Below, one piece after another: positions 1-64,000 of a stretch of DNA of 64,000 bases (position 1 is its first letter; each line of letters opens with the position of its first letter). The notes below the pieces were generated by a model. That model was not told the origin of the DNA. It saw nothing but the letters and a program-made list of their open reading frames with translations, and made no database searches. A program made the translations under genes and the position numbers. The stretch spans positions 62,001 through 126,000 of the forward strand of contig CAKZJV010000009.1 in the NCBI GenBank assembly GCA_937120475.1, in the 5' to 3' direction. The stretch is from an uncultured Cryomorphaceae bacterium. Lineage in GTDB: Bacteria > Bacteroidota > Bacteroidia > Flavobacteriales > Schleiferiaceae.

Positions 1-63
1 TTGGTTTTTGCATTGTTCGATCTGTTCAACATCTGCAAAAACCCGGATGCAGGATTTAGTCAT
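1..63 (-). CDS. ArsR/SmtB-family metal-sensing repressor, N-terminus only
   Basis: Twenty-one codons are visible from an ATG at 63 to the left edge, giving MTKSCIRVFADVEQIEQCKN. This opening (a Cys in a CIRVFAD motif, then a second Cys) resembles the N-terminus of Bacteroidota ArsR-type winged-helix repressors that sit beside metal efflux genes. The DNA-binding domain lies outside the window. Two near-palindromic repeats directly upstream (72-130) fit an autoregulated ArsR gene. The gene follows the CDF exporter on the same strand after about 110 bases, so it may close the metal operon or start another one to the left. The family call rests on a short N-terminus and on the operators. Confidence 0.6.
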   Translation of the reverse strand, partial: MTKSCIRVFADVEQIEQCKNQ

Positions 64-71
64 ATCTTTAT

Positions 72-130
72 ATTTAAGCATTTACTTAAATAATGAAGGT
101 AGAAAATAAAGTTTAAGCAGTTGCTTAAAT
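72..130. promoter_or_regulatory. Tandem palindromic ArsR-type operators
   Basis: Two related inverted repeats are spaced 39 bases apart. At 112-129 the sequence is TTTAAGCA-GT-TGCTTAAA, a perfect 8-2-8 palindrome. At 73-90 it is TTTAAGCA-TT-TACTTAAA, which differs from symmetry at one base. The arms extend by an A/T pair on the first copy. They lie between the CDF stop and the ArsR ATG. The size and symmetry match ArsR/SmtB operators, so binding by the adjacent regulator is the likely role. That is an inference from position and symmetry. Confidence 0.65.
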
Positions 131-172
131 AAAGAATATTCTTTTGAGCTTATACTAGAGCATGTCGGTCTA

Positions 173-961
173 TTATGCCAATTTCAAAATCCTAATCGCA
201 CCGCGCATCACAAAGGCAAACACGATCCCGCCAATAGCCAGGTCAGGCCATTTACTTTCCAGCCAATAAACCAATATCCCGGCCAGTATCACCCCGCCAT
301 TAACAATGATGTCATTGGAAGTGAAAATGGCACTGGCCTGCATGTGCGCTTCTTTACTCTTGGCTTTATTGATCAGCCAGAGCGAAACCAGGTTGCCGAT
401 AAGGGCCAGTACTGAGATTATGATCATCCACTGGAACAGGGGTGTTTCGCTTTCAGAGAAAAATCTGCGCAGTACTTCAGCAAAACCCAACAAGGCCAAT
501 CCCATTTGGAAATAGCCACTGACCTTTGCTACTTTTTTCTTTCGTGAAATAGCTGCTCCTACAGCGAAGAGGCTTAATCCATAGACAATGGAGTCGGCCA
601 GCATATCCAGCGAGTCTGCCACTAGCCCCATAGACCGGGAAATCCACCCGGTAGTCATCTCCACCACAAAAAAGGCGAAGTTGATGCCCAGTACCCACCA
701 GAGTATCTTCCGTTGATGCGATTCGTCAATCCCGACAGGCAATTCAGCCTCTGACGTATCCTGGAGTTGATCATTGAGGTTTAGTGCACCGATGGCTTTT
801 TGTATAGGGTGTACTTCCTCCTGGTGGAAGACTTCCAGCTTGCGTGCCGGAATATCAAACTCCAGGTGTTTTACCTGGCTGAGAGGTTCCAGCTTCATGC
901 GGATCATTTGCTCCTCCGAGGGGCAGTCCATCTTGGTTATTTTGAATGTGCTTTTATTCAT
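173..961 (-). CDS. CDF-family metal cation exporter with N-terminal HMA-like domain
   Basis: The protein has 262 residues. Residues 1-65 form a ferredoxin-like HMA-type domain in which the usual CxxC is replaced by a single-Cys MDCPSEEQMI motif. Six membrane segments follow. The second carries SMGLVADSLDMLADS, the Asp-rich metal site of cation diffusion facilitators. The fifth follows HMQASAIFTSND, the position of the second metal-site half. CDF proteins exchange Zn, Cd, Co or similar ions for protons in the inner membrane. The start at 961 is chosen because this ATG overlaps the stop of the DUF3703 gene, a typical coupled start; an upstream in-frame start would overlap more deeply. It is the last exporter of the metal operon. 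Confidence 0.85.
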   Translation of the reverse strand: MNKSTFKITKMDCPSEEQMIRMKLEPLSQVKHLEFDIPARKLEVFHQEEVHPIQKAIGALNLNDQLQDTSEAELPVGIDESHQRKILWWVLGINFAFFVVEMTTGWISRSMGLVADSLDMLADSIVYGLSLFAVGAAISRKKKVAKVSGYFQMGLALLGFAEVLRRFFSESETPLFQWMIIISVLALIGNLVSLWLINKAKSKEAHMQASAIFTSNDIIVNGGVILAGILVYWLESKWPDLAIGGIVFAFVMRGAIRILKLA

Positions 962-1352
962 GAAATTGTGTGTTTGGATGAATGCCAGCACTTTTAAATA
1001 TGGCTTTTAGATCCTCTTCTATTTTCATCGGCTGAAGAGGCGGCACGTTGGCTCCTCCGGTGTTTCCAACCGGAATCTTTCCCACAAATGACTTGACGCC
1101 TCCAATAAGCAACCTTGGGATCTGACCAAGTACCTCTTTCGTACTTTTTATATGAATCCCAAAGCGCAGCATCTTCCAATGGACATGGCTGTGATGCCAG
1201 GGATATGCCTGACCTATTATATGGGCTCGCTCCAAATGGTTCCAGGCCTCCTGTAGGTTTCCTGCTTTAAATTGCCGGTCATAGGCATTCAGCTCTTGTT
1301 TAAAGTAGGGCCGAAGCTTATCGGGCATTAGGGTGTTTAACTTCATATCCAT
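954..1352 (-). CDS. DUF3703 family protein
   Basis: This is a soluble 132-residue protein with no signal peptide or membrane segment. The sequence pattern (AYDRQFKAGNLQEAWNHLER, then AYPWHHSHVHWKML) matches DUF3703, a family without known biochemical function that is often found in metal resistance operons. The conserved His-rich stretch WHHSHVHW could bind metal, but this is not established. The gene sits between the P-type ATPase and the CDF exporter and overlaps the CDF start by 8 bases, so the two are probably translationally coupled. ATG at 1352 is used; a second in-frame ATG lies two codons downstream. Confidence 0.8.
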   Translation of the reverse strand: MDMKLNTLMPDKLRPYFKQELNAYDRQFKAGNLQEAWNHLERAHIIGQAYPWHHSHVHWKMLRFGIHIKSTKEVLGQIPRLLIGGVKSFVGKIPVGNTGGANVPPLQPMKIEEDLKAIFKSAGIHPNTQFHE

Positions 1353-1396
1353 CTGATTAAATACATCAAGAAGCTTTTTTTAATAAGAACTAATCC

Positions 1397-3904
1397 TTAG
1401 TCCTTGTCTTTTTTGTAAGCTAACAATCTCAACGCATTAAAAACAACAACCAAGGTAGACCCTTCATGGATTAATACCGCAATGCCGATATTGGCCAGTC
1501 CTAAAATTGTAGATGGAATGAGGATGGCGACTATTCCTAAGCTCACCCAGAGGTTTTGCTTAATGATACCTTTGGCCTTTCTACTTAGACCAATAGCGAA
1601 GGGCAATGTTTCCAGCTTATCGGCCATCAGAGCAATGTCAGCTGTTTCCAGAGCCACATCACTTCCTGCCGCTCCCATGGCTATGCCCACCGTACTGTTG
1701 GCCATGGCCGGAGCATCGTTCACACCATCGCCAACCATGGCTACTTTGTCTTCTTTTTGTCTAAGCTCTTTAATGGCTTCTACCTTTTCTTCTGGTAGCA
1801 AACTGCCCCAGGCATCTGTAAGGCCTATTTCTTTAGCTACCGCATCGGCCACTTTCTGGTTGTCACCGGTGAGCATGATCATGCGTTTGATGCCGATCTT
1901 TTTCAGTTGCTCTAAGGTATTTTTCGCTTCTTCTCTTGGCGTATCCATCAAGGCGATGATCCCTATGTAATTGTCATTCTGTCGGATGAGCATGGTAGTA
2001 TTGCCATCAGACTCCAAGGACTTTACTTTTTCTTCTGTTTCCTTTGATGGCTTCTTATCATCCAGCGACTCAAACAGGTCCAGGTTGCCAATGTAGACTT
2101 TGTCACTTCCCAATGTGGCTTTGATCCCTTTCCCAAGCACGGCCTCCAGGTCTTTCGCCTCAGGTATGTCAGCACCCTTCAGTCGCTCTTTTCCGTCACG
2201 CACTACGGCCTTTGCCAGTGGGTGATCACTAAGACCCTCTACTGCAACTGCTATTTTCAATAATTCCTCTTCTTTCACATCCCCCAGGGCTACCACCTCC
2301 GTTAACTTAGGCTTACCTTCTGTTAGTGTTCCGGTCTTATCAAAAGCCAGGGCAGTAAGTACGCCTAAATCTTCCAATGGGCGGCCACCTTTGATAAGCA
2401 CCCCACTTTTGGCTGCCCGGGCTACTCCACTGAGCACAGCACTCGGGGTGGCAATAGCCAAAGCACAAGGGCTGGCAGCTACCAGCACGGCCATGGCTCG
2501 GTAGAAGCTTTCGCTAAAAGTTTCGTCAATGACTAAAAAAGCGAAATTGAGCAACACCACCAATACCAATACAGCAGGCACAAAATACTTCTCAAATTTG
2601 TCGGTGAGCCGCTGTGTAGGCGATTTCTGGGTCTGGGCTTCATTCACCAGTTTCACAAGGCGGGAGAGCGTAGAGTCCTTCGCTACTTTTATCACTTTAA
2701 TTTCCAGTGTATTATTGCCATTGATCGTACCGGAAAAGGCACGGTTCTCGTCCTTAATGTCTTTTTCCTGTGACCAGTCTTTATCGGGATCATCCACAGG
2801 TTCTTTATCCACTGGTACACTTTCCCCGGTAATAGGTGCTTGATTTACGCTACTCCGACCATCTACTACCACACCATCAGCAGAAATTTTACTGTTGGGT
2901 TTCACTACGATGATGTCTCCAATGCTCAGTTCTTCAATACCTACTTCTTCTGTTTTTCCATTTCTCTTGAGCAAGGCCGTTTTAGGGGCCAGTTCTGCCA
3001 AAGCGGCAATAGATTTACGGGCCTTGTTCATGGCATAATGCTCCAGGGCATGGCCCATGCTGAACAGGAACAGCAACAGGGCACCTTCTGCCCATTCTCC
3101 TAAAATAGCCGCACCGATGGCTGCTACCAGCATTAGGAAATCTATCTCAAAGCCACCTTTGGCAACTGTTTGAATAGCTTCTTTAGCTGTAAAAAAGCCT
3201 CCAAAGAAATACGCTGCGATGTAGAGCACCAGACTTACCCATGAAGGAATAGTTTCTACATATGAAAGCCCAAAACCTATTCCAAGCAATGCCCCGCAGA
3301 TGATGGAAAAGATCAGCTCGGTATTTTTGCCAAAAATACCACCGTGTGAGTGGTCGTGATCTTCACCTTCCTCATGTGAATGCTCATCCTCTTTTTCTTG
3401 GGTTTCCTTTTGTTCAGGTTTCTTGGCTTGCTGAAGAAATCGCTCAGCACTTACCTGCGTATCGGGTATGTCAAGACCTTCTTTCCTTAACGATTTCAGT
3501 ATCTCCGCTTCATCTATTTTGGTGGTATCAAATTCCAAACGCACCATGCCGGAACCCGAGACGGAAGCTTCCAGAATGCCCGCTTTGTTTCTAAGGTTTC
3601 GCTCTATGTTACGGGCATGGCGTGTATGCCTTATTCCCTCTACTTCTATGAGTTTATGGCCAAACTTTTCGGTGATCTCAGCCCCGGTTTGCTCCGCCAG
3701 TTTTTGGATCCGGTCAATTGATATTACCTCAGGATCATAATGGAAGCAGAGTTGTGGCACACCATTGTCGGTTTCATCTGCCACATGTACTTTTTCAAGA
3801 CCGTCCTTGTCCTGAAGCTTTTGGATCAGCTTATTTACACATTGATCTTTTTCATCAGGTACTTCGGGAAGTATCAGGGGAATTTTTATTTGTAGCTTTT
3901 TCAT
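1397..3904 (-). CDS. zntA: Zn/Cd/Pb-type heavy-metal P1B ATPase
   Basis: The protein has 835 residues. Two HMA-like regions occupy roughly residues 1-75 and 80-150, but neither contains the CxxC metal motif. A His/Glu/Asp-rich linker follows (EDEHSHEEGEDHDHSHGG). The core has all P1B hallmarks: the membrane SPCALA motif near residue 480, the phosphorylation motif DKTGT, the SDHPLA motif and the GDGVNDAPA hinge. The SPC motif together with a C-terminal membrane pair matches the Zn/Cd/Pb exporting group. The protein pumps divalent metal from cytosol to periplasm using ATP. The gene begins 5 bases after the Fur-family gene. Metal specificity is inferred from the family, not proven. Confidence 0.88.
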   Translation of the reverse strand: MKKLQIKIPLILPEVPDEKDQCVNKLIQKLQDKDGLEKVHVADETDNGVPQLCFHYDPEVISIDRIQKLAEQTGAEITEKFGHKLIEVEGIRHTRHARNIERNLRNKAGILEASVSGSGMVRLEFDTTKIDEAEILKSLRKEGLDIPDTQVSAERFLQQAKKPEQKETQEKEDEHSHEEGEDHDHSHGGIFGKNTELIFSIICGALLGIGFGLSYVETIPSWVSLVLYIAAYFFGGFFTAKEAIQTVAKGGFEIDFLMLVAAIGAAILGEWAEGALLLFLFSMGHALEHYAMNKARKSIAALAELAPKTALLKRNGKTEEVGIEELSIGDIIVVKPNSKISADGVVVDGRSSVNQAPITGESVPVDKEPVDDPDKDWSQEKDIKDENRAFSGTINGNNTLEIKVIKVAKDSTLSRLVKLVNEAQTQKSPTQRLTDKFEKYFVPAVLVLVVLLNFAFLVIDETFSESFYRAMAVLVAASPCALAIATPSAVLSGVARAAKSGVLIKGGRPLEDLGVLTALAFDKTGTLTEGKPKLTEVVALGDVKEEELLKIAVAVEGLSDHPLAKAVVRDGKERLKGADIPEAKDLEAVLGKGIKATLGSDKVYIGNLDLFESLDDKKPSKETEEKVKSLESDGNTTMLIRQNDNYIGIIALMDTPREEAKNTLEQLKKIGIKRMIMLTGDNQKVADAVAKEIGLTDAWGSLLPEEKVEAIKELRQKEDKVAMVGDGVNDAPAMANSTVGIAMGAAGSDVALETADIALMADKLETLPFAIGLSRKAKGIIKQNLWVSLGIVAILIPSTILGLANIGIAVLIHEGSTLVVVFNALRLLAYKKDKD

Positions 3905-3909
3905 GACAT

Positions 3910-4332
3910 TTAATTATCTGGTGAGCAGTTATCACAAACCCCCTTTACCACTAAGTTTGCTTCTTCAGCAATATGCTTCGGGGGCAACTCTACTTCAGGA
4001 ATTTTATAGCTCGTCAGGCATTTGGTTTGTCCGCATATTCTACAGTGAAAGTGCAGGTGTAAGTCTCTTTCTATTTCGCATTTGCAGCCGTCTTCACATA
4101 TGGCATACTTGGGTATACCTGTACCGTCATCTATGCTGTGCACCATACCATTTTCTTCAAATACTTTCAACGTTCTGTAAATGGTAGTTCTGTCCGATTT
4201 CTCAAATTCCGTATACATATCAGTAAGACTAATAGCTGCCTCCTTGCCCATTAGATATTCCAACACCAAAAGCCGCATGGCAGTGGGTCTTATATTGTGC
4301 GCTTTTAAGTTTTCTTCTAGTTCTTTTATCAT
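3910..4332 (-). CDS. Fur-family metalloregulator
   Basis: The protein has 140 residues with a winged-helix N-terminus. The recognition helix region reads SDRTTIYRTLKVFEENGMV, as in Fur, Zur and PerR proteins. The C-terminal half has the dimerisation and structural zinc site, with Cys pairs in HCRICGQTKC and CDNC. His residues in RDLHLHFH are candidate regulatory metal ligands. It lies between the RND adaptor and the P-type ATPase gene, with 12 and 5 bases of spacing, so it is co-transcribed with exporters. In Bacteroidota such operon-embedded Fur paralogues often act as zinc or metal sensors. Which metal it senses cannot be read from the sequence. Confidence 0.88.
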   Translation of the reverse strand: MIKELEENLKAHNIRPTAMRLLVLEYLMGKEAAISLTDMYTEFEKSDRTTIYRTLKVFEENGMVHSIDDGTGIPKYAICEDGCKCEIERDLHLHFHCRICGQTKCLTSYKIPEVELPPKHIAEEANLVVKGVCDNCSPDN

Positions 4333-4344
4333 CGCTGGTTTGAG

Positions 4345-5583
4345 TTAATGGCTATGCGCTGTAGCACCTTTCTTCATCTCAGAAATCAGGTAATATGCAT
4401 TGTTCCAGGCCACCAGGGTTCCTGCTGGCAGCGGTTCTAATAGTTTAATCTCTATCCATCCGTCTTCCGCCATACCTGTTCGTATTTCTATGGCTTTAAA
4501 CGCCCATTCGGTTTTTCCATCTTCTTCATGGGGCTCCGCAATAAAAATATAGGGCTTGCCTTCTTCCTCTATAATGGCGCTTTCAGGTAATGCCGTTACA
4601 GGGTTGTTATCACCTGTTCTTATTTTACCATTTATATACATTCCCGGGATCAGAAAGTCTTCTTTCTGGTCTATCTCCGCATGCACATGAACGGCTTTAG
4701 GGTTTTGTTCAAATTGCTTACCCACGGAGTATATTTTGGCAGTTAAGGTGCTACCCGGAACTGATTCTACTGTGAAAGATATTTTCTGTCCTTTTTTTAC
4801 TTTATGGATATCCTTTTCAAAGACCATCAGATCGGCATGGATATGGTCGGTATTAACGATCATAAACATATCTTTCTGAGGATCGACATATTGACCGATT
4901 TGCACTTTTACTTTTTCAATGTATCCGTTTATCGGACTCACTACGGGCACATACTGATAAACATCACCGCTTTGGACTTTTTTCACCTCCAGACTAAGCT
5001 GCCTCAGCTGTGCTTCATAACCTTTTACTTCCCCCTTCATGGCTTGGTAGTCGGCCTGAATCTGCTGATAGGTTTTCCCGGAGCCCACTTCTTCTTCGTA
5101 CAACCTTTTCTGCCGTTGATTTTCCTTCTCCAGAAACTGTAACTGACTGTAAGCCCGCACATAATCTGTCTGAAGTGTGCTTAGGTTTGGGTGGGACAAA
5201 TAAGCCAATACCTGGCCTTTGTTTACTTTGTCGCCTTCTATTACCTTAATAGAAGTAACATTTGCCCCCAATATGGCCGTAACGGTGGCTTTGTGCTGTG
5301 GGGGTACTTCCAACTGACCATTGGCCTCCACCACGCCTGAAAGCGACTTATCGGGTAGGATATCTACTTTAATGTCCAAGCTTTCAAATTTCATGTCGGA
5401 AAGGTGGAGTTCGGCCATTCCTTCTTCACTGTGTTCTTTTTCTTCACCTTCGTGCCCGGCCTCGCCCTCACGGTGTTCTTCATGAGTAGCCTCAGCGGAG
5501 TTGTCAGGTGATTTGTTTCCGCAACCTGTAAATACCGATGTGATAAGTACCAGTGCCGCTATATATATGATCTGTTTTTTCAT
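4345..5583 (-). CDS. czcB: RND efflux periplasmic adaptor lipoprotein, CzcB/CusB type
   Basis: The protein has 412 residues. It begins with a lipoprotein signal (lipobox VFTGC, Cys near residue 21), followed by a His/Glu-rich stretch with HEEHREGEAGHEGEEKEH that could bind metal. The body is a membrane-fusion protein: a lipoyl-like half (GQLEVPPQHKATVTAILGA), a helical hairpin, then the second lipoyl half (VVSPINGYIEKVKVQIGQYV) and a beta barrel. It should bridge the RND pump and the outer-membrane channel in the periplasm. It lies 37 bases after the CzcA-TolC gene and just before the Fur-family gene. The assignment to metal rather than drug efflux comes from the partner pump and neighbours. 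Confidence 0.88.
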   Translation of the reverse strand: MKKQIIYIAALVLITSVFTGCGNKSPDNSAEATHEEHREGEAGHEGEEKEHSEEGMAELHLSDMKFESLDIKVDILPDKSLSGVVEANGQLEVPPQHKATVTAILGANVTSIKVIEGDKVNKGQVLAYLSHPNLSTLQTDYVRAYSQLQFLEKENQRQKRLYEEEVGSGKTYQQIQADYQAMKGEVKGYEAQLRQLSLEVKKVQSGDVYQYVPVVSPINGYIEKVKVQIGQYVDPQKDMFMIVNTDHIHADLMVFEKDIHKVKKGQKISFTVESVPGSTLTAKIYSVGKQFEQNPKAVHVHAEIDQKEDFLIPGMYINGKIRTGDNNPVTALPESAIIEEEGKPYIFIAEPHEEDGKTEWAFKAIEIRTGMAEDGWIEIKLLEPLPAGTLVAWNNAYYLISEMKKGATAHSH

Positions 5584-5620
5584 TGTGCTTCTATTTTTAA
5601 ATCTGATGACCCGTTTATTC

Positions 5621-8600
5621 TTAGTTTGATGTTTTTAAATAGTATTCCAACTGGTAGCGACTGTCCAGGTAATTACCGAAGGCATTCCAGGAGTCTACTT
5701 CTATGCGAATGGCATCGCGAATGTTTTGCAGGAAGGTGACGTAATCAATGGCACCTTCACGGTAAGCCAAAATGGCTCCGGCTCTTTGCTCTTGTGCCAA
5801 CGGAAGTGCTTTATCCCGGTAGTAGTTCCATGAGTTAAGCCATTTCAGGTACTGCTCTTTCATGCCCTGATAGGCGGCATTCAGTTCCAACTGGTTTTGC
5901 CTCAGGTTTTGACCGGCAATATCGCGCTGGATTTTGGCCGACTGTGTCCTTCCCAGCTCAGGCCCGAAAAACAGGGGAATCCTTATGCCTATCTGGTACT
6001 GATAAAATCCAGATTGCCCGGCAATCTGCTGTCGCCCATACTGCCCCTGTAATTGAGGCAAGAACTGCGAACGCCTCTCTTTTATGGTGGCATCCGCTAC
6101 ATCTACCTGTTGCTTTGATATATTCAGCAAAGGATGGTTCATCAATGAATCAGCTACATAATTGAGCGGTTCGTCCAATTGACTGGTTGGGACATCCGGT
6201 ACGGTATACAGCGTGTCATTGGCAAACCAAAGGTTCAGGCGCTGTAAAGCACTCAGATAATCCCGATAAGCCTGCTCTTTTTGGATTTGTACCTGGTTAG
6301 CCTGGTTGGAAGTAGCCAGGTATTCCAGTTTAGATGTGGCTTCCGTTTCCAAGCGAATCCTGGCCGCTCTTTCAATATCTGCAAATACTGAATCCAACTG
6401 TTCATAAACCTGGTAGTTGTTTTTGGAAGCATATACCATGGCCCAAGCCTGGCTTACTTCCCGCTCCAGTTCAATGACGGATAGGTCAAGTGCCTTCTCG
6501 GCAAGTGCTACCCGTTCTTTTTGCAATTTCAGCCTTGGGGCTATTCCAAACACATCTATCTGTTGTTGTTGAATTCCAAATTGTGTGTAAACTCCATCAG
6601 AGCCATTGCCCACTTCTTCCTTTCCAGTAAATACCTGCGTATTCCCAAAGTCCCAGGCTGTTTTCTTAAGCACTTCCTGGTTTTCTATCTCTAGTCTTGC
6701 CGATTGGATTTTCGGATAGCTTTCTACCGCTCGTTTTCTGGCCTGATCCAGCGTGATCGTTGGCAAACTGTCTTGTGGTTGTTGTTGGTTTTGAGCATTG
6801 GCCAAGGCAGGAAGCCCGAATACACCTCCACAGACCAGCAGTACAATAATCACGTTGGCGTTTGGCCCTTTCAGGCTTTTTCTTTTGTCACTTCTGCTTT
6901 CCACAAAAGTGTAAAGTACCGGAAGCACCACCAAGGTGAGCAGTGTAGCTGTAAGCATTCCACCAATTACCACTGTGGCTAACGGCCTTTGTACCTCAGC
7001 TCCGGCAGACCCTGAAAATGCCATCGGCAAGAAGCCGAATATATCTGTAGTAGCCGTAAGCATGATCGGCCTGATCCTTTCTTTGGTACCGGTAAGAATG
7101 CGGTTTCTGATGCTGGTGACCCCTTCTTCTTTTAGAGAATTGAAGCGGTTGATGAGTACCAGTCCGTTCAACACGGCCACTCCGAATAACACGATAAAGC
7201 CTACACCTGCTGAAATGCTAAAAGGCATATCTCGCATCCACAAAGCAAATACACCCCCAATAGCCGCCAGGGGAATGGCAATGTAAATCATGATGGATTG
7301 GGAGAAGGATCGCAAGGCGAAATACAGCAGCACAAAAATCAGGAAGAGTGCAATGGGCACTACGATCTGCAAGCGGCCTTTGGCCCGTTCAAGGTTTTCA
7401 AACTCACCGCCATAAGTGATGTAATAGCCCGGAGGTAAGTCTAACTGTGCATCCAGCTTTTCTTGTATGTCGTTTACTACTGACTCTACATCACGGCCCC
7501 TGGTATTCACCCCGACATACGTTCTGCGATAGGTATTATCCCGCGAGATCTGCATGGGGCCGGGCACATAGCTGATGTCGGCAACTTCCTTAATAGGTAC
7601 CTGGGTGCCATCCGGCAGGTCGATGTATAAGGTGCGCAGGTCATCTATACTTTTTCGATGTGCTTCATCAAACCGGATTACGAGGTCGAATCGTTTTTCT
7701 CCTTCAAAGATGACACCGGCAACTCCCCCGGCAAACGCAGAACTTACATATTCATTTACCTTTTGAATATCCAATCCGTACTGTGCAATTTTATCACGGT
7801 TATAGCGAACGGTCATTTGAGGTAAACCGGAAGTCCGCTCCGGGTTTACATCACCGGCACCAGGAACTGTTTGTATGATCTCTGCCATTTCCTGTACTTT
7901 GGTAGCCAGGATTTCCAGATCATCACCGTATAACTTCACGGCAATATCTTCCCTTACTCCTTCGAGCAGCTCATTAAACCGCAACTCCACGGGTTGGGTA
8001 AATACTAGGTTCACCCCGGTTAATTGCTCATCCAGTTTGTCTTTAATGGCAGCGATCAAGTCGTCCTTACTTTCAGCGGTAACCCATTTTTCCTTGTCTT
8101 TTTCCAGGATCAGGTACATATCCGCTATATCCATCGGCATGGGGTCGGTAGGGATATCTGCCACACCTATCCGGGCAGTAACTGTTTTTATTTCGGGGAA
8201 ATTATCCAGAAGTATGTTTTCAATTTTTACAGATACTTCTTTGGATTCACTAAGTGAGCTACCCGGCCTGATCAGTGCTTGCATGGCAAGGTCTCCTTCA
8301 TCCAACTGTGGCACAAATTCTCCACCCATCCGGGAAAAAATAAAGCCGGCTGCTACCAGGAGTATAATCCCTGAAATGATAACCAGTGCTTTTAGCTTTA
8401 ATGCGCCTTTGAGTAATGGTAAATAGGCCCATTCTATGCCTCCTATAATTTTATCACTTACTTTCTCTAACCATCTTTCAAACTTTCCAAATCTGTTTTT
8501 TTTGTTTTGGACAGGTTTCATAAACAAGGCCGACATCATGGGCACGTAGGTGAGGCAGAGCACAATGGCACCAATCATGGCAAAGCCAAAGGTGTAGGCC

Positions 8601-10033
8601 ATGGGCTGAAACATTTTACCTTCCACACCGGTAAGAAAAAGGATGGGAGCAAAAACAATCAGAATGATTATTTGCCCAAAAAAGGCCGAACGCATCATGG
8701 TACTGCCAGCATCATAAGCTACTTGATCCATAACACCCTGATCAAACTTTATTTTACCCGATCGTATTCGCTTTTGGATTTCGTAAACTGTTCCTTCAAT
8801 AATAATTACCGCGCCATCAATGATGATCCCAAAGTCTATGGCACCGAGACTCATCAGGTTGGCCCATACATTGAATTGCTTCATCAGGATGAAGGCAAAT
8901 AAGAGGGAAAGTGGGATGGTAGTGGCTGTGATGATACCACCACGCAGACTACCCAGCAGGATAACCAGGGCAAATATCACGATCAGTGCTCCTTCGAGCA
9001 GGTTGCTTTTTACCGTATCGGTTGTCCTTGCTATCAGATCGCTCCGGTCAATAATGGGTGTGATTTGTAAACCTTCCGGAAGTGACTTCTGCACTTCTTC
9101 CATCCGCTCTTTTACATTCTGAATTACAGCATTCGGATTGGAACCTTTCAGCATCATAATAATACCCCCAACGGCTTCTTTTCCGTCCTGGGTAAAAGCA
9201 CCATAGCGCATCTGGCTGCCGAAATGAACTTTCTGGGCTACATCTCCTACCGTAACCGGAATTCCATTTTCATTTTTAATAACGATTTTCCTGATGTCGT
9301 CAAGTGAGCGTATCAGTCCTTCACCCCGGATGAAATTGGACATTCTGTTTTTCTCAATATATGCCCCTCCCGTATTGACATTATTCCTGGCTAAGGCTTC
9401 ATATACCTGAGAGATACTCACATTCATAGCATTGAGTTTCTCGGGATTGATCGCTACTTCATATTGTTTGATGTAGCCACCGAAGGAGTTTACTTCTACA
9501 ACCCCCTCCAGTAAAGTCAATTGTCTTTTTACGATCCATTCCTGGATAGTACGCAACTCCATGGGGGAATAGAGTGAATCATAGCCTTCCTGTGGCTGAA
9601 TGGTATACTCATAAATCTGCCCTAAGCCGGTGGAAATAGGCCCCATTGATGGGCTACCAAATTTTTCAGGTATGGTCTCCTGTAATTCATTCAGCTTTTC
9701 CTGCACCAGTTGCCGGGGCAGGTAGGTGCCCATATCGTCTTCAAAAACAATGGTGACTACTGACAGCCCGAACCTGGAAATGGAGCGTATTTCATCTACA
9801 CCGGGGAGATTACCCATAGCCAACTCCACCGGATAGGTCACGAACTGTTCTATATCTTCAGTGGCCAGGTTGGGCGATACTGTAATTACCTGCACCTGGT
9901 TATTGGTAATGTCCGGTACGGAACCCAGGTTTACCGTGTTCATGGAGTAGATGCCCATAGCTATGAGTGCCAGGGTGAGCAGACCCACAATGAACTTATT
10001 CTTTATGGAAAAAGAAATGATTTTATTGATCAT
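5621..10033 (-). CDS. czcA: CzcA/CusA heavy-metal RND pump fused to a TolC-type outer-membrane channel
   Basis: The protein has 1470 residues. Residues 1 to about 1045 are a complete HME-type RND transporter with twelve predicted membrane segments and the HME signature GAIDFGIIIDGAVIIIEG in the proton-relay helix. Residues about 1058-1083 form a short hydrophobic stretch ending in ALANAQ that looks like a second, internal signal sequence. Residues about 1085-1470 are a TolC/CzcC-like outer-membrane factor (ITLDQARKRAVESYPKI and paired helical repeats). Such fusions occur in Bacteroidota metal pumps. With the CzcB adaptor it would form a trans-envelope exporter for Co/Zn/Cd or Cu/Ag. The reading frame is open throughout, so the fusion is real in this sequence; whether the protein is later cleaved is unknown. 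Confidence 0.92.
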   Translation of the reverse strand: MINKIISFSIKNKFIVGLLTLALIAMGIYSMNTVNLGSVPDITNNQVQVITVSPNLATEDIEQFVTYPVELAMGNLPGVDEIRSISRFGLSVVTIVFEDDMGTYLPRQLVQEKLNELQETIPEKFGSPSMGPISTGLGQIYEYTIQPQEGYDSLYSPMELRTIQEWIVKRQLTLLEGVVEVNSFGGYIKQYEVAINPEKLNAMNVSISQVYEALARNNVNTGGAYIEKNRMSNFIRGEGLIRSLDDIRKIVIKNENGIPVTVGDVAQKVHFGSQMRYGAFTQDGKEAVGGIIMMLKGSNPNAVIQNVKERMEEVQKSLPEGLQITPIIDRSDLIARTTDTVKSNLLEGALIVIFALVILLGSLRGGIITATTIPLSLLFAFILMKQFNVWANLMSLGAIDFGIIIDGAVIIIEGTVYEIQKRIRSGKIKFDQGVMDQVAYDAGSTMMRSAFFGQIIILIVFAPILFLTGVEGKMFQPMAYTFGFAMIGAIVLCLTYVPMMSALFMKPVQNKKNRFGKFERWLEKVSDKIIGGIEWAYLPLLKGALKLKALVIISGIILLVAAGFIFSRMGGEFVPQLDEGDLAMQALIRPGSSLSESKEVSVKIENILLDNFPEIKTVTARIGVADIPTDPMPMDIADMYLILEKDKEKWVTAESKDDLIAAIKDKLDEQLTGVNLVFTQPVELRFNELLEGVREDIAVKLYGDDLEILATKVQEMAEIIQTVPGAGDVNPERTSGLPQMTVRYNRDKIAQYGLDIQKVNEYVSSAFAGGVAGVIFEGEKRFDLVIRFDEAHRKSIDDLRTLYIDLPDGTQVPIKEVADISYVPGPMQISRDNTYRRTYVGVNTRGRDVESVVNDIQEKLDAQLDLPPGYYITYGGEFENLERAKGRLQIVVPIALFLIFVLLYFALRSFSQSIMIYIAIPLAAIGGVFALWMRDMPFSISAGVGFIVLFGVAVLNGLVLINRFNSLKEEGVTSIRNRILTGTKERIRPIMLTATTDIFGFLPMAFSGSAGAEVQRPLATVVIGGMLTATLLTLVVLPVLYTFVESRSDKRKSLKGPNANVIIVLLVCGGVFGLPALANAQNQQQPQDSLPTITLDQARKRAVESYPKIQSARLEIENQEVLKKTAWDFGNTQVFTGKEEVGNGSDGVYTQFGIQQQQIDVFGIAPRLKLQKERVALAEKALDLSVIELEREVSQAWAMVYASKNNYQVYEQLDSVFADIERAARIRLETEATSKLEYLATSNQANQVQIQKEQAYRDYLSALQRLNLWFANDTLYTVPDVPTSQLDEPLNYVADSLMNHPLLNISKQQVDVADATIKERRSQFLPQLQGQYGRQQIAGQSGFYQYQIGIRIPLFFGPELGRTQSAKIQRDIAGQNLRQNQLELNAAYQGMKEQYLKWLNSWNYYRDKALPLAQEQRAGAILAYREGAIDYVTFLQNIRDAIRIEVDSWNAFGNYLDSRYQLEYYLKTSN

Positions 10034-10122
10034 TGATTATGATTTAATATCAGTTAGAAAATAGGATGACCGGCCCAGGTGTAAATATTACATGGAGAAA
10101 TTGGGGCCGGAAAAGACTGATA

Positions 10123-10434
10123 TTAAACCTTCGGGGGCTCTAAAAAAGATTCCTTAAACCCTTCAGAAAGAGAGCAGGCATGACCCGTAAGCGGATCTTC
10201 GAAGGAAAGGGGCTGGGAATGCAATCTGTATGATTGGTGCACAACCAGGTGGCTATGACAGCAGTGGCATGTGCATAGGGGTGAACATAAGTCTTCAGTA
10301 GAATTATGATCGTGATTATCTCCGTCATCACTTATAGAGACTTCTATGTGCTCTTCTACCGGTTGATTGTCAGCACAGGGAAGTACTGACAAACCCAGGA
10401 TCCAAAAGGATAATATAATTGATAGAATTCGCAC
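10123..10434 (-). CDS. DUF6660-like secreted His/Cys-rich small protein
   Basis: The protein has 103 residues with an N-terminal signal-like segment (MRILSIILSFWILGLSVLPC). A central acidic, metal-ligand-rich stretch follows, with DDGDNHDHNS and then LCSPLCTCHCCHSH. This layout matches DUF6660, a Bacteroidota family found just upstream of metal RND pumps. It is probably exported to the periplasm, where its Cys/His cluster could bind Cu or Zn; the function is not established. The start is a GTG at 10434. It is the first gene of the CzcA-TolC operon, with an 89-base gap to the pump. A TAACTTTG element that could be a -7 box lies only a few bases upstream. Confidence 0.7.
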   Translation of the reverse strand: MRILSIILSFWILGLSVLPCADNQPVEEHIEVSISDDGDNHDHNSTEDLCSPLCTCHCCHSHLVVHQSYRLHSQPLSFEDPLTGHACSLSEGFKESFLEPPKV

Positions 10435-10438
10435 AATA

Positions 10439-10446
10439 CAAAGTTA
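10439..10446 (-). promoter_or_regulatory. Candidate -7 element for the CzcA-TolC operon
   Basis: On the minus strand the sequence reads TAACTTTG, which fits the Bacteroidota -7 consensus TAnnTTTG. No TTG is present at the usual distance upstream. The box ends only about five bases before the GTG start of the DUF6660-like gene, so the transcript would be leaderless or nearly so. Support is weak to moderate. Confidence 0.35.
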
Positions 10447-10492
10447 TGACAAAATCAATGCAATAGGTTTGCAAAGTTCAGTTTACCTAACT

Positions 10493-10526
10493 CAAAAAAG
10501 AGAGCCATCAATTGGCTCCCTTTTTA
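10493..10526 (-). terminator. Rho-independent terminator after the copper operon
   Basis: On the minus strand a GAGCCA / TGGCTC stem with a five-base loop is followed by a run of six T. It lies about 20 bases after the stop of the Csp-like gene and separates the copper operon from the CzcA-TolC operon. The opposite strand also has a T run, so it may work in both directions. Confidence 0.75.
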
Positions 10527-10545
10527 CATACATCGTTTCTGATCA

Positions 10546-10857
10546 TTAACTTCTGCAGGCCTCGGCACATTTACGGCAGGCTTCGGCACAGGCTTTACAA
10601 TGGTCGTGATGGTCAGCATGTTTCTCGCATTCTTTGACACAGGCTTCACATACTTCAGCACATAATGCCTTGAGTTTTGATGCAAAAGCACTGTTACGCG
10701 CTTCCAGTTTGGCAGTAATACTACACAGGTCGGAGCAATCTAAACAAGCCCTCAGGCAGGCTTCTATTTTAGCATCACCGCCCAGGCATCTATCAATACA
10801 AATTTCGCAGGCCTTTATACAGGCCAGGCATTCGTCTATACATTTTTCATCTATCAT
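10546..10857 (-). CDS. Four-helix-bundle copper-storage protein, Csp-like
   Basis: The protein has 103 residues, 19 of them Cys, arranged along amphipathic helices as repeated CxxxC or CxxC pairs (CIDECLACIKACEICIDRC near the start, HCKACAEACRKCAEAC at the end). This is the pattern of the four-helix-bundle copper-binding proteins (DUF326, Csp family), which hold many Cu(I) ions inside the bundle. No signal peptide is seen, so it resembles the cytosolic Csp3 type. It is the last gene of the copA unit, 26 bases after the HMA chaperone and before a clear terminator. Buffering of cytosolic Cu(I) in support of CopA is the likely role. Confidence 0.9.
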   Translation of the reverse strand: MIDEKCIDECLACIKACEICIDRCLGGDAKIEACLRACLDCSDLCSITAKLEARNSAFASKLKALCAEVCEACVKECEKHADHHDHCKACAEACRKCAEACRS

Positions 10858-10883
10858 AATACTGTTTACTTAAGGGTTATACA

Positions 10884-11096
10884 TTAATGAATGGGTTCGG
10901 CCTTGAACCCAATTTTATCGAGTGTAGAAATCACTTGCCCTTCAGTGGCTCCATTACTTTTTACGGTTAGCACCTTATCGGGATTTTTAAGATCTACTTC
11001 CCATTTTTCAATACCGTCCGCTTCATTGAGACGGGGACTCACTTTTTCCAAACAGCCCGTACATTTTATCGAAGTTTTAAACTTTAGCGTTTCCAT
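10884..11096 (-). CDS. HMA-domain copper chaperone, CopZ-like
   Basis: The protein has 70 residues and is a single heavy-metal-associated domain with the metal motif KCTGC near residues 11-15 and the expected beta-alpha-beta-beta-alpha-beta pattern. Proteins of this size and motif bind one Cu(I) and hand it to the N-terminal domain of CopA. It lies between the ferredoxin and the Csp-like protein in the copper unit, about 90 bases after the ferredoxin start region, so it may have its own ribosome-binding context. Specificity for copper is inferred from the neighbours. Confidence 0.88.
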   Translation of the reverse strand: METLKFKTSIKCTGCLEKVSPRLNEADGIEKWEVDLKNPDKVLTVKSNGATEGQVISTLDKIGFKAEPIH

Positions 11097-11187
11097 TTTA
11101 TCTGAATTTTAATTGATTCAAATCTATCCGTTCCAGACCTGGTAACTGTTATAGATTTTTGTTCTTTTTTTATGAAGTTTTGACCCA

Positions 11188-11475
11188 TCAGGTATAAGAG
11201 AGAACGATGTGATCACTCACCGGGAGGCTTTGACACAACAAGACATAACCTTCTTTAAGCTTCTCCTCATTAAGCGCATAGTTTGCTTTCATATGTACTT
11301 CTCCTTCCAGTAATTTGGCCGCACATTTTCCACACAGGGCCTGTTTGCAAGAATGGGGTAGCGGGAGTTTTTTTTCCAATCCGGCTGTAAGTATGGTTTG
11401 GGATTCAGACACTTCTAACTGAAGTGCATCCTTCTTCAAGCCTCTAAGATGTACCAGTGTCTTTTTCATACCCAT
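11188..11475 (-). CDS. [2Fe-2S] plant-type ferredoxin linked to copA
   Basis: The protein has 95 residues. It carries the plant-type ferredoxin cluster motif: HSCKQALCGKCAAKL gives C-x4-C-x2-C, and LLCQS supplies the fourth Cys. The stop of copA and this ATG overlap as TAATG, so the two are almost certainly translated in tandem. No reductase or oxygenase partner lies nearby. Placement between copA and a copper chaperone suggests a role in copper homeostasis, for example a redox step or a cluster that senses copper damage, but no function has been shown by the sequence. A second in-frame ATG lies two codons in. Confidence 0.85.
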   Translation of the reverse strand: MGMKKTLVHLRGLKKDALQLEVSESQTILTAGLEKKLPLPHSCKQALCGKCAAKLLEGEVHMKANYALNEEKLKEGYVLLCQSLPVSDHIVLSYT

Positions 11476-13727
11476 TAAAGTGTAGCGGTTTTCAGGCGCA
11501 GGCTGTTGGCCACTACCGATACGGAACTGAAAGCCATTGCCATACCCGCGATCATAGGGTCTAACAGAAAGCCGTTGACGGGGAACAGAACCCCTGCGGC
11601 TATGGGAATGCCGATGATGTTGTAAATAAAAGCCCAGAACAGGTTCTGACGAATGCCCAATACCGTTTTTTTAGAGAGTTTCAGTGCTTTGGGAATAGAC
11701 TGAAGATCGGAAGTGATGAGGGTTATTTTGGCTACGTCCATCGCAATATCTGATCCGTGCCCCATCGCAATGCTTACATCAGCTTGGGCCAGGGCATGCG
11801 AATCATTGATACCATCGCCCACCATTGCCACGATCTTCCCTTCGGTTTGCAGTTCTTTGACAAAATCGGCTTTGTCGGAAGGCAGTACTTCTGCTTTGAA
11901 ATGCTTTAACCCCACCTGGCTAGCTACTGCCTGAGCCGTTTGCCTATTGTCCCCGGTAAGCATATACACTTCGATACCCCGGTCTTGCAGGGTTTCAATA
12001 GCCTGCCTGGATGTTCCTTTGATCTTATCGGCAATGGCCAGCACGGCTAATGCCTGATGTTGATTGGCGAAGAAGATAACCGTTTTAGCTTCTTCCCGCA
12101 GGGCTTTTGCTCTTTTGTCAAGTTCATCACTCACGCTGACATTATGCTCAGCGAGCAATTTTTGGTTACCGATATAGAACATCGTGTCATCTGAACCCAC
12201 AGCCTCAACTCCCCGCCCGGTAATGCTGTTAAACCGGGAGATTGTTGTTGGCTTAATGCCTTCCTCCTTTAGTTTTTGAACCACAGCTTCGGCCAATGGG
12301 TGTTCGGATTGAGCTTCCATGGCTAATAATATGGGCTTGAGTGTTTCGGATGGCTGTTTGTCTCCCCAAATAACATCGGTTACCACAGGTTTCCCTTCCG
12401 TAATGGTACCTGTTTTATCCAATACCACTGCATTCACTTTATGGCCCAATTCCAGGCTTTCGGCATCTTTGATCAGAATGTTGTTTTCGGCTCCTTTGCC
12501 TACCCCTACCATAATGGCAGTGGGCGTTGCCAGTCCGAGAGCACAAGGGCAGGCGATCACGAGTACGGCTACAGAGGTCAGCAAAGCATGGGTAAAGGCA
12601 TCATCCCCACCTGCAACCATCCAAACAATAAAAGTGACGATAGAGATGGTTATCACCACGGGCACAAAGATCCCGGCTATTTTATCGACCAGCTTTTGTA
12701 CCGGGGCTTTACTGCCCTGGGCTTCCTGTACCATTTTTATGATTTGCGACAAGAGGGTTTCTCCCCCCACTTTTTCTGCCGTAAAGCGGAAACTGCCTTT
12801 TTGGTTTACCGTACCGGCAAATACTTTTTCACCGTTGGTTTTTTCTACAGGAATAGGTTCTCCTGTGATCATACTTTCGTCTACATAGGAGCTACCTTCG
12901 GTTACGGTGCCATCTACCGGTATTTTCTCCCCCGGACGCACCATAATGGTATAGCCCGGCTGTACCGAGGCAATGGGCATTTCCACTTCTTCGCCTTCTA
13001 TAATTACTTTGAGGGTTTTGGGTTGTAAGCCCATCAGTTTTTTAATGGCGGAAGAGGTATTGGACTTGGCTTTTTCTTCCAGTAGTTTGCCCAGTGAAAT
13101 AAAGGTGATGATCACCGTAGCGGCTTCATAGTATACATGGGGATGGATGCCCCGGCTATGCCAAAACTCAGGAAAGAGTGTATTGAACAGGCTAAACAGA
13201 AAGGCAATCCCGGTACTGAGGGCTACCAGGGTGTCCATATTGGCTTTACCATGTTTGGCTTGTTTAACCGCGTTGACAAAAAAACTGCGGCCAAACCAAA
13301 ACAATACAGGGACGGTCAGTACCATGGAGATCCAACGCCCGGCTTCCCAATCCATAAAGAACATACCGATGACAAATACTGGCAGGGTGAGTATGGCTGA
13401 CCAGAGGGTCCGCTTTTTAATGTCTCGATAATGTTGCTGTTGCAATTGTTCCTGGGCTTCAGCCGGGTCTTCGGCATCTATAATAAGGTCGTAGCCTACC
13501 GACTGTAAGGCCTGGCGAAGGTCTTCGGAGCTTACCGAAGGGGTATGCTCTACCAAAACGGAACTACTGGCAAAATTTACACTGGCTTTATGTACGCCTT
13601 CGGTATGCCCAAGGATTGACTCTACGCTGGAGGCACAAGCAGCACAGGTCATACCTGTTACAGGAAACGCTTGTTTTATGGTTTCTTCCTTTTGTGTTTC
13701 CGGTGCTTTTATATCCATCGTCTCCAT
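11475..13727 (-). CDS. copA: Cu(I)-exporting P1B-type ATPase CopA
   Basis: The protein has 750 residues. One N-terminal HMA domain carries MTCAAC (about residues 25-30). Eight membrane segments surround the core. The membrane metal site is [11 protein letters not shown], the phosphorylation motif is DKTGT, followed by SEHPLA and GDGIND. The last membrane segments have [14 protein letters not shown] and [15 protein letters not shown], with the Asn, Tyr, Met and Ser residues typical of Cu(I) pumps. It exports Cu(I) from cytosol to periplasm. It lies 91 bases after the HMA-AraC regulator and overlaps the ferredoxin start. ATG at 13727 is used; another in-frame ATG is three codons downstream. Confidence 0.95.
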
Positions 13728-13818
13728 AACTGCCTTTGCTTTTATTGAACACTACAAAAGTCGCAAGCAAGCGAGGGTAAGCTGTTACAGAATCTTGATA
13801 AAGGTTTATATGATTTTG

Positions 13819-14391
13819 TCAGAGGGCATCCAGGGAAGAATGGCCAGGCTTTTTAGATTTTTTAAAAGCCGTAGGGGTCATACCTGTTTCTTTTTTGAAC
13901 TGGGAAGAAAGGTGAGCGGTACTACTGTAGTTCATCTGAAAGGCAATCTCGGAAAGGGTCATTTCATCATAAAACAGGAGTTCCTTTACGCGTTCTGTTT
14001 TCTGCCGCGTAATGAATTTTTCAATGGTAATGCCTTCTACGGAGGAAAACAGGCGGCTCAGATAGCTGTAGTCATGATGCAACTGATCGGACAGAAAAGT
14101 GGAAAAGTTGACTTGCAGGGATTGCTGTTTATGGTGTACCTGTTCTATCACCAGCGCTTTGATCTTGGAGATCAGGGCCGACCTACCGCTTTCCAGCAAT
14201 TCAAAACCCAGGGCCCGGAGCTTTTGAGAAAGTTCCGTTTGCTGGTGAGAGGTTAATTCTTTGTTCAGGCTTACTTCCCCCAGTTCTATCTGCGTATAGT
14301 CAGCGTCCAGTTCATGGAGTACCTCCTCCACCGCTTTAATACAACGGGGGCAAACCATGTTCTTAATATGAAGGAGCGGTTTATTCTGCAT
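13819..14391 (-). CDS. AraC-family regulator with N-terminal HMA-like metal-binding domain
   Basis: The protein has 190 residues. Residues 1-70 resemble an HMA domain with a CxxC motif (MVCPRCIKAVEEVL). Residues about 95-185 are an AraC-type double helix-turn-helix, with DYSYLSRLFSSVEGITIEKF and the signature ERVKELLFYDEMTLSEIAFQMNYSS. A metal-binding module joined to a DNA-binding module makes a one-component metal-responsive activator likely. It is encoded directly upstream of copA on the same strand, 91 bases apart, and probably controls copA and its followers. Which metal it senses is inferred (Cu or Ag) from the CxxC and from copA. It lacks the large ligand-binding domain of classical AraC proteins. 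Confidence 0.88.
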   Translation of the reverse strand: MQNKPLLHIKNMVCPRCIKAVEEVLHELDADYTQIELGEVSLNKELTSHQQTELSQKLRALGFELLESGRSALISKIKALVIEQVHHKQQSLQVNFSTFLSDQLHHDYSYLSRLFSSVEGITIEKFITRQKTERVKELLFYDEMTLSEIAFQMNYSSTAHLSSQFKKETGMTPTAFKKSKKPGHSSLDAL

Positions 14392-15418
14392 GAGGATTCA
14401 AAGTTGATGAAAATGACTAAGAAAACAACGGCACTTAGCTAGACAAGTTATGTTAGTATGAGCCAAATGCAAACTGGGTTTGCCGCTAAAACTTACAAAT
14501 GTTCGAAAAAGGTACAGTAGAGCCGAAGCTGATGTTTTAGTCGCAATCGGATAAATCATATATTTGCGCTTGTCTGACAATCCATGAATTGCTCTATAGA
14601 TTGTGCATTATTGCAATTGTTCAACACATCTTTGAAATATTAAATAACTCAGCTAGCCTTTGCAAATCAGGTATAAAAAGGTTCGAGATTAGTTCGGTTG
14701 GGGCTACAATAAACCCGAAATTTATAATTAGGCTTCGAGTTTTTTTGATGCCTTTATGTATATCCGTACTCAGATGATGTGGAACGAAGGATTCATAACT
14801 GCCTAAGGCGGATGAATGGTTGCCCCTTTCGCTCACCCTCTTATTCACCCTCGAATTTCACTTTCAACCATAAAAATCTCTTAGCTATTTCTTGTTGGCT
14901 ATTTGGTGTACTTGTTACTCTCCTGCTTGGTCAGATGGATGTAAGTTTAGGGTGATTCGTAAAAACCCTCTGGAGTTTTTTCAAAGGTGAACAATAGACC
15001 CTAAATGCAGAACATTTAGAGTGCTTATCAAAATAATAATGTACCGATATTGTACAATGGATAGACACATCTTTTTTCACCGCTATGTTTTGCAAATATG
15101 TCATTTTTGCTTGCTGGTCAATCGTGTAGCGACACTCATGGTTGTTCTTGGATGGCCTTGAAACATACCAACGCTTAAAACAGCGTACCTAAGAACAACT
15201 TCTTACTTGGGCTTTCTCCAAAGTACCTCTTACATTTATACTTAAAGTGAATATATCATAATTGTATTCCAGACAGTAATTTGAAATCAAAATGATTTGT
15301 ATTTTAACCATCAAATAAAAAAAGTGAAATCAGATCCGAAAAAATGCGTTCTGCTTTCTCAAACTACTGCCCAAGCGTTTGTAACCGACAACCTAAAGAG
15401 GCCTTAATCGTTTACTCA
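14392..15418. other. About 1 kb without a convincing gene, upstream of the recombinase
   Basis: No reading frame here has credible composition or a recognisable motif. Two details stand out. A plus-strand TATATTTG (14559-14566) matches the -7 promoter consensus and is followed at 14584 by an ATG that opens only 19 codons (MNCSIDCALLQLFNTSLKY, then TAA), possibly a truncated gene start. A nested inverted repeat lies at 15141-15199. The region is AT-rich in its right half and probably belongs to the mobile island. Confidence 0.5.
15141..15199. repeat. Nested inverted repeat upstream of the recombinase
   Basis: An outer perfect 9-base inverted repeat, GTTGTTCTT (15141-15149) and AAGAACAAC (15191-15199), encloses an inner hairpin ACGCT-taaaac-AGCGT (15171-15186). 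No T run follows, so it is not a standard terminator. It could be a protein-binding or recombination-related site, since it lies about 360 bases before the recombinase gene. No function is proven. Confidence 0.4.
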
Positions 15419-15604
15419 ATGCTGAGCGTAGAAGAATGCCGTAGAATTTTCGAAAAACACGGAGAACACCACTCTGAAGAAGAAATCGCGCAGATCAGAA
15501 GAGTACTGTATCAACTAGCCAGGCATCAAATCAATGATTTAGAAAATCAGGAAAATGAAGAATGTCATACTTTACACAAGAGTCTCCACAGACGAACAGG
15601 CTGA
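15419..15604 (+). CDS. Small protein overlapping the start of the serine recombinase gene
   Basis: The product has 61 residues (MLSVEECRRIFEKHGEHHSE and onward), starting at ATG 15419. It is charged, helical and soluble. The N-terminal half resembles short proteins commonly encoded just before large serine recombinases in Bacteroidota, with an EECRRIFEKHG / EEIAQIRRVLYQLA pattern. The last 16 codons overlap the recombinase start by 50 bases in another frame. An upstream in-frame start at 15344 exists but would add a low-quality Cys-rich leader. A role as accessory or directionality factor is possible but unproven; a small DNA-binding protein is the main alternative. Confidence 0.6.
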   Translation: MLSVEECRRIFEKHGEHHSEEEIAQIRRVLYQLARHQINDLENQENEECHTLHKSLHRRTG

Positions 15605-17144
15605 TAAAGGCTTCAGTTTGCGTTATCAAAAAGAAATCTTGTCTCGGTACTGTGAATTGAAGTCCCAAACCATTCTTCAACATTTTCAGGATGATTTTTC
15701 TGCCAAAACTTTTGAACGTCCAGAATGGAAAAAGTTGTTGGATTACTGTAAGGCTCATCGTAAAACAGTAGATACCATACTCTTCACAAAGTGGGACCGG
15801 TTTTCACGTAATGCAGCAGAAGCCTATCAAGTGATTGCGCAGTTAAGACGAATGGGCATAGAAGTCAATGCCATAGAACAACCGCTTGACCTTGACCAAC
15901 CTGACAATAAAATTATGCTGGCTATTTATCTGGCCGTACCTGAAGTAGAGAATGACAAAATTTCCATTCGGGTTACCGAAGGCTCCCGCAGAGCTAATAA
16001 GGAAGGCTGCTGGACTACTACTGCTCCGCTGGGCTACGTCAATAAACGAACCCCGGATGGTAAATCCAGTCTGGAGCCTTCTGATAGAGCACATTTGGTC
16101 AAGGAAGCATTGGAAATATTGGCCACGACCAGTAAACCTGTAGATGAAGTCCGAAGGATTATGCTCACCAAAGGAATGAAAATATCACGCTCCCGCTTTC
16201 ATGCACTCATTCGTAATAGAGTTTATATAGGACAAGTAAAAGTTCCTGCTTATAAAAATGAAGACGAGACCTATGCTGAAGGCCTACATGCAGCCATAGT
16301 GCCTGACCAGCTCTTTTACAGTGTACAAGAAAGGTTGAACAATCGCAAAAAGATCATGCGAAAATGGTCACTTAAAAATGAGAGCTTCCCACTAAGAGGA
16401 CATATTCAATGCTCTCGATGCGATAGGCCTTTAACGGGCAGTAAGTCCAAAAGCCGGTCGGGTAAGTATTACTATTATTATCATTGTCGGAATGGTTGTC
16501 TTGAGAGATTTCAGGTAAGTGATGCCCATCAAATGTTAGAAAATTATCTATCACAACTTACCCTAGCCCCTGGTAAAGCCGAAGCTTACTTAAGTATATT
16601 GAAAGACCTTTATGGGGCATCTAAGGTGGGAAGGCAACTGAAAATTAAAAAATTGCAGGAAGAAATTAAAAAGCTCAGGCAAACGATAGATACGGCAGAA
16701 GACAATCTTTTCCAAGGAAATATTGATCAGGCAAGCTTTAACAAGGGAAAGGCAAGATATTCGGCTACCATTATTGAACTGGAACAGCAGTTAAACCACC
16801 TTAAAACATCTTCCACCAATTTCACACAGAAAATAAAGAAAGCACTAGCAGTGGTAACTAACCTGAAGGTCTTTTATCAACAAGCCTCATGGCAGACCAA
16901 ACAAACCATTTTAGGTTTAACATTTCCGGGAAAGTTGGTTTTTGAGAAAAACGAGTGTCAAACCTTAAGATTAAACACGGTTTTAGATCACATATATCAG
17001 ACAACCAACAACTTGGTGAAAAGCAAAAAAGGACAAGCTCATAAAATTAAGAGCTTGTCCTCTGGAGTGATCCCGGCAGGATTCGAACCTGCGACCGTCT
17101 GCTTAGAAGGCAGATGCTCTATCCAGCTGAGCTACGAGACCTGA
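15555..17144 (+). CDS. Large serine recombinase (integrase-type) running into tRNA-Arg
   Basis: The open frame has 529 codons. Residues 1-150 are the resolvase catalytic domain, with the nucleophile Ser in YTRVSTDEQ and the Arg-rich KWDRFSRNAAEAY. A recombinase domain follows (about 160-270, with PLGYVNKRTPDGK). A zinc ribbon with CSRCDRPLTG and YHCRNGC is next, then a coiled-coil region (about 350-430). Such proteins integrate or excise mobile elements at specific sites. The last codons are odd: after about residue 490 the frame passes through a minus-strand terminator and the whole tRNA-Arg gene in antisense, giving the peptide AGFEPATVCLEGRC. This tail is probably created by insertion next to the tRNA. 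The recombinase may have had a different end in the free element. Confidence 0.88.
   Translation: MKNVILYTRVSTDEQADKGFSLRYQKEILSRYCELKSQTILQHFQDDFSAKTFERPEWKKLLDYCKAHRKTVDTILFTKWDRFSRNAAEAYQVIAQLRRMGIEVNAIEQPLDLDQPDNKIMLAIYLAVPEVENDKISIRVTEGSRRANKEGCWTTTAPLGYVNKRTPDGKSSLEPSDRAHLVKEALEILATTSKPVDEVRRIMLTKGMKISRSRFHALIRNRVYIGQVKVPAYKNEDETYAEGLHAAIVPDQLFYSVQERLNNRKKIMRKWSLKNESFPLRGHIQCSRCDRPLTGSKSKSRSGKYYYYYHCRNGCLERFQVSDAHQMLENYLSQLTLAPGKAEAYLSILKDLYGASKVGRQLKIKKLQEEIKKLRQTIDTAEDNLFQGNIDQASFNKGKARYSATIIELEQQLNHLKTSSTNFTQKIKKALAVVTNLKVFYQQASWQTKQTILGLTFPGKLVFEKNECQTLRLNTVLDHIYQTTNNLVKSKKGQAHKIKSLSSGVIPAGFEPATVCLEGRCSIQLSYET
17021..17060 (-). terminator. Terminator of tRNA-Arg, inside the recombinase reading frame
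   Basis: On the minus strand GGACAAGCTC and GAGCTTGTCC form a perfect 10-base stem with a 10-base A/T loop, followed by TTTTTT. It lies 7 bases after the tRNA 3' end and is the natural stop of tRNA transcription. It is fully contained in the recombinase frame on the other strand. Confidence 0.9.
17068..17141 (-). tRNA. tRNA-Arg (anticodon TCT)
   Basis: The 74-base gene folds as a tRNA. The acceptor stem is GGTCTCG with CGGGATC and discriminator A. The D arm contains AGCTCAGCTGGATAGAGC. The anticodon arm is TCTGC-CTTCTAA-GCAGA with anticodon TCT, which reads AGA. The T arm has GCAGGTTCGAATCCTGC. CCA is not encoded. The gene abuts the serine recombinase and seems to be the target or boundary of the metal island. 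Two degraded copies of its 5' half lie upstream. Confidence 0.95.
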
Positions 17145-17206
17145 ATTTTCTTATCACGAAGAAATACAGTTGACCTTACCATAAATCCTCATCACCTTAA
17201 TGGAAA

Positions 17207-17266
17207 GAACCTGCGTCCGTCCCGATAGAATCGGGATGCTCCCTGATACAGCTGAGCTACGAGACC
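17207..17266 (-). pseudogene. Truncated tRNA-Arg copy with altered anticodon arm
   Basis: The segment matches the intact tRNA-Arg from its 5' end (GGTCTCGTAGCTCAGCTG) to GCAGGTTC in the T arm, then diverges. The D loop is enlarged. The anticodon arm is replaced by a TCCCGAT-TCT-ATCGGGA palindrome that still places TCT in a seven-base loop. The T arm and acceptor 3' strand are missing, so it cannot be a functional tRNA. It is best read as a scar of an earlier insertion or duplication event. Confidence 0.65.
17220..17236. repeat. TCCCGAT-type palindrome, copy 1
   Basis: TCCCGAT-AGA-ATCGGGA is a perfect 7-3-7 palindrome in the anticodon-arm position of the truncated tRNA-Arg copy. A close relative lies at 17296-17312. 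Short palindromes of this kind recur between genes in Bacteroidota genomes; their copy number elsewhere cannot be judged here. Confidence 0.6.
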
Positions 17267-17295
17267 TATTCTTGTTCTCGTGGCGAAGCTGCCTG

Positions 17296-17324
17296 TCCCG
17301 ATACAATCGGGAAGCTACGAGACC
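17296..17324 (-). pseudogene. Second tRNA-Arg 5' fragment with TCCCGAT palindrome
   Basis: On the minus strand the first 12 bases of tRNA-Arg (GGTCTCGTAGCT, 17313-17324) are followed directly by the palindrome TCCCGAT-TGT-ATCGGGA (17296-17312). Nothing else of the tRNA remains. Together with the copy at 17207-17266 and the intact gene, it forms a row of three tRNA 5' ends within 260 bases. Confidence 0.55.
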
Positions 17325-17383
17325 TGAACGGGGCTGCAAAAGTACTATCTTTTTGAAAAATAACCTGACGGTAAAAAATTGCT

Positions 17384-18100
17384 TTAACGAAGCTCGGAGT
17401 AGCGCGGCCCCTTGATCCATTTCTTGTACAGCGGGTATAACTTGTTGGGATGCACGCCCAACATATAAAGACCAAAAATTATCCCGTTGGATATATTGAC
17501 CCGCAAAAAGCTGTTGTATTGATATTTACGATCCAGAACCTTCAGGTTTTTAGGAATTTTGATGCATTCCCCTTTCTTGCGGGCACGGCTGAAAAGTTCA
17601 TAGTCTTCCATCATCAGGTAATCTTCACGATAACCCTTAAGTTCGTTAAACAAAGAACGCTTTATAAAAAGGGACTGGTCACCTCCACTGGAAATAATCC
17701 GGTTAAAACGGCTTGCGTAGCTATTAATCTTAACCCACTTATTTTCGGATTGTATTCGTTGGCGGAAATTACCAAAGTCATAACCCAGGTGAAGGGCACC
17801 CTCTATATCACTTATAAAACTGGGGGGAGGAAAAGCATCTGCATGTAAAAAGTAAAATACCGAACCTTCGGCCTGGCTGGCCCCGTAATTCAACTGACCG
17901 GCACGGCCCTTTTTAGGGCTCTCTAAAACCCTGGCACCGGCTTCTCTGGCTATTTCAATGGTACCGTCATTGCTTCCACCGTCAATCACCAATATCTCCG
18001 CACCACAGTTTCGGGTGTGTCGTATGAGGTACCTAATCAACCGACCGATGTTGGCGCTTTCCTGGTACGTTGGAATAATTATGCTAATCTTATGCTTCAT
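17384..18100 (-). CDS. Family 2 glycosyltransferase, TIGR04283-like
   Basis: The protein has 238 residues with a GT-A fold. The nucleotide-binding start is SIIIPTYQESANIGRLI, the acidic motif is LVIDGGSNDGT, and the metal site is LHADAFPP. KKGRAGQLNYGAS and the acceptor-side MEDYELFSRARKKG complete the pattern. This arrangement matches the TIGR04283 group, named for arsenosugar biosynthesis glycosyltransferases, although members occur in other contexts. No transmembrane segment is evident. The gene ends about 60 bases before the tRNA-Arg fragments, so it is the first chromosomal gene beyond the presumed island border. The substrate is unknown. Confidence 0.8.
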   Translation of the reverse strand: MKHKISIIIPTYQESANIGRLIRYLIRHTRNCGAEILVIDGGSNDGTIEIAREAGARVLESPKKGRAGQLNYGASQAEGSVFYFLHADAFPPPSFISDIEGALHLGYDFGNFRQRIQSENKWVKINSYASRFNRIISSGGDQSLFIKRSLFNELKGYREDYLMMEDYELFSRARKKGECIKIPKNLKVLDRKYQYNSFLRVNISNGIIFGLYMLGVHPNKLYPLYKKWIKGPRYSELR

Positions 18101-18256
18101 CTGGAAGATTTCGTTTCTTCAGTGCCATTTACGAAAAACACCCCTGGAAAGTCTGCTTTTACTTTCCGCGAATATCAAAATTAAAACAGTATCCCGGACA
18201 AGCAGGCCCCGGCCTACGTTTATGAACAAGATTAAGTAATATTTGATATTAATAGC

Positions 18257-19210
18257 ATGCTGGATGTTTTGATTATTGGTGCAGGCCCGATAGGCCTGGC
18301 TTGCGGCATTGAAGCCCAAAAGCAAAAACTACAGTACCAAATAGTAGAAAAGGGCCTATTGGTGAATTCCATTTACCGCTATCCGCAAAATATGACCTTT
18401 TTTTCAACCAGTGAAAAGCTGGAAATAGGTCATGTACCTTTTGTATCGCACAACCCCAAGCCTACCCGGCCCGAAGCGTTGGAGTATTACCGCAGGGTGG
18501 TTATGAAATATCAATTGAACCTTAAGCTTTACGAGCATGTAAACCGTATAAAGCCGGAGGGCAAAACTTTTGAAATACAAACCGATAAGGCTACTTACCA
18601 CGCCCGGAATGTGGTAATGGCGACCGGTTTTTATGATCACAATAACCGGCTGGGAGTGCCGGGTGACGATCTCGAAAAAGTACATTATTACTACAGTGAC
18701 CCCCACCCCTACTTCGGGCAGAAAATAGTGGTGGTGGGTGCCCGCAACTCAGCTGTGGATGCTGCCCTGGAATGCTGGCGCAAGGGAGCGGAAGTAAGTA
18801 TGATCATCCGCGAAAGTGAGATATCCGAAAGAGTCAAATACTGGGTGCGCCCGGATATGAATAACCGCATTAAGGAAGGTTCCATACCGGCCTATTTCAA
18901 CGCTGAAATAAGCGAGATAACCCAGGACACCGTAAAATTTAAACATGAGGGGCAAATCCAAACCCTGCCCAATGATTTTGTTTTGGCCATGATTGGTTAC
19001 AAACCCGATTTTAAGTTATTACAGCAAGCCGGTGTTCAGTTACAACCGGACCAGCAAATGAAACCAGTTTATAATCCTGAAACCATGGAAAGCAACGTAA
19101 AGGGACTATACCTGGCGGGGGTAGTTTGTGGAGGCCTGGAAACCCACAAATGGTTTATCGAGAACTCAAGGGTACACGCCAGAATTATTATGGATAGTAT
19201 TTCCGGTTAA
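18257..19210 (+). CDS. ypdA: YpdA-type FAD/NADPH bacillithiol disulfide reductase
   Basis: The protein has 317 residues of the thioredoxin-reductase-like flavoprotein group. The FAD-binding motif is IIGAGPIGLACGIEAQK at the N-terminus and the NADPH-binding motif is VVVGARNSAVDAAL near residue 155. The C-terminus has GLYLAGVVCGG and THKWFIENSR, as in YpdA (Bdr). YpdA reduces oxidised bacillithiol in Firmicutes. The presence of bshA at 58832-59968 in the same window supports a bacillithiol system in this organism. The gene converges with the App1-like gene and the two stop codons overlap by a few bases. Confidence 0.87.
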   Translation: MLDVLIIGAGPIGLACGIEAQKQKLQYQIVEKGLLVNSIYRYPQNMTFFSTSEKLEIGHVPFVSHNPKPTRPEALEYYRRVVMKYQLNLKLYEHVNRIKPEGKTFEIQTDKATYHARNVVMATGFYDHNNRLGVPGDDLEKVHYYYSDPHPYFGQKIVVVGARNSAVDAALECWRKGAEVSMIIRESEISERVKYWVRPDMNNRIKEGSIPAYFNAEISEITQDTVKFKHEGQIQTLPNDFVLAMIGYKPDFKLLQQAGVQLQPDQQMKPVYNPETMESNVKGLYLAGVVCGGLETHKWFIENSRVHARIIMDSISG

Positions 19211-20271
19211 TGAATATAAGCATGTTCACGGGCGTGGCGTTCGGCCTCCCTACTCCTTTTAAATTGTAAAGCCGGTATTTCCATCGCCCTGATCTTTTCC
19301 AGAGCCTCTTCTGCTTTTTTTCGATGCGACCGTTTTACACCCCGGATATAAACGGCCTGAAGTTGTTTTGGATGTTTCCGGGCTACCTCCAGGTAAATAT
19401 CGGGATCATGCTGCCCGTTATCCCCCAGCAGAATAAACTTCTGATCGGGAAACATGCTGAAGATCTTTTCGATTTTCACCCTTTTATGATCGTGGCTGCC
19501 ATAACCGGAACGGTAAAAATCCGTCAGGCTGTCTTTAATCTCCTTTAGTTGTAAAACACCCTTGGGAAGTTTATGATGGCGGGTAAAATTGATCAGAAAA
19601 TCATACAGGTTCCACTCGCTGCTGGATACATAAAAGAAGGGATTGGTGGGTGCTTTTACTCCCTTGCTTAATTTTTGATAAAAGCTAACCACTCCTTTAA
19701 AGGGTTTTCGGGTTTCCGCATTTTTGGTGAGCAGTACGTACAGCTTACGAAGTACTTTGGTAACGTGAGATACCAAAAAGGTATCGTCAATATCTGAAAT
19801 GAGGCCATACTCAAAATCGTATTCGATCAATACTTCCGAACGCACTTTAATCTCCTCCTGCCCCTCCACTATCTCATCCATTAACTTCAGCTCAAATGTA
19901 TGCCACCCCTTTTCCAGGCCCGGGTTTTTTACTCTAAACTCAAAAAATCCATTCTCATTAGTAACCATGTAGGAAGTTTCACCCTCACATTTCAATTGCA
20001 CCCTCGCTCCGGTTACCGTACGTACCATGAACATCTTAATAAGGGCAATAAAGTTCTTCCAGGCCGTATGTCTCCTGCGTGGGCGGTGCAAAGCCATTCC
20101 CCTGAAAACATGGCCCTGGATAATCATTTCATCCCGATTACCGTAACCACGATACGCCAATAAAAAGGGATAATCCACAAACCGGAAACGACTTTTTATC
20201 CATCTTTTGAACCAATTGCCACTTATCGGTGCTTCTTTATAGGATGTCCACTCAGGCGGTGATGAAATCAT
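19207..20271 (-). CDS. App1-like phosphatidate phosphatase (DUF2183)
   Basis: The protein has 354 residues. The N-terminal half is a beta-rich region that includes a carboxypeptidase-regulatory-like segment (YMVTNENGFFEFRV). The C-terminal half is a HAD-type phosphatase with the catalytic SDIDDTFL (DxDDT near residue 164), VSSSEWNLYDFL and LLGDNGQHDPD. This matches App1/DUF2183 proteins; yeast App1 is a phosphatidate phosphatase. No membrane segment is evident. The gene is transcribed away from a diacylglycerol-kinase-like gene with a 30-base gap, so the two may share a promoter region and act in opposite directions on the same lipid pool. That link is inferred. Confidence 0.85.
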   Translation of the reverse strand: MISSPPEWTSYKEAPISGNWFKRWIKSRFRFVDYPFLLAYRGYGNRDEMIIQGHVFRGMALHRPRRRHTAWKNFIALIKMFMVRTVTGARVQLKCEGETSYMVTNENGFFEFRVKNPGLEKGWHTFELKLMDEIVEGQEEIKVRSEVLIEYDFEYGLISDIDDTFLVSHVTKVLRKLYVLLTKNAETRKPFKGVVSFYQKLSKGVKAPTNPFFYVSSSEWNLYDFLINFTRHHKLPKGVLQLKEIKDSLTDFYRSGYGSHDHKRVKIEKIFSMFPDQKFILLGDNGQHDPDIYLEVARKHPKQLQAVYIRGVKRSHRKKAEEALEKIRAMEIPALQFKRSREAERHAREHAYIH

Positions 20272-20272
20272 T

Positions 20273-20280
20273 TAAATTTG
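20273..20280 (+). promoter_or_regulatory. -7 promoter element for the lipid kinase gene
   Basis: TAAATTTG matches the Bacteroidota -7 consensus exactly. It overlaps a possible TTG start at 20278 and so argues for translation from the ATG at 20302. No clear TTG is found at the -33 position. Confidence 0.55.
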
Positions 20281-20301
20281 ACGTTTAAACCAGTGCATAA
20301 T

Positions 20302-21183
20302 ATGAGCAAAACCACATTGTTTGTGGTCAACCCCGTAGCGGGCGGTATCAATAAATCATCTGTACTTTCCTCAATAGATTCCTGGGCAAAAAGTTCGCAA
20401 CAGGAAATAGAAACCTGGCAAACCACCGGGGATAACGATCTTGAAAAGTTACTGGCAAAGGTCAAAGAAATAAAACCGGAAAAGGTGGTGGCCATTGGAG
20501 GTGATGGCACCCTCATGTTATGTGCCGTTGCCTTGAAGGATCAGGAAATACCGTTGGGCTTAATCCCGGCCGGATCGGCCAATGGTATGGCCTCGGAACT
20601 ACAGATTCCGGAGAACATCAAAAAAGCTCTGCAGATTATTGAAAAAGGGCACACCCTGAACGCAGATATGCTTTGCTTTAACGAGCAACACTATGGCTTG
20701 CACATCAGTGACATCGGCCTCAATGCTAAACTGGTTAAGAATTTTGAAGAAAGTGGCAGACGTGGATTTTTGGGTTATGCCGAAGGTATAATTTCCGAAC
20801 TGATCAACCTGGAAGCCTTTGAAGTTCAGCTTGAAATTGACGGTAGAAAAAGCCGGCAAAACTGCTACATGGTGGCCTTTGCCAACGCCAGGCGTTACGG
20901 CACCGGTGCCTTACTCAATTACATGGGTAAAATGGACGATGGCCTTTTTGAAGTTTGTATTCTCAAAAAGTTTGACCTGGCCGGTATTGCCGGGCAATTC
21001 CTGGATATGCTGGACGAGGAATCCGAACACCTGGAGGTAATTCAATGCAAGGAACTCCGTTTAAAAACCGATAAGCCACGAAGTTTTCAGATTGACGGGG
21101 AATTGCATGAAGATATCCGGGAACTATCCGTAAAAGTGCTACCCAATTGTCTGCGACTGATCATTCCCGAGGCGGAGGATTAA
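20302..21183 (+). CDS. Diacylglycerol kinase family lipid kinase (copy 1)
   Basis: The protein has 293 residues from ATG 20302. The catalytic domain has TLFVVNPVAGG at the N-terminus, VVAIGGDGTLMLCA for nucleotide binding, and LIPAGSANGMASEL. The C-terminal beta-sandwich carries MDDGLFEVCILKK and FQIDGELHED. This is the DgkB/YegS/BmrU superfamily, which phosphorylates diacylglycerol, sphingoid or related lipids. A second member is encoded at 56640-57542. Here GDGT is followed by LML rather than the more common VNE, so the lipid substrate may differ from that of the other copy. ATG 20302 is chosen because the earlier TTG at 20278 lies in a consensus -7 box. Confidence 0.88.
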   Translation: MSKTTLFVVNPVAGGINKSSVLSSIDSWAKSSQQEIETWQTTGDNDLEKLLAKVKEIKPEKVVAIGGDGTLMLCAVALKDQEIPLGLIPAGSANGMASELQIPENIKKALQIIEKGHTLNADMLCFNEQHYGLHISDIGLNAKLVKNFEESGRRGFLGYAEGIISELINLEAFEVQLEIDGRKSRQNCYMVAFANARRYGTGALLNYMGKMDDGLFEVCILKKFDLAGIAGQFLDMLDEESEHLEVIQCKELRLKTDKPRSFQIDGELHEDIRELSVKVLPNCLRLIIPEAED

Positions 21184-21186
21184 CAT

Positions 21187-22167
21187 CTATTCCTTGTTTT
21201 TCTTTTGCAACAAACGGCTCAGCCGCGTAAAGTAAATACTTTGCTCGCCAATTACGGACGAATCAGAAAAGGAAACGATCTCCGACAGGTAGTGGAAGCT
21301 TTTGCCTTCCCACCTGGGGTCCTGCCGTTTACTGGTAAGGTAGAGTGTATCCCGCTTCACAAAAGGTGAAAAATCAAGACCCGGGGTATTTACATCTTCC
21401 TGTAACATTTTAGGCTCTGCCCATTCACCGGATGAATTTTTCCAGCTAATAAACAAATCTCCACCACCGGTTTCATCCTGCCTGCCTGCCGAGGTAAAAA
21501 GCAAGGTGTCGCCTCCCGGAAAAATGTAGCTATTGAATTCATAAAGATCTTCATTCACACAAAAAGGGAGCATCATCGGTTGAGTGTAGCCCGAATCGGT
21601 TTTTTGGGAATAATAAAGATCATCACGCCTGTGACCCGGGTAAATAGCCGTAAAGTACAGCTCTCCCTTTCGGCTCATGGAGGGATAAAATTCATCGTAC
21701 TCCGTATTGATTACCGTATCCAAGGGGGTTGGCTCACCCGCTTCCATACCGTTTACCGAAACCTGCCAAATATTGTAATCCCTGGTAGTATCACCTTCAT
21801 ATAGAGGACGGTTGGAGGCAAACAGTAAAATTTCATCTCCCGGAACCAGCATCGGCTCCATATCATTGTATTTACCTGAAAAAGGAGCGAGTACCGGCAA
21901 TTTTTTTACCAGGTCTATCATAATTATAAAACTGCGCTTGCCACTGGGTAATTGAATAGTAGTGTAGGCCACCTTACCATCATTATTAATGGTATAATCC
22001 CTCTGCAAAAAGCCTTTTGGCAAACCACGGGTCACCAGTTTGGCCATTGAGAGAAAGGGCTTTTTTTCGGCCTTCTCTCTTTCAGTTTTCACCTTTTCAG
22101 GATTTTGAGGTGAAGAACAGGCGATGGCCAGTACCAGGAAAATGGCAAGCAAGTGGTAAAATTTCAT
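21187..22167 (-). CDS. Lipoprotein with PD40/TolB-like beta-propeller repeats
   Basis: The protein has 326 residues with a lipoprotein signal (AIFLVLAIACSS, lipid Cys near residue 17). The body holds PD40-type propeller blades: MLVPGDEILLFASNRPL, FYPSMSRKGELYFTA, SYIFPGGDTLLFTSAG and FSPFVKRDTLYLTSKR. Such blades occur in TolB and in many Bacteroidota surface or periplasmic lipoproteins. No OmpA domain or enzyme motif is present, so the function is unknown. It converges on the lipid kinase gene with a 3-base gap. Confidence 0.75.
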   Translation of the reverse strand: MKFYHLLAIFLVLAIACSSPQNPEKVKTEREKAEKKPFLSMAKLVTRGLPKGFLQRDYTINNDGKVAYTTIQLPSGKRSFIIMIDLVKKLPVLAPFSGKYNDMEPMLVPGDEILLFASNRPLYEGDTTRDYNIWQVSVNGMEAGEPTPLDTVINTEYDEFYPSMSRKGELYFTAIYPGHRRDDLYYSQKTDSGYTQPMMLPFCVNEDLYEFNSYIFPGGDTLLFTSAGRQDETGGGDLFISWKNSSGEWAEPKMLQEDVNTPGLDFSPFVKRDTLYLTSKRQDPRWEGKSFHYLSEIVSFSDSSVIGEQSIYFTRLSRLLQKKNKE

Positions 22168-22267
22168 ACTTTAAAAATAATCTTTTGCAGTTGAGTTAAG
22201 CGGTATAGCTCTGAAATTGTTTGTTTTAATAAGGAAGTGGTTTCCGCATTTTTTAGGCTATAATTCT

Positions 22268-22275
22268 TAAATTTG
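22268..22275 (+). promoter_or_regulatory. -7 promoter element for the GNAT gene
   Basis: TAAATTTG is an exact match to the Bacteroidota -7 consensus, 36 bases before the ATG of the GNAT gene. The -33 TTG is not obvious. Confidence 0.5.
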
Positions 22276-22311
22276 ATGGTTAATCACTAAAAATCCCTTG
22301 CAATACGATAT

Positions 22312-22596
22312 ATGGAAGTTGTTGACAACACGGAAATGAGGCATTTTGAAGCGCGGGAAAAAGATCAGTTGGCCATTATAGAATATCAAATCCAGGAAAA
22401 AAAAATTTTCCTGACGCGGGTTGATTTTCCCTCGGGCTTTGAAGAGGATGGTAAAGCTGAAACCATGATTGAAAAAACCCTTGACCTCATTGAAGAAACC
22501 GGAATGCGCGTGGTACCTATGAAAAAAGTTTTAAAACAACATTTTAAGTCGCACCCCGACCGGAGAAAAATGCTACCGGTAGGAATTCACCTCTGA
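22312..22596 (+). CDS. YjdJ-type small GNAT acetyltransferase-like protein
   Basis: The protein has 94 residues. It matches the short GNAT_YjdJ layout: a core strand pair (LAIIEYQIQEKKIFLTRVDFP), a shortened acetyl-CoA loop region (FEEDGKAETMIEKTLDLIEE) and MRVVPMKKVLKQHFKSHPD. The usual RGxG acetyl-CoA loop is replaced by EEDGKA, so binding of acetyl-CoA may be weak. The role of this family is not established. It starts at ATG 22312 and is followed 16 bases later by ogt, with which it may form an operon. Confidence 0.75.
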   Translation: MEVVDNTEMRHFEAREKDQLAIIEYQIQEKKIFLTRVDFPSGFEEDGKAETMIEKTLDLIEETGMRVVPMKKVLKQHFKSHPDRRKMLPVGIHL

Positions 22597-22612
22597 CCTG
22601 TCACCTGTTTCA

Positions 22613-23101
22613 TTGGAAAATTCACTGTACAACCACCTGGAAACCGAAATCGGTATCCTCCAAATTGAGGCGGTGGACGACCTTATTAGCAGTATTCGTT
22701 TTTTGTTTGAAGAGGTACCCCAACCATCCACCTCCAATGCTGTTTTGAGCGAAGCCAAAAGCCAGCTCAAAGCCTATTTTAACCAGCGTTTACAAAAGTT
22801 CGATTTACCGTTGAGGCTCGATGGAACACCCTTTCAGCAAACCATTTGGAAATTGTTGATGGATATCCCCTTTGGCCAAACCCTTTCGTACGGCCAACTG
22901 GCCACCCTCACCGGTGACCCTAAAACGGTAAGGGCGGTAGGTGCCGCCAATGGAAAAAACCCGGTGGCCATAGTAGTTCCTTGCCACCGCGTTATTGGCT
23001 CATCCGGCCAATTAGTGGGTTATGCCGGAGGGCTGCACCGCAAAAAATGGCTCCTTCAATACGAGGCGCAACAGCTGAGCCAGCAAATCAGCCTTTTTTA
23101 G
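22613..23101 (+). CDS. ogt: Methylated-DNA-protein cysteine methyltransferase
   Basis: The protein has 162 residues. The active-site motif is VVPCHRVIG, where the Cys accepts the alkyl group from O6-alkylguanine. The DNA-binding region has FQQTIWKLLMDIPFGQTLSYG and the Arg-finger region AVGAANGKNP. It repairs O6-methylguanine and O4-methylthymine in one suicidal step. No ATG lies near the expected N-terminus, so the TTG at 22613 is used; upstream in-frame codons run into the GNAT stop. The family's usual length is about 160-170 residues, which fits this start. Confidence 0.9.
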   Translation: MENSLYNHLETEIGILQIEAVDDLISSIRFLFEEVPQPSTSNAVLSEAKSQLKAYFNQRLQKFDLPLRLDGTPFQQTIWKLLMDIPFGQTLSYGQLATLTGDPKTVRAVGAANGKNPVAIVVPCHRVIGSSGQLVGYAGGLHRKKWLLQYEAQQLSQQISLF

Positions 23102-23102
23102 T

Positions 23103-23462
23103 TTACAACCACTTTTGGTTTTGAACGGTAAGCTCACTTACCACTTCACCGGTATGGGCCGTACTTTTAGGTTCGAAAAGCATTACATGACACTCCTCTA
23201 TGGCCACCGGTTTATGCCGGGTACCCTTAGGCACCACACACATTTCCCCTTCTTCCAGATACACCGCTCCTTCTTCAAATTCAATTTTCAATGATCCTTT
23301 AATTACGGTAAACATTTCATCTTCTTCTGCATGGGAGTGCCAAACAAACTCGCCCTTCAGTTTAGCCAGTTTTACATATTGACCATTGAGTTCACCAACT
23401 ATGTAGGGAGTCCAGTACTCCCCTATCTGCTCAAACTTTTCAGTAAAGTTAACCGGGCGCAT
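23103..23462 (-). CDS. Single-domain cupin protein
   Basis: The protein has 119 residues from ATG 23462. It is a single cupin barrel with both metal motifs: FVWHSHAEEDEMFTVIKG (motif 1, His-His-Glu) and a second around GEMCVVPKGTRHKPVA (His). Metal binding is likely, but the reaction is unknown. A start further upstream would add a leader that overlaps the M2 peptidase gene, so the internal ATG is preferred. It lies right after the M2 peptidase gene on the same strand. Confidence 0.82.
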   Translation of the reverse strand: MRPVNFTEKFEQIGEYWTPYIVGELNGQYVKLAKLKGEFVWHSHAEEDEMFTVIKGSLKIEFEEGAVYLEEGEMCVVPKGTRHKPVAIEECHVMLFEPKSTAHTGEVVSELTVQNQKWL

Positions 23463-23463
23463 A

Positions 23464-25281
23464 TTAAATTTTTTCAGGTAAAGTATGGCTGCGCCCCTCG
23501 TTCTGTTGCTGTAACCACTGCATAAGCGGATCGAAGTACTCACGTATGGCGGCCGCACTGATATCATCGTTCAGGTTTTCCTGTAAATTCTTCCGCCAAT
23601 CCACCGTAGCTCCGGGAGCCATCAGGGCCAATAGGAATTTACCGGTTTCCTTACTGCCGTAGTAATTGGTATTGTGAGGGTCTTGCTTCAGGATATTTTT
23701 GGCAATGTGCATGTGAAACTGAAACAGCAACACATTGGCCAGGGCATAATCATAGTATTGTGCCGGATCGTTATTGATATGGGTTTTGGAACAGGCATCG
23801 CAATACTCCTCGCCCCGGTTGGCCGGTGGTACAATTCCCTGGTACTTTTTCTTAAGTTCCCACCAGCGCGCGTTAAACTGATCTTCAGGTAAGTTTTCGG
23901 AATAAAGGGAATACTCAAAATCCGTCATTACACCACTGGCCCAGGGCATAACCACGATGTAATCCAAAGCTTCCTTCAATAAGCCTTTTACCTGGTCCAC
24001 CTCCAGGTTTTCATCCACCAATCCCTTCTGTACCAAAAAGGGTTTTTGCATACTGGCCAGGCCAATAAGCGTTCCGATGGCTTCATGGTAGGCACGGTTG
24101 GCTCCTGCACGTAACAATACCGGTACACTGTCACTGGTATAAGCCTGGTAATAATAGATGTGACCCAGTTCATGCAAAACGGTGTTCCACCAACGCGTGT
24201 TAGGCTCTACGCTCATCAGTGAACGAACATCGTTTTCCAAATCCATGTGCCAGGCGGAAGCGTGGTTATTTTTCTTGTAGTCTGCACCCTCGGGCAATGG
24301 ATACAGGCTGGATTTGGTGTAGAAAGTTTCAGGCAGGGCATCGTACCCCAGGCTCCTGTAAAAATCCTCACCCTCTTTCATAATCCACTCGGCTCCCTTT
24401 TTTTCCAGGGCCGCATCAAAATTCAACCCTTCTACCTCCACCATGCTACTCCACTCCTGCCCCCATCGGTTGGGTACCCAATGTGCAGGCAGCATATCAG
24501 GCACCTGCTGTCCGTATTTTTGCGCAAGCTCATAACGCGCCCAGGTGTGCAGTTCACGATACAGCGGCCATATTTCCCCTACTAAACGGTGATTGAGGTC
24601 CAGCATTTCCTGGCTGCTCATACCGTATTCCGACACCTGGAACTGAAAGTAATTTTCATAATCCAGAGCCTGCACGGATTGATTCCTTAGGTTCCTCAGG
24701 TTTTCAAGACCCTTTTTAAGCCCTTTGCCTACCTCCTTGCTGGCTTGCCAAGCGGCCAGGCGTTGCTGAAGGTCGGTAGATTGTTCCAGGATACCGTCAA
24801 TCTCATTGGTGGTAACGGAATCGCCATTTACCTGAAAGTCAAAACCAAACAAGTTGGTAGTTTGCTCCGTTTCCGCTTTGATCTTTTTCTTCACCACATC
24901 GCCCGCTACCTCGGGATTAGCTCCGGCAGCATAAAGAATAGCCTCCAGTTGTTTTATCTGGAGATCGGTCAAAAACTCCTTTTGCTCCAGGTACTTTTGG
25001 GCAGCATTAATATTCCGGCTGCTACCAGTAAAATCTGCGTAAGCCTGGTTGGCCTCCTCAGCCCGTTTGGAGGTAAGGGTATCTCCTTTAACAATGTGGG
25101 TATTCAGCTCCCACTCCGCTTTGGCCGAGGTGTAATATAACTCCTGGTACTGATGCGTGTAAGCCGTTAAAAAGGAATCTACCTGTGCGCTTGCGTTTTT
25201 TTCAGCCGATTGATCCTGGGCTGGATTGGCACAGGATGCCAGTAGTAACAAGGCGGGCAATACTAGAACTATTCTTTTCAT
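23464..25281 (-). CDS. M2-family metallopeptidase lipoprotein (ACE-like dipeptidyl carboxypeptidase)
   Basis: The protein has 605 residues. A lipoprotein signal ends in LLLLASCA (lipid Cys near residue 17). The zinc motif is LHELGHIYYYQ, and the third ligand lies in YHEAIGTLIG about 25 residues later, as in peptidyl-dipeptidase A. The overall length matches bacterial ACE homologues. It probably removes C-terminal dipeptides in the periplasm or at the outer membrane. ATG 25281 is chosen because it places the signal peptide at the N-terminus; an earlier start would bury it. It ends one base before the cupin start codon. Confidence 0.88.
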   Translation of the reverse strand: MKRIVLVLPALLLLASCANPAQDQSAEKNASAQVDSFLTAYTHQYQELYYTSAKAEWELNTHIVKGDTLTSKRAEEANQAYADFTGSSRNINAAQKYLEQKEFLTDLQIKQLEAILYAAGANPEVAGDVVKKKIKAETEQTTNLFGFDFQVNGDSVTTNEIDGILEQSTDLQQRLAAWQASKEVGKGLKKGLENLRNLRNQSVQALDYENYFQFQVSEYGMSSQEMLDLNHRLVGEIWPLYRELHTWARYELAQKYGQQVPDMLPAHWVPNRWGQEWSSMVEVEGLNFDAALEKKGAEWIMKEGEDFYRSLGYDALPETFYTKSSLYPLPEGADYKKNNHASAWHMDLENDVRSLMSVEPNTRWWNTVLHELGHIYYYQAYTSDSVPVLLRAGANRAYHEAIGTLIGLASMQKPFLVQKGLVDENLEVDQVKGLLKEALDYIVVMPWASGVMTDFEYSLYSENLPEDQFNARWWELKKKYQGIVPPANRGEEYCDACSKTHINNDPAQYYDYALANVLLFQFHMHIAKNILKQDPHNTNYYGSKETGKFLLALMAPGATVDWRKNLQENLNDDISAAAIREYFDPLMQWLQQQNEGRSHTLPEKI

Positions 25282-25478
25282 AAATGATGGGATTTTGAAG
25301 GCCAACGAATGTAATGAACCTGAACCAATTGTAAAACCCGGTATGGTGCTGGAGGCCACTATTTAGATCATTGGAAGGGAACAATTATAAGCCCGGGCAG
25401 TTATTGGATATGTTAATATTCTTAATCAATGAATTAAATATTATCCCATTACTAATCATTACCCAAGCACCTGTTGCA

Positions 25479-25793
25479 ATGAAAAAATATGTGGTTATTA
25501 CCAAGGCCATGTTCGACAAAAGCCTGAGAGAGGAAGTAATGAGACTTTCGCAGATTACTATGGGCATTTACCGAAAACAACCCGGCCTGATCGCTGCACA
25601 CACCCGCAGTAATCCCGAGGAAAATTGTGCTGAAAACATCCTGGAATGGACCGATCCGGAGGCTCATAAAGCCTCCTGGCAAAATCCGGAATTTTTTGAA
25701 TGGAACCTGGTTTGGCAGGAATTGCTTAAAACCGGTAAGTTGAAAATGGAGTTTCATACCTACCGCACATCACCTAACGTAAAGTTCAGCTAA
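25479..25793 (+). CDS. Small dimeric alpha/beta-barrel (ABM-like) protein
   Basis: The protein has 104 residues from ATG 25479. KKYVVITKAMFDKSLREEVM and PGLIAAHTRSNPEE, followed by EWTDPEAHKASWQNPEFF, resemble the antibiotic biosynthesis monooxygenase/dimeric barrel fold. No cofactor or catalytic residue can be identified with confidence. The upstream in-frame extension is AT-rich and hydrophobic and is not used. It faces the metalloprotease gene, with only two bases between stop codons. Confidence 0.6.
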   Translation: MKKYVVITKAMFDKSLREEVMRLSQITMGIYRKQPGLIAAHTRSNPEENCAENILEWTDPEAHKASWQNPEFFEWNLVWQELLKTGKLKMEFHTYRTSPNVKFS

Positions 25794-25795
25794 AC

Positions 25796-26554
25796 TTACT
25801 TTCCGCCATTGGCCTTAAGGTCAGTTTTGCAAAAAGGATCCAGGTCGGGGGGTGCATTCATACCCCCGATCATTCCAATGGCTCGTTGATTTTCAACCGC
25901 CCAATACATCAGGCAGGTTTCTACATCGCAGTGCTTGGGATGCTCTTCATCTTCGTGACTTTGCTGTGGTGAAGTACCCAGGTCCACCAACCCCATAAGG
26001 TGACCTATCTCATGGTGCAGAACGGTACTGGTTAGTAAAGACTCTGAAGCACCGAAACCGTTGGAATTGTCACGGATGGTTTTTTGAAAAATAACCAGAC
26101 TGGTATTCTGATAAGCGGCTCCCAGGGTTAATTGGTTGCCTTCATTTTCACTAAAATCCTTATCCGATAAAAAAACATAGAGAGCAAGGGTATTGGGTTC
26201 GTTGAAAACTTCGCGATTCTGATTCTCAATGTCACGCACATCCGAGAAACTATAAGAGTTGGTGGCTGGTGTTTCAATCTGTTTAGGCACTATTTCAATA
26301 CCATCGGGCTTATTGGCATAGGTATCAATAAAGGTCTTAAGATCATTCAGAACCCCTGCATCTGGCGTAAAACCACTGGCATAATGCACTTCAATAACCA
26401 TTTTTCCAAAACGTTCGGCCGAAAGAATATCTCGGGCTGAGGAACCGGTATTCAGGTTGTTACCGGGTAAATTATTCCCCGAATCATCATCTTTCTGACA
26501 GCCCGAAAAGGTTAACACAAAGGCCAGCAAGCCAAATTTAAACAGGTTTTTCAT
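25796..26554 (-). CDS. Zinc metalloprotease lipoprotein, metzincin-like
   Basis: The protein has 252 residues. A lipoprotein signal ends in TFSGCQK (lipid Cys near residue 19), followed by a Gly/Asn-rich linker. The catalytic motif is VLHHEIGHLMGLVD, an HExxHxxG pattern with the third ligand position occupied by LVD. A Cys pair lies in HCDVETCLMYW, where the Met after the zinc site resembles the Met-turn of metzincins. It is probably surface or periplasmic and cleaves peptides. Its substrate is unknown. Confidence 0.78.
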   Translation of the reverse strand: MKNLFKFGLLAFVLTFSGCQKDDDSGNNLPGNNLNTGSSARDILSAERFGKMVIEVHYASGFTPDAGVLNDLKTFIDTYANKPDGIEIVPKQIETPATNSYSFSDVRDIENQNREVFNEPNTLALYVFLSDKDFSENEGNQLTLGAAYQNTSLVIFQKTIRDNSNGFGASESLLTSTVLHHEIGHLMGLVDLGTSPQQSHEDEEHPKHCDVETCLMYWAVENQRAIGMIGGMNAPPDLDPFCKTDLKANGGK

Positions 26555-26720
26555 AGCTAAGTTTCTACAATGCCAGTGTTAACGGCTTAGAACAATGAAG
26601 GTTCGATTGCCCGAATAAGCTCGCACTGCTTTTTACGGTTAATATTGATAACTTGCTGCATTAATTGACCCGCACTGTAACCTCGAATTCTGCGTTACTG
26701 AAACTTAGTACAGTATAATT

Positions 26721-27755
26721 ATGGAACGTTTTTTTATCTGGTGCGCAGGAAGCGACCGGTCCATCCTGGATCATTGTACAAAAGGAGAGCGAAACAAGCA
26801 CGTTGGTTTCGGAACCCTGGTTTTAATACCGGCTATTCTGGCCCTGGTATCCATGACCTATGCCCTGTCCACCGTGGAAGTCCTCTCAGCCCAGCCCCTT
26901 TGGTGGTACCTGGGTGGTATAGTGTGGGCTTTGATTATTTTTAGTTTTGACCGCTTTATAGTTTCCACTCACATCCGCAAGCGTAGCAATAAGGCTGAAC
27001 TACAAAACCCGGCTTTTTACCTGCGTTTTGTGTTTGCCTTTATATTAGGTATCGTAATATCCCACCCCTTAGTATTGCTTTATTTTGATGGCAGTATCGA
27101 AGATCGCATTACCGCTGATGTTCGCAATTACCGGGATGCTATAGAAGCAGATTACGAATCTCAAACCGAAGCCTTGCAAAGGCGGATAGACCGGATGGAC
27201 AGTGTGTACCGGTACCAGGAACAGTTGCGCAATGCACAGGCGGACATTGTAGCCCGCGAAATTGACGGTGAAGTACTACGCAACCAGCGGGGAGAAATCC
27301 TTACTACCGGCCTGGCCGGGAAAGGTCCTTCCGCTGAAAATAAAATACGGCACCTTCAGCAATTGGAAAAAGATTTACGGCAAACACGCTTGAATGACAG
27401 CCTGCAAAAAATTGAACTTTATGCCGAAATGGATCAACTGAAGGCACGCAGCGACAGCCTCGTTCAGGCCTACAGCGTTTCCTACGATTACCTACGCAGG
27501 GAACTGGCTCTTGAAGATCTTAAAGATGAACACAGTGTTGTGGGGCTTACCCAATGGTTTTTGATGCTGCTGTTCGTGTTGGTGGATATACTACCGGTAA
27601 CCTTTAAAACCTTTGCCCCCTTCGGAATGTACGACCGTATGCGGCATGATGACCAGGAGCTATTGGCTAGCCTGGACCCGGAGGAAAGGCAGAAGGCCTT
27701 GCAGAAAGCTTACAACCGGGCCAGTGTGATAGACAGCAAAACACGTCAAGCCTAA
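26721..27755 (+). CDS. DUF4407 membrane protein
   Basis: The protein has 344 residues. It opens with FFIWCAGSDRSILDHCTKGE, then has two hydrophobic helices (about residues 28-75), FSFDRFIVSTHIRK and a third membrane helix (about 100-122). A long coiled coil runs from about 145 to 260, and a C-terminal membrane helix (LTQWFLMLLFVLVDILPVTFK) follows. This is the layout of DUF4407, a family of unknown function common in Bacteroidota. It converges with the MutS-like gene, the two overlapping by four bases. Confidence 0.88.
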   Translation: MERFFIWCAGSDRSILDHCTKGERNKHVGFGTLVLIPAILALVSMTYALSTVEVLSAQPLWWYLGGIVWALIIFSFDRFIVSTHIRKRSNKAELQNPAFYLRFVFAFILGIVISHPLVLLYFDGSIEDRITADVRNYRDAIEADYESQTEALQRRIDRMDSVYRYQEQLRNAQADIVAREIDGEVLRNQRGEILTTGLAGKGPSAENKIRHLQQLEKDLRQTRLNDSLQKIELYAEMDQLKARSDSLVQAYSVSYDYLRRELALEDLKDEHSVVGLTQWFLMLLFVLVDILPVTFKTFAPFGMYDRMRHDDQELLASLDPEERQKALQKAYNRASVIDSKTRQA

Positions 27756-29536
27756 ATTACCCCGTGGCTACGCATAAGCTCGGTGGCATTGGGAGTGGTG
27801 CAGATACCTTCCCTTAAAAGATAATCGAAGGTAAGTTCGCCATCTTTCACTTGACTTTCAAAATAGTAATCCTTAAAGATACCAGGCTCCTGCTTCGCCA
27901 GATCTGCAATGTCAATATCGTGCGTGGCAATAATGCCCCGGGCCTCAAAGCTTCCGATCTTTTGCATGAAAAGGCGTGTACCGTTGCGCTTGTCATCGGA
28001 ATTGGTACCGCGCAATATTTCATCCAGTAAAACCATTTTTACTGCCTCACCTTCCAATTCTTGTTTTATCCGCTTAAGACGCAACACCTCCGCCTGAAAA
28101 TAGGATTCTTCCCGTTCCAGGGAATCAACCAGCTTCATACTGGTTAAAAGAGTAAAGGGGTAGCTTTTAAAGCGAAGCGAGCACACCGGTGCCCCAGCCC
28201 GCATTAAAACCAGGTTAATACCAATGGTTTTAAGAAAGGTGCTTTTGCCAGACATATTACTCCCCGTAAGGATCATGTACTTGTAGCCATCGGTACTGAG
28301 CGAGTTGGCGACCCTTTTCTGCGGTGCAATCAGGGGGTGCGCGATGCCTTCGGCTTCCAGCTTGGGTGCATCTGCTACCTCAGGGTAGGTAAAGTCTGGG
28401 TTATTGGCCGCGTAATTGGAAAGGCTTACCAATTCGTCCATTTCAGTAACCGCACTGAGCCATTGTATAATCTGACCTCCGTGTTCCTTCTTCCATCGGT
28501 AAAGTTCATTCAAAACGTGCAGGTGGTACAGGTATAGTCCATTGGTTAAGATGAGAGCCACCACATTATTCATCTGGTCGAAACCATCCAATATACGGCC
28601 CAGTCGGTACAAGGCTTTGCTGGCCGTTTGCCCACGGGTAGAAAGCTGACCGGCAATATTTTGCAGATATGCGGCCCCGAACGCTTGCCTTTCCACGGAA
28701 GCAATGAGCTCGGCATAAATACGCAGAGAACGGGTAATGCCATTCAGTTGGTTGTACTCCTTTTTGATATGACGGAACTGACTGAATACCAAAGCTATAT
28801 TCAGGCCCATGCCGTACATCCACCATTCAAAGTGTTGCGGGTTGGGGTAAAACACAAAATGTAAGCCCAGCCCGATGGCTATTATGGCTAAAATAAAACG
28901 GGTGGCAGGGTGTAGTAAAACCCGTGCAGCCGATGGTTTAGAGCCTTTTAGCCACAACTTGAGCTTGTTCTGCAGTTGAGGATCTTCCTCCTCTTCCAAA
29001 CCAGCCGCAATAAAGTTTTGCCGCCAGTCCAAGAGGGGTACCAACTCTTTTATGGCCTCCTGCCGGGGGCCGATACTTTGAGATGGACCTGGAGCGCTTA
29101 AGGTTTGCGCCAAACGTTCCTCACCACTGCGCGTTGCCGCCCGGTTGATATGATAAAAAAGGGAGTGCGACCCGAAAATATCCAGGTCACTGCTGTACAG
29201 GTGCTGTGCATCTCTGAAACGTTCACCATTTTCCCAGTCCACCACTTCACCCTCCAAAAATTTCACTTCTTTTTGGTTGAGCGAAATAAGGCGGTTGTAG
29301 CGTTGTTTTTGTTTTTTGAGATTGGTATGGCGTACAATGAGCACCAGGAAAAAGGTTAGAAAAAGTATAGCAGCCCAAATCCCATAAATATTGCCGAGAG
29401 AGAAGAATATGTAAATACCGGCTACCACGGCCAGTAGGCTCAAAAGCCGGCCTGCGGAAAACCAGCCACTTCTTTGGTTGGCCTCCTCTAAAAAACCGGC
29501 ATACTTGATTAACTGTTTTTGATAATTTTCTTGCAT
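27752..29536 (-). CDS. Membrane-anchored MutS-like ATPase
   Basis: The protein has 594 residues. Two N-terminal membrane helices (about 30-70) and another pair (about 210-255) come before a MutS-type lever/core region. The ATPase has Walker A LTGSNMSGKSTFLKTIG (about 420-435), the MutS Walker B VLLDEILRGTNS and the switch IATHDI. The mismatch-recognition domain of true MutS is absent. Such membrane MutS-like proteins are widespread in Bacteroidota, but their role is unknown; DNA repair by direct mismatch recognition is unlikely. It is transcribed towards the DUF4407 gene. Confidence 0.85.
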   Translation of the reverse strand: MQENYQKQLIKYAGFLEEANQRSGWFSAGRLLSLLAVVAGIYIFFSLGNIYGIWAAILFLTFFLVLIVRHTNLKKQKQRYNRLISLNQKEVKFLEGEVVDWENGERFRDAQHLYSSDLDIFGSHSLFYHINRAATRSGEERLAQTLSAPGPSQSIGPRQEAIKELVPLLDWRQNFIAAGLEEEEDPQLQNKLKLWLKGSKPSAARVLLHPATRFILAIIAIGLGLHFVFYPNPQHFEWWMYGMGLNIALVFSQFRHIKKEYNQLNGITRSLRIYAELIASVERQAFGAAYLQNIAGQLSTRGQTASKALYRLGRILDGFDQMNNVVALILTNGLYLYHLHVLNELYRWKKEHGGQIIQWLSAVTEMDELVSLSNYAANNPDFTYPEVADAPKLEAEGIAHPLIAPQKRVANSLSTDGYKYMILTGSNMSGKSTFLKTIGINLVLMRAGAPVCSLRFKSYPFTLLTSMKLVDSLEREESYFQAEVLRLKRIKQELEGEAVKMVLLDEILRGTNSDDKRNGTRLFMQKIGSFEARGIIATHDIDIADLAKQEPGIFKDYYFESQVKDGELTFDYLLREGICTTPNATELMRSHGVI

Positions 29537-29610
29537 TTTCAGGAAAAAAGGGCTGCAAAGTACTAACTTATACCATCAACTAGCATTATCGCACTGCTTA
29601 CGCAATAAAG

Positions 29611-29641
29611 TTGAACACATTGTATCCAAAAACTATATTTG
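29611..29641 (+). promoter_or_regulatory. Bacteroidota-type promoter of the histidine kinase gene
   Basis: TTG (29611-29613), a 20-base spacer and TATATTTG (29634-29641) match the -33/-7 consensus. Transcription would start near 29648, which means translation must begin downstream, at TTG 29662. Confidence 0.6.
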
Positions 29642-29661
29642 TTAATAGTAACAGCCTTTCC

Positions 29662-31830
29662 TTGAAAAAACTGCTTTTCATTTTTTGTTGGTTCGGTGCT
29701 CCCGCTCTTTTTGCGCAATCGCCCAATAGTCCGGAGGAGATAGACTGGTTATTGGATTCGGTCAAAACTCATTATGAACAAAACAATTTTGACCCTACCC
29801 TCAGCTTGGCCAAAGAGGCTCTTCAAAAGTCGCAAAATCAAGGCTATGATAAGGGCATCAGGCGCTCGTACTATTACCTGGCATCCTCCCACTTCGATAA
29901 AATGCGACTAAACCTTTCGGATAGTCTTTTTGGCATTCTGGAACAACTTGCGCAACAAGCCGGTGATACGGCTTTATGGGTTAAAGCATTAAACGGGCAG
30001 GGAAATATTGCCGCCCTTCAAAATGATGGGCATTCAGCTTTACTACTTTACTATCGGGCGCAAAAAATGGCCCGGGAAAAAGATCCCGAAACCTATTACG
30101 CCATACTCTCCAATATGTCGCTGGCTTACCTTAAAACCGGCCAGTATGAAGAAGCCCTTCAAAACCTGCTTACTACCGCTAAATATTTTGAAGAGCAGAG
30201 CGATACCGGGGCACTGGCCATAGTAAGCAACAACATCGGTGAACTTTATCGCGAACAATTGGGAAACTTCCCTATGGCTCGCAAGCATTATCACCGGGCA
30301 GCCGGTTTTAACAAGGCCATAGGCAACCGGTATCAGCTAAGTAAAAATTATAACAACCTCGGCCTTTGCTTCCGGGAGTCTGATAATCGGGATAGTGCCT
30401 TGTATTACCTGCAAAAATCGCTGAAGCTTAAGAAAACCATTAACGAAGTAGGAGGACTGGCCACCTGCCATTACAACCTGGGCAACCTCTATGAGAAGTA
30501 TGGCAACTTCCGGAAAGCGGTATTGCATTTTGATACTACTTTAGCCATATCACGCGAAAACGGCATTGAAGTAGGTTATTTTTACGCCTACAGCGGCCTG
30601 GGCAAAGCGTATGAAGGATTAGGGCAAAACCAAAAGGCTGAGGATTACCTGTTAAGATCAAAAGATGTTGCTCAAAAACTTGGCTCCCTTGAGCTGGAAA
30701 TTCAGAGTAACCAGTTTCTTTATGAATTCTACAAAGTACAGGGTAATTATGAACAGGCCTTGTTTTGGTTGGAGTTGCAAAAAGAAAAAAGTGATAGTGT
30801 GCATAAATCACTCGAAAGCAAGGATTTTGCCCAATTGCGTACGTTGTACGAAAAAGAGCTAAGCGACCGGGAAAACCTCCTGTTAAAGGCCAGCCAAAAA
30901 GAGAGCCACTCTCAACTGTCGGTTGAAAAACAAACCAAGGCTTTTTACTTATTACTGGCCATCGCCCTGCTCCTTTGTGCTATCATACTGCTGGTAGCCT
31001 TTCGCCAAAGGCAAATTCGCCTCAGGGTACAACAGGAAACCAATCGCCAATTGGAAGTACACCTGGAACGACTGCGGGAGCAACAAGCCAAGCTGGATGA
31101 AATGAACCAAATGAAAAACAAGATATTTTCGGTTTTGGGTCATGATCTTCGTTCGCCACTAACCAGCATACTGGGCTTCATCCATATTTTAGAATTCTCA
31201 CAGAGCGAAAACCCGGAGTTGTCAGACGTAGTGAAACACTTGAAAACGGACACCGAAATGACGCTCAAAACCCTGGAGAATATACTGGCCTGGTCTAGAT
31301 TACAGATGAATGAAAAAGGTAGCGAGCGCAGCCTGCTGGATATACCTGCTTTTATGTTAGAGCAACAAAGCCTTTTTCAGTCTTCAGCCCGCCTTAAAAA
31401 AATAGAGTTGCTCTTCAAATATCCTGAAAACGTTCAGCTATACGCGGATGAGCATCAATTACGCAGTATGGTTTCCAACCTTATTGCCAACGCATTGAAA
31501 TTCAGCCATAGTAATTCCACGGTTTACGTAGAAGTGAATGATACGGACCAACACCTGGAAATAAGAGTGAGCGATGAAGGAGTGGGTATGGACCAGGAGG
31601 TAATGGAAAAACTCAGCTTGAAAGATGGGCGATTTTCTAAAAAAGGTACGCATGGTGAATTGGGCACAGGTATTGGCCTGCGTCTGGTGCGCGAATTTAC
31701 CGCCATGAACAATGGTGAGCTGGAGTTTAAACAACGGGAGCCCAAGGGCACGATGGCCATTATCCGCTTTAAGAAAGATTCTTACTCTGATCGCTCCCAA
31801 AAGGAAGAAACCTTGCATCAAAACCAATAA
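29662..31830 (+). CDS. TPR-containing sensor histidine kinase
   Basis: The protein has 722 residues from a TTG start at 29662. A signal peptide (KKLLFIFCWFGAPALFAQ) is followed by about eight tetratricopeptide repeats (about 60-390), a membrane helix (FYLLLAIALLLCAIILLVAF), a coiled coil, a HisKA domain with phosphoacceptor His494 in SVLGHDLRSPLTS, and an ATPase domain with the N box MVSNLIANALKFS and G box DEGVGM. No receiver domain or response regulator lies nearby. An earlier in-frame TTG at 29611 is inside the promoter, so the later start is preferred; it also places the signal peptide at the N-terminus. Confidence 0.88.
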   Translation: MKKLLFIFCWFGAPALFAQSPNSPEEIDWLLDSVKTHYEQNNFDPTLSLAKEALQKSQNQGYDKGIRRSYYYLASSHFDKMRLNLSDSLFGILEQLAQQAGDTALWVKALNGQGNIAALQNDGHSALLLYYRAQKMAREKDPETYYAILSNMSLAYLKTGQYEEALQNLLTTAKYFEEQSDTGALAIVSNNIGELYREQLGNFPMARKHYHRAAGFNKAIGNRYQLSKNYNNLGLCFRESDNRDSALYYLQKSLKLKKTINEVGGLATCHYNLGNLYEKYGNFRKAVLHFDTTLAISRENGIEVGYFYAYSGLGKAYEGLGQNQKAEDYLLRSKDVAQKLGSLELEIQSNQFLYEFYKVQGNYEQALFWLELQKEKSDSVHKSLESKDFAQLRTLYEKELSDRENLLLKASQKESHSQLSVEKQTKAFYLLLAIALLLCAIILLVAFRQRQIRLRVQQETNRQLEVHLERLREQQAKLDEMNQMKNKIFSVLGHDLRSPLTSILGFIHILEFSQSENPELSDVVKHLKTDTEMTLKTLENILAWSRLQMNEKGSERSLLDIPAFMLEQQSLFQSSARLKKIELLFKYPENVQLYADEHQLRSMVSNLIANALKFSHSNSTVYVEVNDTDQHLEIRVSDEGVGMDQEVMEKLSLKDGRFSKKGTHGELGTGIGLRLVREFTAMNNGELEFKQREPKGTMAIIRFKKDSYSDRSQKEETLHQNQ

Positions 31831-31837
31831 TATCCAC

Positions 31838-33043
31838 CTACTTTTTCCTGAAAATGCCCCGAACCCTTGCGGCCCAACGTTCCAGTATATTTTCGCCACC
31901 GGAGTAGCGAAGGTCTTCCTCACCCAATAGATAACCCAGCGGCTGTAAAGCCGGAATTCGGTCACATACAATTTTAAGGATGCCGAACAACGGAATAAAA
32001 ATGATCATTCCCACGATACCCCAAACCGCACCGCCCAACACTACTATAACAATGGTGGATAAAGGATTAAGGGCTACCCTGTGCCCTACTATGTAGGGTT
32101 CAAGAATGTAACTTTCTACAAATTGGGCGATGCTGAAGGTGGCCACCACACCGATAAAAGATGAAGTGTCCCCGCCTGAAAAGGCTGCCATAGCCATAGC
32201 CAGTACAAACCCGATTACATTACCAATATAGGGCACCAGGGAAAGTAGGGCGGCCAGGATGCTGATGAGTATGGCCTGGTTGACACCGGAAAGGGCCAGC
32301 CCAACACTGTAAAAGCTGGCCAGTATAAAAATAAGTACAAAACGACCCAGCAGGTAACTTTGAGAAAGGGCTACAGACTCCTTAATTACGGAAGAGGCAT
32401 CTTCCTTTTGGTGCTCTGGGAAAAAGCGCAGTATGGAAAGCCGCACTTTTCTCCGGTACAACAACATAAAAAACATGTAAATAAGGGTGAGCAATACCAC
32501 ACCCAAAAAAGAAAAGAATTTTAGCACCATTTTACCGATAGACTTCGCAAGGCCGCCACTCCTTCCGCTCTTTGTTTTTTGGGTTTGCGAGGAAGAACCG
32601 GGTTCAACCTTCTTTTCCTCATCTTCTGCTCCGGCATCTTCATTTCGGCCCGGAAGGCTCTCCATAACCATTTGCTGTTGGGTAAATGCATCAATACCGG
32701 TGGTACGTGCTACCCAATCCTGAACTTGCTCTATTCGTGGTTCCACTCTTTCCTTTATCCGCGGCCAGTCATCGGCAATGCGCTGCACCTGCATGGATAA
32801 AATCGCAAACAGCCCAAAAAAGAAAAGAGCGGCCGTTAGTACTGACATAAGGGAAGCCCAACCCCGGCTCATGCCTACGCGCTCTATAGACTGAGAAAGC
32901 GGTAAAAAAATCATGGCCAGCAAGCCTGCTACCACTAAAGGTGCCAGAAAGTGTTGAGCGGATATAAGCCCAATTACCGAAAAGTAAAGACCTATTAGTA
33001 AGCCTACTCCTATTAAAAGTATTTGGCGCACCCCTGTATTCAT
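31838..33043 (-). CDS. AI-2E family transporter
   Basis: The protein has 401 residues with about eight membrane helices in the AI-2E (TqsA/PerM) pattern. A charged insertion of about 45 residues (SLPGRNEDAGAEDEEKKVEP and onward) lies between helices 3 and 4. Conserved family stretches include LLSLVPYIGNVIGFVLAMAMA and SYILEPYIVGHRVALNPL. Members move solutes or ions across the inner membrane, and most have no proven link to autoinducer-2. It converges on the histidine kinase gene with a 7-base gap. Confidence 0.88.
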   Translation of the reverse strand: MNTGVRQILLIGVGLLIGLYFSVIGLISAQHFLAPLVVAGLLAMIFLPLSQSIERVGMSRGWASLMSVLTAALFFFGLFAILSMQVQRIADDWPRIKERVEPRIEQVQDWVARTTGIDAFTQQQMVMESLPGRNEDAGAEDEEKKVEPGSSSQTQKTKSGRSGGLAKSIGKMVLKFFSFLGVVLLTLIYMFFMLLYRRKVRLSILRFFPEHQKEDASSVIKESVALSQSYLLGRFVLIFILASFYSVGLALSGVNQAILISILAALLSLVPYIGNVIGFVLAMAMAAFSGGDTSSFIGVVATFSIAQFVESYILEPYIVGHRVALNPLSTIVIVVLGGAVWGIVGMIIFIPLFGILKIVCDRIPALQPLGYLLGEEDLRYSGGENILERWAARVRGIFRKK

Positions 33044-33477
33044 GCCGTTTGGTAAGCAAATATTGAATTCCTAAATATAATGGATGAAGAAGAATAGTGT
33101 TCGGAAAAAATTAAGCGTCTCTTGGGAAAATGACCATTATCGGCAATAACCCTGTAGGGGCAACGAAAAGCCTGGAGACGGTGATTCCCATGCTTGGCTA
33201 AAAGTAGCCTGGCTTCATTAACAAGGTATAAGCTACTGTAAATAAGCCTCCCTTATTTTATAGGCGGGTGGGTGAGTTTCTATAAAAATCAAAGCCTTCA
33301 ATTACGGATTTACATAATTTTTTTATTAAAAAATCTCCTCATCAATGGGATACACTTCAAACCATTAGCTTTAAAATAATATTATAATATCTTATTGACC
33401 CTCTACCCGGCTTTTGTTAAACCAGATTTTATAATCTAGATTTAATCATAAGTTCAAGTCTAAATTATAGTCAAATC
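33044..33477. other. 434-base intergenic region with a possible folded element
   Basis: No gene is seen. At 33148-33222 several hairpins are possible: CCCT-gt-AGGG, then an outer AAGCC (33168-33172) pairing with GGCTT (33211-33215) around GGCTA-aaag-TAGCC (33196-33209). The remainder is AT-rich and leads to the promoter of the large T9SS cargo gene at 33414-33444. The folded part may be a small RNA or a leader remnant; it matches no riboswitch class that can be recognised by eye. Confidence 0.3.
33414..33444 (+). promoter_or_regulatory. Promoter of the large T9SS cargo gene
   Basis: TTG (33414-33416), a 20-base spacer and TAGATTTA (33437-33444) fit the Bacteroidota promoter except for the last base. 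Transcription would start near 33450, 28 bases before the ATG. CATAAGTTCA at 33447-33456 is shared with the leader of the other T9SS cargo gene at 46006-46015. Confidence 0.5.
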
Positions 33478-36400
33478 ATGAAACACAACTACTACAAAGG
33501 TTGGTCCCTGCGCAAATGTATGGGACTTACCCTGGCTGTTACAGCCTTACTACTCTTTAATCCTGCTCAAGCCCAGGATTTTATCGATCGTATTAACCAG
33601 GACCAGGTAAACTTCAAAGAAGTACAGCGGGAAGCTGAACTCTACTTTGACCAGGTGGGCCGGGGCAAGGGCTCGGGCTACAAGCTCTTTAAGCGTTGGG
33701 AGCACCGTGCTTCCATGCGGGTAATGGATGATGGCCGGGTGGTAAGCCGGAATACCATGGCTGATGTTCTCGGGAAGGCCCACTCTTCCATGAACAAGGG
33801 AAAGGCTGCTGCCGGTAGCTGGTCAGAACTGGGACCGATGGCCTGGACCAATACCGCAGGCTACAACCCTGGAGTTGGTCGTATTACGGCTATTGCCGTA
33901 GAACCGGTAAGCCAGCAACTCATTTACGTGGGCTCACCGGATGGTGGCCTTTGGAAGAGTACCAATGGTGGCAGCTCCTGGATTCCCCTGGGAGATGACT
34001 TCAACAACATGGAGATATGGGGTATTTCCATTGATCCTTCCAACACCAATATCGTGTATGTGGGAAACAGCACCGGTGAGCTTTTTAAAAGTACGGATGG
34101 CGGCAGTACCTTCAGCCTGATCATGGATCAGGGTGCGGGCCGGGTATTCACCATTTTAGTGCACCCTACCAATTCCAACATCATGCACGTAGCGGTTCGC
34201 AGTTATGGCCTCTTTCGCACTACTAATGGTGGCTCCAGTTGGACCGAAGTGATTACCGCAGGTATAGAAGATGTGGTGTACAAACCCGGTAGCACTTCCG
34301 TATTGTACGCAACCGGCAACGACTTTTACAAGTCCACTAACAGCGGAGCCTCGTTCACCCAAATTACCAGTGGATTTGCTTCTTCACAAAGAATGAAGAT
34401 CGGTGTAAGCCCTGCTAACAGCAATTATGTTTATGTGCTTCAAAAAAACGGAAGTTCTTTCGGTTGGCTTTACCGTTCCACCGATAGTGGAAATAACTTT
34501 ACCATTCTACAGGAGCACACTACTGCCACCAATTACATTGGCAGCCAGGCCTCCCGCGATATGGCCATAGCGGTGAGCAACACCAACATCAATGAGATAC
34601 ACATTGGTGGGCTGGATATGTATGTTTCCACCAACGGTGGTAGCTCTTTTGTGCAGGAATGTGATTGGTATTACCCAAGCACTACCCCTGGGGGCAGCGG
34701 TACCGGCTACTCTTATGTACATGCGGATATTGAGGTATTGCAATACCTCAATGGCAATATTTATGCAGGAACCGATGGAGGCATTTATAAAAGCACCGAT
34801 GCCGGGGATAACTACACTGATCTTTCCGTAGGCCTGGGAGTTCACCAGTTTTACCGTATCAATAGTTCGGCTACCGATAAAAACCGGGTGGTAGGTGGTT
34901 CACAGGATAACGGAACCAACGTTATGAGCGGACCTTCTCACCAATGGGTACACATGATGGGTGCCGATGGAATGGATTGCGCTATCCACCCCACCAACTC
35001 CAATATTATCTTCGGGTGTTACCAGTATGGAGGTATGGTAAAATCCACCAATGGGGGAACGACCCGCACCAGCATGGTTACCCCGCCTGAAAACGGTAGT
35101 GGGAACTGGGTTACTCCCATTGCTATCGACCCTAACAACGGTAACCGTATTTATGCGGGCTATTCAGACCTTTACCGTCATGACAACCAGGCTTCCAGCG
35201 GCAGTTGGGTAAACACCAGTACCGGCATAACTTTCAATGCTAAGCTTCGCAATATTGAACTTTGCCCTTCCAACAGTAATGTGATTTATGTATCTACCTC
35301 CAGCCGGGTGTATAAGAGCTCTGATATTCTGGCCGGCACCCCTACCTGGACGGAGATCAGTGGTTTTAGTGGTACTATTAACGACATTGCGGTGGACCCT
35401 TACGATGAAGATCGCGTAGTGGTTTGTACCTCATCCGGTAATCTTTACCTGAGCACCGATGGTTTGAGTACCAAAACCAACATCAATTCCGGTTTACCTT
35501 CAGTACCTTTTACCTCGGTGGTGCTTGACCGCTCGGCCAACGAGGGTATTTACGTTTCAATTGACGGAGCTGTTTATTTTAAAAACAACACGCTGGGCAG
35601 TTGGCTCGTATATTCAGACAACCTTCCTAAGGTGGATATTGACGAAGTGGAATTGTTTTACGGTGGGGCCGGTGAAAGCCGAGTAAGAATAGGTTCTTAC
35701 GGCCGCGGATTATGGGAATCACCCCTGTATGACGATGCCGAGGACGGTGGCTCCAGTGGGGGTCTGAGCTGCGGTACTACCATCACCACTTTCCCTTACG
35801 GTGAAAGTTTTGAAAGCGGTTTAGGAGCATGGACGCAAGGAAGTGGTGACGATGCCGACTGGACCAACCGGACCGGGGGAACGCCTTCCAGTGGAACCGG
35901 TCCCAGCGGAGCAGCCGATGGATCTTACTACATGTATTTTGAAACTTCTTCTCCCAACTACCCCTCCAAAGTGACCATCCTGGAGTCGCCCTGTTTTGAT
36001 CTGAGTGCACTGGGGTCCCCGGAACTTACCTTTAAATATCATATGCTGGGCGGCAACGTAGGAAGCCTGGTACTGGAAGCCACCACAGATGGCAGCAGTT
36101 GGACCAGTGTTTGGAGCCAGTCAGCCGATCAGGGAAGTGCCTGGAACAGTGCCACGGTAAACCTTAATGCCTACTCCGGCTCTACGGTAAGACTGCGCTT
36201 TGTAGCTACTTCCGGCAGCAGTTGGCAAGGGGATATTTGTGTGGATCAGATTAATCTGGAAGGTACTTTCAACCTGAGTTGTGCGGCTACTATAAGTACC
36301 TATCCCTATAGCGAAAGTTTTGAATCGGGCCTCGGACTATGGAGCCAGGCGAGCGGTGATGATGCCGACTGGACCAACCGAACCGGAGGAACACCTTCCA

Positions 36401-37419
36401 GCGCAACCGGTCCAAGTGGAGCAGCCGATGGGTCTTACTACATGTACTTTGAGACTTCCTCTCCCAACTACCCCTCTAAAACGGCCATTTTACAATCGGC
36501 TTGTTTTGACCTGAGCGGTACCACCAGCCCCCAAATGACCTTTAAATACCACATGCTGGGTGCTAATATGGGCAGTGTAAACCTGGAAGTAACCGTGGAT
36601 GACCTTAACTGGACCTCCTTGTGGAGCCGCTCGGGCGACCAGGGTAGTGCCTGGAACAATGCTACGGTTGACCTAAGCACCTATGCCGGTTCTACCGTTA
36701 AACTGCGTTTCCGGGCCGTTTCAGGTAGCAACTGGGAGAGTGATATTTGTATCGATCAGATCAACATTGACGGTACGGCAGGCCCCATTGCACCAACTGT
36801 AGTAATCCCTACCCTTGAAAAGTGCATGACGCTGAATCTGGTACTGGACAATTATCCTGAAGAAACTTCATGGGAAATACGGGCCCAGGGTGAACTTGTA
36901 GCCAGTGGCACCGGCTATGGTAATAAGTCCCCCGGTACTGTGATTAGCGAAAACTTCTGCATTACGGAAGATTGCTTTGAGTTTACCATTTTCGACAGTT
37001 ACGGTGACGGCCTTTGCTGCAGTAAAGGGGAAGGTAGCTTCAACATCACCGACCGTGAAGGAAACGTTTTGGCCGAAGGAGGCAGCTTTAAAAAGAGCCA
37101 TACTTTAAAGGTTTGTGGAGAATCCGTGGAGAGTAGCTCCGGTTCTGTATCAGAAATGATGGAGCCAGAAGATGTACTGGTTTTTCCTAATCCGGTGGTT
37201 TCTACCCTTCACATACAGCTCCAAACCAAAGGAGAAGTTGTGAATGTTGTGCTAATGGATCTGAGCGGCAAAAGAGTTGCGGAACAGGGTTTTGAAACGG
37301 CTGAAGGGCTCAATCTATTGAAAATCAATACGGCTGATCTGGCTCGCGGTTCCTATATATTAAGTGTTAACCGGGGCAATATCAGCTTTACGGAAAAAGT
37401 AATACTCAGCAATCCTTGA
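33478..37419 (+). CDS. T9SS-secreted BNR/sortilin-type propeller protein with two MAM-like domains
   Basis: The protein has 1313 residues. A signal peptide (about 1-32) is followed by a long sortilin/BNR beta-propeller region (about 110-750) with recurring blades such as VGSPDGGLWKSTNGGSSW and VYVGNSTGELFKSTDGG. Two MAM-like modules (about 764-931 and 934-1101) are nearly identical and repeat every 170 residues. Next comes a Cys-containing module with FTIFDSYGDGLCCSKGEG. The last 80 residues are a Por-type sorting domain (VFPNPVVSTLHIQL and GSYILSVNRGNISFTEKV). It is exported by type IX secretion and held at the cell surface or released. Adhesion or glycan or protein binding is likely; no catalytic site is evident. 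Confidence 0.9.
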   Translation: MKHNYYKGWSLRKCMGLTLAVTALLLFNPAQAQDFIDRINQDQVNFKEVQREAELYFDQVGRGKGSGYKLFKRWEHRASMRVMDDGRVVSRNTMADVLGKAHSSMNKGKAAAGSWSELGPMAWTNTAGYNPGVGRITAIAVEPVSQQLIYVGSPDGGLWKSTNGGSSWIPLGDDFNNMEIWGISIDPSNTNIVYVGNSTGELFKSTDGGSTFSLIMDQGAGRVFTILVHPTNSNIMHVAVRSYGLFRTTNGGSSWTEVITAGIEDVVYKPGSTSVLYATGNDFYKSTNSGASFTQITSGFASSQRMKIGVSPANSNYVYVLQKNGSSFGWLYRSTDSGNNFTILQEHTTATNYIGSQASRDMAIAVSNTNINEIHIGGLDMYVSTNGGSSFVQECDWYYPSTTPGGSGTGYSYVHADIEVLQYLNGNIYAGTDGGIYKSTDAGDNYTDLSVGLGVHQFYRINSSATDKNRVVGGSQDNGTNVMSGPSHQWVHMMGADGMDCAIHPTNSNIIFGCYQYGGMVKSTNGGTTRTSMVTPPENGSGNWVTPIAIDPNNGNRIYAGYSDLYRHDNQASSGSWVNTSTGITFNAKLRNIELCPSNSNVIYVSTSSRVYKSSDILAGTPTWTEISGFSGTINDIAVDPYDEDRVVVCTSSGNLYLSTDGLSTKTNINSGLPSVPFTSVVLDRSANEGIYVSIDGAVYFKNNTLGSWLVYSDNLPKVDIDEVELFYGGAGESRVRIGSYGRGLWESPLYDDAEDGGSSGGLSCGTTITTFPYGESFESGLGAWTQGSGDDADWTNRTGGTPSSGTGPSGAADGSYYMYFETSSPNYPSKVTILESPCFDLSALGSPELTFKYHMLGGNVGSLVLEATTDGSSWTSVWSQSADQGSAWNSATVNLNAYSGSTVRLRFVATSGSSWQGDICVDQINLEGTFNLSCAATISTYPYSESFESGLGLWSQASGDDADWTNRTGGTPSSATGPSGAADGSYYMYFETSSPNYPSKTAILQSACFDLSGTTSPQMTFKYHMLGANMGSVNLEVTVDDLNWTSLWSRSGDQGSAWNNATVDLSTYAGSTVKLRFRAVSGSNWESDICIDQINIDGTAGPIAPTVVIPTLEKCMTLNLVLDNYPEETSWEIRAQGELVASGTGYGNKSPGTVISENFCITEDCFEFTIFDSYGDGLCCSKGEGSFNITDREGNVLAEGGSFKKSHTLKVCGESVESSSGSVSEMMEPEDVLVFPNPVVSTLHIQLQTKGEVVNVVLMDLSGKRVAEQGFETAEGLNLLKINTADLARGSYILSVNRGNISFTEKVILSNP
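35765..36785 (+). repeat. 510-base tandem duplication inside the T9SS cargo gene
   Basis: Two copies of a MAM-like module lie in tandem with a period of 510 bases; for example GAAAGTTTTGAA occurs at 35803 and 36313. Long stretches such as the GATGCCGACTGGACCAACCG segment are identical at the DNA level. The repeat is in frame and extends the protein by 170 residues. It is recent enough for nucleotide identity to remain high. Confidence 0.85.
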
Positions 37420-37455
37420 TGTAGTCGATAGTATTGTAACCTTAGATTATTCAAA

Positions 37456-37489
37456 AACCCTCTCGCTCAGCGAGGGGGTTTCTTGTTTT
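37456..37489 (+). terminator. Terminator of the T9SS cargo gene
   Basis: AACCCTCTCGC and GCGAGGGGGTT form an 11-base stem with one G-U pair and a three-base loop, followed by a T-rich tail. It lies about 37 bases after the stop codon. Confidence 0.85.
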
Positions 37490-37573
37490 AGACCTCCTGG
37501 AATGAGCATACAAGATCATTCTATACAGAGTAAACCTAAGTCATTGAACCAGAAAGACGGACCAAAACAGATA

Positions 37574-37600
37574 AAGCCCGCTCTCAAGAGGAGCGGGCTT
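37574..37600 (-). terminator. Terminator of the 51-residue small gene
   Basis: AAGCCCGCTC (37574-37583) and GAGCGGGCTT (37591-37600) form a perfect 10-base stem with a seven-base loop. It lies about 22 bases after the stop of the minus-strand small gene. The plus-strand side also carries a T run, so it can act both ways. Confidence 0.8.
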
Positions 37601-37621
37601 ATGGTTTTTCGATGTTTCCAG

Positions 37622-37777
37622 TTACTCTGTAGGGTCAAGCTTGATCATGTGTGGCTCCTCGTAACCCAAATCATTGAGATACTCGAGAGCTTTGATCATG
37701 GTTTTACCGGTTATTTTAACGGTCTCCAATTGGTCAGACCCTTTCTTTTGCGCTTTTGCTTCAAACGTTTTTACCAT
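37622..37777 (-). CDS. Uncharacterised 51-residue protein
   Basis: A minus-strand frame from ATG 37777 to TAA 37622 encodes 51 residues, beginning MVKTFEAKAQKKGSDQLETV and ending EEPHMIKLDPTE. Composition is typical of a folded soluble protein: charged, with a helical centre (KTMIKALEYLNDLGYE). A strong terminator follows within 25 bases, which supports real expression. No family is recognised. It is shorter than common gene-calling limits and is easily missed. The opposite strand has a longer but low-quality frame. The function is unknown. Confidence 0.65.
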   Translation of the reverse strand: MVKTFEAKAQKKGSDQLETVKITGKTMIKALEYLNDLGYEEPHMIKLDPTE

Positions 37778-37949
37778 AGATCAAATCTTGGTAAACCACT
37801 TTCTGTTCAGTTAAACTTTTCCACCTCCCTTGAAAAGCATTACCGATACCGGATACTCTTTGAAAAACCTGATGCAGCGGTTTTCTAATTACCCCGGCCC
37901 AATGGGATTATGTTTCATGATCAAAAGCAACGTGGGCCAATGCCTATCA

Positions 37950-38054
37950 TAACCGAGGTACTGCGAATACCCTAGACCAAACAGACAAGACCCACGCGTA
38001 CTGCGCACGTCTGGTCTATTCCTGGTCGGTTTGAAGATTCGCAGTTTTCGGTTA
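37950..38054. repeat. Inverted-repeat element of unknown nature
   Basis: An outer pair of arms, TAACCGAGGTACTGCGAAT (37950-37968) and ATTCGCAGTTTTCGGTTA (38037-38054), is complementary except for a few central bases. Inside lies a perfect TAGACCA (37973-37979) with TGGTCTA (38012-38018). The fold would be a long branched hairpin of about 105 bases. A plus-strand terminator lies about 235 bases downstream. It may be a small RNA, a miniature mobile element or a recombination remnant; no coding potential is seen. Confidence 0.4.
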
Positions 38055-38184
38055 CCAGAATAGACGAACGCTACTATTTTAATATCACTCCAAATTTAGA
38101 GAAATATGACATGCATCGGGATTTACCTGGAAGCCTAATTGTTGAAAAAGCTTCACTGTCTGTGTAAACCCTGTGCAAATAAAA

Positions 38185-38216
38185 AACGGCCTAGGATTTT
38201 AAGGTCCTAAGCCGTT
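38185..38216 (-). terminator. Terminator next to a tRNA-Pro 3' remnant
   Basis: On the minus strand AACGGC pairs with GCCGTT and extends through AGGA/TCCT, followed by TTTTTTATTT. It lies 9 bases past a 16-base remnant of the tRNA-Pro 3' end, in the same relative position as the terminator of the intact tRNA. It is probably the terminator of a lost tRNA copy. Confidence 0.65.
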
Positions 38217-38225
38217 GATTTTCAG

Positions 38226-38241
38226 TCGGGGTGACAGTATT
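38226..38241 (-). pseudogene. tRNA-Pro 3'-end remnant
   Basis: The plus-strand sequence TCGGGGTGACAGTATT matches the end of the intact tRNA-Pro gene (TCGGGGTGGCAGGATT) at 14 of 16 positions and has a terminator in the matching position. The rest of the tRNA is absent. It lies about 170 bases from the intact gene and resembles an attachment-site scar. Confidence 0.5.
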
Positions 38242-38286
38242 ACTTCGTGATCCTGATAAAACCCTTAATGGATATACCATAAAGCC

Positions 38287-38318
38287 CAAGGCTGCAGAGG
38301 CGCAGCCTTCACTTTTTT
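38287..38318 (+). terminator. Plus-strand terminator without an assigned gene
   Basis: AAGGCTGC (38287-38294) and GCAGCCTT (38301-38308) form a perfect 8-base stem with a six-base loop and a following run of seven T. No plus-strand gene lies directly upstream; the T9SS gene already has its own terminator at 37456. A short untranslated transcript may end here. Confidence 0.75.
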
Positions 38319-38360
38319 TATTTTACTTTTTCGCCCAAGCAAACTTGGTCTTACTCCAAA

Positions 38361-38390
38361 TAAAAAAGCCTCCACTTTCGTGAAGGCTTT
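38361..38390 (-). terminator. Terminator of tRNA-Pro
   Basis: On the minus strand AAGCCTTCAC and GTGGAGGCTT form a hairpin with a short loop, followed by TTTTTTATTT. It lies 7 bases after the tRNA-Pro 3' end. Confidence 0.85.
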
Positions 38391-38396
38391 TAGTTG

Positions 38397-38470
38397 TCGG
38401 GGTGGCAGGATTCGAACCTACGACCTCCTGCTCCCAAAGCAGGCGCGATACCGGGCTACGCTACACCCCG
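38397..38470 (-). tRNA. tRNA-Pro (anticodon TGG)
   Basis: The acceptor stem is CGGGGTG with CACCCCG and discriminator A. The anticodon arm is CCTGC-TTTGGGA-GCAGG, with anticodon TGG reading CCA. The T arm has GTAGGTTCGAATCCTGC. CCA is not encoded. A damaged copy of its 3' end lies at 38226-38241. Confidence 0.95.
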
Positions 38471-38521
38471 AACTAATATTTTTTATCTGTGTAGAGCAAT
38501 CTACACTTTGTACCTTTTTCT

Positions 38522-38601
38522 GCTTACCTACCTGCTGTAGGTAAGCTTCCCTCCCATTGTCGGGACCGATGACCGGATTACCTGTCTGCCAACAGGCAGG
38601 C
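38522..38601. repeat. Short palindromic repeats upstream of tRNA-Pro
   Basis: GCTTACCTAC (38522-38531) and GTAGGTAAGC (38537-38546) form a perfect 10-base inverted repeat. CTGCC-aaca-GGCAG at 38586-38599 is a second hairpin. They lie between the tRNA-Pro gene and the oxygenase gene. No T run follows them. They look like intergenic palindromic repeats rather than terminators. Confidence 0.45.
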
Positions 38602-38687
38602 ATTTAAACCCGATCTTTTTCAAAAGGGACGGCAAAGTTAAAAATTAAATCGGTTTGAAAAACCTTTGGGAAATTTATTTCCGGTAC

Positions 38688-38717
38688 TTGCTAAAGGCCC
38701 TTAAAAACTTACTTTTA
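38688..38717 (+). promoter_or_regulatory. Promoter of the 2OG-Fe(II) oxygenase gene
   Basis: TTG (38688-38690), a 19-base spacer and TACTTTTA (38710-38717) fit the Bacteroidota promoter except for the last base. The ATG follows 19 bases later. Confidence 0.5.
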
Positions 38718-38736
38718 ACCCTCCAAACCTTTTATC

Positions 38737-39333
38737 ATGACCAACCTGGATTTTCAATTTTCCTTCGGACAACCTTTAAAGCAAAATTTTGCTGAGTTCG
38801 CTTATTACGAGTCTTTTTTTACCGATGAGGAAATAAGCCGGATAAGGGCTTTGTGGAATGCTGAAGAAGCCACTGATGCCACCCTCTCCGGGCAGGATCA
38901 ACACAACGAGAAGCTGCGAAAGACCAGCCTGTTGTTTTTAGACGACCTCAAAAAGCATGACTGGCTTTACAACAAGCTGATGCAACTTAGCCTGTTTGCC
39001 AATAGCGAACGCTTCTGGTTTGATCTTTCCGGGTTTTTTCAACCTTTTCAACTGGCTCGTTACGAAGAAGGGCACTTTTTTGACTGGCACATGGATTTTG
39101 GGCCCGGTGAAATTTCACACCGCAAACTCAGTATGACGGTGCAACTTTCCGATGACTCTGAATACGAAGGGGGTGATCTGGAATTCCGAATTAATGACCG
39201 GGTAGTCAGTGCCCCTAAAAGCCAGGGAACCGTTATCGTATTCCCATCTTTTGTGCAACACCGGGTAACTCCTATCACCAAGGGTATTCGGCAATCCATA
39301 GTGGCCTGGGCCTCGGGTACTCCCTTTCGCTAA
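38737..39333 (+). CDS. 2-oxoglutarate/Fe(II) prolyl-4-hydroxylase-like oxygenase
   Basis: The protein has 198 residues with a jelly-roll fold. The iron ligands are His and Asp in FFDWHMDFG and the distal His in PSFVQHRVTP; the 2OG-binding Arg follows in KGIRQSIVAW. The segment YEGGDLEFRIND is typical of PKHD-type hydroxylases. It probably hydroxylates a peptide or small molecule using O2 and 2-oxoglutarate. The substrate is unknown. It ends directly before the terminator of tRNA-Ser, which faces it. Confidence 0.88.
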   Translation: MTNLDFQFSFGQPLKQNFAEFAYYESFFTDEEISRIRALWNAEEATDATLSGQDQHNEKLRKTSLLFLDDLKKHDWLYNKLMQLSLFANSERFWFDLSGFFQPFQLARYEEGHFFDWHMDFGPGEISHRKLSMTVQLSDDSEYEGGDLEFRINDRVVSAPKSQGTVIVFPSFVQHRVTPITKGIRQSIVAWASGTPFR

Positions 39334-39340
39334 AAAAACA

Positions 39341-39365
39341 AGGCCCTCCATTTTGGAAGGCCCTG
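39341..39365 (-). terminator. Terminator of tRNA-Ser (GCT)
   Basis: On the minus strand AGGGCCTTCC pairs with GGAGGGCCTT (10 base pairs with three G-U pairs), followed by a T-rich tail that overlaps the stop of the oxygenase gene. It lies shortly after the tRNA 3' end and may also serve the oxygenase gene. Confidence 0.75.
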
Positions 39366-39370
39366 ATATG

Positions 39371-39457
39371 CGGTGAGAGGGGGATTCGAACCCCCGGTAC
39401 GTGTTACCGTACGGCAGTTTAGCAAACTGCTGGTTTAAGCCACTCACCCATCTCACC
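39371..39457 (-). tRNA. tRNA-Ser (anticodon GCT)
   Basis: The 87-base gene has the long variable arm of class II tRNAs (CCGTACGGTAACACGTACCG). The acceptor stem is GGTGAGA with TCTCACC and discriminator G. The anticodon arm is GCAGT-TTGCTAA-ACTGC, with GCT reading AGC and AGT. Confidence 0.95.
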
Positions 39458-39701
39458 GGGTAAAGCTTTAAACGTCCTCATCCTTGAACGAGGGGTGCAA
39501 ATTTACTTAAAGCTGTTAATCTCGCAAGAGGAAATTGAGCATTTTATAGAGAGTTTAAATGCCATTGGCAAAGTGGCAAATAGTACTTTGGTGAAGGATA
39601 CCACCTTACAGCGGTAGGGTTGAACTATTTCCATGAATCTGGTTTTATTGTAGAGAGTTATAACCGGGATAACCGGAACCATTTGTAAAAACGCCATTAT
39701 C

Positions 39702-40043
39702 ATGAAGGGTTTAGAAATAACCATTACGGGGAAAGTACATCAAAGAAATATTGATCTGTTATTGAAGGCTCCGCTGCTACCCAACCAATACTTGTATAAG
39801 AGTCATGGGGTAAGCCTGGCCCTGTACGGCCGCAATGAAGACGACCCTTACTACCTTATTACCGATAACGATGTGTTTTACAATACCTACAAACCCTACT
39901 ATGAACAACGCTTTAAGGTGGCGGAGATAGACGGTAATACTCGCTTACCGGAAGGATATATGCTTATGATGGGCGAGGTCCATAGCACCGACACAACACC
40001 GCCTTCCCAAACTCAGGACGAAACACAAAAGAGAGAGCCGTAA
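39702..40043 (+). CDS. Uncharacterised 113-residue protein
   Basis: The frame starts at ATG 39702 and encodes a soluble, mixed alpha/beta protein (for example LYGRNEDDPYYLITDNDVFY) with a polar, Thr/Gln-rich tail (STDTTPPSQTQDETQKREP). Codon use resembles that of its neighbours. No family or motif is recognised. It lies 12 bases from the end of the convergent PgpH-like gene. The function is unknown. Confidence 0.6.
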   Translation: MKGLEITITGKVHQRNIDLLLKAPLLPNQYLYKSHGVSLALYGRNEDDPYYLITDNDVFYNTYKPYYEQRFKVAEIDGNTRLPEGYMLMMGEVHSTDTTPPSQTQDETQKREP

Positions 40044-40055
40044 TACTCTAATTTC

Positions 40056-42134
40056 TTATTCAGGATACTGGATGCGGATGTGGTAGATGTTCATCAACAT
40101 CTTTTTAAATATCTTTTTGATATCCTTGATCTCCCGCAAGGTGATCTCGGCATTCTCAAACTGCCCGCTATCCATCTGGCTGTCAATAATATTTTCCACC
40201 AGCTTATCGATCTTATCATGATCGGGTTTATCAAGACTCCGGCTGGCTGCCTCCACACTATCCGCCATCATTAAGGCAGCCGTTTCCTTGCTGAAAGGTT
40301 TAGGGCCGGGGTAATTGAATTTTTTAAGATCCACCTCTTCCTCCGGGAAGTTTTTGATGTACTGTTTGTAGAAGTACATTACGGTAGTAGTGCCATGATG
40401 GGTGCGTATAAAGTCAATCAGCACATCGGGCAGGTTATTCTTTTTGGCAATCTTAATACCCTCTTTTACGTGGCCAATAATCATTTGGGCACTTTCCTCG
40501 AAGGATAACTCATCGTGGGGATTTAACCCGGTATGTTGATTTTCAATAAAGTACATCGGGTAAGTCATTTTGCCAATATCGTGATACAAGGCACCGGTAC
40601 GCACCAATAAGGCGTTACCTTGAATACTTAATATGGCCGCCTCAGCCAGGTTAGCCACCTGTAAGGAGTGTTGAAAGGTCCCCGGGGCCTTTTGTGCCAG
40701 TTCTCTCAACAATGAATTGTTGGTGTCACTCAGTTCCAAAAGCGATACATCCGAAACAAAACCGAAAAGCTTTTCCTGGAGATAGATCAGGGGAAAAGAG
40801 ATCAATGTAAGAAAACCGTTCCCGGCAAAATAGGCGAAATTGATCATTTCAATCTGCTTTAGCGACCCCTCCTGTATAATAGCCATACTAAGGTAGGAAA
40901 GGCAATATACCGCGATGATCTTGGCGGCCGTAAAGAACAACTGCCCTCTTTTGTACAGGTTATTCACCAGGATAATGGCAAAAATCCCCGCCACAAACTG
41001 CAGAAATATAAATTCAAAGCTATTGGGTACCAGGAAACCAATAAGCAGCATCGCCACCATGTGTACAAAAAGCGCAATGCGGGTATCAAAGAAAGAGCGT
41101 ATTACAATGGGCAGTATAGGGAAAGGGGCCAGGTAAATGTATTCCACACCAAAATCCATCACCACCTTGGCCATAAATACCATCAACAACACATTCACCA
41201 GTATAAAAGTGAGTTTGGAAATGTCTTCCATAATACGCTGCCTGAACTGGTACAGGAAGAGAAAGAGCACTATAAAGAGAATACTCACCAATAATATTTG
41301 CCCGGCCAGGATGTAGTATAAACTGGCTTTAGTGGAAAAAGAGCCTTCATAAGCTTGCCTCAGGGAAGAAAGCTTGGCGTACTTTTCATCGTCCACAAGG
41401 TTCCCCTTAAAAATGACAAGCTCCCCTCTTTGCACCAAACCTTTGGTGGGAAGAATGTTATCCAATTGCGACTTCAGGTAATTATTGGTGGTAGCTTCGT
41501 CAAAAACGATGTTGTAATCCAGGTGATTGATAATTACCGCTATCAAAAGGTTGTAAACCCGCTCATTGGAAAAAGAAAGCTTATTGCGGGCGTAATCGGC
41601 AGCATCTTTAATAGTGAAAAAGTCTTCCTGAGAAACGGCCCGGCTAATTCCCTTTTCGGTTAGTAGTATTTCACCGTAGCTTTTTGCCATTTCATTATCG
41701 ATAGGCTTTAAAATACCTTTCCCGTAAAGGTGGTTAAGTACCTCCTGCCCTACCCTTAACACCTGTGTAAGCCGTGGAGTGGTTGTACCTTTAAACAAAC
41801 CCGTATCCTTAGCTATCTTCCACTTTTTGGAAAGCTCTTTTTCAAATCCCTCCAGGTTCTGCCGGGTTTCTTTTTCTTCCCTTACCAAAAATAAAGTCTT
41901 GTTGTCCCTGAGTTGCTGCCTTTCCTTTTCAATCGCCTGTTGGCTTTTTACCACCGCAAAATCAAAAGGCGCTACCAGGTTTTCGTAAAGCCAGGGCTTA
42001 CCCTTTTGAAATTCATATTTGAACTTGGCTTCACGGGGATTGAGGTAAACCACAAAACTAACCGACAGTACAAAGAGAAAAATACTGGCTAATTGTGTCT
42101 GCCGATTTTGAAGGTATAGGAGGAGTTTTTTCAT
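40056..42134 (-). CDS. PgpH-like 7TM HD-domain cyclic-di-AMP phosphodiesterase
   Basis: The protein has 692 residues. An N-terminal membrane helix is followed by an extracytoplasmic 7TMR-HDED-type domain (about 40-270), seven membrane helices (about 275-470) and a C-terminal HD domain with the metal motif ALYHDIGKM near residue 523 and a second His in RTHHGTT. This layout matches PgpH, which degrades cyclic di-AMP in Firmicutes and Bacteroidota. The nucleotide is inferred from the family. It is a single minus-strand gene between two convergent or divergent plus-strand genes. Confidence 0.9.
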   Translation of the reverse strand: MKKLLLYLQNRQTQLASIFLFVLSVSFVVYLNPREAKFKYEFQKGKPWLYENLVAPFDFAVVKSQQAIEKERQQLRDNKTLFLVREEKETRQNLEGFEKELSKKWKIAKDTGLFKGTTTPRLTQVLRVGQEVLNHLYGKGILKPIDNEMAKSYGEILLTEKGISRAVSQEDFFTIKDAADYARNKLSFSNERVYNLLIAVIINHLDYNIVFDEATTNNYLKSQLDNILPTKGLVQRGELVIFKGNLVDDEKYAKLSSLRQAYEGSFSTKASLYYILAGQILLVSILFIVLFLFLYQFRQRIMEDISKLTFILVNVLLMVFMAKVVMDFGVEYIYLAPFPILPIVIRSFFDTRIALFVHMVAMLLIGFLVPNSFEFIFLQFVAGIFAIILVNNLYKRGQLFFTAAKIIAVYCLSYLSMAIIQEGSLKQIEMINFAYFAGNGFLTLISFPLIYLQEKLFGFVSDVSLLELSDTNNSLLRELAQKAPGTFQHSLQVANLAEAAILSIQGNALLVRTGALYHDIGKMTYPMYFIENQHTGLNPHDELSFEESAQMIIGHVKEGIKIAKKNNLPDVLIDFIRTHHGTTTVMYFYKQYIKNFPEEEVDLKKFNYPGPKPFSKETAALMMADSVEAASRSLDKPDHDKIDKLVENIIDSQMDSGQFENAEITLREIKDIKKIFKKMLMNIYHIRIQYPE

Positions 42135-42247
42135 TTTGCGATTTGCGCGAATTCAAAAATAGCTATAAACCCACGTCCCGCAAATTCGCCCAATTTTTCT
42201 GTATTTTCGCCCAGTAATCTTAGGTAAAAACAAAAAAGATCCACAAT

Positions 42248-43426
42248 ATGAGAGATGTAGTAATTGTTTCCGCTGTAAGAACCGCTATCGGTGGCTTTTT
42301 GGGAACTTTATCTACCACCCCGGCCACCAAACTGGGGTCAATAGCCATTAAAGGAGCCCTGGATAAAATTCAATTAGACCCTAATGAAGTGCAGGAGGTT
42401 TTAATGGGTAACGTTATGCAAGCCAATAATGGTCAGGCTCCCGCCCGCCAGGCAGCATTGGGTGCAGGGCTAAGCGATACCGTACCTTGTACTACTGTTA
42501 ATAAGGTATGCTCCAGTGGAATGAAGGCCATTATGCAGGCCGCACAAGCCATTCGCTGTGGAGATGCTGATGTTATTGTAGCCGGAGGAATGGAAAATAT
42601 GAGCATGGTGCCGCACTACGTAGCCAATAGCCGTACCGGTCAAAAGCTGGGTGAAATTAAAATGATTGATGGCTTGCTTCGCGATGGTCTTACGGATGTT
42701 TATAACGATATGCACATGGGTAACTGCGCTGAATTGTGTGCCCGCGATATGAATTTCAGCCGTGAAGAACAGGATGAGTTTGCCATACAAAGTTATAAAA
42801 GGAGTGCGGATGCCTGGGAAAACGGACGCTTTAAAGAAGAAGTGGTTCCGGTGGAAATACCGCAACGCAAAGGTGATCCTGTTTTATTTGCAGAAGACGA
42901 AGATTTCAGAAAGGTGAACTTCGATAAGATTCCACAGCTTCGCCCGGTGTTTGATAAAGAAGGTAGTGTAACTGCGGCTAATGCCTCCAACCTTAATGAT
43001 GGCGCAGCGGCCCTGGTTTTGATGAGTGCCGAAAAAGCCCAAGCCCTCGGCCTAAAACCTTTGGCACGAATTGTTTCCTATGCCGATGCTGCACAGGCTT
43101 CAGAGTGGTTCACCACTTCACCGGCCAAAGCCGTTCCACTGGCCATTGAAAAAGGTGGTCTTAAGAAAGAAGATATCGAATATTACGAATTGAATGAAGC
43201 CTTTTCGGTAGTGGGTCTTGCCAATATGAAAATTCTGGGTATCAGTAACTCTCAAACCAATGTAAACGGTGGGGCCGTATCTATCGGTCACCCGCTGGGA
43301 GCCAGTGGTGCACGTATAGTGGTTACCTTACTGAATGTGTTAAAACAGAATAACGCCAAATACGGTGCAGCCGGTATTTGCAATGGTGGTGGCGGTGCCT
43401 CGGCCCTGGTAATAGAAAACCTCTAA
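42248..43426 (+). CDS. Acetyl-CoA C-acyltransferase (thiolase)
   Basis: The protein has 392 residues. The acyl-accepting Cys lies in NKVCSSGMKA (near residue 88), and the base pair of the second active site is in GHPLGASGAR with the C-terminal CNGGGGAS. It matches biosynthetic or degradative thiolases of the AtoB/FadA group and condenses or cleaves acetyl-CoA units. Its direction cannot be read from the sequence. It is the first gene of a plus-strand cluster with the NlpC/P60 and UmuD genes, with a gap of 21 bases to the next gene. Confidence 0.93.
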   Translation: MRDVVIVSAVRTAIGGFLGTLSTTPATKLGSIAIKGALDKIQLDPNEVQEVLMGNVMQANNGQAPARQAALGAGLSDTVPCTTVNKVCSSGMKAIMQAAQAIRCGDADVIVAGGMENMSMVPHYVANSRTGQKLGEIKMIDGLLRDGLTDVYNDMHMGNCAELCARDMNFSREEQDEFAIQSYKRSADAWENGRFKEEVVPVEIPQRKGDPVLFAEDEDFRKVNFDKIPQLRPVFDKEGSVTAANASNLNDGAAALVLMSAEKAQALGLKPLARIVSYADAAQASEWFTTSPAKAVPLAIEKGGLKKEDIEYYELNEAFSVVGLANMKILGISNSQTNVNGGAVSIGHPLGASGARIVVTLLNVLKQNNAKYGAAGICNGGGGASALVIENL

Positions 43427-43447
43427 TCACAGCTAACACAGCACTTC

Positions 43448-44224
43448 ATGCAATACGGGGTTTGTAGCCTTAGTGTTATTCCCATGCGGTCCGAAGCTGA
43501 TGACCGATCTGAAATGACCAACCAGGTACTTTTCGGAGAGGTTTTTCAGGTTTTAGAGCAACGTAAAAAATGGTCCCGTATCCGGTTGGCGCACGACCGT
43601 TATGAAGGCTGGGTGGATAATAAGCAGTGGCACCTGGTAAGCGAAGACTTTTTTAAGAACATTCAGAGTACTCAAAGTCCGGTTTCCACGGAAATGATTG
43701 AGATTATTTCACACCCTGATTCGGGTAGTTTTTACCCGGTATTATTAGGTTCGGTATTGCCAGGTATCGATAAGGGCGGTAAGGTGGACCTGGAATTTAC
43801 CTACTTTGATTTTATGGGGCCGTTTTCCAAAAAACCGGAAACGCGTACCCACCTGGTAGAGTTTGCCTATCAATACCTCAACGCTCCCTACCTTTGGGGA
43901 GGCCGTACCCCACTGGGTATCGACTGTTCCGGGTTTACCCAAATGGTTTATCGCCTAGCGGGTTATTCCCTGCCTCGTGATTCGGCAGAACAGGCTGCTC
44001 ATGGTATCACCCTCAGTTTTATTGAAGAGTCGGAACCCGGGGATTTGGCTTTTTTCGATAATGAAGAAGGAACCATTACGCACGTAGGCATCATATTGAG
44101 TGATAATTATATTATTCATGCCTCTGGTAAAGTGCGCTTGGATCGCCTCGATCAAACCGGTATCTTTAATGCGGAGCAAAGAGCACATACGCATAAGCTT
44201 CGTGTGATCAAAAAGATCATTTGA
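43448..44224 (+). CDS. NlpC/P60 peptidoglycan peptidase with SH3b domain
   Basis: The protein has 258 residues. Residues about 10-75 resemble a bacterial SH3 domain (FGEVFQVLEQRKKWSRIRL). The C-terminal C40 peptidase has its catalytic Cys in GIDCSGFTQM, its His in ITHVGIILS and a third residue in YIIHASG. It cleaves peptide cross-links or stem peptides of peptidoglycan. No signal peptide is seen, so export or action during wall recycling in the cytosol remains open. It lies between thiolase and umuD. Confidence 0.9.
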   Translation: MQYGVCSLSVIPMRSEADDRSEMTNQVLFGEVFQVLEQRKKWSRIRLAHDRYEGWVDNKQWHLVSEDFFKNIQSTQSPVSTEMIEIISHPDSGSFYPVLLGSVLPGIDKGGKVDLEFTYFDFMGPFSKKPETRTHLVEFAYQYLNAPYLWGGRTPLGIDCSGFTQMVYRLAGYSLPRDSAEQAAHGITLSFIEESEPGDLAFFDNEEGTITHVGIILSDNYIIHASGKVRLDRLDQTGIFNAEQRAHTHKLRVIKKII

Positions 44225-44256
44225 GCGTTGACTCCTTTGTCAAATTCTATCGATCG

Positions 44257-44685
44257 ATGAAAGTAAATGAAATTATACCCCTGGATGGGGAAGGCGGTTT
44301 GCCTATTCCCTTTTTTGATATGACCGTAGCAGCGGGTGACCCCTCCTACGTATCGCAGGCGTTCCAGAATACCATTAATATTAATGAAGAGCTCATCCGT
44401 AACAAAAAATCTACTTTTTGCGTACGGGTAAACGGCCAAAGTATGATTGATGCCGGTATTGACGATGGGGATCTTTTAATTGTGGATCGCGAGCTGGAAC
44501 CGGAAAATAACAATGTGGTACTGGCGGTAATTAATGGGGATTACACCGTTAAACGCCTGTATAAGAGTGGTAAGGAGCTTTTTTTACAACCCGCCAATAA
44601 AGATTACAATCCCATCAAAATTACACCATTCATGGATTTTCGCTTATGGGGTGTGGTTACCGGGGTTATTAAAAAATTGATCTGA
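44257..44685 (+). CDS. umuD: UmuD-like S24 self-cleaving protease
   Basis: The protein has 142 residues from ATG 44257. The catalytic Ser62 lies in NGQSMIDAG and Lys99 in DYTVKRL, with a likely self-cleavage site at Ala26-Gly27 (VAAGDPSY). These positions match UmuD of E. coli (S60, K97, cleavage near residue 24) with an offset of two. There is no N-terminal helix-turn-helix, so it is not LexA. UmuD is cleaved on RecA filaments and forms part of DNA polymerase V. No umuC gene follows, and a strong terminator lies 14 bases downstream. An upstream TTG start (44221) is less likely because it overlaps the NlpC stop. Confidence 0.85.
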   Translation: MKVNEIIPLDGEGGLPIPFFDMTVAAGDPSYVSQAFQNTININEELIRNKKSTFCVRVNGQSMIDAGIDDGDLLIVDRELEPENNNVVLAVINGDYTVKRLYKSGKELFLQPANKDYNPIKITPFMDFRLWGVVTGVIKKLI

Positions 44686-44699
44686 GCTTTATTGATATT

Positions 44700-44739
44700 A
44701 AACAACGAGGCCGCGCCAATTGGCGCGGCCTCGTTGTTT
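44700..44739. terminator. Bidirectional terminator (perfect 40-base palindrome)
   Basis: AAACAACGAGGCCGCGCC and GGCGCGGCCTCGTTGTTT flank an AATT centre, forming an 18-base perfect stem. A T run follows on both strands. It separates the convergent umuD and OmpA genes and can end both transcripts. Confidence 0.9.
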
Positions 44740-44753
44740 AAGTGAGCTTAGAA

Positions 44754-45596
44754 TTATTGATTATTGGTAGAGGTCTCAGCCTCACCACTGAGTATTTTAA
44801 AGAGCTCCTCCAGTTTTGGCGTTAATACAATTTCTGTACGCCTGTTACGGGAACGGCCCTCTTTAGTTTCGTTGGTAGCCACCGGATTATATTTACTCAT
44901 ACCCGAAGCGGTTAAACGTTCTCCGGAAATGCTATAATCATCGGTTAACAAACGGGTTATGGTAGTGGCACGGGCCGTACTCAATTCCCAGTTATCGGAA
45001 TATTTAGCGGTATTGATCGGCACATCGTCTGTATGTCCAACTACTTCAATACTGATTTTCGAATTCTTCTGAAGAACTTCGGCCACCTTTCCAATGGCTT
45101 GCTTACCTTCCTTATTCAATTGGGCACTGCCGGAAGGAAAAAGAAGCTTATCGCTAAGTGAAACATATACCTTACCATTCTTTACCTCTACGCTTAAATC
45201 CTCGGCATCGAAATTTACCAGGGCATCAGCCACGGTTTGCCGCAAATTATTTACAATTTCCTGTTGACGGTCCAAACGATCCTGCAAAGCGCGAAGGCGT
45301 TGAGCTCTCAGTTGTAATGCCTGGTCTTTCTCGCTAAGTTCAGAACCCTGCTTTTGCAGTTGGGCCATCATAGCAGCCTTTTGATCTTCGGTCATATCCT
45401 TGTACTTGGCAAACTGCGAAGTACTTCTCTCCAAATCAGTCCTTAGTTCTGCCACGGTATTTTGGCATTGAGTACTGTCCTGCTGCAAACGATCAATGCG
45501 ATCCTGGGCAGCCACGTATTTTTTCTTGGAAACGCAAGAAGTTCCAAGGCCGGCTATCAAAATAGCCATTGTTAATTGTAGTGCGATTTTTTTCAT
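44754..45596 (-). CDS. OmpA-family peptidoglycan-binding lipoprotein
   Basis: The protein has 280 residues. A lipoprotein signal ends in AGLGTSCVS (lipid Cys near residue 21). A long coiled coil (about 25-125) is followed by an OmpA/MotB peptidoglycan-binding domain (about 145-260), with EVVGHTDDVPINTAKYSDNWELSTARA in part and SRNRRTEIVL. It should tether the outer membrane to the cell wall. It faces umuD across the bidirectional terminator. Confidence 0.9.
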   Translation of the reverse strand: MKKIALQLTMAILIAGLGTSCVSKKKYVAAQDRIDRLQQDSTQCQNTVAELRTDLERSTSQFAKYKDMTEDQKAAMMAQLQKQGSELSEKDQALQLRAQRLRALQDRLDRQQEIVNNLRQTVADALVNFDAEDLSVEVKNGKVYVSLSDKLLFPSGSAQLNKEGKQAIGKVAEVLQKNSKISIEVVGHTDDVPINTAKYSDNWELSTARATTITRLLTDDYSISGERLTASGMSKYNPVATNETKEGRSRNRRTEIVLTPKLEELFKILSGEAETSTNNQ

Positions 45597-46039
45597 GGTG
45601 AGTGTTATGGATTGTGAAACATTATAAGTTTTTACCTACAAACATTGTTTTGCTAAAAGTTTGCCAAAGCCTCTGAACTCTGAAATTGCCGGTATAACGC
45701 AGGTTGTTCGTAGAAAAAGTCCACAGTTTGGGAGGGCGGCTTTTCATTTAGGTTATCAAAACCGTTCAAAATGAAAAGGAAAAAGGTCAAATAGCTGATT
45801 TCAGGCGCGCTTACTAACTAGACTCCTTCTAAATTAGGACTTATCCTGAAGATGTTCCTTACAATGCTTTAAAAGCTCATTATCCTGACTGATAATCCAA
45901 TATATTATCCTAAATCCTCCTAAAAAGATAAATACCCACCAATGCCTGAATTCATAAACCATTGGTAACATTGACTTTATGTTTATAAATCTCCTATCTT
46001 AGATTCATAAGTTCATTTACATTTTAAAACGCAAATACC
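45597..46039. other. 443-base intergenic region
   Basis: No gene or clear RNA is seen. The right end carries TAGATTCATAAGTTCA (46000-46015), which resembles the leader of the large T9SS cargo gene at 33437-33456. It probably holds the divergent promoters of the OmpA lipoprotein and the FG-GAP cargo gene. Confidence 0.4.
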
Positions 46040-47557
46040 ATGAAACAACTACTACTCTCTGGAGTATTGGCGTTTTTTTCAATTTCCAGCTTCGCGCAAA
46101 GCGAAAGCATTGTATTGGAAGAAATACCAAATCCTGATCCGCATCGCTATGCCAATTTCGGATCAGACTTACTCGTAAATCAGAATCAGGCCATTGTACT
46201 GGCCAAGGGTTATTCTGAAGGTCTTCGAAGCAATGGTGCCTTTTACGTTTACACGAATGAAGGCAACGGAGCGTGGCAACTCTCTCAAAAAGTGGTGCAT
46301 ACCAGCACTACCCCGGTAACCGAATGGTTTGGCAGCAGTGCCGCTGCAGATAGAGATTTCCTTCTGATTGGTGCGCACAATGCACGCCAGTCTAAAGAAG
46401 AGGCTTATCCTGCCGGAGCTGCCTTTATGTACCACCGCAACGCCAACGGAAAATGGGAGCTGAGCCAAAGGCTTTCCATTTTACCCGGTGAAGATGCCAA
46501 AGGTCAACAATTCGGTATGCAAGTAGCTCTTAAAGGTAACCATGCCGCTGTATTGGCTGGCGCCTCCGAAGAAGTTTATCTTTTCGAAAAACAAGGTACC
46601 AGCTGGAGTTTTACTCAAAAGATTTCCGGAGCTGATTACTTGCGTAAGGATGGTTTTAAACCAGACTTCGGAGTATCCCTCGCTATTGAAGGTGATTACC
46701 TGTACGTAGGTGCCTCTACGGATGACTCGGATACCTACGGTTCACAGATTAAACCCAGAAGTGGTGCGGTGTATGTATTCAAAAATTCAGGTAAAAACTG
46801 GACTCTCGACCAAAAAATAACGCAACCCGCCAGAGAGGCACAAGCCTACTTCGGAACGAATATCAATGTTTCCGGTAATTTAATGTTGGTTAGTTCCCAG
46901 GAAGACCGCCAGGGAGTTGTGGAAATTTTTCAGCGTAATAATGAAGGAATATGGAACTTCATTCAAAAGCTTACTCCCACGCAGCGCAAGGCCATTGACC
47001 GTTTCGGAGCCAATATGGCCATTGATGGAAATCTTATAGCCGTATCCGCCCCTAATTATGAAGTTTCGGGGGTGATGAATGCCGGAGCCGTTTTCATTTA
47101 CAAAAAAGACAATACTACCGGCCACTGGCTGGCGGAGGATGTAATTACTTCTCCCAATCCGGTTAGCTCCGAAAGAATGGGTAGTGTACACCTTAAGGAT
47201 GGTATCGTAATGGTGGGTATGCCCTCCGGCAGTACTTCTACTGAAAAATATACTGGCACGGTTTACAGCAGCAGCCTCCCTTTCAGTTCACAGGAAATAG
47301 GCGATGACAGTGGGCAATCTTTAAGATTGTATCCCAACCCTGCCACTACCACATTTACACTCCAGTACATTGCTGGTACCGAAAAGATTGAAAGCATACA
47401 GGTATTCGATTACTCCGGACGTCCGTTCGATGTGAATTTCGATGAGGAAATGAATACTGCCGATATCAGCGGTCTTTCTGCCGGAGTGTACCTGCTTAGG
47501 GTACAGTTGGAAAATGGTGAGGTACTCGCACGTGAATTCACGGTAGATTCTCATTAA
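46040..47557 (+). CDS. T9SS-secreted FG-GAP-like beta-propeller protein
   Basis: The protein has 505 residues. A signal peptide (LLSGVLAFFSISSFAQ) is followed by about seven repeats of the FG-GAP type, such as FGSDLLVNQNQAIVLAKG, FGVSLAIEGDYLYVGA and FGANMAIDGNLIAVSAP, which should form an integrin-like propeller. The last 75 residues are a Por-type sorting domain (LYPNPATTTFTLQY and AGVYLLRVQLENGEVLAREF). It is exported by type IX secretion. Binding or adhesion is the likely role. It precedes the CxxCH protein by 66 bases and may be co-transcribed with it. Confidence 0.88.
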   Translation: MKQLLLSGVLAFFSISSFAQSESIVLEEIPNPDPHRYANFGSDLLVNQNQAIVLAKGYSEGLRSNGAFYVYTNEGNGAWQLSQKVVHTSTTPVTEWFGSSAAADRDFLLIGAHNARQSKEEAYPAGAAFMYHRNANGKWELSQRLSILPGEDAKGQQFGMQVALKGNHAAVLAGASEEVYLFEKQGTSWSFTQKISGADYLRKDGFKPDFGVSLAIEGDYLYVGASTDDSDTYGSQIKPRSGAVYVFKNSGKNWTLDQKITQPAREAQAYFGTNINVSGNLMLVSSQEDRQGVVEIFQRNNEGIWNFIQKLTPTQRKAIDRFGANMAIDGNLIAVSAPNYEVSGVMNAGAVFIYKKDNTTGHWLAEDVITSPNPVSSERMGSVHLKDGIVMVGMPSGSTSTEKYTGTVYSSSLPFSSQEIGDDSGQSLRLYPNPATTTFTLQYIAGTEKIESIQVFDYSGRPFDVNFDEEMNTADISGLSAGVYLLRVQLENGEVLAREFTVDSH

Positions 47558-47623
47558 TCTGAAGAGGGGACTCTTTCACAACTGAAGTTTCCCAAATCAT
47601 ATTAACCCAAAAAACTTTTAAAA

Positions 47624-49525
47624 ATGATCCGAAAAGGTATAATAAGCCTGTTTTTATCAGGCTTGGTGCTCATCGCGTTTTATCGTGGAGTACTCATAAA
47701 CGAAATAGAAGAGGCACAGGTAAATCCTGAATTTGCACAAAAAGCTTCCGTAGCGGACAATATCGCTGTGGAATTCTTCTCAGCCCCTACGCCCGCTGGC
47801 GAAACCATGCGCTACCTGGTTACCATTACCGACCCTGCTGTTAATACACCCTACCATGCTCTTTATGTTGATGGTGTTAAAGTAGTATTGCGCGATGACG
47901 GTGAAGGAGCCGATGATATTGCCGATGATAACATTTACTCTGTATATGGTAGTGAAGACATGCAACTCTTTACCCAGGAAATGCAAAGCCGTAGAGACCT
48001 GATAGTAAGTGGCGCAGCTTCGATGTTTACAAGCGGAAGAAGTGTTATTGACCCTAGCAGCAGCCTGTTAGACGATGTTGAACAGACTGACTTCAGTAAT
48101 CTTACGCTCGATGTACCTTTCAGTGTACCTGCGAGATTATTCGGGCCGGTGGTATCCAGCGGAGGTACCGGTAACAAAGTAAGTGGTGTTACAGCAGGCC
48201 CCCCTGTTTTAATTGACCACTCTTTGATGATAACCGATCCCAGCGTAATTGAAGATCCTACCCGCACTTACGATCCTTGTACCGGTGGTAATCCCAACGG
48301 GATATGGACGTTCTGGGAAATCATGCGGCAGATGGCCTCTCCCAATCCGGGTGCCATTGCTACCGATATCCAAACTTCTGACTTTATATTACAGTGGTTG
48401 GATAACTGGACCTTTACACAAGTGATCAATGGAGATCAGGTGGATGATCGTCCTCAAGTTTCTACCATTGTTCAAAGCTGGGAACAATTTCCAGGGGGTC
48501 CGCTCGATTTCAAATTGACTCCTTTTAAATTAATTGGTATTGTAAACCGAATTGACCTAAGAGGAAACACCGGTTACAGCCTCAGTGATGCCGGTGAAGT
48601 TCGTTTTGTTTTCCAATTACTGGACAATAATGGCTGCTTCCCCGAGCGCTTCCTCACCATTTTGGAATACGGTATTAATATGAGTGATTGTGCTGATTTA
48701 CATGGTTATGCCTTAAAATGGGCTGATCTTAGCACCATGGCCTTAGGTAGTCCTTCCTATAATATGGCGTTGGAAGATTTGACCAAGGAAGTAATTCTTT
48801 GCGGCAAAAATCCGGCTAAGCCTAATGAAAACTGTATCAACCAGGTTAGAACTAATGAAATTACCATTGACAATGGAAACGGTTGGAGGTTGAACGAATT
48901 CCATCTATTAGCTACGGGCGGACACCTGGAAATGGGTACAGTAGTTCGCAATCCTGAAATCGAATATAACCGTCACGTATTACCTCCGGGATCACTCAAC
49001 CCGGGTAAAATTGCCGATCTGGCAGCCTGGGCCAATGCCAATGCTGCACAGATCAAAGACGATTCCTATGATGTACCGCTGATCCACCCCTTCAGCGGAG
49101 CTACCTTTTTGGGAGCTAAATCCATTACCGGGGGTAATCCAAACCACTTCTGGGATGCGGACCCGGTGGGTAGCGGTAATGAGATTGTTAATGATACCGT
49201 AAGGCACCTCTTTTCACTCAATACCTGTGGTGGTTGCCACGGTGGAGAATCCCGTCAGGGTGGTCCACTGGCTTTCACACACATGGAGCTCGTGGGTATG
49301 TTTCCCGCTGCTGTACAACTCTCTGATTTCCTTACCGGAGGCCCCGGAGGTACGGTACCCGACCCGGCTGGCCGAGGTGTTACCTGGAACTTCAATGACT
49401 TGCTTCGCAGGCAAGTTGATTTCCAGGACTTTGTGGATAACGGCTGTACAAAAACCCCTAAAGTTACCCGGGTAGGTAGCATTGGTCGGGCCCTCGCTGC
49501 CAGCCCATTGCGAATGTCACATTGA
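47624..49525 (+). CDS. Exported CxxCH (possible c-type cytochrome) protein
   Basis: The protein has 633 residues with an N-terminal membrane/signal helix (IISLFLSGLVLIAFYRG). Near residue 535 lies NTCGGCHGGESRQGG, a single CxxCH haem-binding motif, followed by FTHMELVG, which could give an axial Met. The large N-terminal part has no recognised domain; LIGIVNRIDLRG and FRFVFQLLDN-type stretches resemble uncharacterised secreted proteins of several bacterial phyla. No Por sorting domain is seen, so it is probably periplasmic or membrane-anchored. Covalent haem attachment is inferred from the motif only. Confidence 0.6.
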   Translation: MIRKGIISLFLSGLVLIAFYRGVLINEIEEAQVNPEFAQKASVADNIAVEFFSAPTPAGETMRYLVTITDPAVNTPYHALYVDGVKVVLRDDGEGADDIADDNIYSVYGSEDMQLFTQEMQSRRDLIVSGAASMFTSGRSVIDPSSSLLDDVEQTDFSNLTLDVPFSVPARLFGPVVSSGGTGNKVSGVTAGPPVLIDHSLMITDPSVIEDPTRTYDPCTGGNPNGIWTFWEIMRQMASPNPGAIATDIQTSDFILQWLDNWTFTQVINGDQVDDRPQVSTIVQSWEQFPGGPLDFKLTPFKLIGIVNRIDLRGNTGYSLSDAGEVRFVFQLLDNNGCFPERFLTILEYGINMSDCADLHGYALKWADLSTMALGSPSYNMALEDLTKEVILCGKNPAKPNENCINQVRTNEITIDNGNGWRLNEFHLLATGGHLEMGTVVRNPEIEYNRHVLPPGSLNPGKIADLAAWANANAAQIKDDSYDVPLIHPFSGATFLGAKSITGGNPNHFWDADPVGSGNEIVNDTVRHLFSLNTCGGCHGGESRQGGPLAFTHMELVGMFPAAVQLSDFLTGGPGGTVPDPAGRGVTWNFNDLLRRQVDFQDFVDNGCTKTPKVTRVGSIGRALAASPLRMSH

Positions 49526-49546
49526 TAATCTTACAGATTTTATTGC

Positions 49547-49580
49547 AAAAGGGCAGCTACAAAGCCGCCCTTTTTCTTTT
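49547..49580 (+). terminator. Terminator after the CxxCH gene
   Basis: AAAGGGC and GCCCTTT enclose a GC/GC inner pair and a short loop, followed by a T-rich tail. It lies about 20 bases after the stop. Confidence 0.75.
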
Positions 49581-49640
49581 TAATCCTTTTGCCCATCGTG
49601 CATTTCAAAACCGCACCGCAACGATTGAAGCAGGGCACAA

Positions 49641-49673
49641 CAAAAAAAGCAGCCCATAATGGGTTGCTTTTTT
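49641..49673 (-). terminator. Terminator of tRNA-Ser (TGA)
   Basis: On the minus strand AAAGCAACCCA and TGGGCTGCTTT form a stem with one mismatch and a short loop, followed by TTTTTTTGTTG. It lies a few bases after the tRNA 3' end. Confidence 0.85.
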
Positions 49674-49679
49674 AGGCTG

Positions 49680-49764
49680 CGGAGAGAGAGGGATTCGAAC
49701 CCCCGGACCCGTGAAGGTCAATGGTTTTCAAGACCACCGCATTCGACCACTCTGCCATCTCTCC
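49680..49764 (-). tRNA. tRNA-Ser (anticodon TGA)
   Basis: The 85-base class II tRNA has acceptor stem GGAGAGA with TCTCTCC and discriminator G. The anticodon arm is GTGGT-CTTGAAA-ACCAT, with TGA reading TCA. A long variable arm and a GGGGGTTCGAATCCC T arm are present. Confidence 0.95.
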
Positions 49765-49809
49765 TGAGGGGTGCAAAAGTAATAATATTTTCTACGCACC
49801 AAACAACCG

Positions 49810-49842
49810 TTGTTTAGCTTTGGCGTCAAATTTGTAACTTTA
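49810..49842 (+). promoter_or_regulatory. Possible promoter of the GWxTD gene
   Basis: TTG (49810-49812), a 22-base spacer and TAACTTTA (49835-49842) approximate the Bacteroidota promoter. The spacer is longer than usual and the last base differs. It is placed correctly before ATG 49862. Confidence 0.35.
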
Positions 49843-49861
49843 CGTGAAAGCTAAAATCAGA

Positions 49862-51373
49862 ATGAAAAATGTAGTTGCATGCTTCTTGGGCATTGCCTTA
49901 TTGTCCTTTTATTCATCGGGTGCCCAGGATCTGGGGCTTGACATTTCCTATGCGCAATACCAAAATGATCAGGATCAAACTTACGTGGAACTCTATTTTG
50001 CGCTGAATGGAAATACCCTTTCTTATAAAAGTGCCGGAAAAGCCTATGAAGGTGGTGTGGAGGTAACGGTACTTTTCAAGCAAGATTCCAGTATTGAAGC
50101 GGCCGATCGCTTTAGAATATTAGCCAATGTTGAAGACACTGCCTCCGTAAATGACATTTTTATTCAGCAGGAACGCTTTGCACTGGTACCAGGTAATTAT
50201 CAATTGCAACTGGAGCTGAAGGATATACATGATTCCAGTGAGCACTACTCCATTTCACAAAATATAGAGGTTCACAATATGGGGCAATCCAATAGCATCT
50301 CTGACATCCTTCTGTTAGATAGCTACAAACCGGCCGATGAAAAGAACCAATACGCCAAATCAGGCTATGAACTCATTCCAATGGTGAGCTCCGGTAGTTA
50401 TTACTTTCCTGATGCCATGACTAAACTTTCGTTTTACGTGGAATTGTACAACCTCCCGCCCAATGAACCTTATTTGCTGAAATACTATATCGAAAACAGC
50501 GCACAGGAAAAGCCCCTGAACGAGTACGCAGCCTTCAGTAAAAAACAAGCCAGCGAGGTACAACCGGTTTTAGCTGAATTCGATATCTCAAAACTTCCTA
50601 CCGGAAATTACAACCTGGTAGTGGAAGCGGTAAACAAGAACAACGAGACCCTCCTCCAAAAGAAGCAATTCTTTTTTCGAAGAAACGAAGAGGCAAAACC
50701 CAACTACCTTACCGACCTTTCAGAAACAGACATTACCGGAACTTTTGTGGACCGCATCGACAACTTTGATTCCATCTATACCTATGTGCAGTACCTCTAC
50801 CCCATCAGCAGTGAAAGGGAACAGGATTTCCAGAAGTCGTTGCTCGCCAGTCGCGATAAGCCTAAAATGAAACGCTACTTTTATTCATACTGGGAAAAAA
50901 TAGATCCCTACAATCCTGAGGGAGCGTGGAAAAAGTACCACAAGGAGGTACGCATTACCAACGACCTTTTCGGTACCCGCATTCAAAAAGGTTACCTCAC
51001 CAGCCGGGGCAGGGTGTACCTCGTTTATGGACGACCGGATATGGTGGAAGACCGCAAGTTCGAACCCACCATGCCACCTTACCAAATATGGCAGTACAAC
51101 CAGATCAACAGTGAGTTTGCCATTAATCAAACCAACCGGTTTTTCGTGTTTGCGGAGTATGAACTATCCACCAATGACTATGAGATGGTGCACTCCACGG
51201 CATTGGGTGAGTTGTATGATAGTCGCTGGAAATATACCATGGCCCGCAGAGGTAACGGTGGTACCGGACCAGACGTGGACTCCAGGAGTGATGAACTTTC
51301 ACAGGACAGCTACGGCTCACGTTTAAATAATAATATGATTTTCAAATCAGGTGGTTCCGGCACAAACCGGTAA
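49862..51373 (+). CDS. GWxTD domain-containing protein
   Basis: The protein has 503 residues from ATG 49862 with a signal peptide (VVACFLGIALLSFYSSGA). The N-terminal two thirds are beta-rich. The C-terminal GWxTD domain has the pattern GYLTSRGRVYLVYGRPDMVE and PYQIWQYNQ; the family's GWxTD appears here as GYLTS. The family is common in Bacteroidota and is probably periplasmic, but its function is unknown. An upstream GTG start (49844) would add six residues before the signal and is not preferred. The next gene follows after 9 bases. Confidence 0.85.
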   Translation: MKNVVACFLGIALLSFYSSGAQDLGLDISYAQYQNDQDQTYVELYFALNGNTLSYKSAGKAYEGGVEVTVLFKQDSSIEAADRFRILANVEDTASVNDIFIQQERFALVPGNYQLQLELKDIHDSSEHYSISQNIEVHNMGQSNSISDILLLDSYKPADEKNQYAKSGYELIPMVSSGSYYFPDAMTKLSFYVELYNLPPNEPYLLKYYIENSAQEKPLNEYAAFSKKQASEVQPVLAEFDISKLPTGNYNLVVEAVNKNNETLLQKKQFFFRRNEEAKPNYLTDLSETDITGTFVDRIDNFDSIYTYVQYLYPISSEREQDFQKSLLASRDKPKMKRYFYSYWEKIDPYNPEGAWKKYHKEVRITNDLFGTRIQKGYLTSRGRVYLVYGRPDMVEDRKFEPTMPPYQIWQYNQINSEFAINQTNRFFVFAEYELSTNDYEMVHSTALGELYDSRWKYTMARRGNGGTGPDVDSRSDELSQDSYGSRLNNNMIFKSGGSGTNR

Positions 51374-51382
51374 ATTCGCGGC

Positions 51383-52240
51383 ATGATTGCCTACTATCTG
51401 GCCATCGGCCTGGGAAGACTGATTTCTTTACTACCCTTTCGCCTGCTTTATATTTTTAGCGACTTTCTGTGCTTCATTGTTTCCGATGTGGTACAATACC
51501 GTAAAAAGGTAATTGATGACAACCTGCAACGCTCCTTTCCGGAAAAGAGTGCTGCAGAAATCCGTTCTATCCGAAGGGCATTTTACCGCAATTTCACCGA
51601 CCTGATCGTAGAGTCTTTCAAATCGCTGAGTGTAAGTGAAAAAGTGATGCGAAAACGTTTCAAGCTACTTAATCCGGAGGTTTTTGAAGAACTTTACCGT
51701 AAGGATAAAGGGGTGATTATGGTGATGGGACATTACACCAATTTTGAGTGGACGGCCATGTGCATTCCATTATGGGTGCCCAATCCGTGCTTTGCCGTGT
51801 ACCATCCACTCAACAACCGTTTCTTTAGCCGGAAAATTGTCTCCATCCGAGAGCAGTTCGGGTTAAAGTTATTCCCCATGGAGGAAACCTACCCCTTTAT
51901 GCTCAACAATAAGCAGCGGGCACCGCTTTATGTATTTATGGCCGATCAAAGTCCGCATAAAGGAAAAATAAAGTACCGCGCTCAGTTCCTCAACCAAAGT
52001 ACACCGGTACACTTAGGGGTGGAAAATCTTTCTAAAAAGTGCGATCTGGCCGTTACCTTTATCGATATTCAGAGAGTAAAACGAGGGTATTACGAGGTAA
52101 ATGCCCGCTTGCTTTTTGAAGATGTGAAGGAAACCGACATATACGAGGTTACTAATGCCCACGTAAAAGCCCTGGAAGAGGTAATCCGTAAAAAACCTGA
52201 AAACTGGTTATGGAGCCACAAACGCTGGAAATATGCCTGA
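51383..52240 (+). CDS. LpxL/HtrB-type acyltransferase
   Basis: The protein has 285 residues with an N-terminal membrane helix (LIGLGRLISLLPF-like). The catalytic HX4E motif is MVMGHYTNFEW, with further acyltransferase blocks in FMADQSPHKGKIKY. It belongs to the lysophospholipid/lipid A acyltransferase family and probably adds a secondary acyl chain to lipid A or to another glycolipid. The next gene, a glycosyltransferase, overlaps its end by 8 bases, which suggests joint work in envelope assembly. Confidence 0.9.
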   Translation: MIAYYLAIGLGRLISLLPFRLLYIFSDFLCFIVSDVVQYRKKVIDDNLQRSFPEKSAAEIRSIRRAFYRNFTDLIVESFKSLSVSEKVMRKRFKLLNPEVFEELYRKDKGVIMVMGHYTNFEWTAMCIPLWVPNPCFAVYHPLNNRFFSRKIVSIREQFGLKLFPMEETYPFMLNNKQRAPLYVFMADQSPHKGKIKYRAQFLNQSTPVHLGVENLSKKCDLAVTFIDIQRVKRGYYEVNARLLFEDVKETDIYEVTNAHVKALEEVIRKKPENWLWSHKRWKYA

Positions 52241-53240
52241 AACAGCTGTAGCCATACTTAACTGGAACGGGGCCGAGCTACTAAGGCGCTTCCTGCCATC
52301 GGTACTGCAACACAGCCGGGAAGCACGGGTGTACGTAATCGATAATGCCTCCACGGATTCCAGTGTGGAAGTTTTGAAAAATGAATTTCCGGAAGTAGTG
52401 ATCATTCAAAACGATGGTAACTATGGTTATGCCGGAGGTTATAACCAGGGGCTTAAATCCATACCGGAGGAGTACGTGGTATTGCTTAACAGTGATGTAG
52501 AAGTAAACGAAAACTGGTTACAACCCCTGGTGAAACGATTAAACGATCAACCGGAGCTGGGGGCTTTACAACCTAAAATACTGGATTTAAAAAGGCCCGA
52601 ATACTTTGAGTATGCCGGAGCGGCCGGGGGATGGTTGGATAATTTAGGCTATCCCTTTTGCCGGGGCCGCATTTTTGACGAACTCGAAAAAGACCAAGGC
52701 CAGTATAACGAATACCAGGAATTATTCTGGGCAACGGGAGCCTGTATGATGGTACGTCAATCCGCTTATAGCCAGGCCGGAGGCCTGGACGAATCCCTTT
52801 TCGCCCACATGGAAGAAATAGACCTCTGCTGGAGGATGCACCTCCGTGGTTTTAAAGTAGCTTGTGAACCGGCTTCCGTAGTGTATCATTTGGGAGGAGG
52901 TACCCTGAATAAGATATCGCCACAAAAAACCTACCTCAACTTTCGCAATAGCCTGATTATTCTATTTCTAAACCTGCCCCAATGGGAAGCCTTTACTAAA
53001 ATCCTGCAAAGATTGGTGCTGGATGGTGTGGCAGGCATTAAGTTTTTACTGGAAGGTAAAGTTTCGCACTTATGGGCCATCATCAGGGCGCACTTTGCTT
53101 TTTACAGCCGCTTTAATGCTTTGGCCCGGAAAAAGATGGGCCAGCCGGTTCAAAAAATGAAAGACTTGCCTGGAGTGTATCCACAAAGTATAGTGAAATC
53201 GTTTTACCTGGGTGGTAAAAAGAAGTTTACGGAGCTCTAG
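52233..53240 (+). CDS. Family 2 glycosyltransferase
   Basis: The protein has 335 residues with a GT-A fold: AVAILNWNGAELLRRFLPS, VIDNASTDSSVEVL, the metal motif LLNSDVEVN and the acceptor-side HMEEIDLCWRMHL. The C-terminal part has YHLGGGTLNKISPQKTY and a hydrophobic segment. It resembles rhamnosyl-type transferases of cell-surface glycans. The sugar and acceptor are unknown. The start overlaps the acyltransferase gene, and the end meets aroQ on the other strand. Confidence 0.9.
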   Translation: MPETAVAILNWNGAELLRRFLPSVLQHSREARVYVIDNASTDSSVEVLKNEFPEVVIIQNDGNYGYAGGYNQGLKSIPEEYVVLLNSDVEVNENWLQPLVKRLNDQPELGALQPKILDLKRPEYFEYAGAAGGWLDNLGYPFCRGRIFDELEKDQGQYNEYQELFWATGACMMVRQSAYSQAGGLDESLFAHMEEIDLCWRMHLRGFKVACEPASVVYHLGGGTLNKISPQKTYLNFRNSLIILFLNLPQWEAFTKILQRLVLDGVAGIKFLLEGKVSHLWAIIRAHFAFYSRFNALARKKMGQPVQKMKDLPGVYPQSIVKSFYLGGKKKFTEL

Positions 53241-53653
53241 GATAAAAAACTCTGCACCGCCAAGCGGTAGCCCTCCAATCCAAAACCGACAATTATTCCC
53301 TTGGTATGAGCCGAAACATAGGAACTTTTCCGGAAGGATTCCCTTTGATAAACATTGGAAATATGCACCTCCACCACCGGGGTATCAATGGCCGCCACCG
53401 CATCGCCCAAAGCAATGGAAGTATGGGTAAAAGCTGCACTGTTTAAAATAATACCATCCACCTCCTCATCAATGGTGTGTAGGTAATTCACCATTTCAGC
53501 TTCTCCGTTAAACTGGCCGTATTCAAATTCAATTTTCGGGTAATACTCTTTCAGCCTTGGTAGAAAGTCCTCAAATTTTTCCCTACCGTACACCCCCGGC
53601 TCCCTTTTCCCTAAAAGGTTCAGATTGGGGCCGTTCACAATGGCGATGCGCAT
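53237..53653 (-). CDS. aroQ: Type II 3-dehydroquinate dehydratase
   Basis: The protein has 138 residues, the normal length for the dodecameric type II enzyme. GPNLNLLGKREPGVYG carries the catalytic Arg and Tyr, NSAAFTHTSIAL the anion-binding residues, and VEVHISNVYQRESFR the catalytic His region. It converts 3-dehydroquinate to 3-dehydroshikimate in the shikimate pathway. It is divergent from xerD with a 34-base gap. Confidence 0.95.
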   Translation of the reverse strand: MRIAIVNGPNLNLLGKREPGVYGREKFEDFLPRLKEYYPKIEFEYGQFNGEAEMVNYLHTIDEEVDGIILNSAAFTHTSIALGDAVAAIDTPVVEVHISNVYQRESFRKSSYVSAHTKGIIVGFGLEGYRLAVQSFLS

Positions 53654-53658
53654 TTGCT

Positions 53659-53666
53659 TAATTTTG
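53659..53666 (+). promoter_or_regulatory. -7 promoter element for xerD
   Basis: TAATTTTG matches TAnnTTTG, 21 bases before the xerD ATG. A -33 TTG at the expected distance is not seen. Confidence 0.4.
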
Positions 53667-53687
53667 ATTTAAAAGTAAAGTTTCTGC

Positions 53688-54581
53688 ATGAACTGGAACC
53701 AGGCCATCCGCGATTTTCAAAACTACCTGAAACTGGAGCGGGGCCTTGCTGAAAATACCCTTAGCTCCTATACGCTTGACCTGGAAAAGGTGTCCAACTT
53801 CAGCGATCTCGATAGCTGGAAACCACTGCGGTTAAAGCTGGACGATCTTCAGCAGTTCATCAACGCCCAGGCCAAAATGGGCATCAGCGCCCGCTCGCAG
53901 GCCAGGTTGGTTTCCACCTTGCGTGCTTTTTATAAATACCTGGTGTTGGAAGATTACCTGGAAGAAAACCCTACGGAATTATTGGAAAGCCCTAAAATGG
54001 GCCGCAAGCTACCGGAATTTTTAAGCCCGGATGAAGTTGATGCCCTCATCAATTCTATCGACCTGGGTAAGGCACAGGGCCATCGCAACAAAGCTATTTT
54101 CGAAGTACTTTACGGTTGCGGCCTGCGCGTTTCAGAACTTATCAACCTTCGTATTTCCGACCTCTTCCTCAAAGAGCAAATAATCAGGGTTACCGGTAAA
54201 GGCAATAAGGAACGCCTAGTACCCATCAATCCCATCGCTATAAAATTCCTGAATATGTATTTAAAGGAGGTTCGGGTACATGAAAACATCCAAAAAGGCC
54301 ATGAAGATTTTGTATTCCTGAACCGCAGGGGCAAAAAGCTTACCCGCGCTATGATCTTTACCCTTACCCGGCAATTGGCCGAGGCGGCAGGCTTATCCAA
54401 AACGGTGAGCCCGCACACGTTCAGGCATAGCTTTGCCACTCATTTGGTGGAAGGTGGTGCCGACCTGAGAGCGGTACAGGAAATGCTTGGCCACGAAAGT
54501 ATCACCACCACCGAGATTTATACGCACCTGGACCAAAGGTCACTGCACAAAACCATCATGGATTTTCACCCACGGAGCTGA
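53688..54581 (+). CDS. xerD: Site-specific tyrosine recombinase XerD
   Basis: The protein has 297 residues. An N-terminal SAM-like core-binding domain (about 1-90) is followed by the catalytic domain with the Arg in YGCGLRVSELINL, the Lys in VTGKGNKERLVP, the HxxR in SPHTFRHSFATHL, and the Tyr nucleophile in TTEIYTHLD. With XerC it resolves chromosome dimers at dif. The position next to aroQ is usual in Bacteroidota. It is the housekeeping enzyme rather than part of an island. Confidence 0.93.
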   Translation: MNWNQAIRDFQNYLKLERGLAENTLSSYTLDLEKVSNFSDLDSWKPLRLKLDDLQQFINAQAKMGISARSQARLVSTLRAFYKYLVLEDYLEENPTELLESPKMGRKLPEFLSPDEVDALINSIDLGKAQGHRNKAIFEVLYGCGLRVSELINLRISDLFLKEQIIRVTGKGNKERLVPINPIAIKFLNMYLKEVRVHENIQKGHEDFVFLNRRGKKLTRAMIFTLTRQLAEAAGLSKTVSPHTFRHSFATHLVEGGADLRAVQEMLGHESITTTEIYTHLDQRSLHKTIMDFHPRS

Positions 54582-54582
54582 C

Positions 54583-56559
54583 TCAGAACTTCAGCAATTT
54601 CTCCAGGGTTTCGGCAAATCGCTGCTGCGGTAAAAAGTGCTTTTCCAGGGCCGAAGCAAAAGGTACCGGCATATCCAGGCTTCCCACCCTTTGCACCGGT
54701 GCATCCAGGTGCTCAAAACAATTTTCATTGATCAGCGCGGAAATATCCGAGGCAATGCCACCAAACAGGCAATCTTCCTGTAGAATGATAGCCCGTCCTG
54801 TTTTCCTTACCGATTCAAAAATCGTTTCCTCATCTAAAGGCATCAGGCTTCTCAAATCGATAAGATCGGCTGAAACCTCCGGGTGCGCATCCAGGTACTG
54901 AAGTGCCCAATGCACTCCTTGTCCATAAGTTATAATACTCACCTCCTCACCTTCGCGCAGAAGCATGGCTTTACCGAAGGGCAGATTAAAATAGCCTTCT
55001 GAAACCTCTCCGTACACGCTGCGGTACAGCGCCTTGTGTTCAAAAAAGAGCACCGGGTTAGGGTCTTCAATAGCGCGTATCAACAATCCCTTGGCATCCT
55101 GTGGAAAAGCCGGATAAATCACTTTTAAACCTGGGGTATGGGTAAACCAGGCCTCGTTACTTTGCGAGTGGAATGGCCCCGCTCCTACTCCTGCCCCGGT
55201 TGGCATACGGATTACTACATCCGCGTTTTGCCCCCATCGCCAATGAATCTTGGCCAGGTTATTTACAATCTGGTTGAAGCCTTCCGTTACAAAATCAGCA
55301 AACTGCATTTCCACCACGGATTTCATTCCCTTTACCGATAGCCCGAGAGCGGTACCTACGATTGCGGCCTCGCAAAGCGGGGTATTGCGCACGCGGTCAC
55401 CACCAAATTCCCGGATAAAGCCTTCGGTTACCTTAAATACTCCACCGTATTCAGCAATGTCCTGACCCATAATCACCAGGTCGGGATGTTTTCGCATGGC
55501 TTCCCTCAGGCCATCACTAATGGCATCCACCATACGCATTTCCTTTTTGGTATCCGTAGGAAGGTGATCTTCTAAGTCAGCCTCCGCAAAACGATCCTTC
55601 AGCTCCGTACCCAGGTCAAAAGAAATAGGATCTTCTGCCAACGAGCTTTCTAAAGCATTGCTAATCTCCTTTTTGATTTCGGCAATAATGGCTTCGTTCT
55701 GTTCCGGGCTAATAATTTCCTTATTGAGAAGAAAGCCCAGATAATTATTAACCGGGTCCTTGCGAGCCCATTTATCCTGCAGGCCTTCCGGGTAGTACTT
55801 GGTTCCTGAAGCTTCCTCGTGACCGCGCATTCTGAAAGTGCGGCACTCCAGCAGGAAAGGTCCCGGTTTTTCACGCATTTCAGCGGCTATTTTCTGTACC
55901 TCATGGTACACTTCCAATATGTTATTACCATCAATACTGTTGCCCTTTATCCCGTAGCCAATGGCTTTATACACAAAGCTTTTAAAGCGGAATTGCTCCC
56001 TGGAGGGCGTGGATAAACCCCATTGGTTATTCTCTACCAGGAATATTACGGGCAAATCCCATACGGCCGCCACGTTAATGGCCTCATGAAAATCACCTTC
56101 ACTGGCTCCGCCATCACCCGTAATTACCAGGGTAACCTTGGACTCTTTTTTGAGTTTAGAGGCGAGGGCTATACCATCAGCAATACCCATTTGTGGGCCC
56201 AGGTGCGATATCATACCTACCAGATGGTGCTCATTGCTGCCAAAGTGAAAAGAACGGTCGCGCCCCTTGGTAAATCCGTTGGCTTTGCCTAAAAACTGTG
56301 AGAACAAACGGTCCAACGGAACATTCCGGGTAGTGAATATGCCCAGGTTGCGGTGCATGGGTAACATATATTCATCAGCCTCCAGGGCCAGAGTAGCTCC
56401 TACCGAAATCGCCTCCTGGCCGTAGCCTGAAAACCATTTGGAAATACGGCCCTGCCTGAGGGAAATCAGCATTTTTTCCTCTATTAACCTGGGCTTGAGT
56501 AAGGCTTTGTAGAAATCAATCAGTTGTTCGTCTGACAATCCTTTCCGCTGAAAACGCAT
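54583..56559 (-). CDS. Branched-chain 2-oxo acid dehydrogenase E1, alpha and beta subunits fused
   Basis: The protein has 658 residues. The N-terminal half is the E1 alpha part with thiamine diphosphate binding (VITGDGGASEGDFHEAINVA and ENNQWGLST). The C-terminal half is the beta part (GQDIAEYGGVFKVTEG and EAAIVGTALGLSVKG). It decarboxylates branched-chain 2-oxo acids for the E2-E3 complex, whose genes are not in the window. The fused arrangement is common in Bacteroidota. It faces xerD with a one-base gap. Confidence 0.92.
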   Translation of the reverse strand: MRFQRKGLSDEQLIDFYKALLKPRLIEEKMLISLRQGRISKWFSGYGQEAISVGATLALEADEYMLPMHRNLGIFTTRNVPLDRLFSQFLGKANGFTKGRDRSFHFGSNEHHLVGMISHLGPQMGIADGIALASKLKKESKVTLVITGDGGASEGDFHEAINVAAVWDLPVIFLVENNQWGLSTPSREQFRFKSFVYKAIGYGIKGNSIDGNNILEVYHEVQKIAAEMREKPGPFLLECRTFRMRGHEEASGTKYYPEGLQDKWARKDPVNNYLGFLLNKEIISPEQNEAIIAEIKKEISNALESSLAEDPISFDLGTELKDRFAEADLEDHLPTDTKKEMRMVDAISDGLREAMRKHPDLVIMGQDIAEYGGVFKVTEGFIREFGGDRVRNTPLCEAAIVGTALGLSVKGMKSVVEMQFADFVTEGFNQIVNNLAKIHWRWGQNADVVIRMPTGAGVGAGPFHSQSNEAWFTHTPGLKVIYPAFPQDAKGLLIRAIEDPNPVLFFEHKALYRSVYGEVSEGYFNLPFGKAMLLREGEEVSIITYGQGVHWALQYLDAHPEVSADLIDLRSLMPLDEETIFESVRKTGRAIILQEDCLFGGIASDISALINENCFEHLDAPVQRVGSLDMPVPFASALEKHFLPQQRFAETLEKLLKF

Positions 56560-56639
56560 AGACTAAAGTATATAGGGTTGCCAAAAATACCCATATTTCA
56601 TAATGATTAGTTAACACTTGAAAGATACTTTAGCCACCC

Positions 56640-57542
56640 ATGAAACCGAAAAAAACGCTGTTTATCGTTAACCCGATTAGCGGCACCAAAGACAAGGCTA
56701 AAGTGGTGGACCAAATCAAGGCTGAGGTGTCTCCTTCTCATTTTGATTACCACATCGAGTTCACCAAAGGACCTTCACATGCCACCGATATGGCGGTTGA
56801 AGCGGCCGAAAATAAGCTGGACCTGGTGGTAGCCGTAGGTGGTGACGGTACAGTTAATGAAACGGCTTGTGGGCTTATCCATACCAATACCAGCTTGGGC
56901 ATTATCCCCATCGGATCCGGCAATGGTTTGGGAAGGCACCTACAAATACCTACCAATCCTATAAAGGCTATTCGGAGCCTTCATGAAAGCGAGGTAAAGA
57001 AAGTGGACGTTTGTACCGCCAACGATATTCCCTTTTTTAATGTGGCAGGGGTAGGTTATGACGCCAGGGTGGCCCACGATTTTGCCAGGAAAAAGAGCCG
57101 CGGTTTTATTACTTATGTACAAAGCGTTTTAGGCCAATGGAACGGTTACAAGCCCAAAAAGTATAAGCTTACCACACCCAGTGGTTCCTTTAAAAAAAGA
57201 GCCTTGCTAATCAGTTTTGCCAATGGCTCACAATTCGGGAATAACGCTTTTATTGCCCCTAACGCCTCTATATCCGATGGGTTGATGGATGTAAGCATAT
57301 TGGAAAAATTTCCGGGATTTGCCGTGCCGGTGGTCGCTATGCAACTCTTCAACAAAACCATTGAGGAGTCACGTTACTCCGATATTTTTAAAACCAACGA
57401 GGTAACGGTTAAACAAAAAAGTAAGAAAGTCCATTTGGATGGCGAACCTTTTAAGCTGGGAAAGAAGATCTGCTTTAAGGTTATGCCGGGTGCATTGAAT
57501 ATCTTAGCACCCAAAGTATTTGAAGATGGATTTCACACCTAA
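56640..57542 (+). CDS. Diacylglycerol kinase family lipid kinase (copy 2)
   Basis: The protein has 300 residues with TLFIVNPISGTKDKAKV, the nucleotide motif VAVGGDGTVNETACGL, PIGSGNGLGRHL and FNVAGVGYDARVAHDF. The C-terminal lobe has DGLMDVSILEKF and VHLDGEPF. This is the canonical BmrU/DgkB pattern, unlike the variant in copy 1 at 20302. The substrate is probably diacylglycerol or a related lipid. It overlaps the next oxygenase gene by 17 bases. Confidence 0.9.
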   Translation: MKPKKTLFIVNPISGTKDKAKVVDQIKAEVSPSHFDYHIEFTKGPSHATDMAVEAAENKLDLVVAVGGDGTVNETACGLIHTNTSLGIIPIGSGNGLGRHLQIPTNPIKAIRSLHESEVKKVDVCTANDIPFFNVAGVGYDARVAHDFARKKSRGFITYVQSVLGQWNGYKPKKYKLTTPSGSFKKRALLISFANGSQFGNNAFIAPNASISDGLMDVSILEKFPGFAVPVVAMQLFNKTIEESRYSDIFKTNEVTVKQKSKKVHLDGEPFKLGKKICFKVMPGALNILAPKVFEDGFHT

Positions 57543-58482
57543 TATTCCTTCGGTTGACCTGGCTGATTTTCTTTCCGGTAAGCCCGAACGTAAAAAAGCT
57601 TTTGTAGAAAAGCTGGGTCATGCTTATGAAGAGATAGGTTTTGTAGCCGTTAAAAATCACGGTCTTAGTGACGAGCTTTCGGCCCGGCTTTACCAGCAAG
57701 TGCACAATTTTTTTGAATTACCAACTGAGGTAAAAGATCAGTACGAGATTGAAGGCCTGGCCGGCCAACGCGGCTACACCTCTTTTGGTAAGGAACACGC
57801 CAAAGGACGTAATACCGGTGACCTTAAAGAATTTTGGCATTTTGGCCAGTACGTGGAAGATGATGACCCGATCAAAGAAGAGTATCCACCCAATGTAGAG
57901 GTTAAGGAGCTTCCGGAGTTCAATAAAGTAGGAAAGGAAGCTTACCAAACGTTGGAAAACGCAGGCCGTAATATGTTGCGGGCCATTGCGCTTTACCTGG
58001 GCCTGGAAGAAACCTACTTTGACAGCCGCATTCATAATGGCAACAGCATCCTGCGCCCCATTCATTACCCGCCCATTACCGATGAACCTAAGGATGCCGT
58101 TCGTGCCGCTGAGCACGAGGACATCAACCTCATTACCCTCCTGATGGGGGCTAGTGCCGAAGGCCTGGAGGTGCTCAACAAAAAAGGCGATTACGTTCCT
58201 GTTACCGCCTTACCGGAACAGATCATCGTAAACGTTGGCGATATGCTGCAACGGTTAACCAATAATAAATTGCGAAGTACTACCCACCGGGTGGTAAATC
58301 CACCCCGCGAAAAGTGGGGACAGTCCCGTTATTCCATTCCCTTTTTCCTGCACCCCCGTTCCGAAATGTCGCTCAACTGCCTGGAGGAATGTATTGATCA
58401 GGAACACCCTAAGCAATACGCTGACATAACAGCCGGGGAATACCTCAACGAACGACTGGCGGAAATAGGCTTGAAGAAATGA
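57526..58482 (+). CDS. Isopenicillin-N-synthase-like 2OG-Fe(II) oxygenase
   Basis: The protein has 318 residues from ATG 57526. An N-terminal DIOX_N domain (SVDLADFLSGK and GFVAVKNHGLSDEL) is followed by the catalytic jelly roll with iron ligands His and Asp in AAEHEDINLITLL and the distal His in RSTTHRVVNPP. The 2OG-binding Arg lies in QSRYSIPFF. Substrates of such bacterial enzymes vary widely, and none can be named here. The start overlaps the end of the lipid kinase gene. Confidence 0.88.
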   Translation: MDFTPNIPSVDLADFLSGKPERKKAFVEKLGHAYEEIGFVAVKNHGLSDELSARLYQQVHNFFELPTEVKDQYEIEGLAGQRGYTSFGKEHAKGRNTGDLKEFWHFGQYVEDDDPIKEEYPPNVEVKELPEFNKVGKEAYQTLENAGRNMLRAIALYLGLEETYFDSRIHNGNSILRPIHYPPITDEPKDAVRAAEHEDINLITLLMGASAEGLEVLNKKGDYVPVTALPEQIIVNVGDMLQRLTNNKLRSTTHRVVNPPREKWGQSRYSIPFFLHPRSEMSLNCLEECIDQEHPKQYADITAGEYLNERLAEIGLKK

Positions 58483-58835
58483 GCAAAAAAAAGAAACTGA
58501 ATAGCCTGGAAGACCTGGGGGGGTTGGTGTATAGTACCGGCTCCGTTCCCGATTATGATGACGGTGAGGATACCGGGGAAACTCTCCCCCCCTCGGAGCA
58601 ACAATTGGAGGCACACCTGGAAAAGAAGGGCCGTGGTGGCAAAACGGCCGTAATCATTAAGGGTTTTGAGGGTACTGAAGACGACCTTAAAGAACTGGCC
58701 AAAGAACTTAAAAGTCATTGTGCGGTAGGCGGCTCCACTAAAGACGGGGATATCATCATCCAGGGAAACGTCAGAGATAAAGCGATGACTTACCTAAGGG
58801 ATAAAGGGTACAGCGTAAAAAGGGTAGGCAGTTAA
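58479..58835 (+). CDS. yciH: SUI1/eIF1-like translation factor, YciH type
   Basis: The protein has 118 residues. The N-terminal 55 residues are polar and flexible. The SUI1 domain follows (GGKTAVIIKGFEGTEDDLK and HCAVGGSTKDGDIIIQGN). YciH-type proteins are thought to affect start-codon fidelity on the 30S subunit. The gene overlaps the oxygenase by 4 bases (ATGA), so the two form an operon. The last codon overlaps bshA on the other strand. Confidence 0.9.
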   Translation: MSKKKKLNSLEDLGGLVYSTGSVPDYDDGEDTGETLPPSEQQLEAHLEKKGRGGKTAVIIKGFEGTEDDLKELAKELKSHCAVGGSTKDGDIIIQGNVRDKAMTYLRDKGYSVKRVGS

Positions 58836-59968
58836 ACCCGGGTTTCTGACAAATGGCCGGTGGCCTTTTGGTAGAGATCGAAATATTTAGGACCTATTTT
58901 TTCGAGTGAAAACCGTTCGGCCTGGGCCCTGGCAGCTTTCCTGAAGCGCTCAAAACGCTCCTGATCCTGGAGAATGTACAGTGCCCTTTCCGACATTTTT
59001 CCCACATCCCCGACATCCGCGGTAAAACCGGTTTCACCATCAATATTTACTTCGGGTATTCCACCTGCATTGGAAGAAATTACCGGAACACCGGCCGCCA
59101 TTGCCTCCAATGCAGCCAAACCGAAACTTTCTTTTTCTGAGGGTAAAAGAAACAGGTCTGAAATACAAAGCACGCGTACCACTTCTGAGGTTTTACCCAG
59201 GAATTTCACTTTGTCGGCAATACCCAACTCCTGCGCCTGGTAGCGGGCGCGCTCCTTTTCCGGGCCTTCACCCAGCATAAGCAGCACTGCATCTGTTTGT
59301 TGCTGAATGCGGTAAAATATTTCCACTACATCCGAAATACGCTTTACTCCCCTGAAATTGGAAATATGCGTGATAATTCTTTCTCCCTTAGGCGCAAAGT
59401 TGTTCTTGCAGTTTTCGTCTTTGTTGTAAAGGTCCATATCCACAAAATTGTGAATCACCTCTATTGCGCGGGTCACCTTAAAAATATCGAGGGTATCCTG
59501 TCGTAAACTTTCCGATACCGAGGTTACCACATCGGAATTATTGATACTGAAGGTAACCGCTGGTTTATAGGATGGGTTTCTGCCCACCAGGGTAATGTCC
59601 GTGCCGTGCAGGGTAGTAATAATGGGAATATCAAAACCTTCGGTTTTGAGTATTTGCTTAGCCATAAAGGCTGCGTAGGCATGGGGAATGGCGTAATGCA
59701 CGTGTAAAAGGTCGAGCTCATACTTTAAAGCTACCCTAACCATTTTGCTGGACAAAGCCAGTTCATAAGGCTGGTATTCAAAAAGGGGGTAATCCTGAAC
59801 GTTTACCTCGTGGTAATAGATATTATTCTCCAGTATATCCAAACGCACCGGCTGGCTATAGGTTATAAAATGAACCCTGTGCCCTTTGCGTGCCAGGTAT
59901 TTTCCCAGCTCAGTAGCTAAAACCCCGCTACCGCCAAAGGTGGGGTAGCAAACCATTCCTATATTCAC
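58832..59968 (-). CDS. bshA: N-acetyl-alpha-D-glucosaminyl L-malate synthase BshA
   Basis: The protein has 378 residues of the GT4 family. The N-terminus MNIGMVCYPTFGGSGVLATE is characteristic of BshA, with THLHGTDITLVG-like and ESLRQDTL stretches and the donor-site SEKESFGLAALEAMAAGVPV. It joins UDP-GlcNAc to L-malate, the first step of bacillithiol synthesis. BshB and BshC genes are not in the window. YpdA at 18257 fits the same thiol system. The start overlaps the stop of the MORN protein as ATGA. Confidence 0.92.
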   Translation of the reverse strand: MNIGMVCYPTFGGSGVLATELGKYLARKGHRVHFITYSQPVRLDILENNIYYHEVNVQDYPLFEYQPYELALSSKMVRVALKYELDLLHVHYAIPHAYAAFMAKQILKTEGFDIPIITTLHGTDITLVGRNPSYKPAVTFSINNSDVVTSVSESLRQDTLDIFKVTRAIEVIHNFVDMDLYNKDENCKNNFAPKGERIITHISNFRGVKRISDVVEIFYRIQQQTDAVLLMLGEGPEKERARYQAQELGIADKVKFLGKTSEVVRVLCISDLFLLPSEKESFGLAALEAMAAGVPVISSNAGGIPEVNIDGETGFTADVGDVGKMSERALYILQDQERFERFRKAARAQAERFSLEKIGPKYFDLYQKATGHLSETRV

Positions 59969-60627
59969 CTGAGTTCCCCTTTCTTATATTTATCTGTACG
60001 GGCTACATTGCCCTCCAGGTCATAGATTTTCCATTTCCCGGTTTTCATGTCATCCTTATACTGACCTTCAATTTTGATTTCTCCACTATTATAAAATTCG
60101 CGGTAATCGCCATTGCGTTCATTTTCCTCGTATAGGGAAATCCCCTTAATCGAGCCATCCAGGTAGTAGGTTTTACTCTCTCCCTCGATAGAACCCTTTA
60201 CATAAGTGTACTCGGTTACCGTATTTCCGTTTTGGTAATACCAAACGGCCGGACCATGTTTTACACCGTTTTCGTAAAAAACTTTTTCCTGCACCTTTCC
60301 ACTCTGGTAATATTTTATATGCTCACCGTTTAGCCTACCGTTGCTGTAATGGGTAACTTCCAGAGGGTCGCCAGACTGCATATACTTAACGGTTTTTCCG
60401 TGGGGTTTACCTGCTTTAAAATTCTCCTCGCGGATTACATCCCCTTCGGGGCTTATAAACAGTTCCAGGCCGTCCTTTTTACCAGCTTTATAATGGGTTA
60501 TACTCATCACCATTCCCGATGAATGGCGGGTAATTACCGTAGTGTCTCCTTTTATGGCCTTGCCATTTTCCTGGGCCAGCAGGCTAAGGCTGAACAGTGC
60601 TGATAAGAGTACGAGTTGAACTTTCAT
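59965..60627 (-). CDS. MORN/YwqK-repeat secreted protein
   Basis: The protein has 220 residues from ATG 60627. A signal peptide (VQLVLLSALFSLSLLAQ) is followed by about eight repeats of 22-24 residues with the YwqK/MORN pattern, for example HYSNGRLNGEHIKYYQSGK and FYENGVKHGPAVWYYQNGN. Despite the name YwqK antitoxin in databases, such exported proteins in Bacteroidota have no proven toxin partner. It overlaps the GH3 gene by 44 bases and bshA by 4 bases. An earlier TTG start adds two residues and is less likely. Confidence 0.82.
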   Translation of the reverse strand: MKVQLVLLSALFSLSLLAQENGKAIKGDTTVITRHSSGMVMSITHYKAGKKDGLELFISPEGDVIREENFKAGKPHGKTVKYMQSGDPLEVTHYSNGRLNGEHIKYYQSGKVQEKVFYENGVKHGPAVWYYQNGNTVTEYTYVKGSIEGESKTYYLDGSIKGISLYEENERNGDYREFYNSGEIKIEGQYKDDMKTGKWKIYDLEGNVARTDKYKKGELR

Positions 60628-63538
60628 CTTCAATGGAATTATAAATTACTTCCTGAATTCGTGTACGCGTTGACAAAGAAAGTAATTTTCGGTTTTCGGC
60701 ATCGGGATGAACCCGGTTTGAAAGAAAGATATAGACAATCTCTTCGTAGGGATCAGCCCAGGCAATAGTACCGGTAAAACCGGTATGCCCGAAGCTCAGG
60801 GGCGAAACACACCCGCAGGTAGGCCCTGATCCATCAATCTGCGGCTTGTCAAAACCTATTCCACGCCTGTTATCATCCTCACAGTACTGACAACGCGTAA
60901 ACTCCTTTACGGTTACCGAATCAAAATATTCCACCCCTCCATAAGTACCGTACTGAAGGTACATCTGCATGAGTTTCGCCAGATCGTTGGCATTGGAAAA
61001 AAGGCCCGCATGCCCAGCTACCCCACCCAGCATGGCAGCACCCTGATCGTGAACGTAACCTTGCAAAGACTGTTTCCTGAAAACTTTATCGTCTTCGGTA
61101 GGTACGATCTCAAAAGCAGGGTATTTTTCCAGGGGTCGGTACGTCATGGTGTAAGCACCTATCGGTTGGTAAAAGTGGCGGTTCACCAGCACGTCTAGCG
61201 ACTCACCCTCTATCTGCTCAATGAGTTCCATAAAAAAGTAATACCCCAGGTCGCTGTACTTATATTCTTTTTGGGTTAAAAGATCGGACTCATAGATTCT
61301 CCTCAATACAGTATCGCGAACGGAGCGGGAACTGAAAAGCTCACCGGCCACTGAATTGGGAAAGTTAAAGTCACGCTGCTCGGAATAATATTCCGGCATC
61401 CAGGCCCCTTTTTGCAAAGTTTCCAGGTAAAAGGGAATCCAGGGTTTGAGACGGGCCTGATGGGCCAGCACTTCACGGATCACCAGCTTCTCCTTATTGG
61501 TACCCCTGAGCTTTGGTAGGTACTCTCCCAAGGTTTTGTCGATATCAATTTTATTTTCTTCCACCAATTTCATAAGCATGGGCACGGTGGCGGCCATTTT
61601 GGTGATGGAGGCAAGATCGTAAAGGTCAAACTCCGAAACCGGCTGCTTTTTATGGTAGGTATGGTGGCCATAGGTACGGTTGAAGATAACCTTACCCCTG
61701 CGGGCTACCAACAACTGGCAACCGGGTGTGGCTTTATTACGGATGGCCTCATCCACCAGCAAATCTATTTTCTCCAGTTTATCACGATTGAGCCCCACTT
61801 CACCCGGTAAGCCGTAGCCCAACCTTTTCAAAGACGGGGTACTTATACCGAAACCCTCCGAAAAAAGTGCTGAAGTACTCACCGGTAAACGCCCTTGCGC
61901 TCCCTCAGCCCCGAAAATTATCTGGGCGGAAAGGCTTTCTGCATCCGGGTGATTTTGATAGCTGACCAATAAAGCATTCGCGTATTCCGTTTCGGGGAAG
62001 GACTTTAAGGCATAGGGATTAGCAAAGAGATTCAGAATAATTTTGTTTTGCAGGGAAAGCCTTTTTACAAAATCCTTAATGTTGTTATCCACCTTGTAGC
62101 TTTTCCAGGGATTGGCGTTGGAAGTATAAATACCCACTATCACTATATCGTACCGTGAAAGCTGATTGAGAAGCCCGGCACTGTTGTTACTGCCCAGCTT
62201 AAAGTGATCTACCTGGGCATAGTATTTCAAAGTTTTGGCAAACTCGCTACCGGCCTCCACGCCTGCTGTTACGCAGGCTATTTTTTTATCCTTAAGGTTA
62301 GTAATGGGTACCATTTTTTCACGGTTCATTAATACCGTTACCGCCTTGCGGTAAATATCACGATTCAGTATTTGTGATGATTCCGGGTTTAGCTCGCCCA
62401 CTATTCCCTCGCTAACTACGTGTTCTTTTTGCTCCAGCCCCATCCAGCTCTTGGCCAATAATATGCGATAAACCCTTTCATCAATCTCCGCTTCGCTTAG
62501 CCTTTCGGCCTTTAGTGCTTCCTTTATTTTTTCTTTGGCCACCTTAACATTCTGAGGAAACAATAACACATCATTACCCGCTAAAAGTGCCCGGAGGTCC
62601 ACCTCCCCGGGAGGATAAAGATCACTTACCCCCTTCATATTAAGGGCATCGGTAAATACCAGTCCGTTAAACTTCATTTGCTTCTTCAGGTACTCACCAA
62701 TCACCTGCTTTGACAAGGAGGTGGGCATCCCGGAACTATCCAGGGCCGGTACATTTAAATGAGCGGCCATTACCGAACCCAAACCTTGTTCGATAAGGCT
62801 ACTATAAGGTTTCAACTCTACCGCATCTAAACGGGCTTTGGCATGAGCCACCGTAGGCAGGATTTTATGTGAATCGGAATCCGTATCCCCATGTCCGGGA
62901 AAGTGTTTGGCGCAAGCCAGTACATTTTGGTCCTGCATACCTTTCATGTAGGCCGCACTCAGCCGGGCCACATTTTCGGGATCTTCTCCGAAGGAACGTG
63001 CGTTGATAATAGGATTATCAGGATTGGTATTGATATCGGCCACCGGCCCGAAATTGATATGTACCCCCAAACGTTTACAATGCCTGGCAATTTCAGCACC
63101 CATACGGTAGGCCAAGGCCGAATCGCGGGTAGCACCCACCGTTAAGGGCCAGGGGAATTTAAAAGTACTGTCCAACCGCATGGATAAACCCCACTCGGCA
63201 TCCATCGCAATCATCAGGGGAATTTTAGCGTTGCGCTGGTATATATTGGTGAGTCGCGCCTGACGCACCGGTCCACCCTGAAAAAAGATCAGGCCCCCGA
63301 TATTTTCATCTTTAACCAGATTGATTATTTCCTGCTCGTGGGATTTGCCTTTGTTGGAATAAGCGGCCACCATAAAGAGTTGCCCGATCTTTTCATCGAG
63401 GCTCAAGGACTTCAGTTTTTCACGGGCCCATGCTGTGTCTCCCTCCCATATTACAGATGTTTTTTCAGCTTGAGACCATCCACTCAGGGATAGTGAAGCG
63501 AGGCATAGGGTCAAAAAAATTCGGGAGGTTAGCTTCAT
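60584..63538 (-). CDS. GH3 beta-N-acetylglucosaminidase fused to a beta-lactamase-like serine hydrolase
   Basis: The protein has 984 residues with a signal peptide (LTSRIFLTLCLASLSLSGWS). Residues about 35-380 are a NagZ-type GH3 domain with the signature CAKHFPGHGDTDSDSHK and the nucleophile region VFTDALNMKGVSDL. A second GH3 layer follows (about 380-580). Residues about 590-980 are a class C beta-lactamase/esterase fold with ASITKM (SxxK) and a Tyr-containing KYSDLGYYF. This fusion is known in Bacteroidota and probably trims muropeptides or other cell-wall sugars in the periplasm. Its 3' end overlaps the MORN gene. Confidence 0.9.
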   Translation of the reverse strand: MKLTSRIFLTLCLASLSLSGWSQAEKTSVIWEGDTAWAREKLKSLSLDEKIGQLFMVAAYSNKGKSHEQEIINLVKDENIGGLIFFQGGPVRQARLTNIYQRNAKIPLMIAMDAEWGLSMRLDSTFKFPWPLTVGATRDSALAYRMGAEIARHCKRLGVHINFGPVADINTNPDNPIINARSFGEDPENVARLSAAYMKGMQDQNVLACAKHFPGHGDTDSDSHKILPTVAHAKARLDAVELKPYSSLIEQGLGSVMAAHLNVPALDSSGMPTSLSKQVIGEYLKKQMKFNGLVFTDALNMKGVSDLYPPGEVDLRALLAGNDVLLFPQNVKVAKEKIKEALKAERLSEAEIDERVYRILLAKSWMGLEQKEHVVSEGIVGELNPESSQILNRDIYRKAVTVLMNREKMVPITNLKDKKIACVTAGVEAGSEFAKTLKYYAQVDHFKLGSNNSAGLLNQLSRYDIVIVGIYTSNANPWKSYKVDNNIKDFVKRLSLQNKIILNLFANPYALKSFPETEYANALLVSYQNHPDAESLSAQIIFGAEGAQGRLPVSTSALFSEGFGISTPSLKRLGYGLPGEVGLNRDKLEKIDLLVDEAIRNKATPGCQLLVARRGKVIFNRTYGHHTYHKKQPVSEFDLYDLASITKMAATVPMLMKLVEENKIDIDKTLGEYLPKLRGTNKEKLVIREVLAHQARLKPWIPFYLETLQKGAWMPEYYSEQRDFNFPNSVAGELFSSRSVRDTVLRRIYESDLLTQKEYKYSDLGYYFFMELIEQIEGESLDVLVNRHFYQPIGAYTMTYRPLEKYPAFEIVPTEDDKVFRKQSLQGYVHDQGAAMLGGVAGHAGLFSNANDLAKLMQMYLQYGTYGGVEYFDSVTVKEFTRCQYCEDDNRRGIGFDKPQIDGSGPTCGCVSPLSFGHTGFTGTIAWADPYEEIVYIFLSNRVHPDAENRKLLSLSTRTRIQEVIYNSIEDESSTRTLISTVQP

Positions 63539-63677
63539 GTATGTCTTTTCTTAAGTAACTCTAAAATTAAGGGGATTAATTTTTCACCACTCATTATGTT
63601 CAAATAGTATTCCATATTGTAGTGTTAATAGGTACCATATTTGCAATTGATTATACGGAAAGCCGTATATTAAGTTT

Positions 63678-63685
63678 TAAATTTG
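63678..63685 (+). promoter_or_regulatory. -7 promoter element close to a start codon
   Basis: TAAATTTG is an exact -7 consensus match and ends only five bases before ATG 63691. The transcript would be almost leaderless. A TTG at 63647 is too far away for a normal -33. Confidence 0.4.
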
Positions 63686-63690
63686 TGCTG

Positions 63691-63966
63691 ATGGAACCAC
63701 CTAAGCTTCCCACCATTTTCAAGCAAGGCCGGGCGCGTAATTTTAATTACCAGCCCATGTACTATGACGAGGAAAAAGAAAGAGCCGAAGAGCTGAAACG
63801 CAAATATGCCGGGGAACCCGAAAAGCTTACCCGTGAAGATTTCCGGGGCCAGATGCGTAGCGACTGGTCCAGAAACCGCGGCAAGCAGGCGGGCTCTTCC
63901 AATATCAGGCTGGTGGTTATCGCTATTGCCCTGTTTTTAATTACCTATTTAATTTTAACTTCTTAA
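63691..63966 (+). CDS. Small membrane protein preceding mutL
   Basis: The protein has 91 residues from ATG 63691. A basic N-terminal region (KQGRARNFNYQPMYYDEEKE) and a charged middle are followed by a single C-terminal membrane helix (LVVIAIALFLITYLILT). It resembles short uncharacterised tail-anchored proteins of Bacteroidota. Its stop and the mutL start overlap as TAATG, so the two are translated together. An earlier start would add a leader upstream of the promoter and is unlikely. Confidence 0.7.
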   Translation: MEPPKLPTIFKQGRARNFNYQPMYYDEEKERAEELKRKYAGEPEKLTREDFRGQMRSDWSRNRGKQAGSSNIRLVVIAIALFLITYLILTS

Positions 63967-64000
63967 TGCCCGATGTTATTCATCTTCTGCCGGATAGCGT
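63966..64000 (+). CDS. mutL: DNA mismatch repair protein MutL, N-terminus only
   Basis: Eleven codons are visible from ATG 63966 to the right edge: MPDVIHLLPDS. This opening matches the conserved MutL N-terminus, which precedes the GHKL ATPase domain. MutL links mismatch recognition to strand removal. The rest lies outside the window. The call rests on this short but characteristic start. Confidence 0.75.
   Translation, partial: MPDVIHLLPDS

Follow-up and report, generated by a model that had tools for sequence, protein, structure and literature searches.

Among described sensors, CueR, CsoR and CopY have DNA-binding folds and metal sites unrelated to those of the regulator analysed here, which would likewise sense cytoplasmic Cu(I) and control copA and copZ. 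The two halves of the protein have closer counterparts. Its two-HTH DNA-binding domain is common to the AraC/XylS activators (AraC, SoxS, Rob), which carry a sugar-binding domain, or none, where the regulator has a metallochaperone fold. The CopZ/Atx1 chaperones (PF00403) share with it a beta-alpha-beta-beta-alpha-beta fold and an MxCxxC motif on the first loop; the regulator differs from them in being fused to a DNA-binding domain, in falling below the Pfam curated cut-off and in reading NMVCPRC for GMxCxxC, the usual Gly being Asn.

ArsR-SmtB proteins belong to a fold and family other than the regulator's. Two of them in Bizionia, of the same phylum, are candidate regulators of cytoplasmic copper: a 2024 study of the B. 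argentinensis genome proposed them by sequence only, as BxmR-like proteins keeping two BxmR-site cysteines (PMC11213822). According to the same study, conserved copper sites are missing from the MerR and CopY-type homologues that it found, and its accessible text mentions neither AraC nor CsoR (PMC11213822). Also from the phylum are a ZntR homologue of Riemerella, a metal-related regulator for which zinc is named (PMC11960050), and the MerR-like MliR of Bizionia, connected with iron (PMC9478572); the titles of both papers name neither copper nor AraC. AraC regulators and one-component metal sensors are known kinds, and it is their combination, with its operator, that is apparently undescribed: no description of an HMA-AraC regulator or of its operator was found in the open PMC literature, a collection outside which most subscription papers lie.

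Predicted regulator and copper-efflux locus

An earlier note on this DNA had claimed that an HMA-like CxxC domain is joined to an AraC helix-turn-helix within 190 residues. In the window, the whole 64,000-nucleotide stretch analysed, the regulator ORF is open from an ATG start (Table 1), and its C-terminal half is unambiguously an AraC HTH (HTH_18, E=1.8e-17, 63.8 bits against a Pfam cut-off of 33.6), a domain present in 21/21 aligned proteins, the regulator and 20 relatives. The N-terminal half lies below the curated cut-off of PF00403 (E=0.021, 15.7 bits against 24.8), and just 4 of the 21 aligned proteins match this family at E<=0.1; HMA membership on the Pfam score alone was rejected for these reasons. 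The AlphaFold2 model, built from 21 aligned sequences with a mean pLDDT of 86.9, predicts the beta-alpha-beta-beta-alpha-beta order for residues 6-66 (strand 6-10, helix 15-27, strands 32-36 and 39-42, helix 48-60, strand 64-66), after which come a linker helix (70-87) and those of the HTH. Foldseek matches the N-terminal part to CopZ, Atx1, GolB and HAH1 (target TM 0.61-0.72, probability 0.99-1.00, E 0.02-0.07), and the nine matches of the model at E<=0.001 are all AraC-type proteins, the best at E 9e-5. When a profile of the 21 sequences is compared with PDB sequences, CopZ is retrieved as 1k0v (E=0.002) and 2qif (E=0.0024), the remaining N-domain matches listed to E=1 all being HMA proteins by name. 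C14 and C17 are invariant in the 21-row alignment and fall, in the model, in the first loop of a predicted ferredoxin-like fold. The N-terminal half is thereby confirmed, at the level of a predicted structure, as CopZ/Atx1-like, the fold being better evidence than the Pfam score, and the domain make-up claimed in the note is borne out by HTH_18, the AlphaFold2 fold, Foldseek and the profile search.

Table 1. Features of the regulator locus and related sites. Positions are those of the window unless a contig or locus is named.
Feature	Position	Strand	Evidence
HMA-AraC regulator, 190 aa	13819..14391	minus	ORF, Pfam, AlphaFold2, Foldseek
Metallochaperone-like (HMA) sensor domain, residues 5-66	14194..14379	minus	AlphaFold2 model, Foldseek, profile search
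CPRC metal-site motif, residues 14-17, with the sole cysteines of the protein	14341..14352	minus	
AraC-type DNA-binding domain, residues 96-178	13858..14106	minus	Pfam HTH_18, AlphaFold2
Putative copA operator, R1 13818-13806 and R2 13797-13785, 21 bp apart	13785..13818	minus	matrix score 69.4
Imperfect -7 element of copA promoter, GACTTTTG for TAHHTTTG	13755..13762	minus	TTTG 39 bp past R2 start
copA, copper-type P1B ATPase	11475..13727	minus	Pfam, NCBIfam
2Fe-2S ferredoxin-like protein, after copA	11188..11475	minus	Pfam Fer2
Second putative operator, before CopZ-like gene, 3 mismatches, TTTG at +39	11149..11182	minus	matrix score 29.7
CopZ-like HMA protein, 70 aa, CTGC	10884..11096	minus	22.9 bits, just under Pfam cut-off 24.8
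Csp-like four-helix copper-storage protein	10546..10857	minus	Pfam DUF326 above cut-off; NCBIfam TIGR04401 E=1.4e-15, under its cut-off
DUF6660 protein	10123..10434	minus	Pfam
RND (ACR_tran) permease fused to outer-membrane efflux protein, 1470 aa	5621..10033	minus	Pfam
Third putative operator, TTTG at +39	contig C9 55402-55435		matrix score 25.0
TGCA-repeat members, Zn group	L176, L182, L183, L186, L187, L192-L194, L197, L243		by eye
Members with receiver-like next gene	L209, L212, L218, L219, L221, L225, L227, L229, L231-L233, L235, near position 5000		

The position of the gene upstream of copA, also claimed in the note, was recovered, copA being the next gene downstream at a distance of 91 bp. 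The regulator, copA, 2Fe-2S, CopZ-like, Csp-like, DUF6660 and RND/outer-membrane efflux genes all lie on one strand, the copA product carries an N-terminal HMA domain (Pfam), and the gene set behind the regulator reads as a copper-efflux locus. The last of these genes, at 5621-10033, holds a whole RND permease and an outer-membrane efflux protein in a single ORF. Elsewhere in the window, a large serine recombinase ORF at 15555-17144 extends into an opposite-strand gene for tRNA-Arg (tct) at 17067-17141, and fragments like a tRNA end are visible by eye at about 17230-17330, resembling an integration site.

That the regulator is unlike CueR and CsoR, as had been stated, agrees with the family searches, which matched neither TIGR02044 nor PF02583: CueR (TIGR02044) is absent from its NCBIfam matches, among the best 25 of 30 families, and CsoR (PF02583, DUF156) is not among its three Pfam matches to E=1. 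Neither family supplies a ready copper sensor elsewhere in the genome. No CueR above cut-off is present, the best scores of 29.4 and 22.6 bits against 147.4 belonging to other proteins, and the one CsoR-fold protein (PF02583), a separate gene beside a mercuric-reductase-like gene, has, by eye, no Cys or His in the family-aligned stretch, its cysteines lying further on. CueR or CsoR as the copper sensor of this genome was rejected on these observations.

Tandem-repeat operator and promoter geometry

The motif was sought in 36 araC-copA regions, namely 34 loci, the window and L001, which were picked for araC before copA and include several close pairs. De novo search of 35 araC-copA gaps returned a motif scoring 285.8, compared with 65-77 in six shuffled sets at width 22, the shuffled runs having had fewer restarts. 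The region upstream of araC scored 86.7 against 70-80 in shuffles; autoregulation via this operator is unsupported, the upstream motif scoring barely above the shuffled sets. The araC-copA motif is a tandem direct repeat, CAAAATnnTRTAA occurring twice, 21 bp apart. This spacing was the best in the range 15-31 in 36/36 regions, with at most 4 mismatches in all, a match reached at 21 bp by an average of 0.08 of 36 shuffles. The repeat begins within 8 bases of the araC end in 24 of the 36 regions, and in the window the copA operator starts directly behind the araC stop codon; its score of 69.4 is that of a site among those used to train the matrix, and 20 shuffled windows reached 12.1 at most.

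The position of the repeat relative to the promoter is equally constant, TTTG beginning exactly 39 bp past the start of the second repeat in 33/36 regions. This tetranucleotide ends the consensus TAHHTTTG, T-12 to G-5, described for Flavobacterium johnsoniae promoters (PMC6847099), and in that numbering the repeat cores span roughly -68 to -56 and -47 to -35. The absence of a -33 element here is weak evidence, because, in the accessible text of the same source, a -33 motif is hardly evident in Flavobacterium promoters generally (PMC6847099). In the promoters analysed here, conservation does not extend to the first T of TAHHTTTG. AraC itself, at araI1-I2, acts as a class II activator from tandem direct half-sites with a 21-bp spacing, immediately ahead of the promoter; the repeats here, conserved in sequence, have a like position. 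By analogy, the arrangement of repeat and -7 element fits a class II activator position.

The matrix, built from 35 distinct sites, was applied to 44 nearest-relative loci outside it, 32 of which score at least 20 compared with 0/44 shuffles; the number of independent cases is below 32, because near-identical loci are included and one site equals that of two training loci. The gene after these 32 sites encodes an HMA protein in 19 loci, CopA in 10, an xHYCGG protein in 2 and another protein in 1. The 12 held-out loci without an operator site are mostly those where copA had not been detected. In a broad sample of 148 genomes drawn evenly across Bacteroidota, scores of at least 20 occur near the member's own gene in 17/100 members with CxxC, 1/17 with SxxC and 2/15 others (shuffles 0/264), and scores of at least 15 in 28/100, 1/17 and 2/15, respectively. 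Since no more than 17 of the 100 CxxC members reach the strict score, the operator is most uniform near the lineage of the window.

A strict pattern of repeats plus TTTG was found at 38 sites in 22 of the 148 genomes, the reversed control giving 3 matches, and all 22 genomes are among the 71 that carry a family member (Fisher 1.3e-8). Of these 38 sites, 17 have a CxxC member and 8 a no-Cys member no more than 5 kb away, and 13 are near no fetched member. The operator type thus tracks the DNA-binding half and not copper as such, as members without CxxC score and 8 of 38 sites lie near no-Cys members; on these sequence grounds, the sensor half would decide what the operator responds to. Three genomes of the same order (G084, G025, G057) each have several pattern sites far from fetched members and together account for 11 of these 13, suggesting that some other member has a wider regulon there.

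The genome of the window contains six pattern matches with at most 3 mismatches, the reversed pattern giving none, and two of the six lie in the window where 0.01 is expected. Three have TTTG at +39, and all three stand before copper-efflux genes (scores 69.4, 29.7 and 25.0). The third, on contig C9, is followed by genes for a small xHYCGG protein, a CusA/CzcA-family permease (TIGR00914, above cut-off), an outer-membrane-efflux-like protein and a CusB/CzcB-like adaptor. The remaining three matches have no TTTG at +39, and no site scores above zero in their loci. Further along from the Cus-type cluster (L280, G000:C9:46000-62000) are the CsoR-fold protein and, by eye, a mercuric-reductase-like protein and a membrane protein in which two HMA motifs can be read.

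Relatives in Bacteroidota and their possible metals

In genome contigs 495 relatives were recovered, the best 80 of which were taken as the nearest-relative set. CxxC is present in 80/80 of these, as CPRC in 79 and CQRC in 1, some being near-identical copies. In 36 of the 80 loci, a match to CopA of the window starts no more than 900 bp from the beginning of araC. The RND permease of the window is matched, sometimes weakly, in the fetched stretch of 25 of the other 44 nearest-relative loci. At 1e-20, plasmid matches comprise 30 records, 26 of them annotated as AraC-family or helix-turn-helix proteins, from genera that we take to be Bacteroidota throughout.

In the broad sample, a match was defined as E<=1e-20 to a profile from the window's relatives, so that the sample tilts toward the window's side of the family. 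On this basis the family occurs in 71/148 genomes; members with CxxC are present in 69 of these, and in 54 of the 69 such a member lies near a P1B ATPase (window gene counted in both). The 132 members, in 125 regions, divide into 100 with CxxC, 17 with SxxC and 15 others, two of the latter having no alignable CxxC region and one of these two being a piece of an interrupted paralogue. Neighbours were flagged by a simple motif and by phmmer, for which proteins of the window served as queries, an approach that misses genes unlike these. A P1B ATPase within about 5 kb was flagged for 66/100 CxxC members and for 0/17 SxxC and 0/15 other members (Fisher 3e-12, relatedness ignored), and any of P1B, HMA, RND or Csp genes for 74/100, 0/17 and 0/15, respectively. 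In a quick tree, from which three rows were omitted (two without an alignable CxxC region, one partial), all 29 rows without CxxC fall in one 35-row branch with support of 99 and no ATPase neighbour, together with six CxxC rows reading CIRC, CVRC, CLRC and, in three cases, CESC. Many separate losses of the first Cys together with the ATPase neighbour were rejected, as one branch holds all 29 rows; the loss is therefore mostly one event, and the association of CxxC with an ATPase, strong as it is, represents few independent changes and is largely a clade-level difference.

The residues between the cysteines differ with the neighbouring ATPase, the type of which was assigned from motifs that we take to indicate zinc (CPCGLVIS) and cobalt (SPC). 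Within the broad sample, copper-type ATPases accompany 11 of 14 CPRC members, the other 3 having no ATPase nearby, and 15 of 20 CNRC members, with 1 unclassed and 4 without. CSRC members have the copper type in 3/8 cases and none in 5. CDRC members are mixed: 9/21 have the copper type alone, 6 have none, and for 2 the locus includes a zinc-type ATPase as well as a CSHC member. CSHC members are found by the zinc type in 9/10 cases, 4 of these also by the cobalt type, and by the copper type in none. Thus, metal choice may vary within the family, the switch to CSHC being one evolutionary event because all members with CSHC or CEHC fall into a single clade, drawn from one family. In 10 of these 12 members, a direct repeat with TGCA in at least one half-site is seen by eye behind the araC stop, no such repeat being visible in L179 and L195, and a crude self-match scan gives 21 bp as the best offset in 7 of the 12 rows and other offsets in 5. 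A TGCA half-site in the place of TRTAA in this group is suggestive only.

Members of the side branches have other neighbours. Directly after 12 of the 15 members without CxxC or SxxC is a receiver-like protein of about 150 residues (LADDDEDDRLFF and variants), of CheY type by eye, and the SxxC members L137, L139 and L140 are followed by proteins of 900-1090 residues with, by eye, a PAS-like start, which hints at a shift from metal sensing to signalling. The window's own genome holds paralogues of several kinds. One (L238, G000:C7, near 1463000) reads MVSLRC, its first Cys being Ser, with no metal genes flagged nearby. A second CPRC protein (L239, G000:C9:32653-33192) of about 300 residues has a C-terminal extension with CIECKDLC and lies beside a His-rich protein. 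A CSRC paralogue (L240/L084, G000:C8, near 27550-28098) is broken by an in-frame TAA, its neighbours by eye being an HMA protein and an ArsR-type-like regulator.

Proposed mechanism and its alternatives

Combined, the predicted fold, the invariant CxxC, the phylum-wide neighbourhood and, above all, the conserved operator before copA and two more copper-efflux gene sets support the proposal of the earlier note that the gene encodes a one-component copA regulator with an HMA-type sensor half. We consider it likely that the regulator is a one-component protein which senses Cu(I) in the cytoplasm and activates transcription. The metal would be bound by C14 and C17 on an exposed loop of the CopZ-like domain, and this loading would be what alters the activity of the protein. 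Cu(I) might, as the earlier note suggested, be handed over by the HMA protein encoded downstream; the sequence itself shows just that the gene for this protein has an operator copy of its own. The loaded regulator would bind directly to, or act from, the two tandem half-sites, 21 bp apart, that cover roughly -68 to -56 and -47 to -35, and would recruit RNA polymerase to the target promoter. Three sets of genes are the predicted targets: copA and the ferredoxin gene after it; the copZ-like gene and those that follow it (Csp-like, DUF6660 and RND/outer-membrane efflux); and the second Cus-type cluster.

The position of a site before copper genes does not by itself separate activation from repression, and the same regulator could use the same sites as a repressor which leaves the operator on binding Cu(I). 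This is unlikely, as the repeats, at -68 to -35 in the Flavobacterium numbering, are located upstream of the -7 element and not over the start site, and their tandem 21-bp geometry would resemble that from which AraC acts at araI1-I2 as a class II activator. The physiological signal sensed by CxxC might also be a different metal, thiophilic or divalent (Ag, Au, Hg, Zn or Cd), a reading which could draw on the CSHC relatives beside ATPases of zinc (CPCGLVIS) and cobalt (SPC) type, as assigned from their motifs, and on genes on contig C9 that by eye resemble mercury detoxification. We regard it as quite unlikely for the regulator of the window, given that 11 of 14 CPRC members adjoin copper-type ATPases and the other 3 none, and that CopZ-like and Csp-like copper-storage proteins are encoded in its own locus.

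A redox-switch or vestigial role for CxxC, with copper control exerted via or beside these operators by another regulator (the other CPRC protein of this genome, a two-component system, an ArsR-SmtB protein), is in our view very unlikely. Candidates exist: the genome has three further full-length relatives, one of them stop-interrupted, the CPRC paralogue L239 could share the sites, and ArsR-SmtB proteins have been proposed for cytoplasmic copper in Bizionia (PMC11213822). Against them stand the placement of the operator within 8 bases of the araC end in 24 of 36 araC-copA regions and the presence of the family in every one of the 22 pattern-bearing genomes. An activator that responds to Cu(I) remains the preferred reading.

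A broader account may be drawn from the family, and we hold it to be evenly poised. One-component metal sensors made of a metallochaperone fold and an AraC domain would occur throughout Bacteroidota, their metal being set by the two middle residues of the cysteine motif (copper with CxRC, zinc or cobalt with CSHC) with a matched change of half-site from TRTAA to TGCA; a side branch would have lost the cysteines and partnered with receiver- and PAS-domain proteins.

Copper pumps are present in Bacteroidota, in which cytoplasmic copper sensing is poorly settled. With members in 71 of 148 genomes, a defined operator and a defined promoter position, the family looks like a widespread metal-sensor type of this phylum, and it would add a type of sensor in which the trafficking fold is itself the switch. 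The series CPRC, CNRC, CDRC, CSHC and none offers natural variants for the study of metal choice and, if the proposed mechanism is true, the repeats and the -7 element would form a basis for copper-inducible promoters in Bacteroidota.
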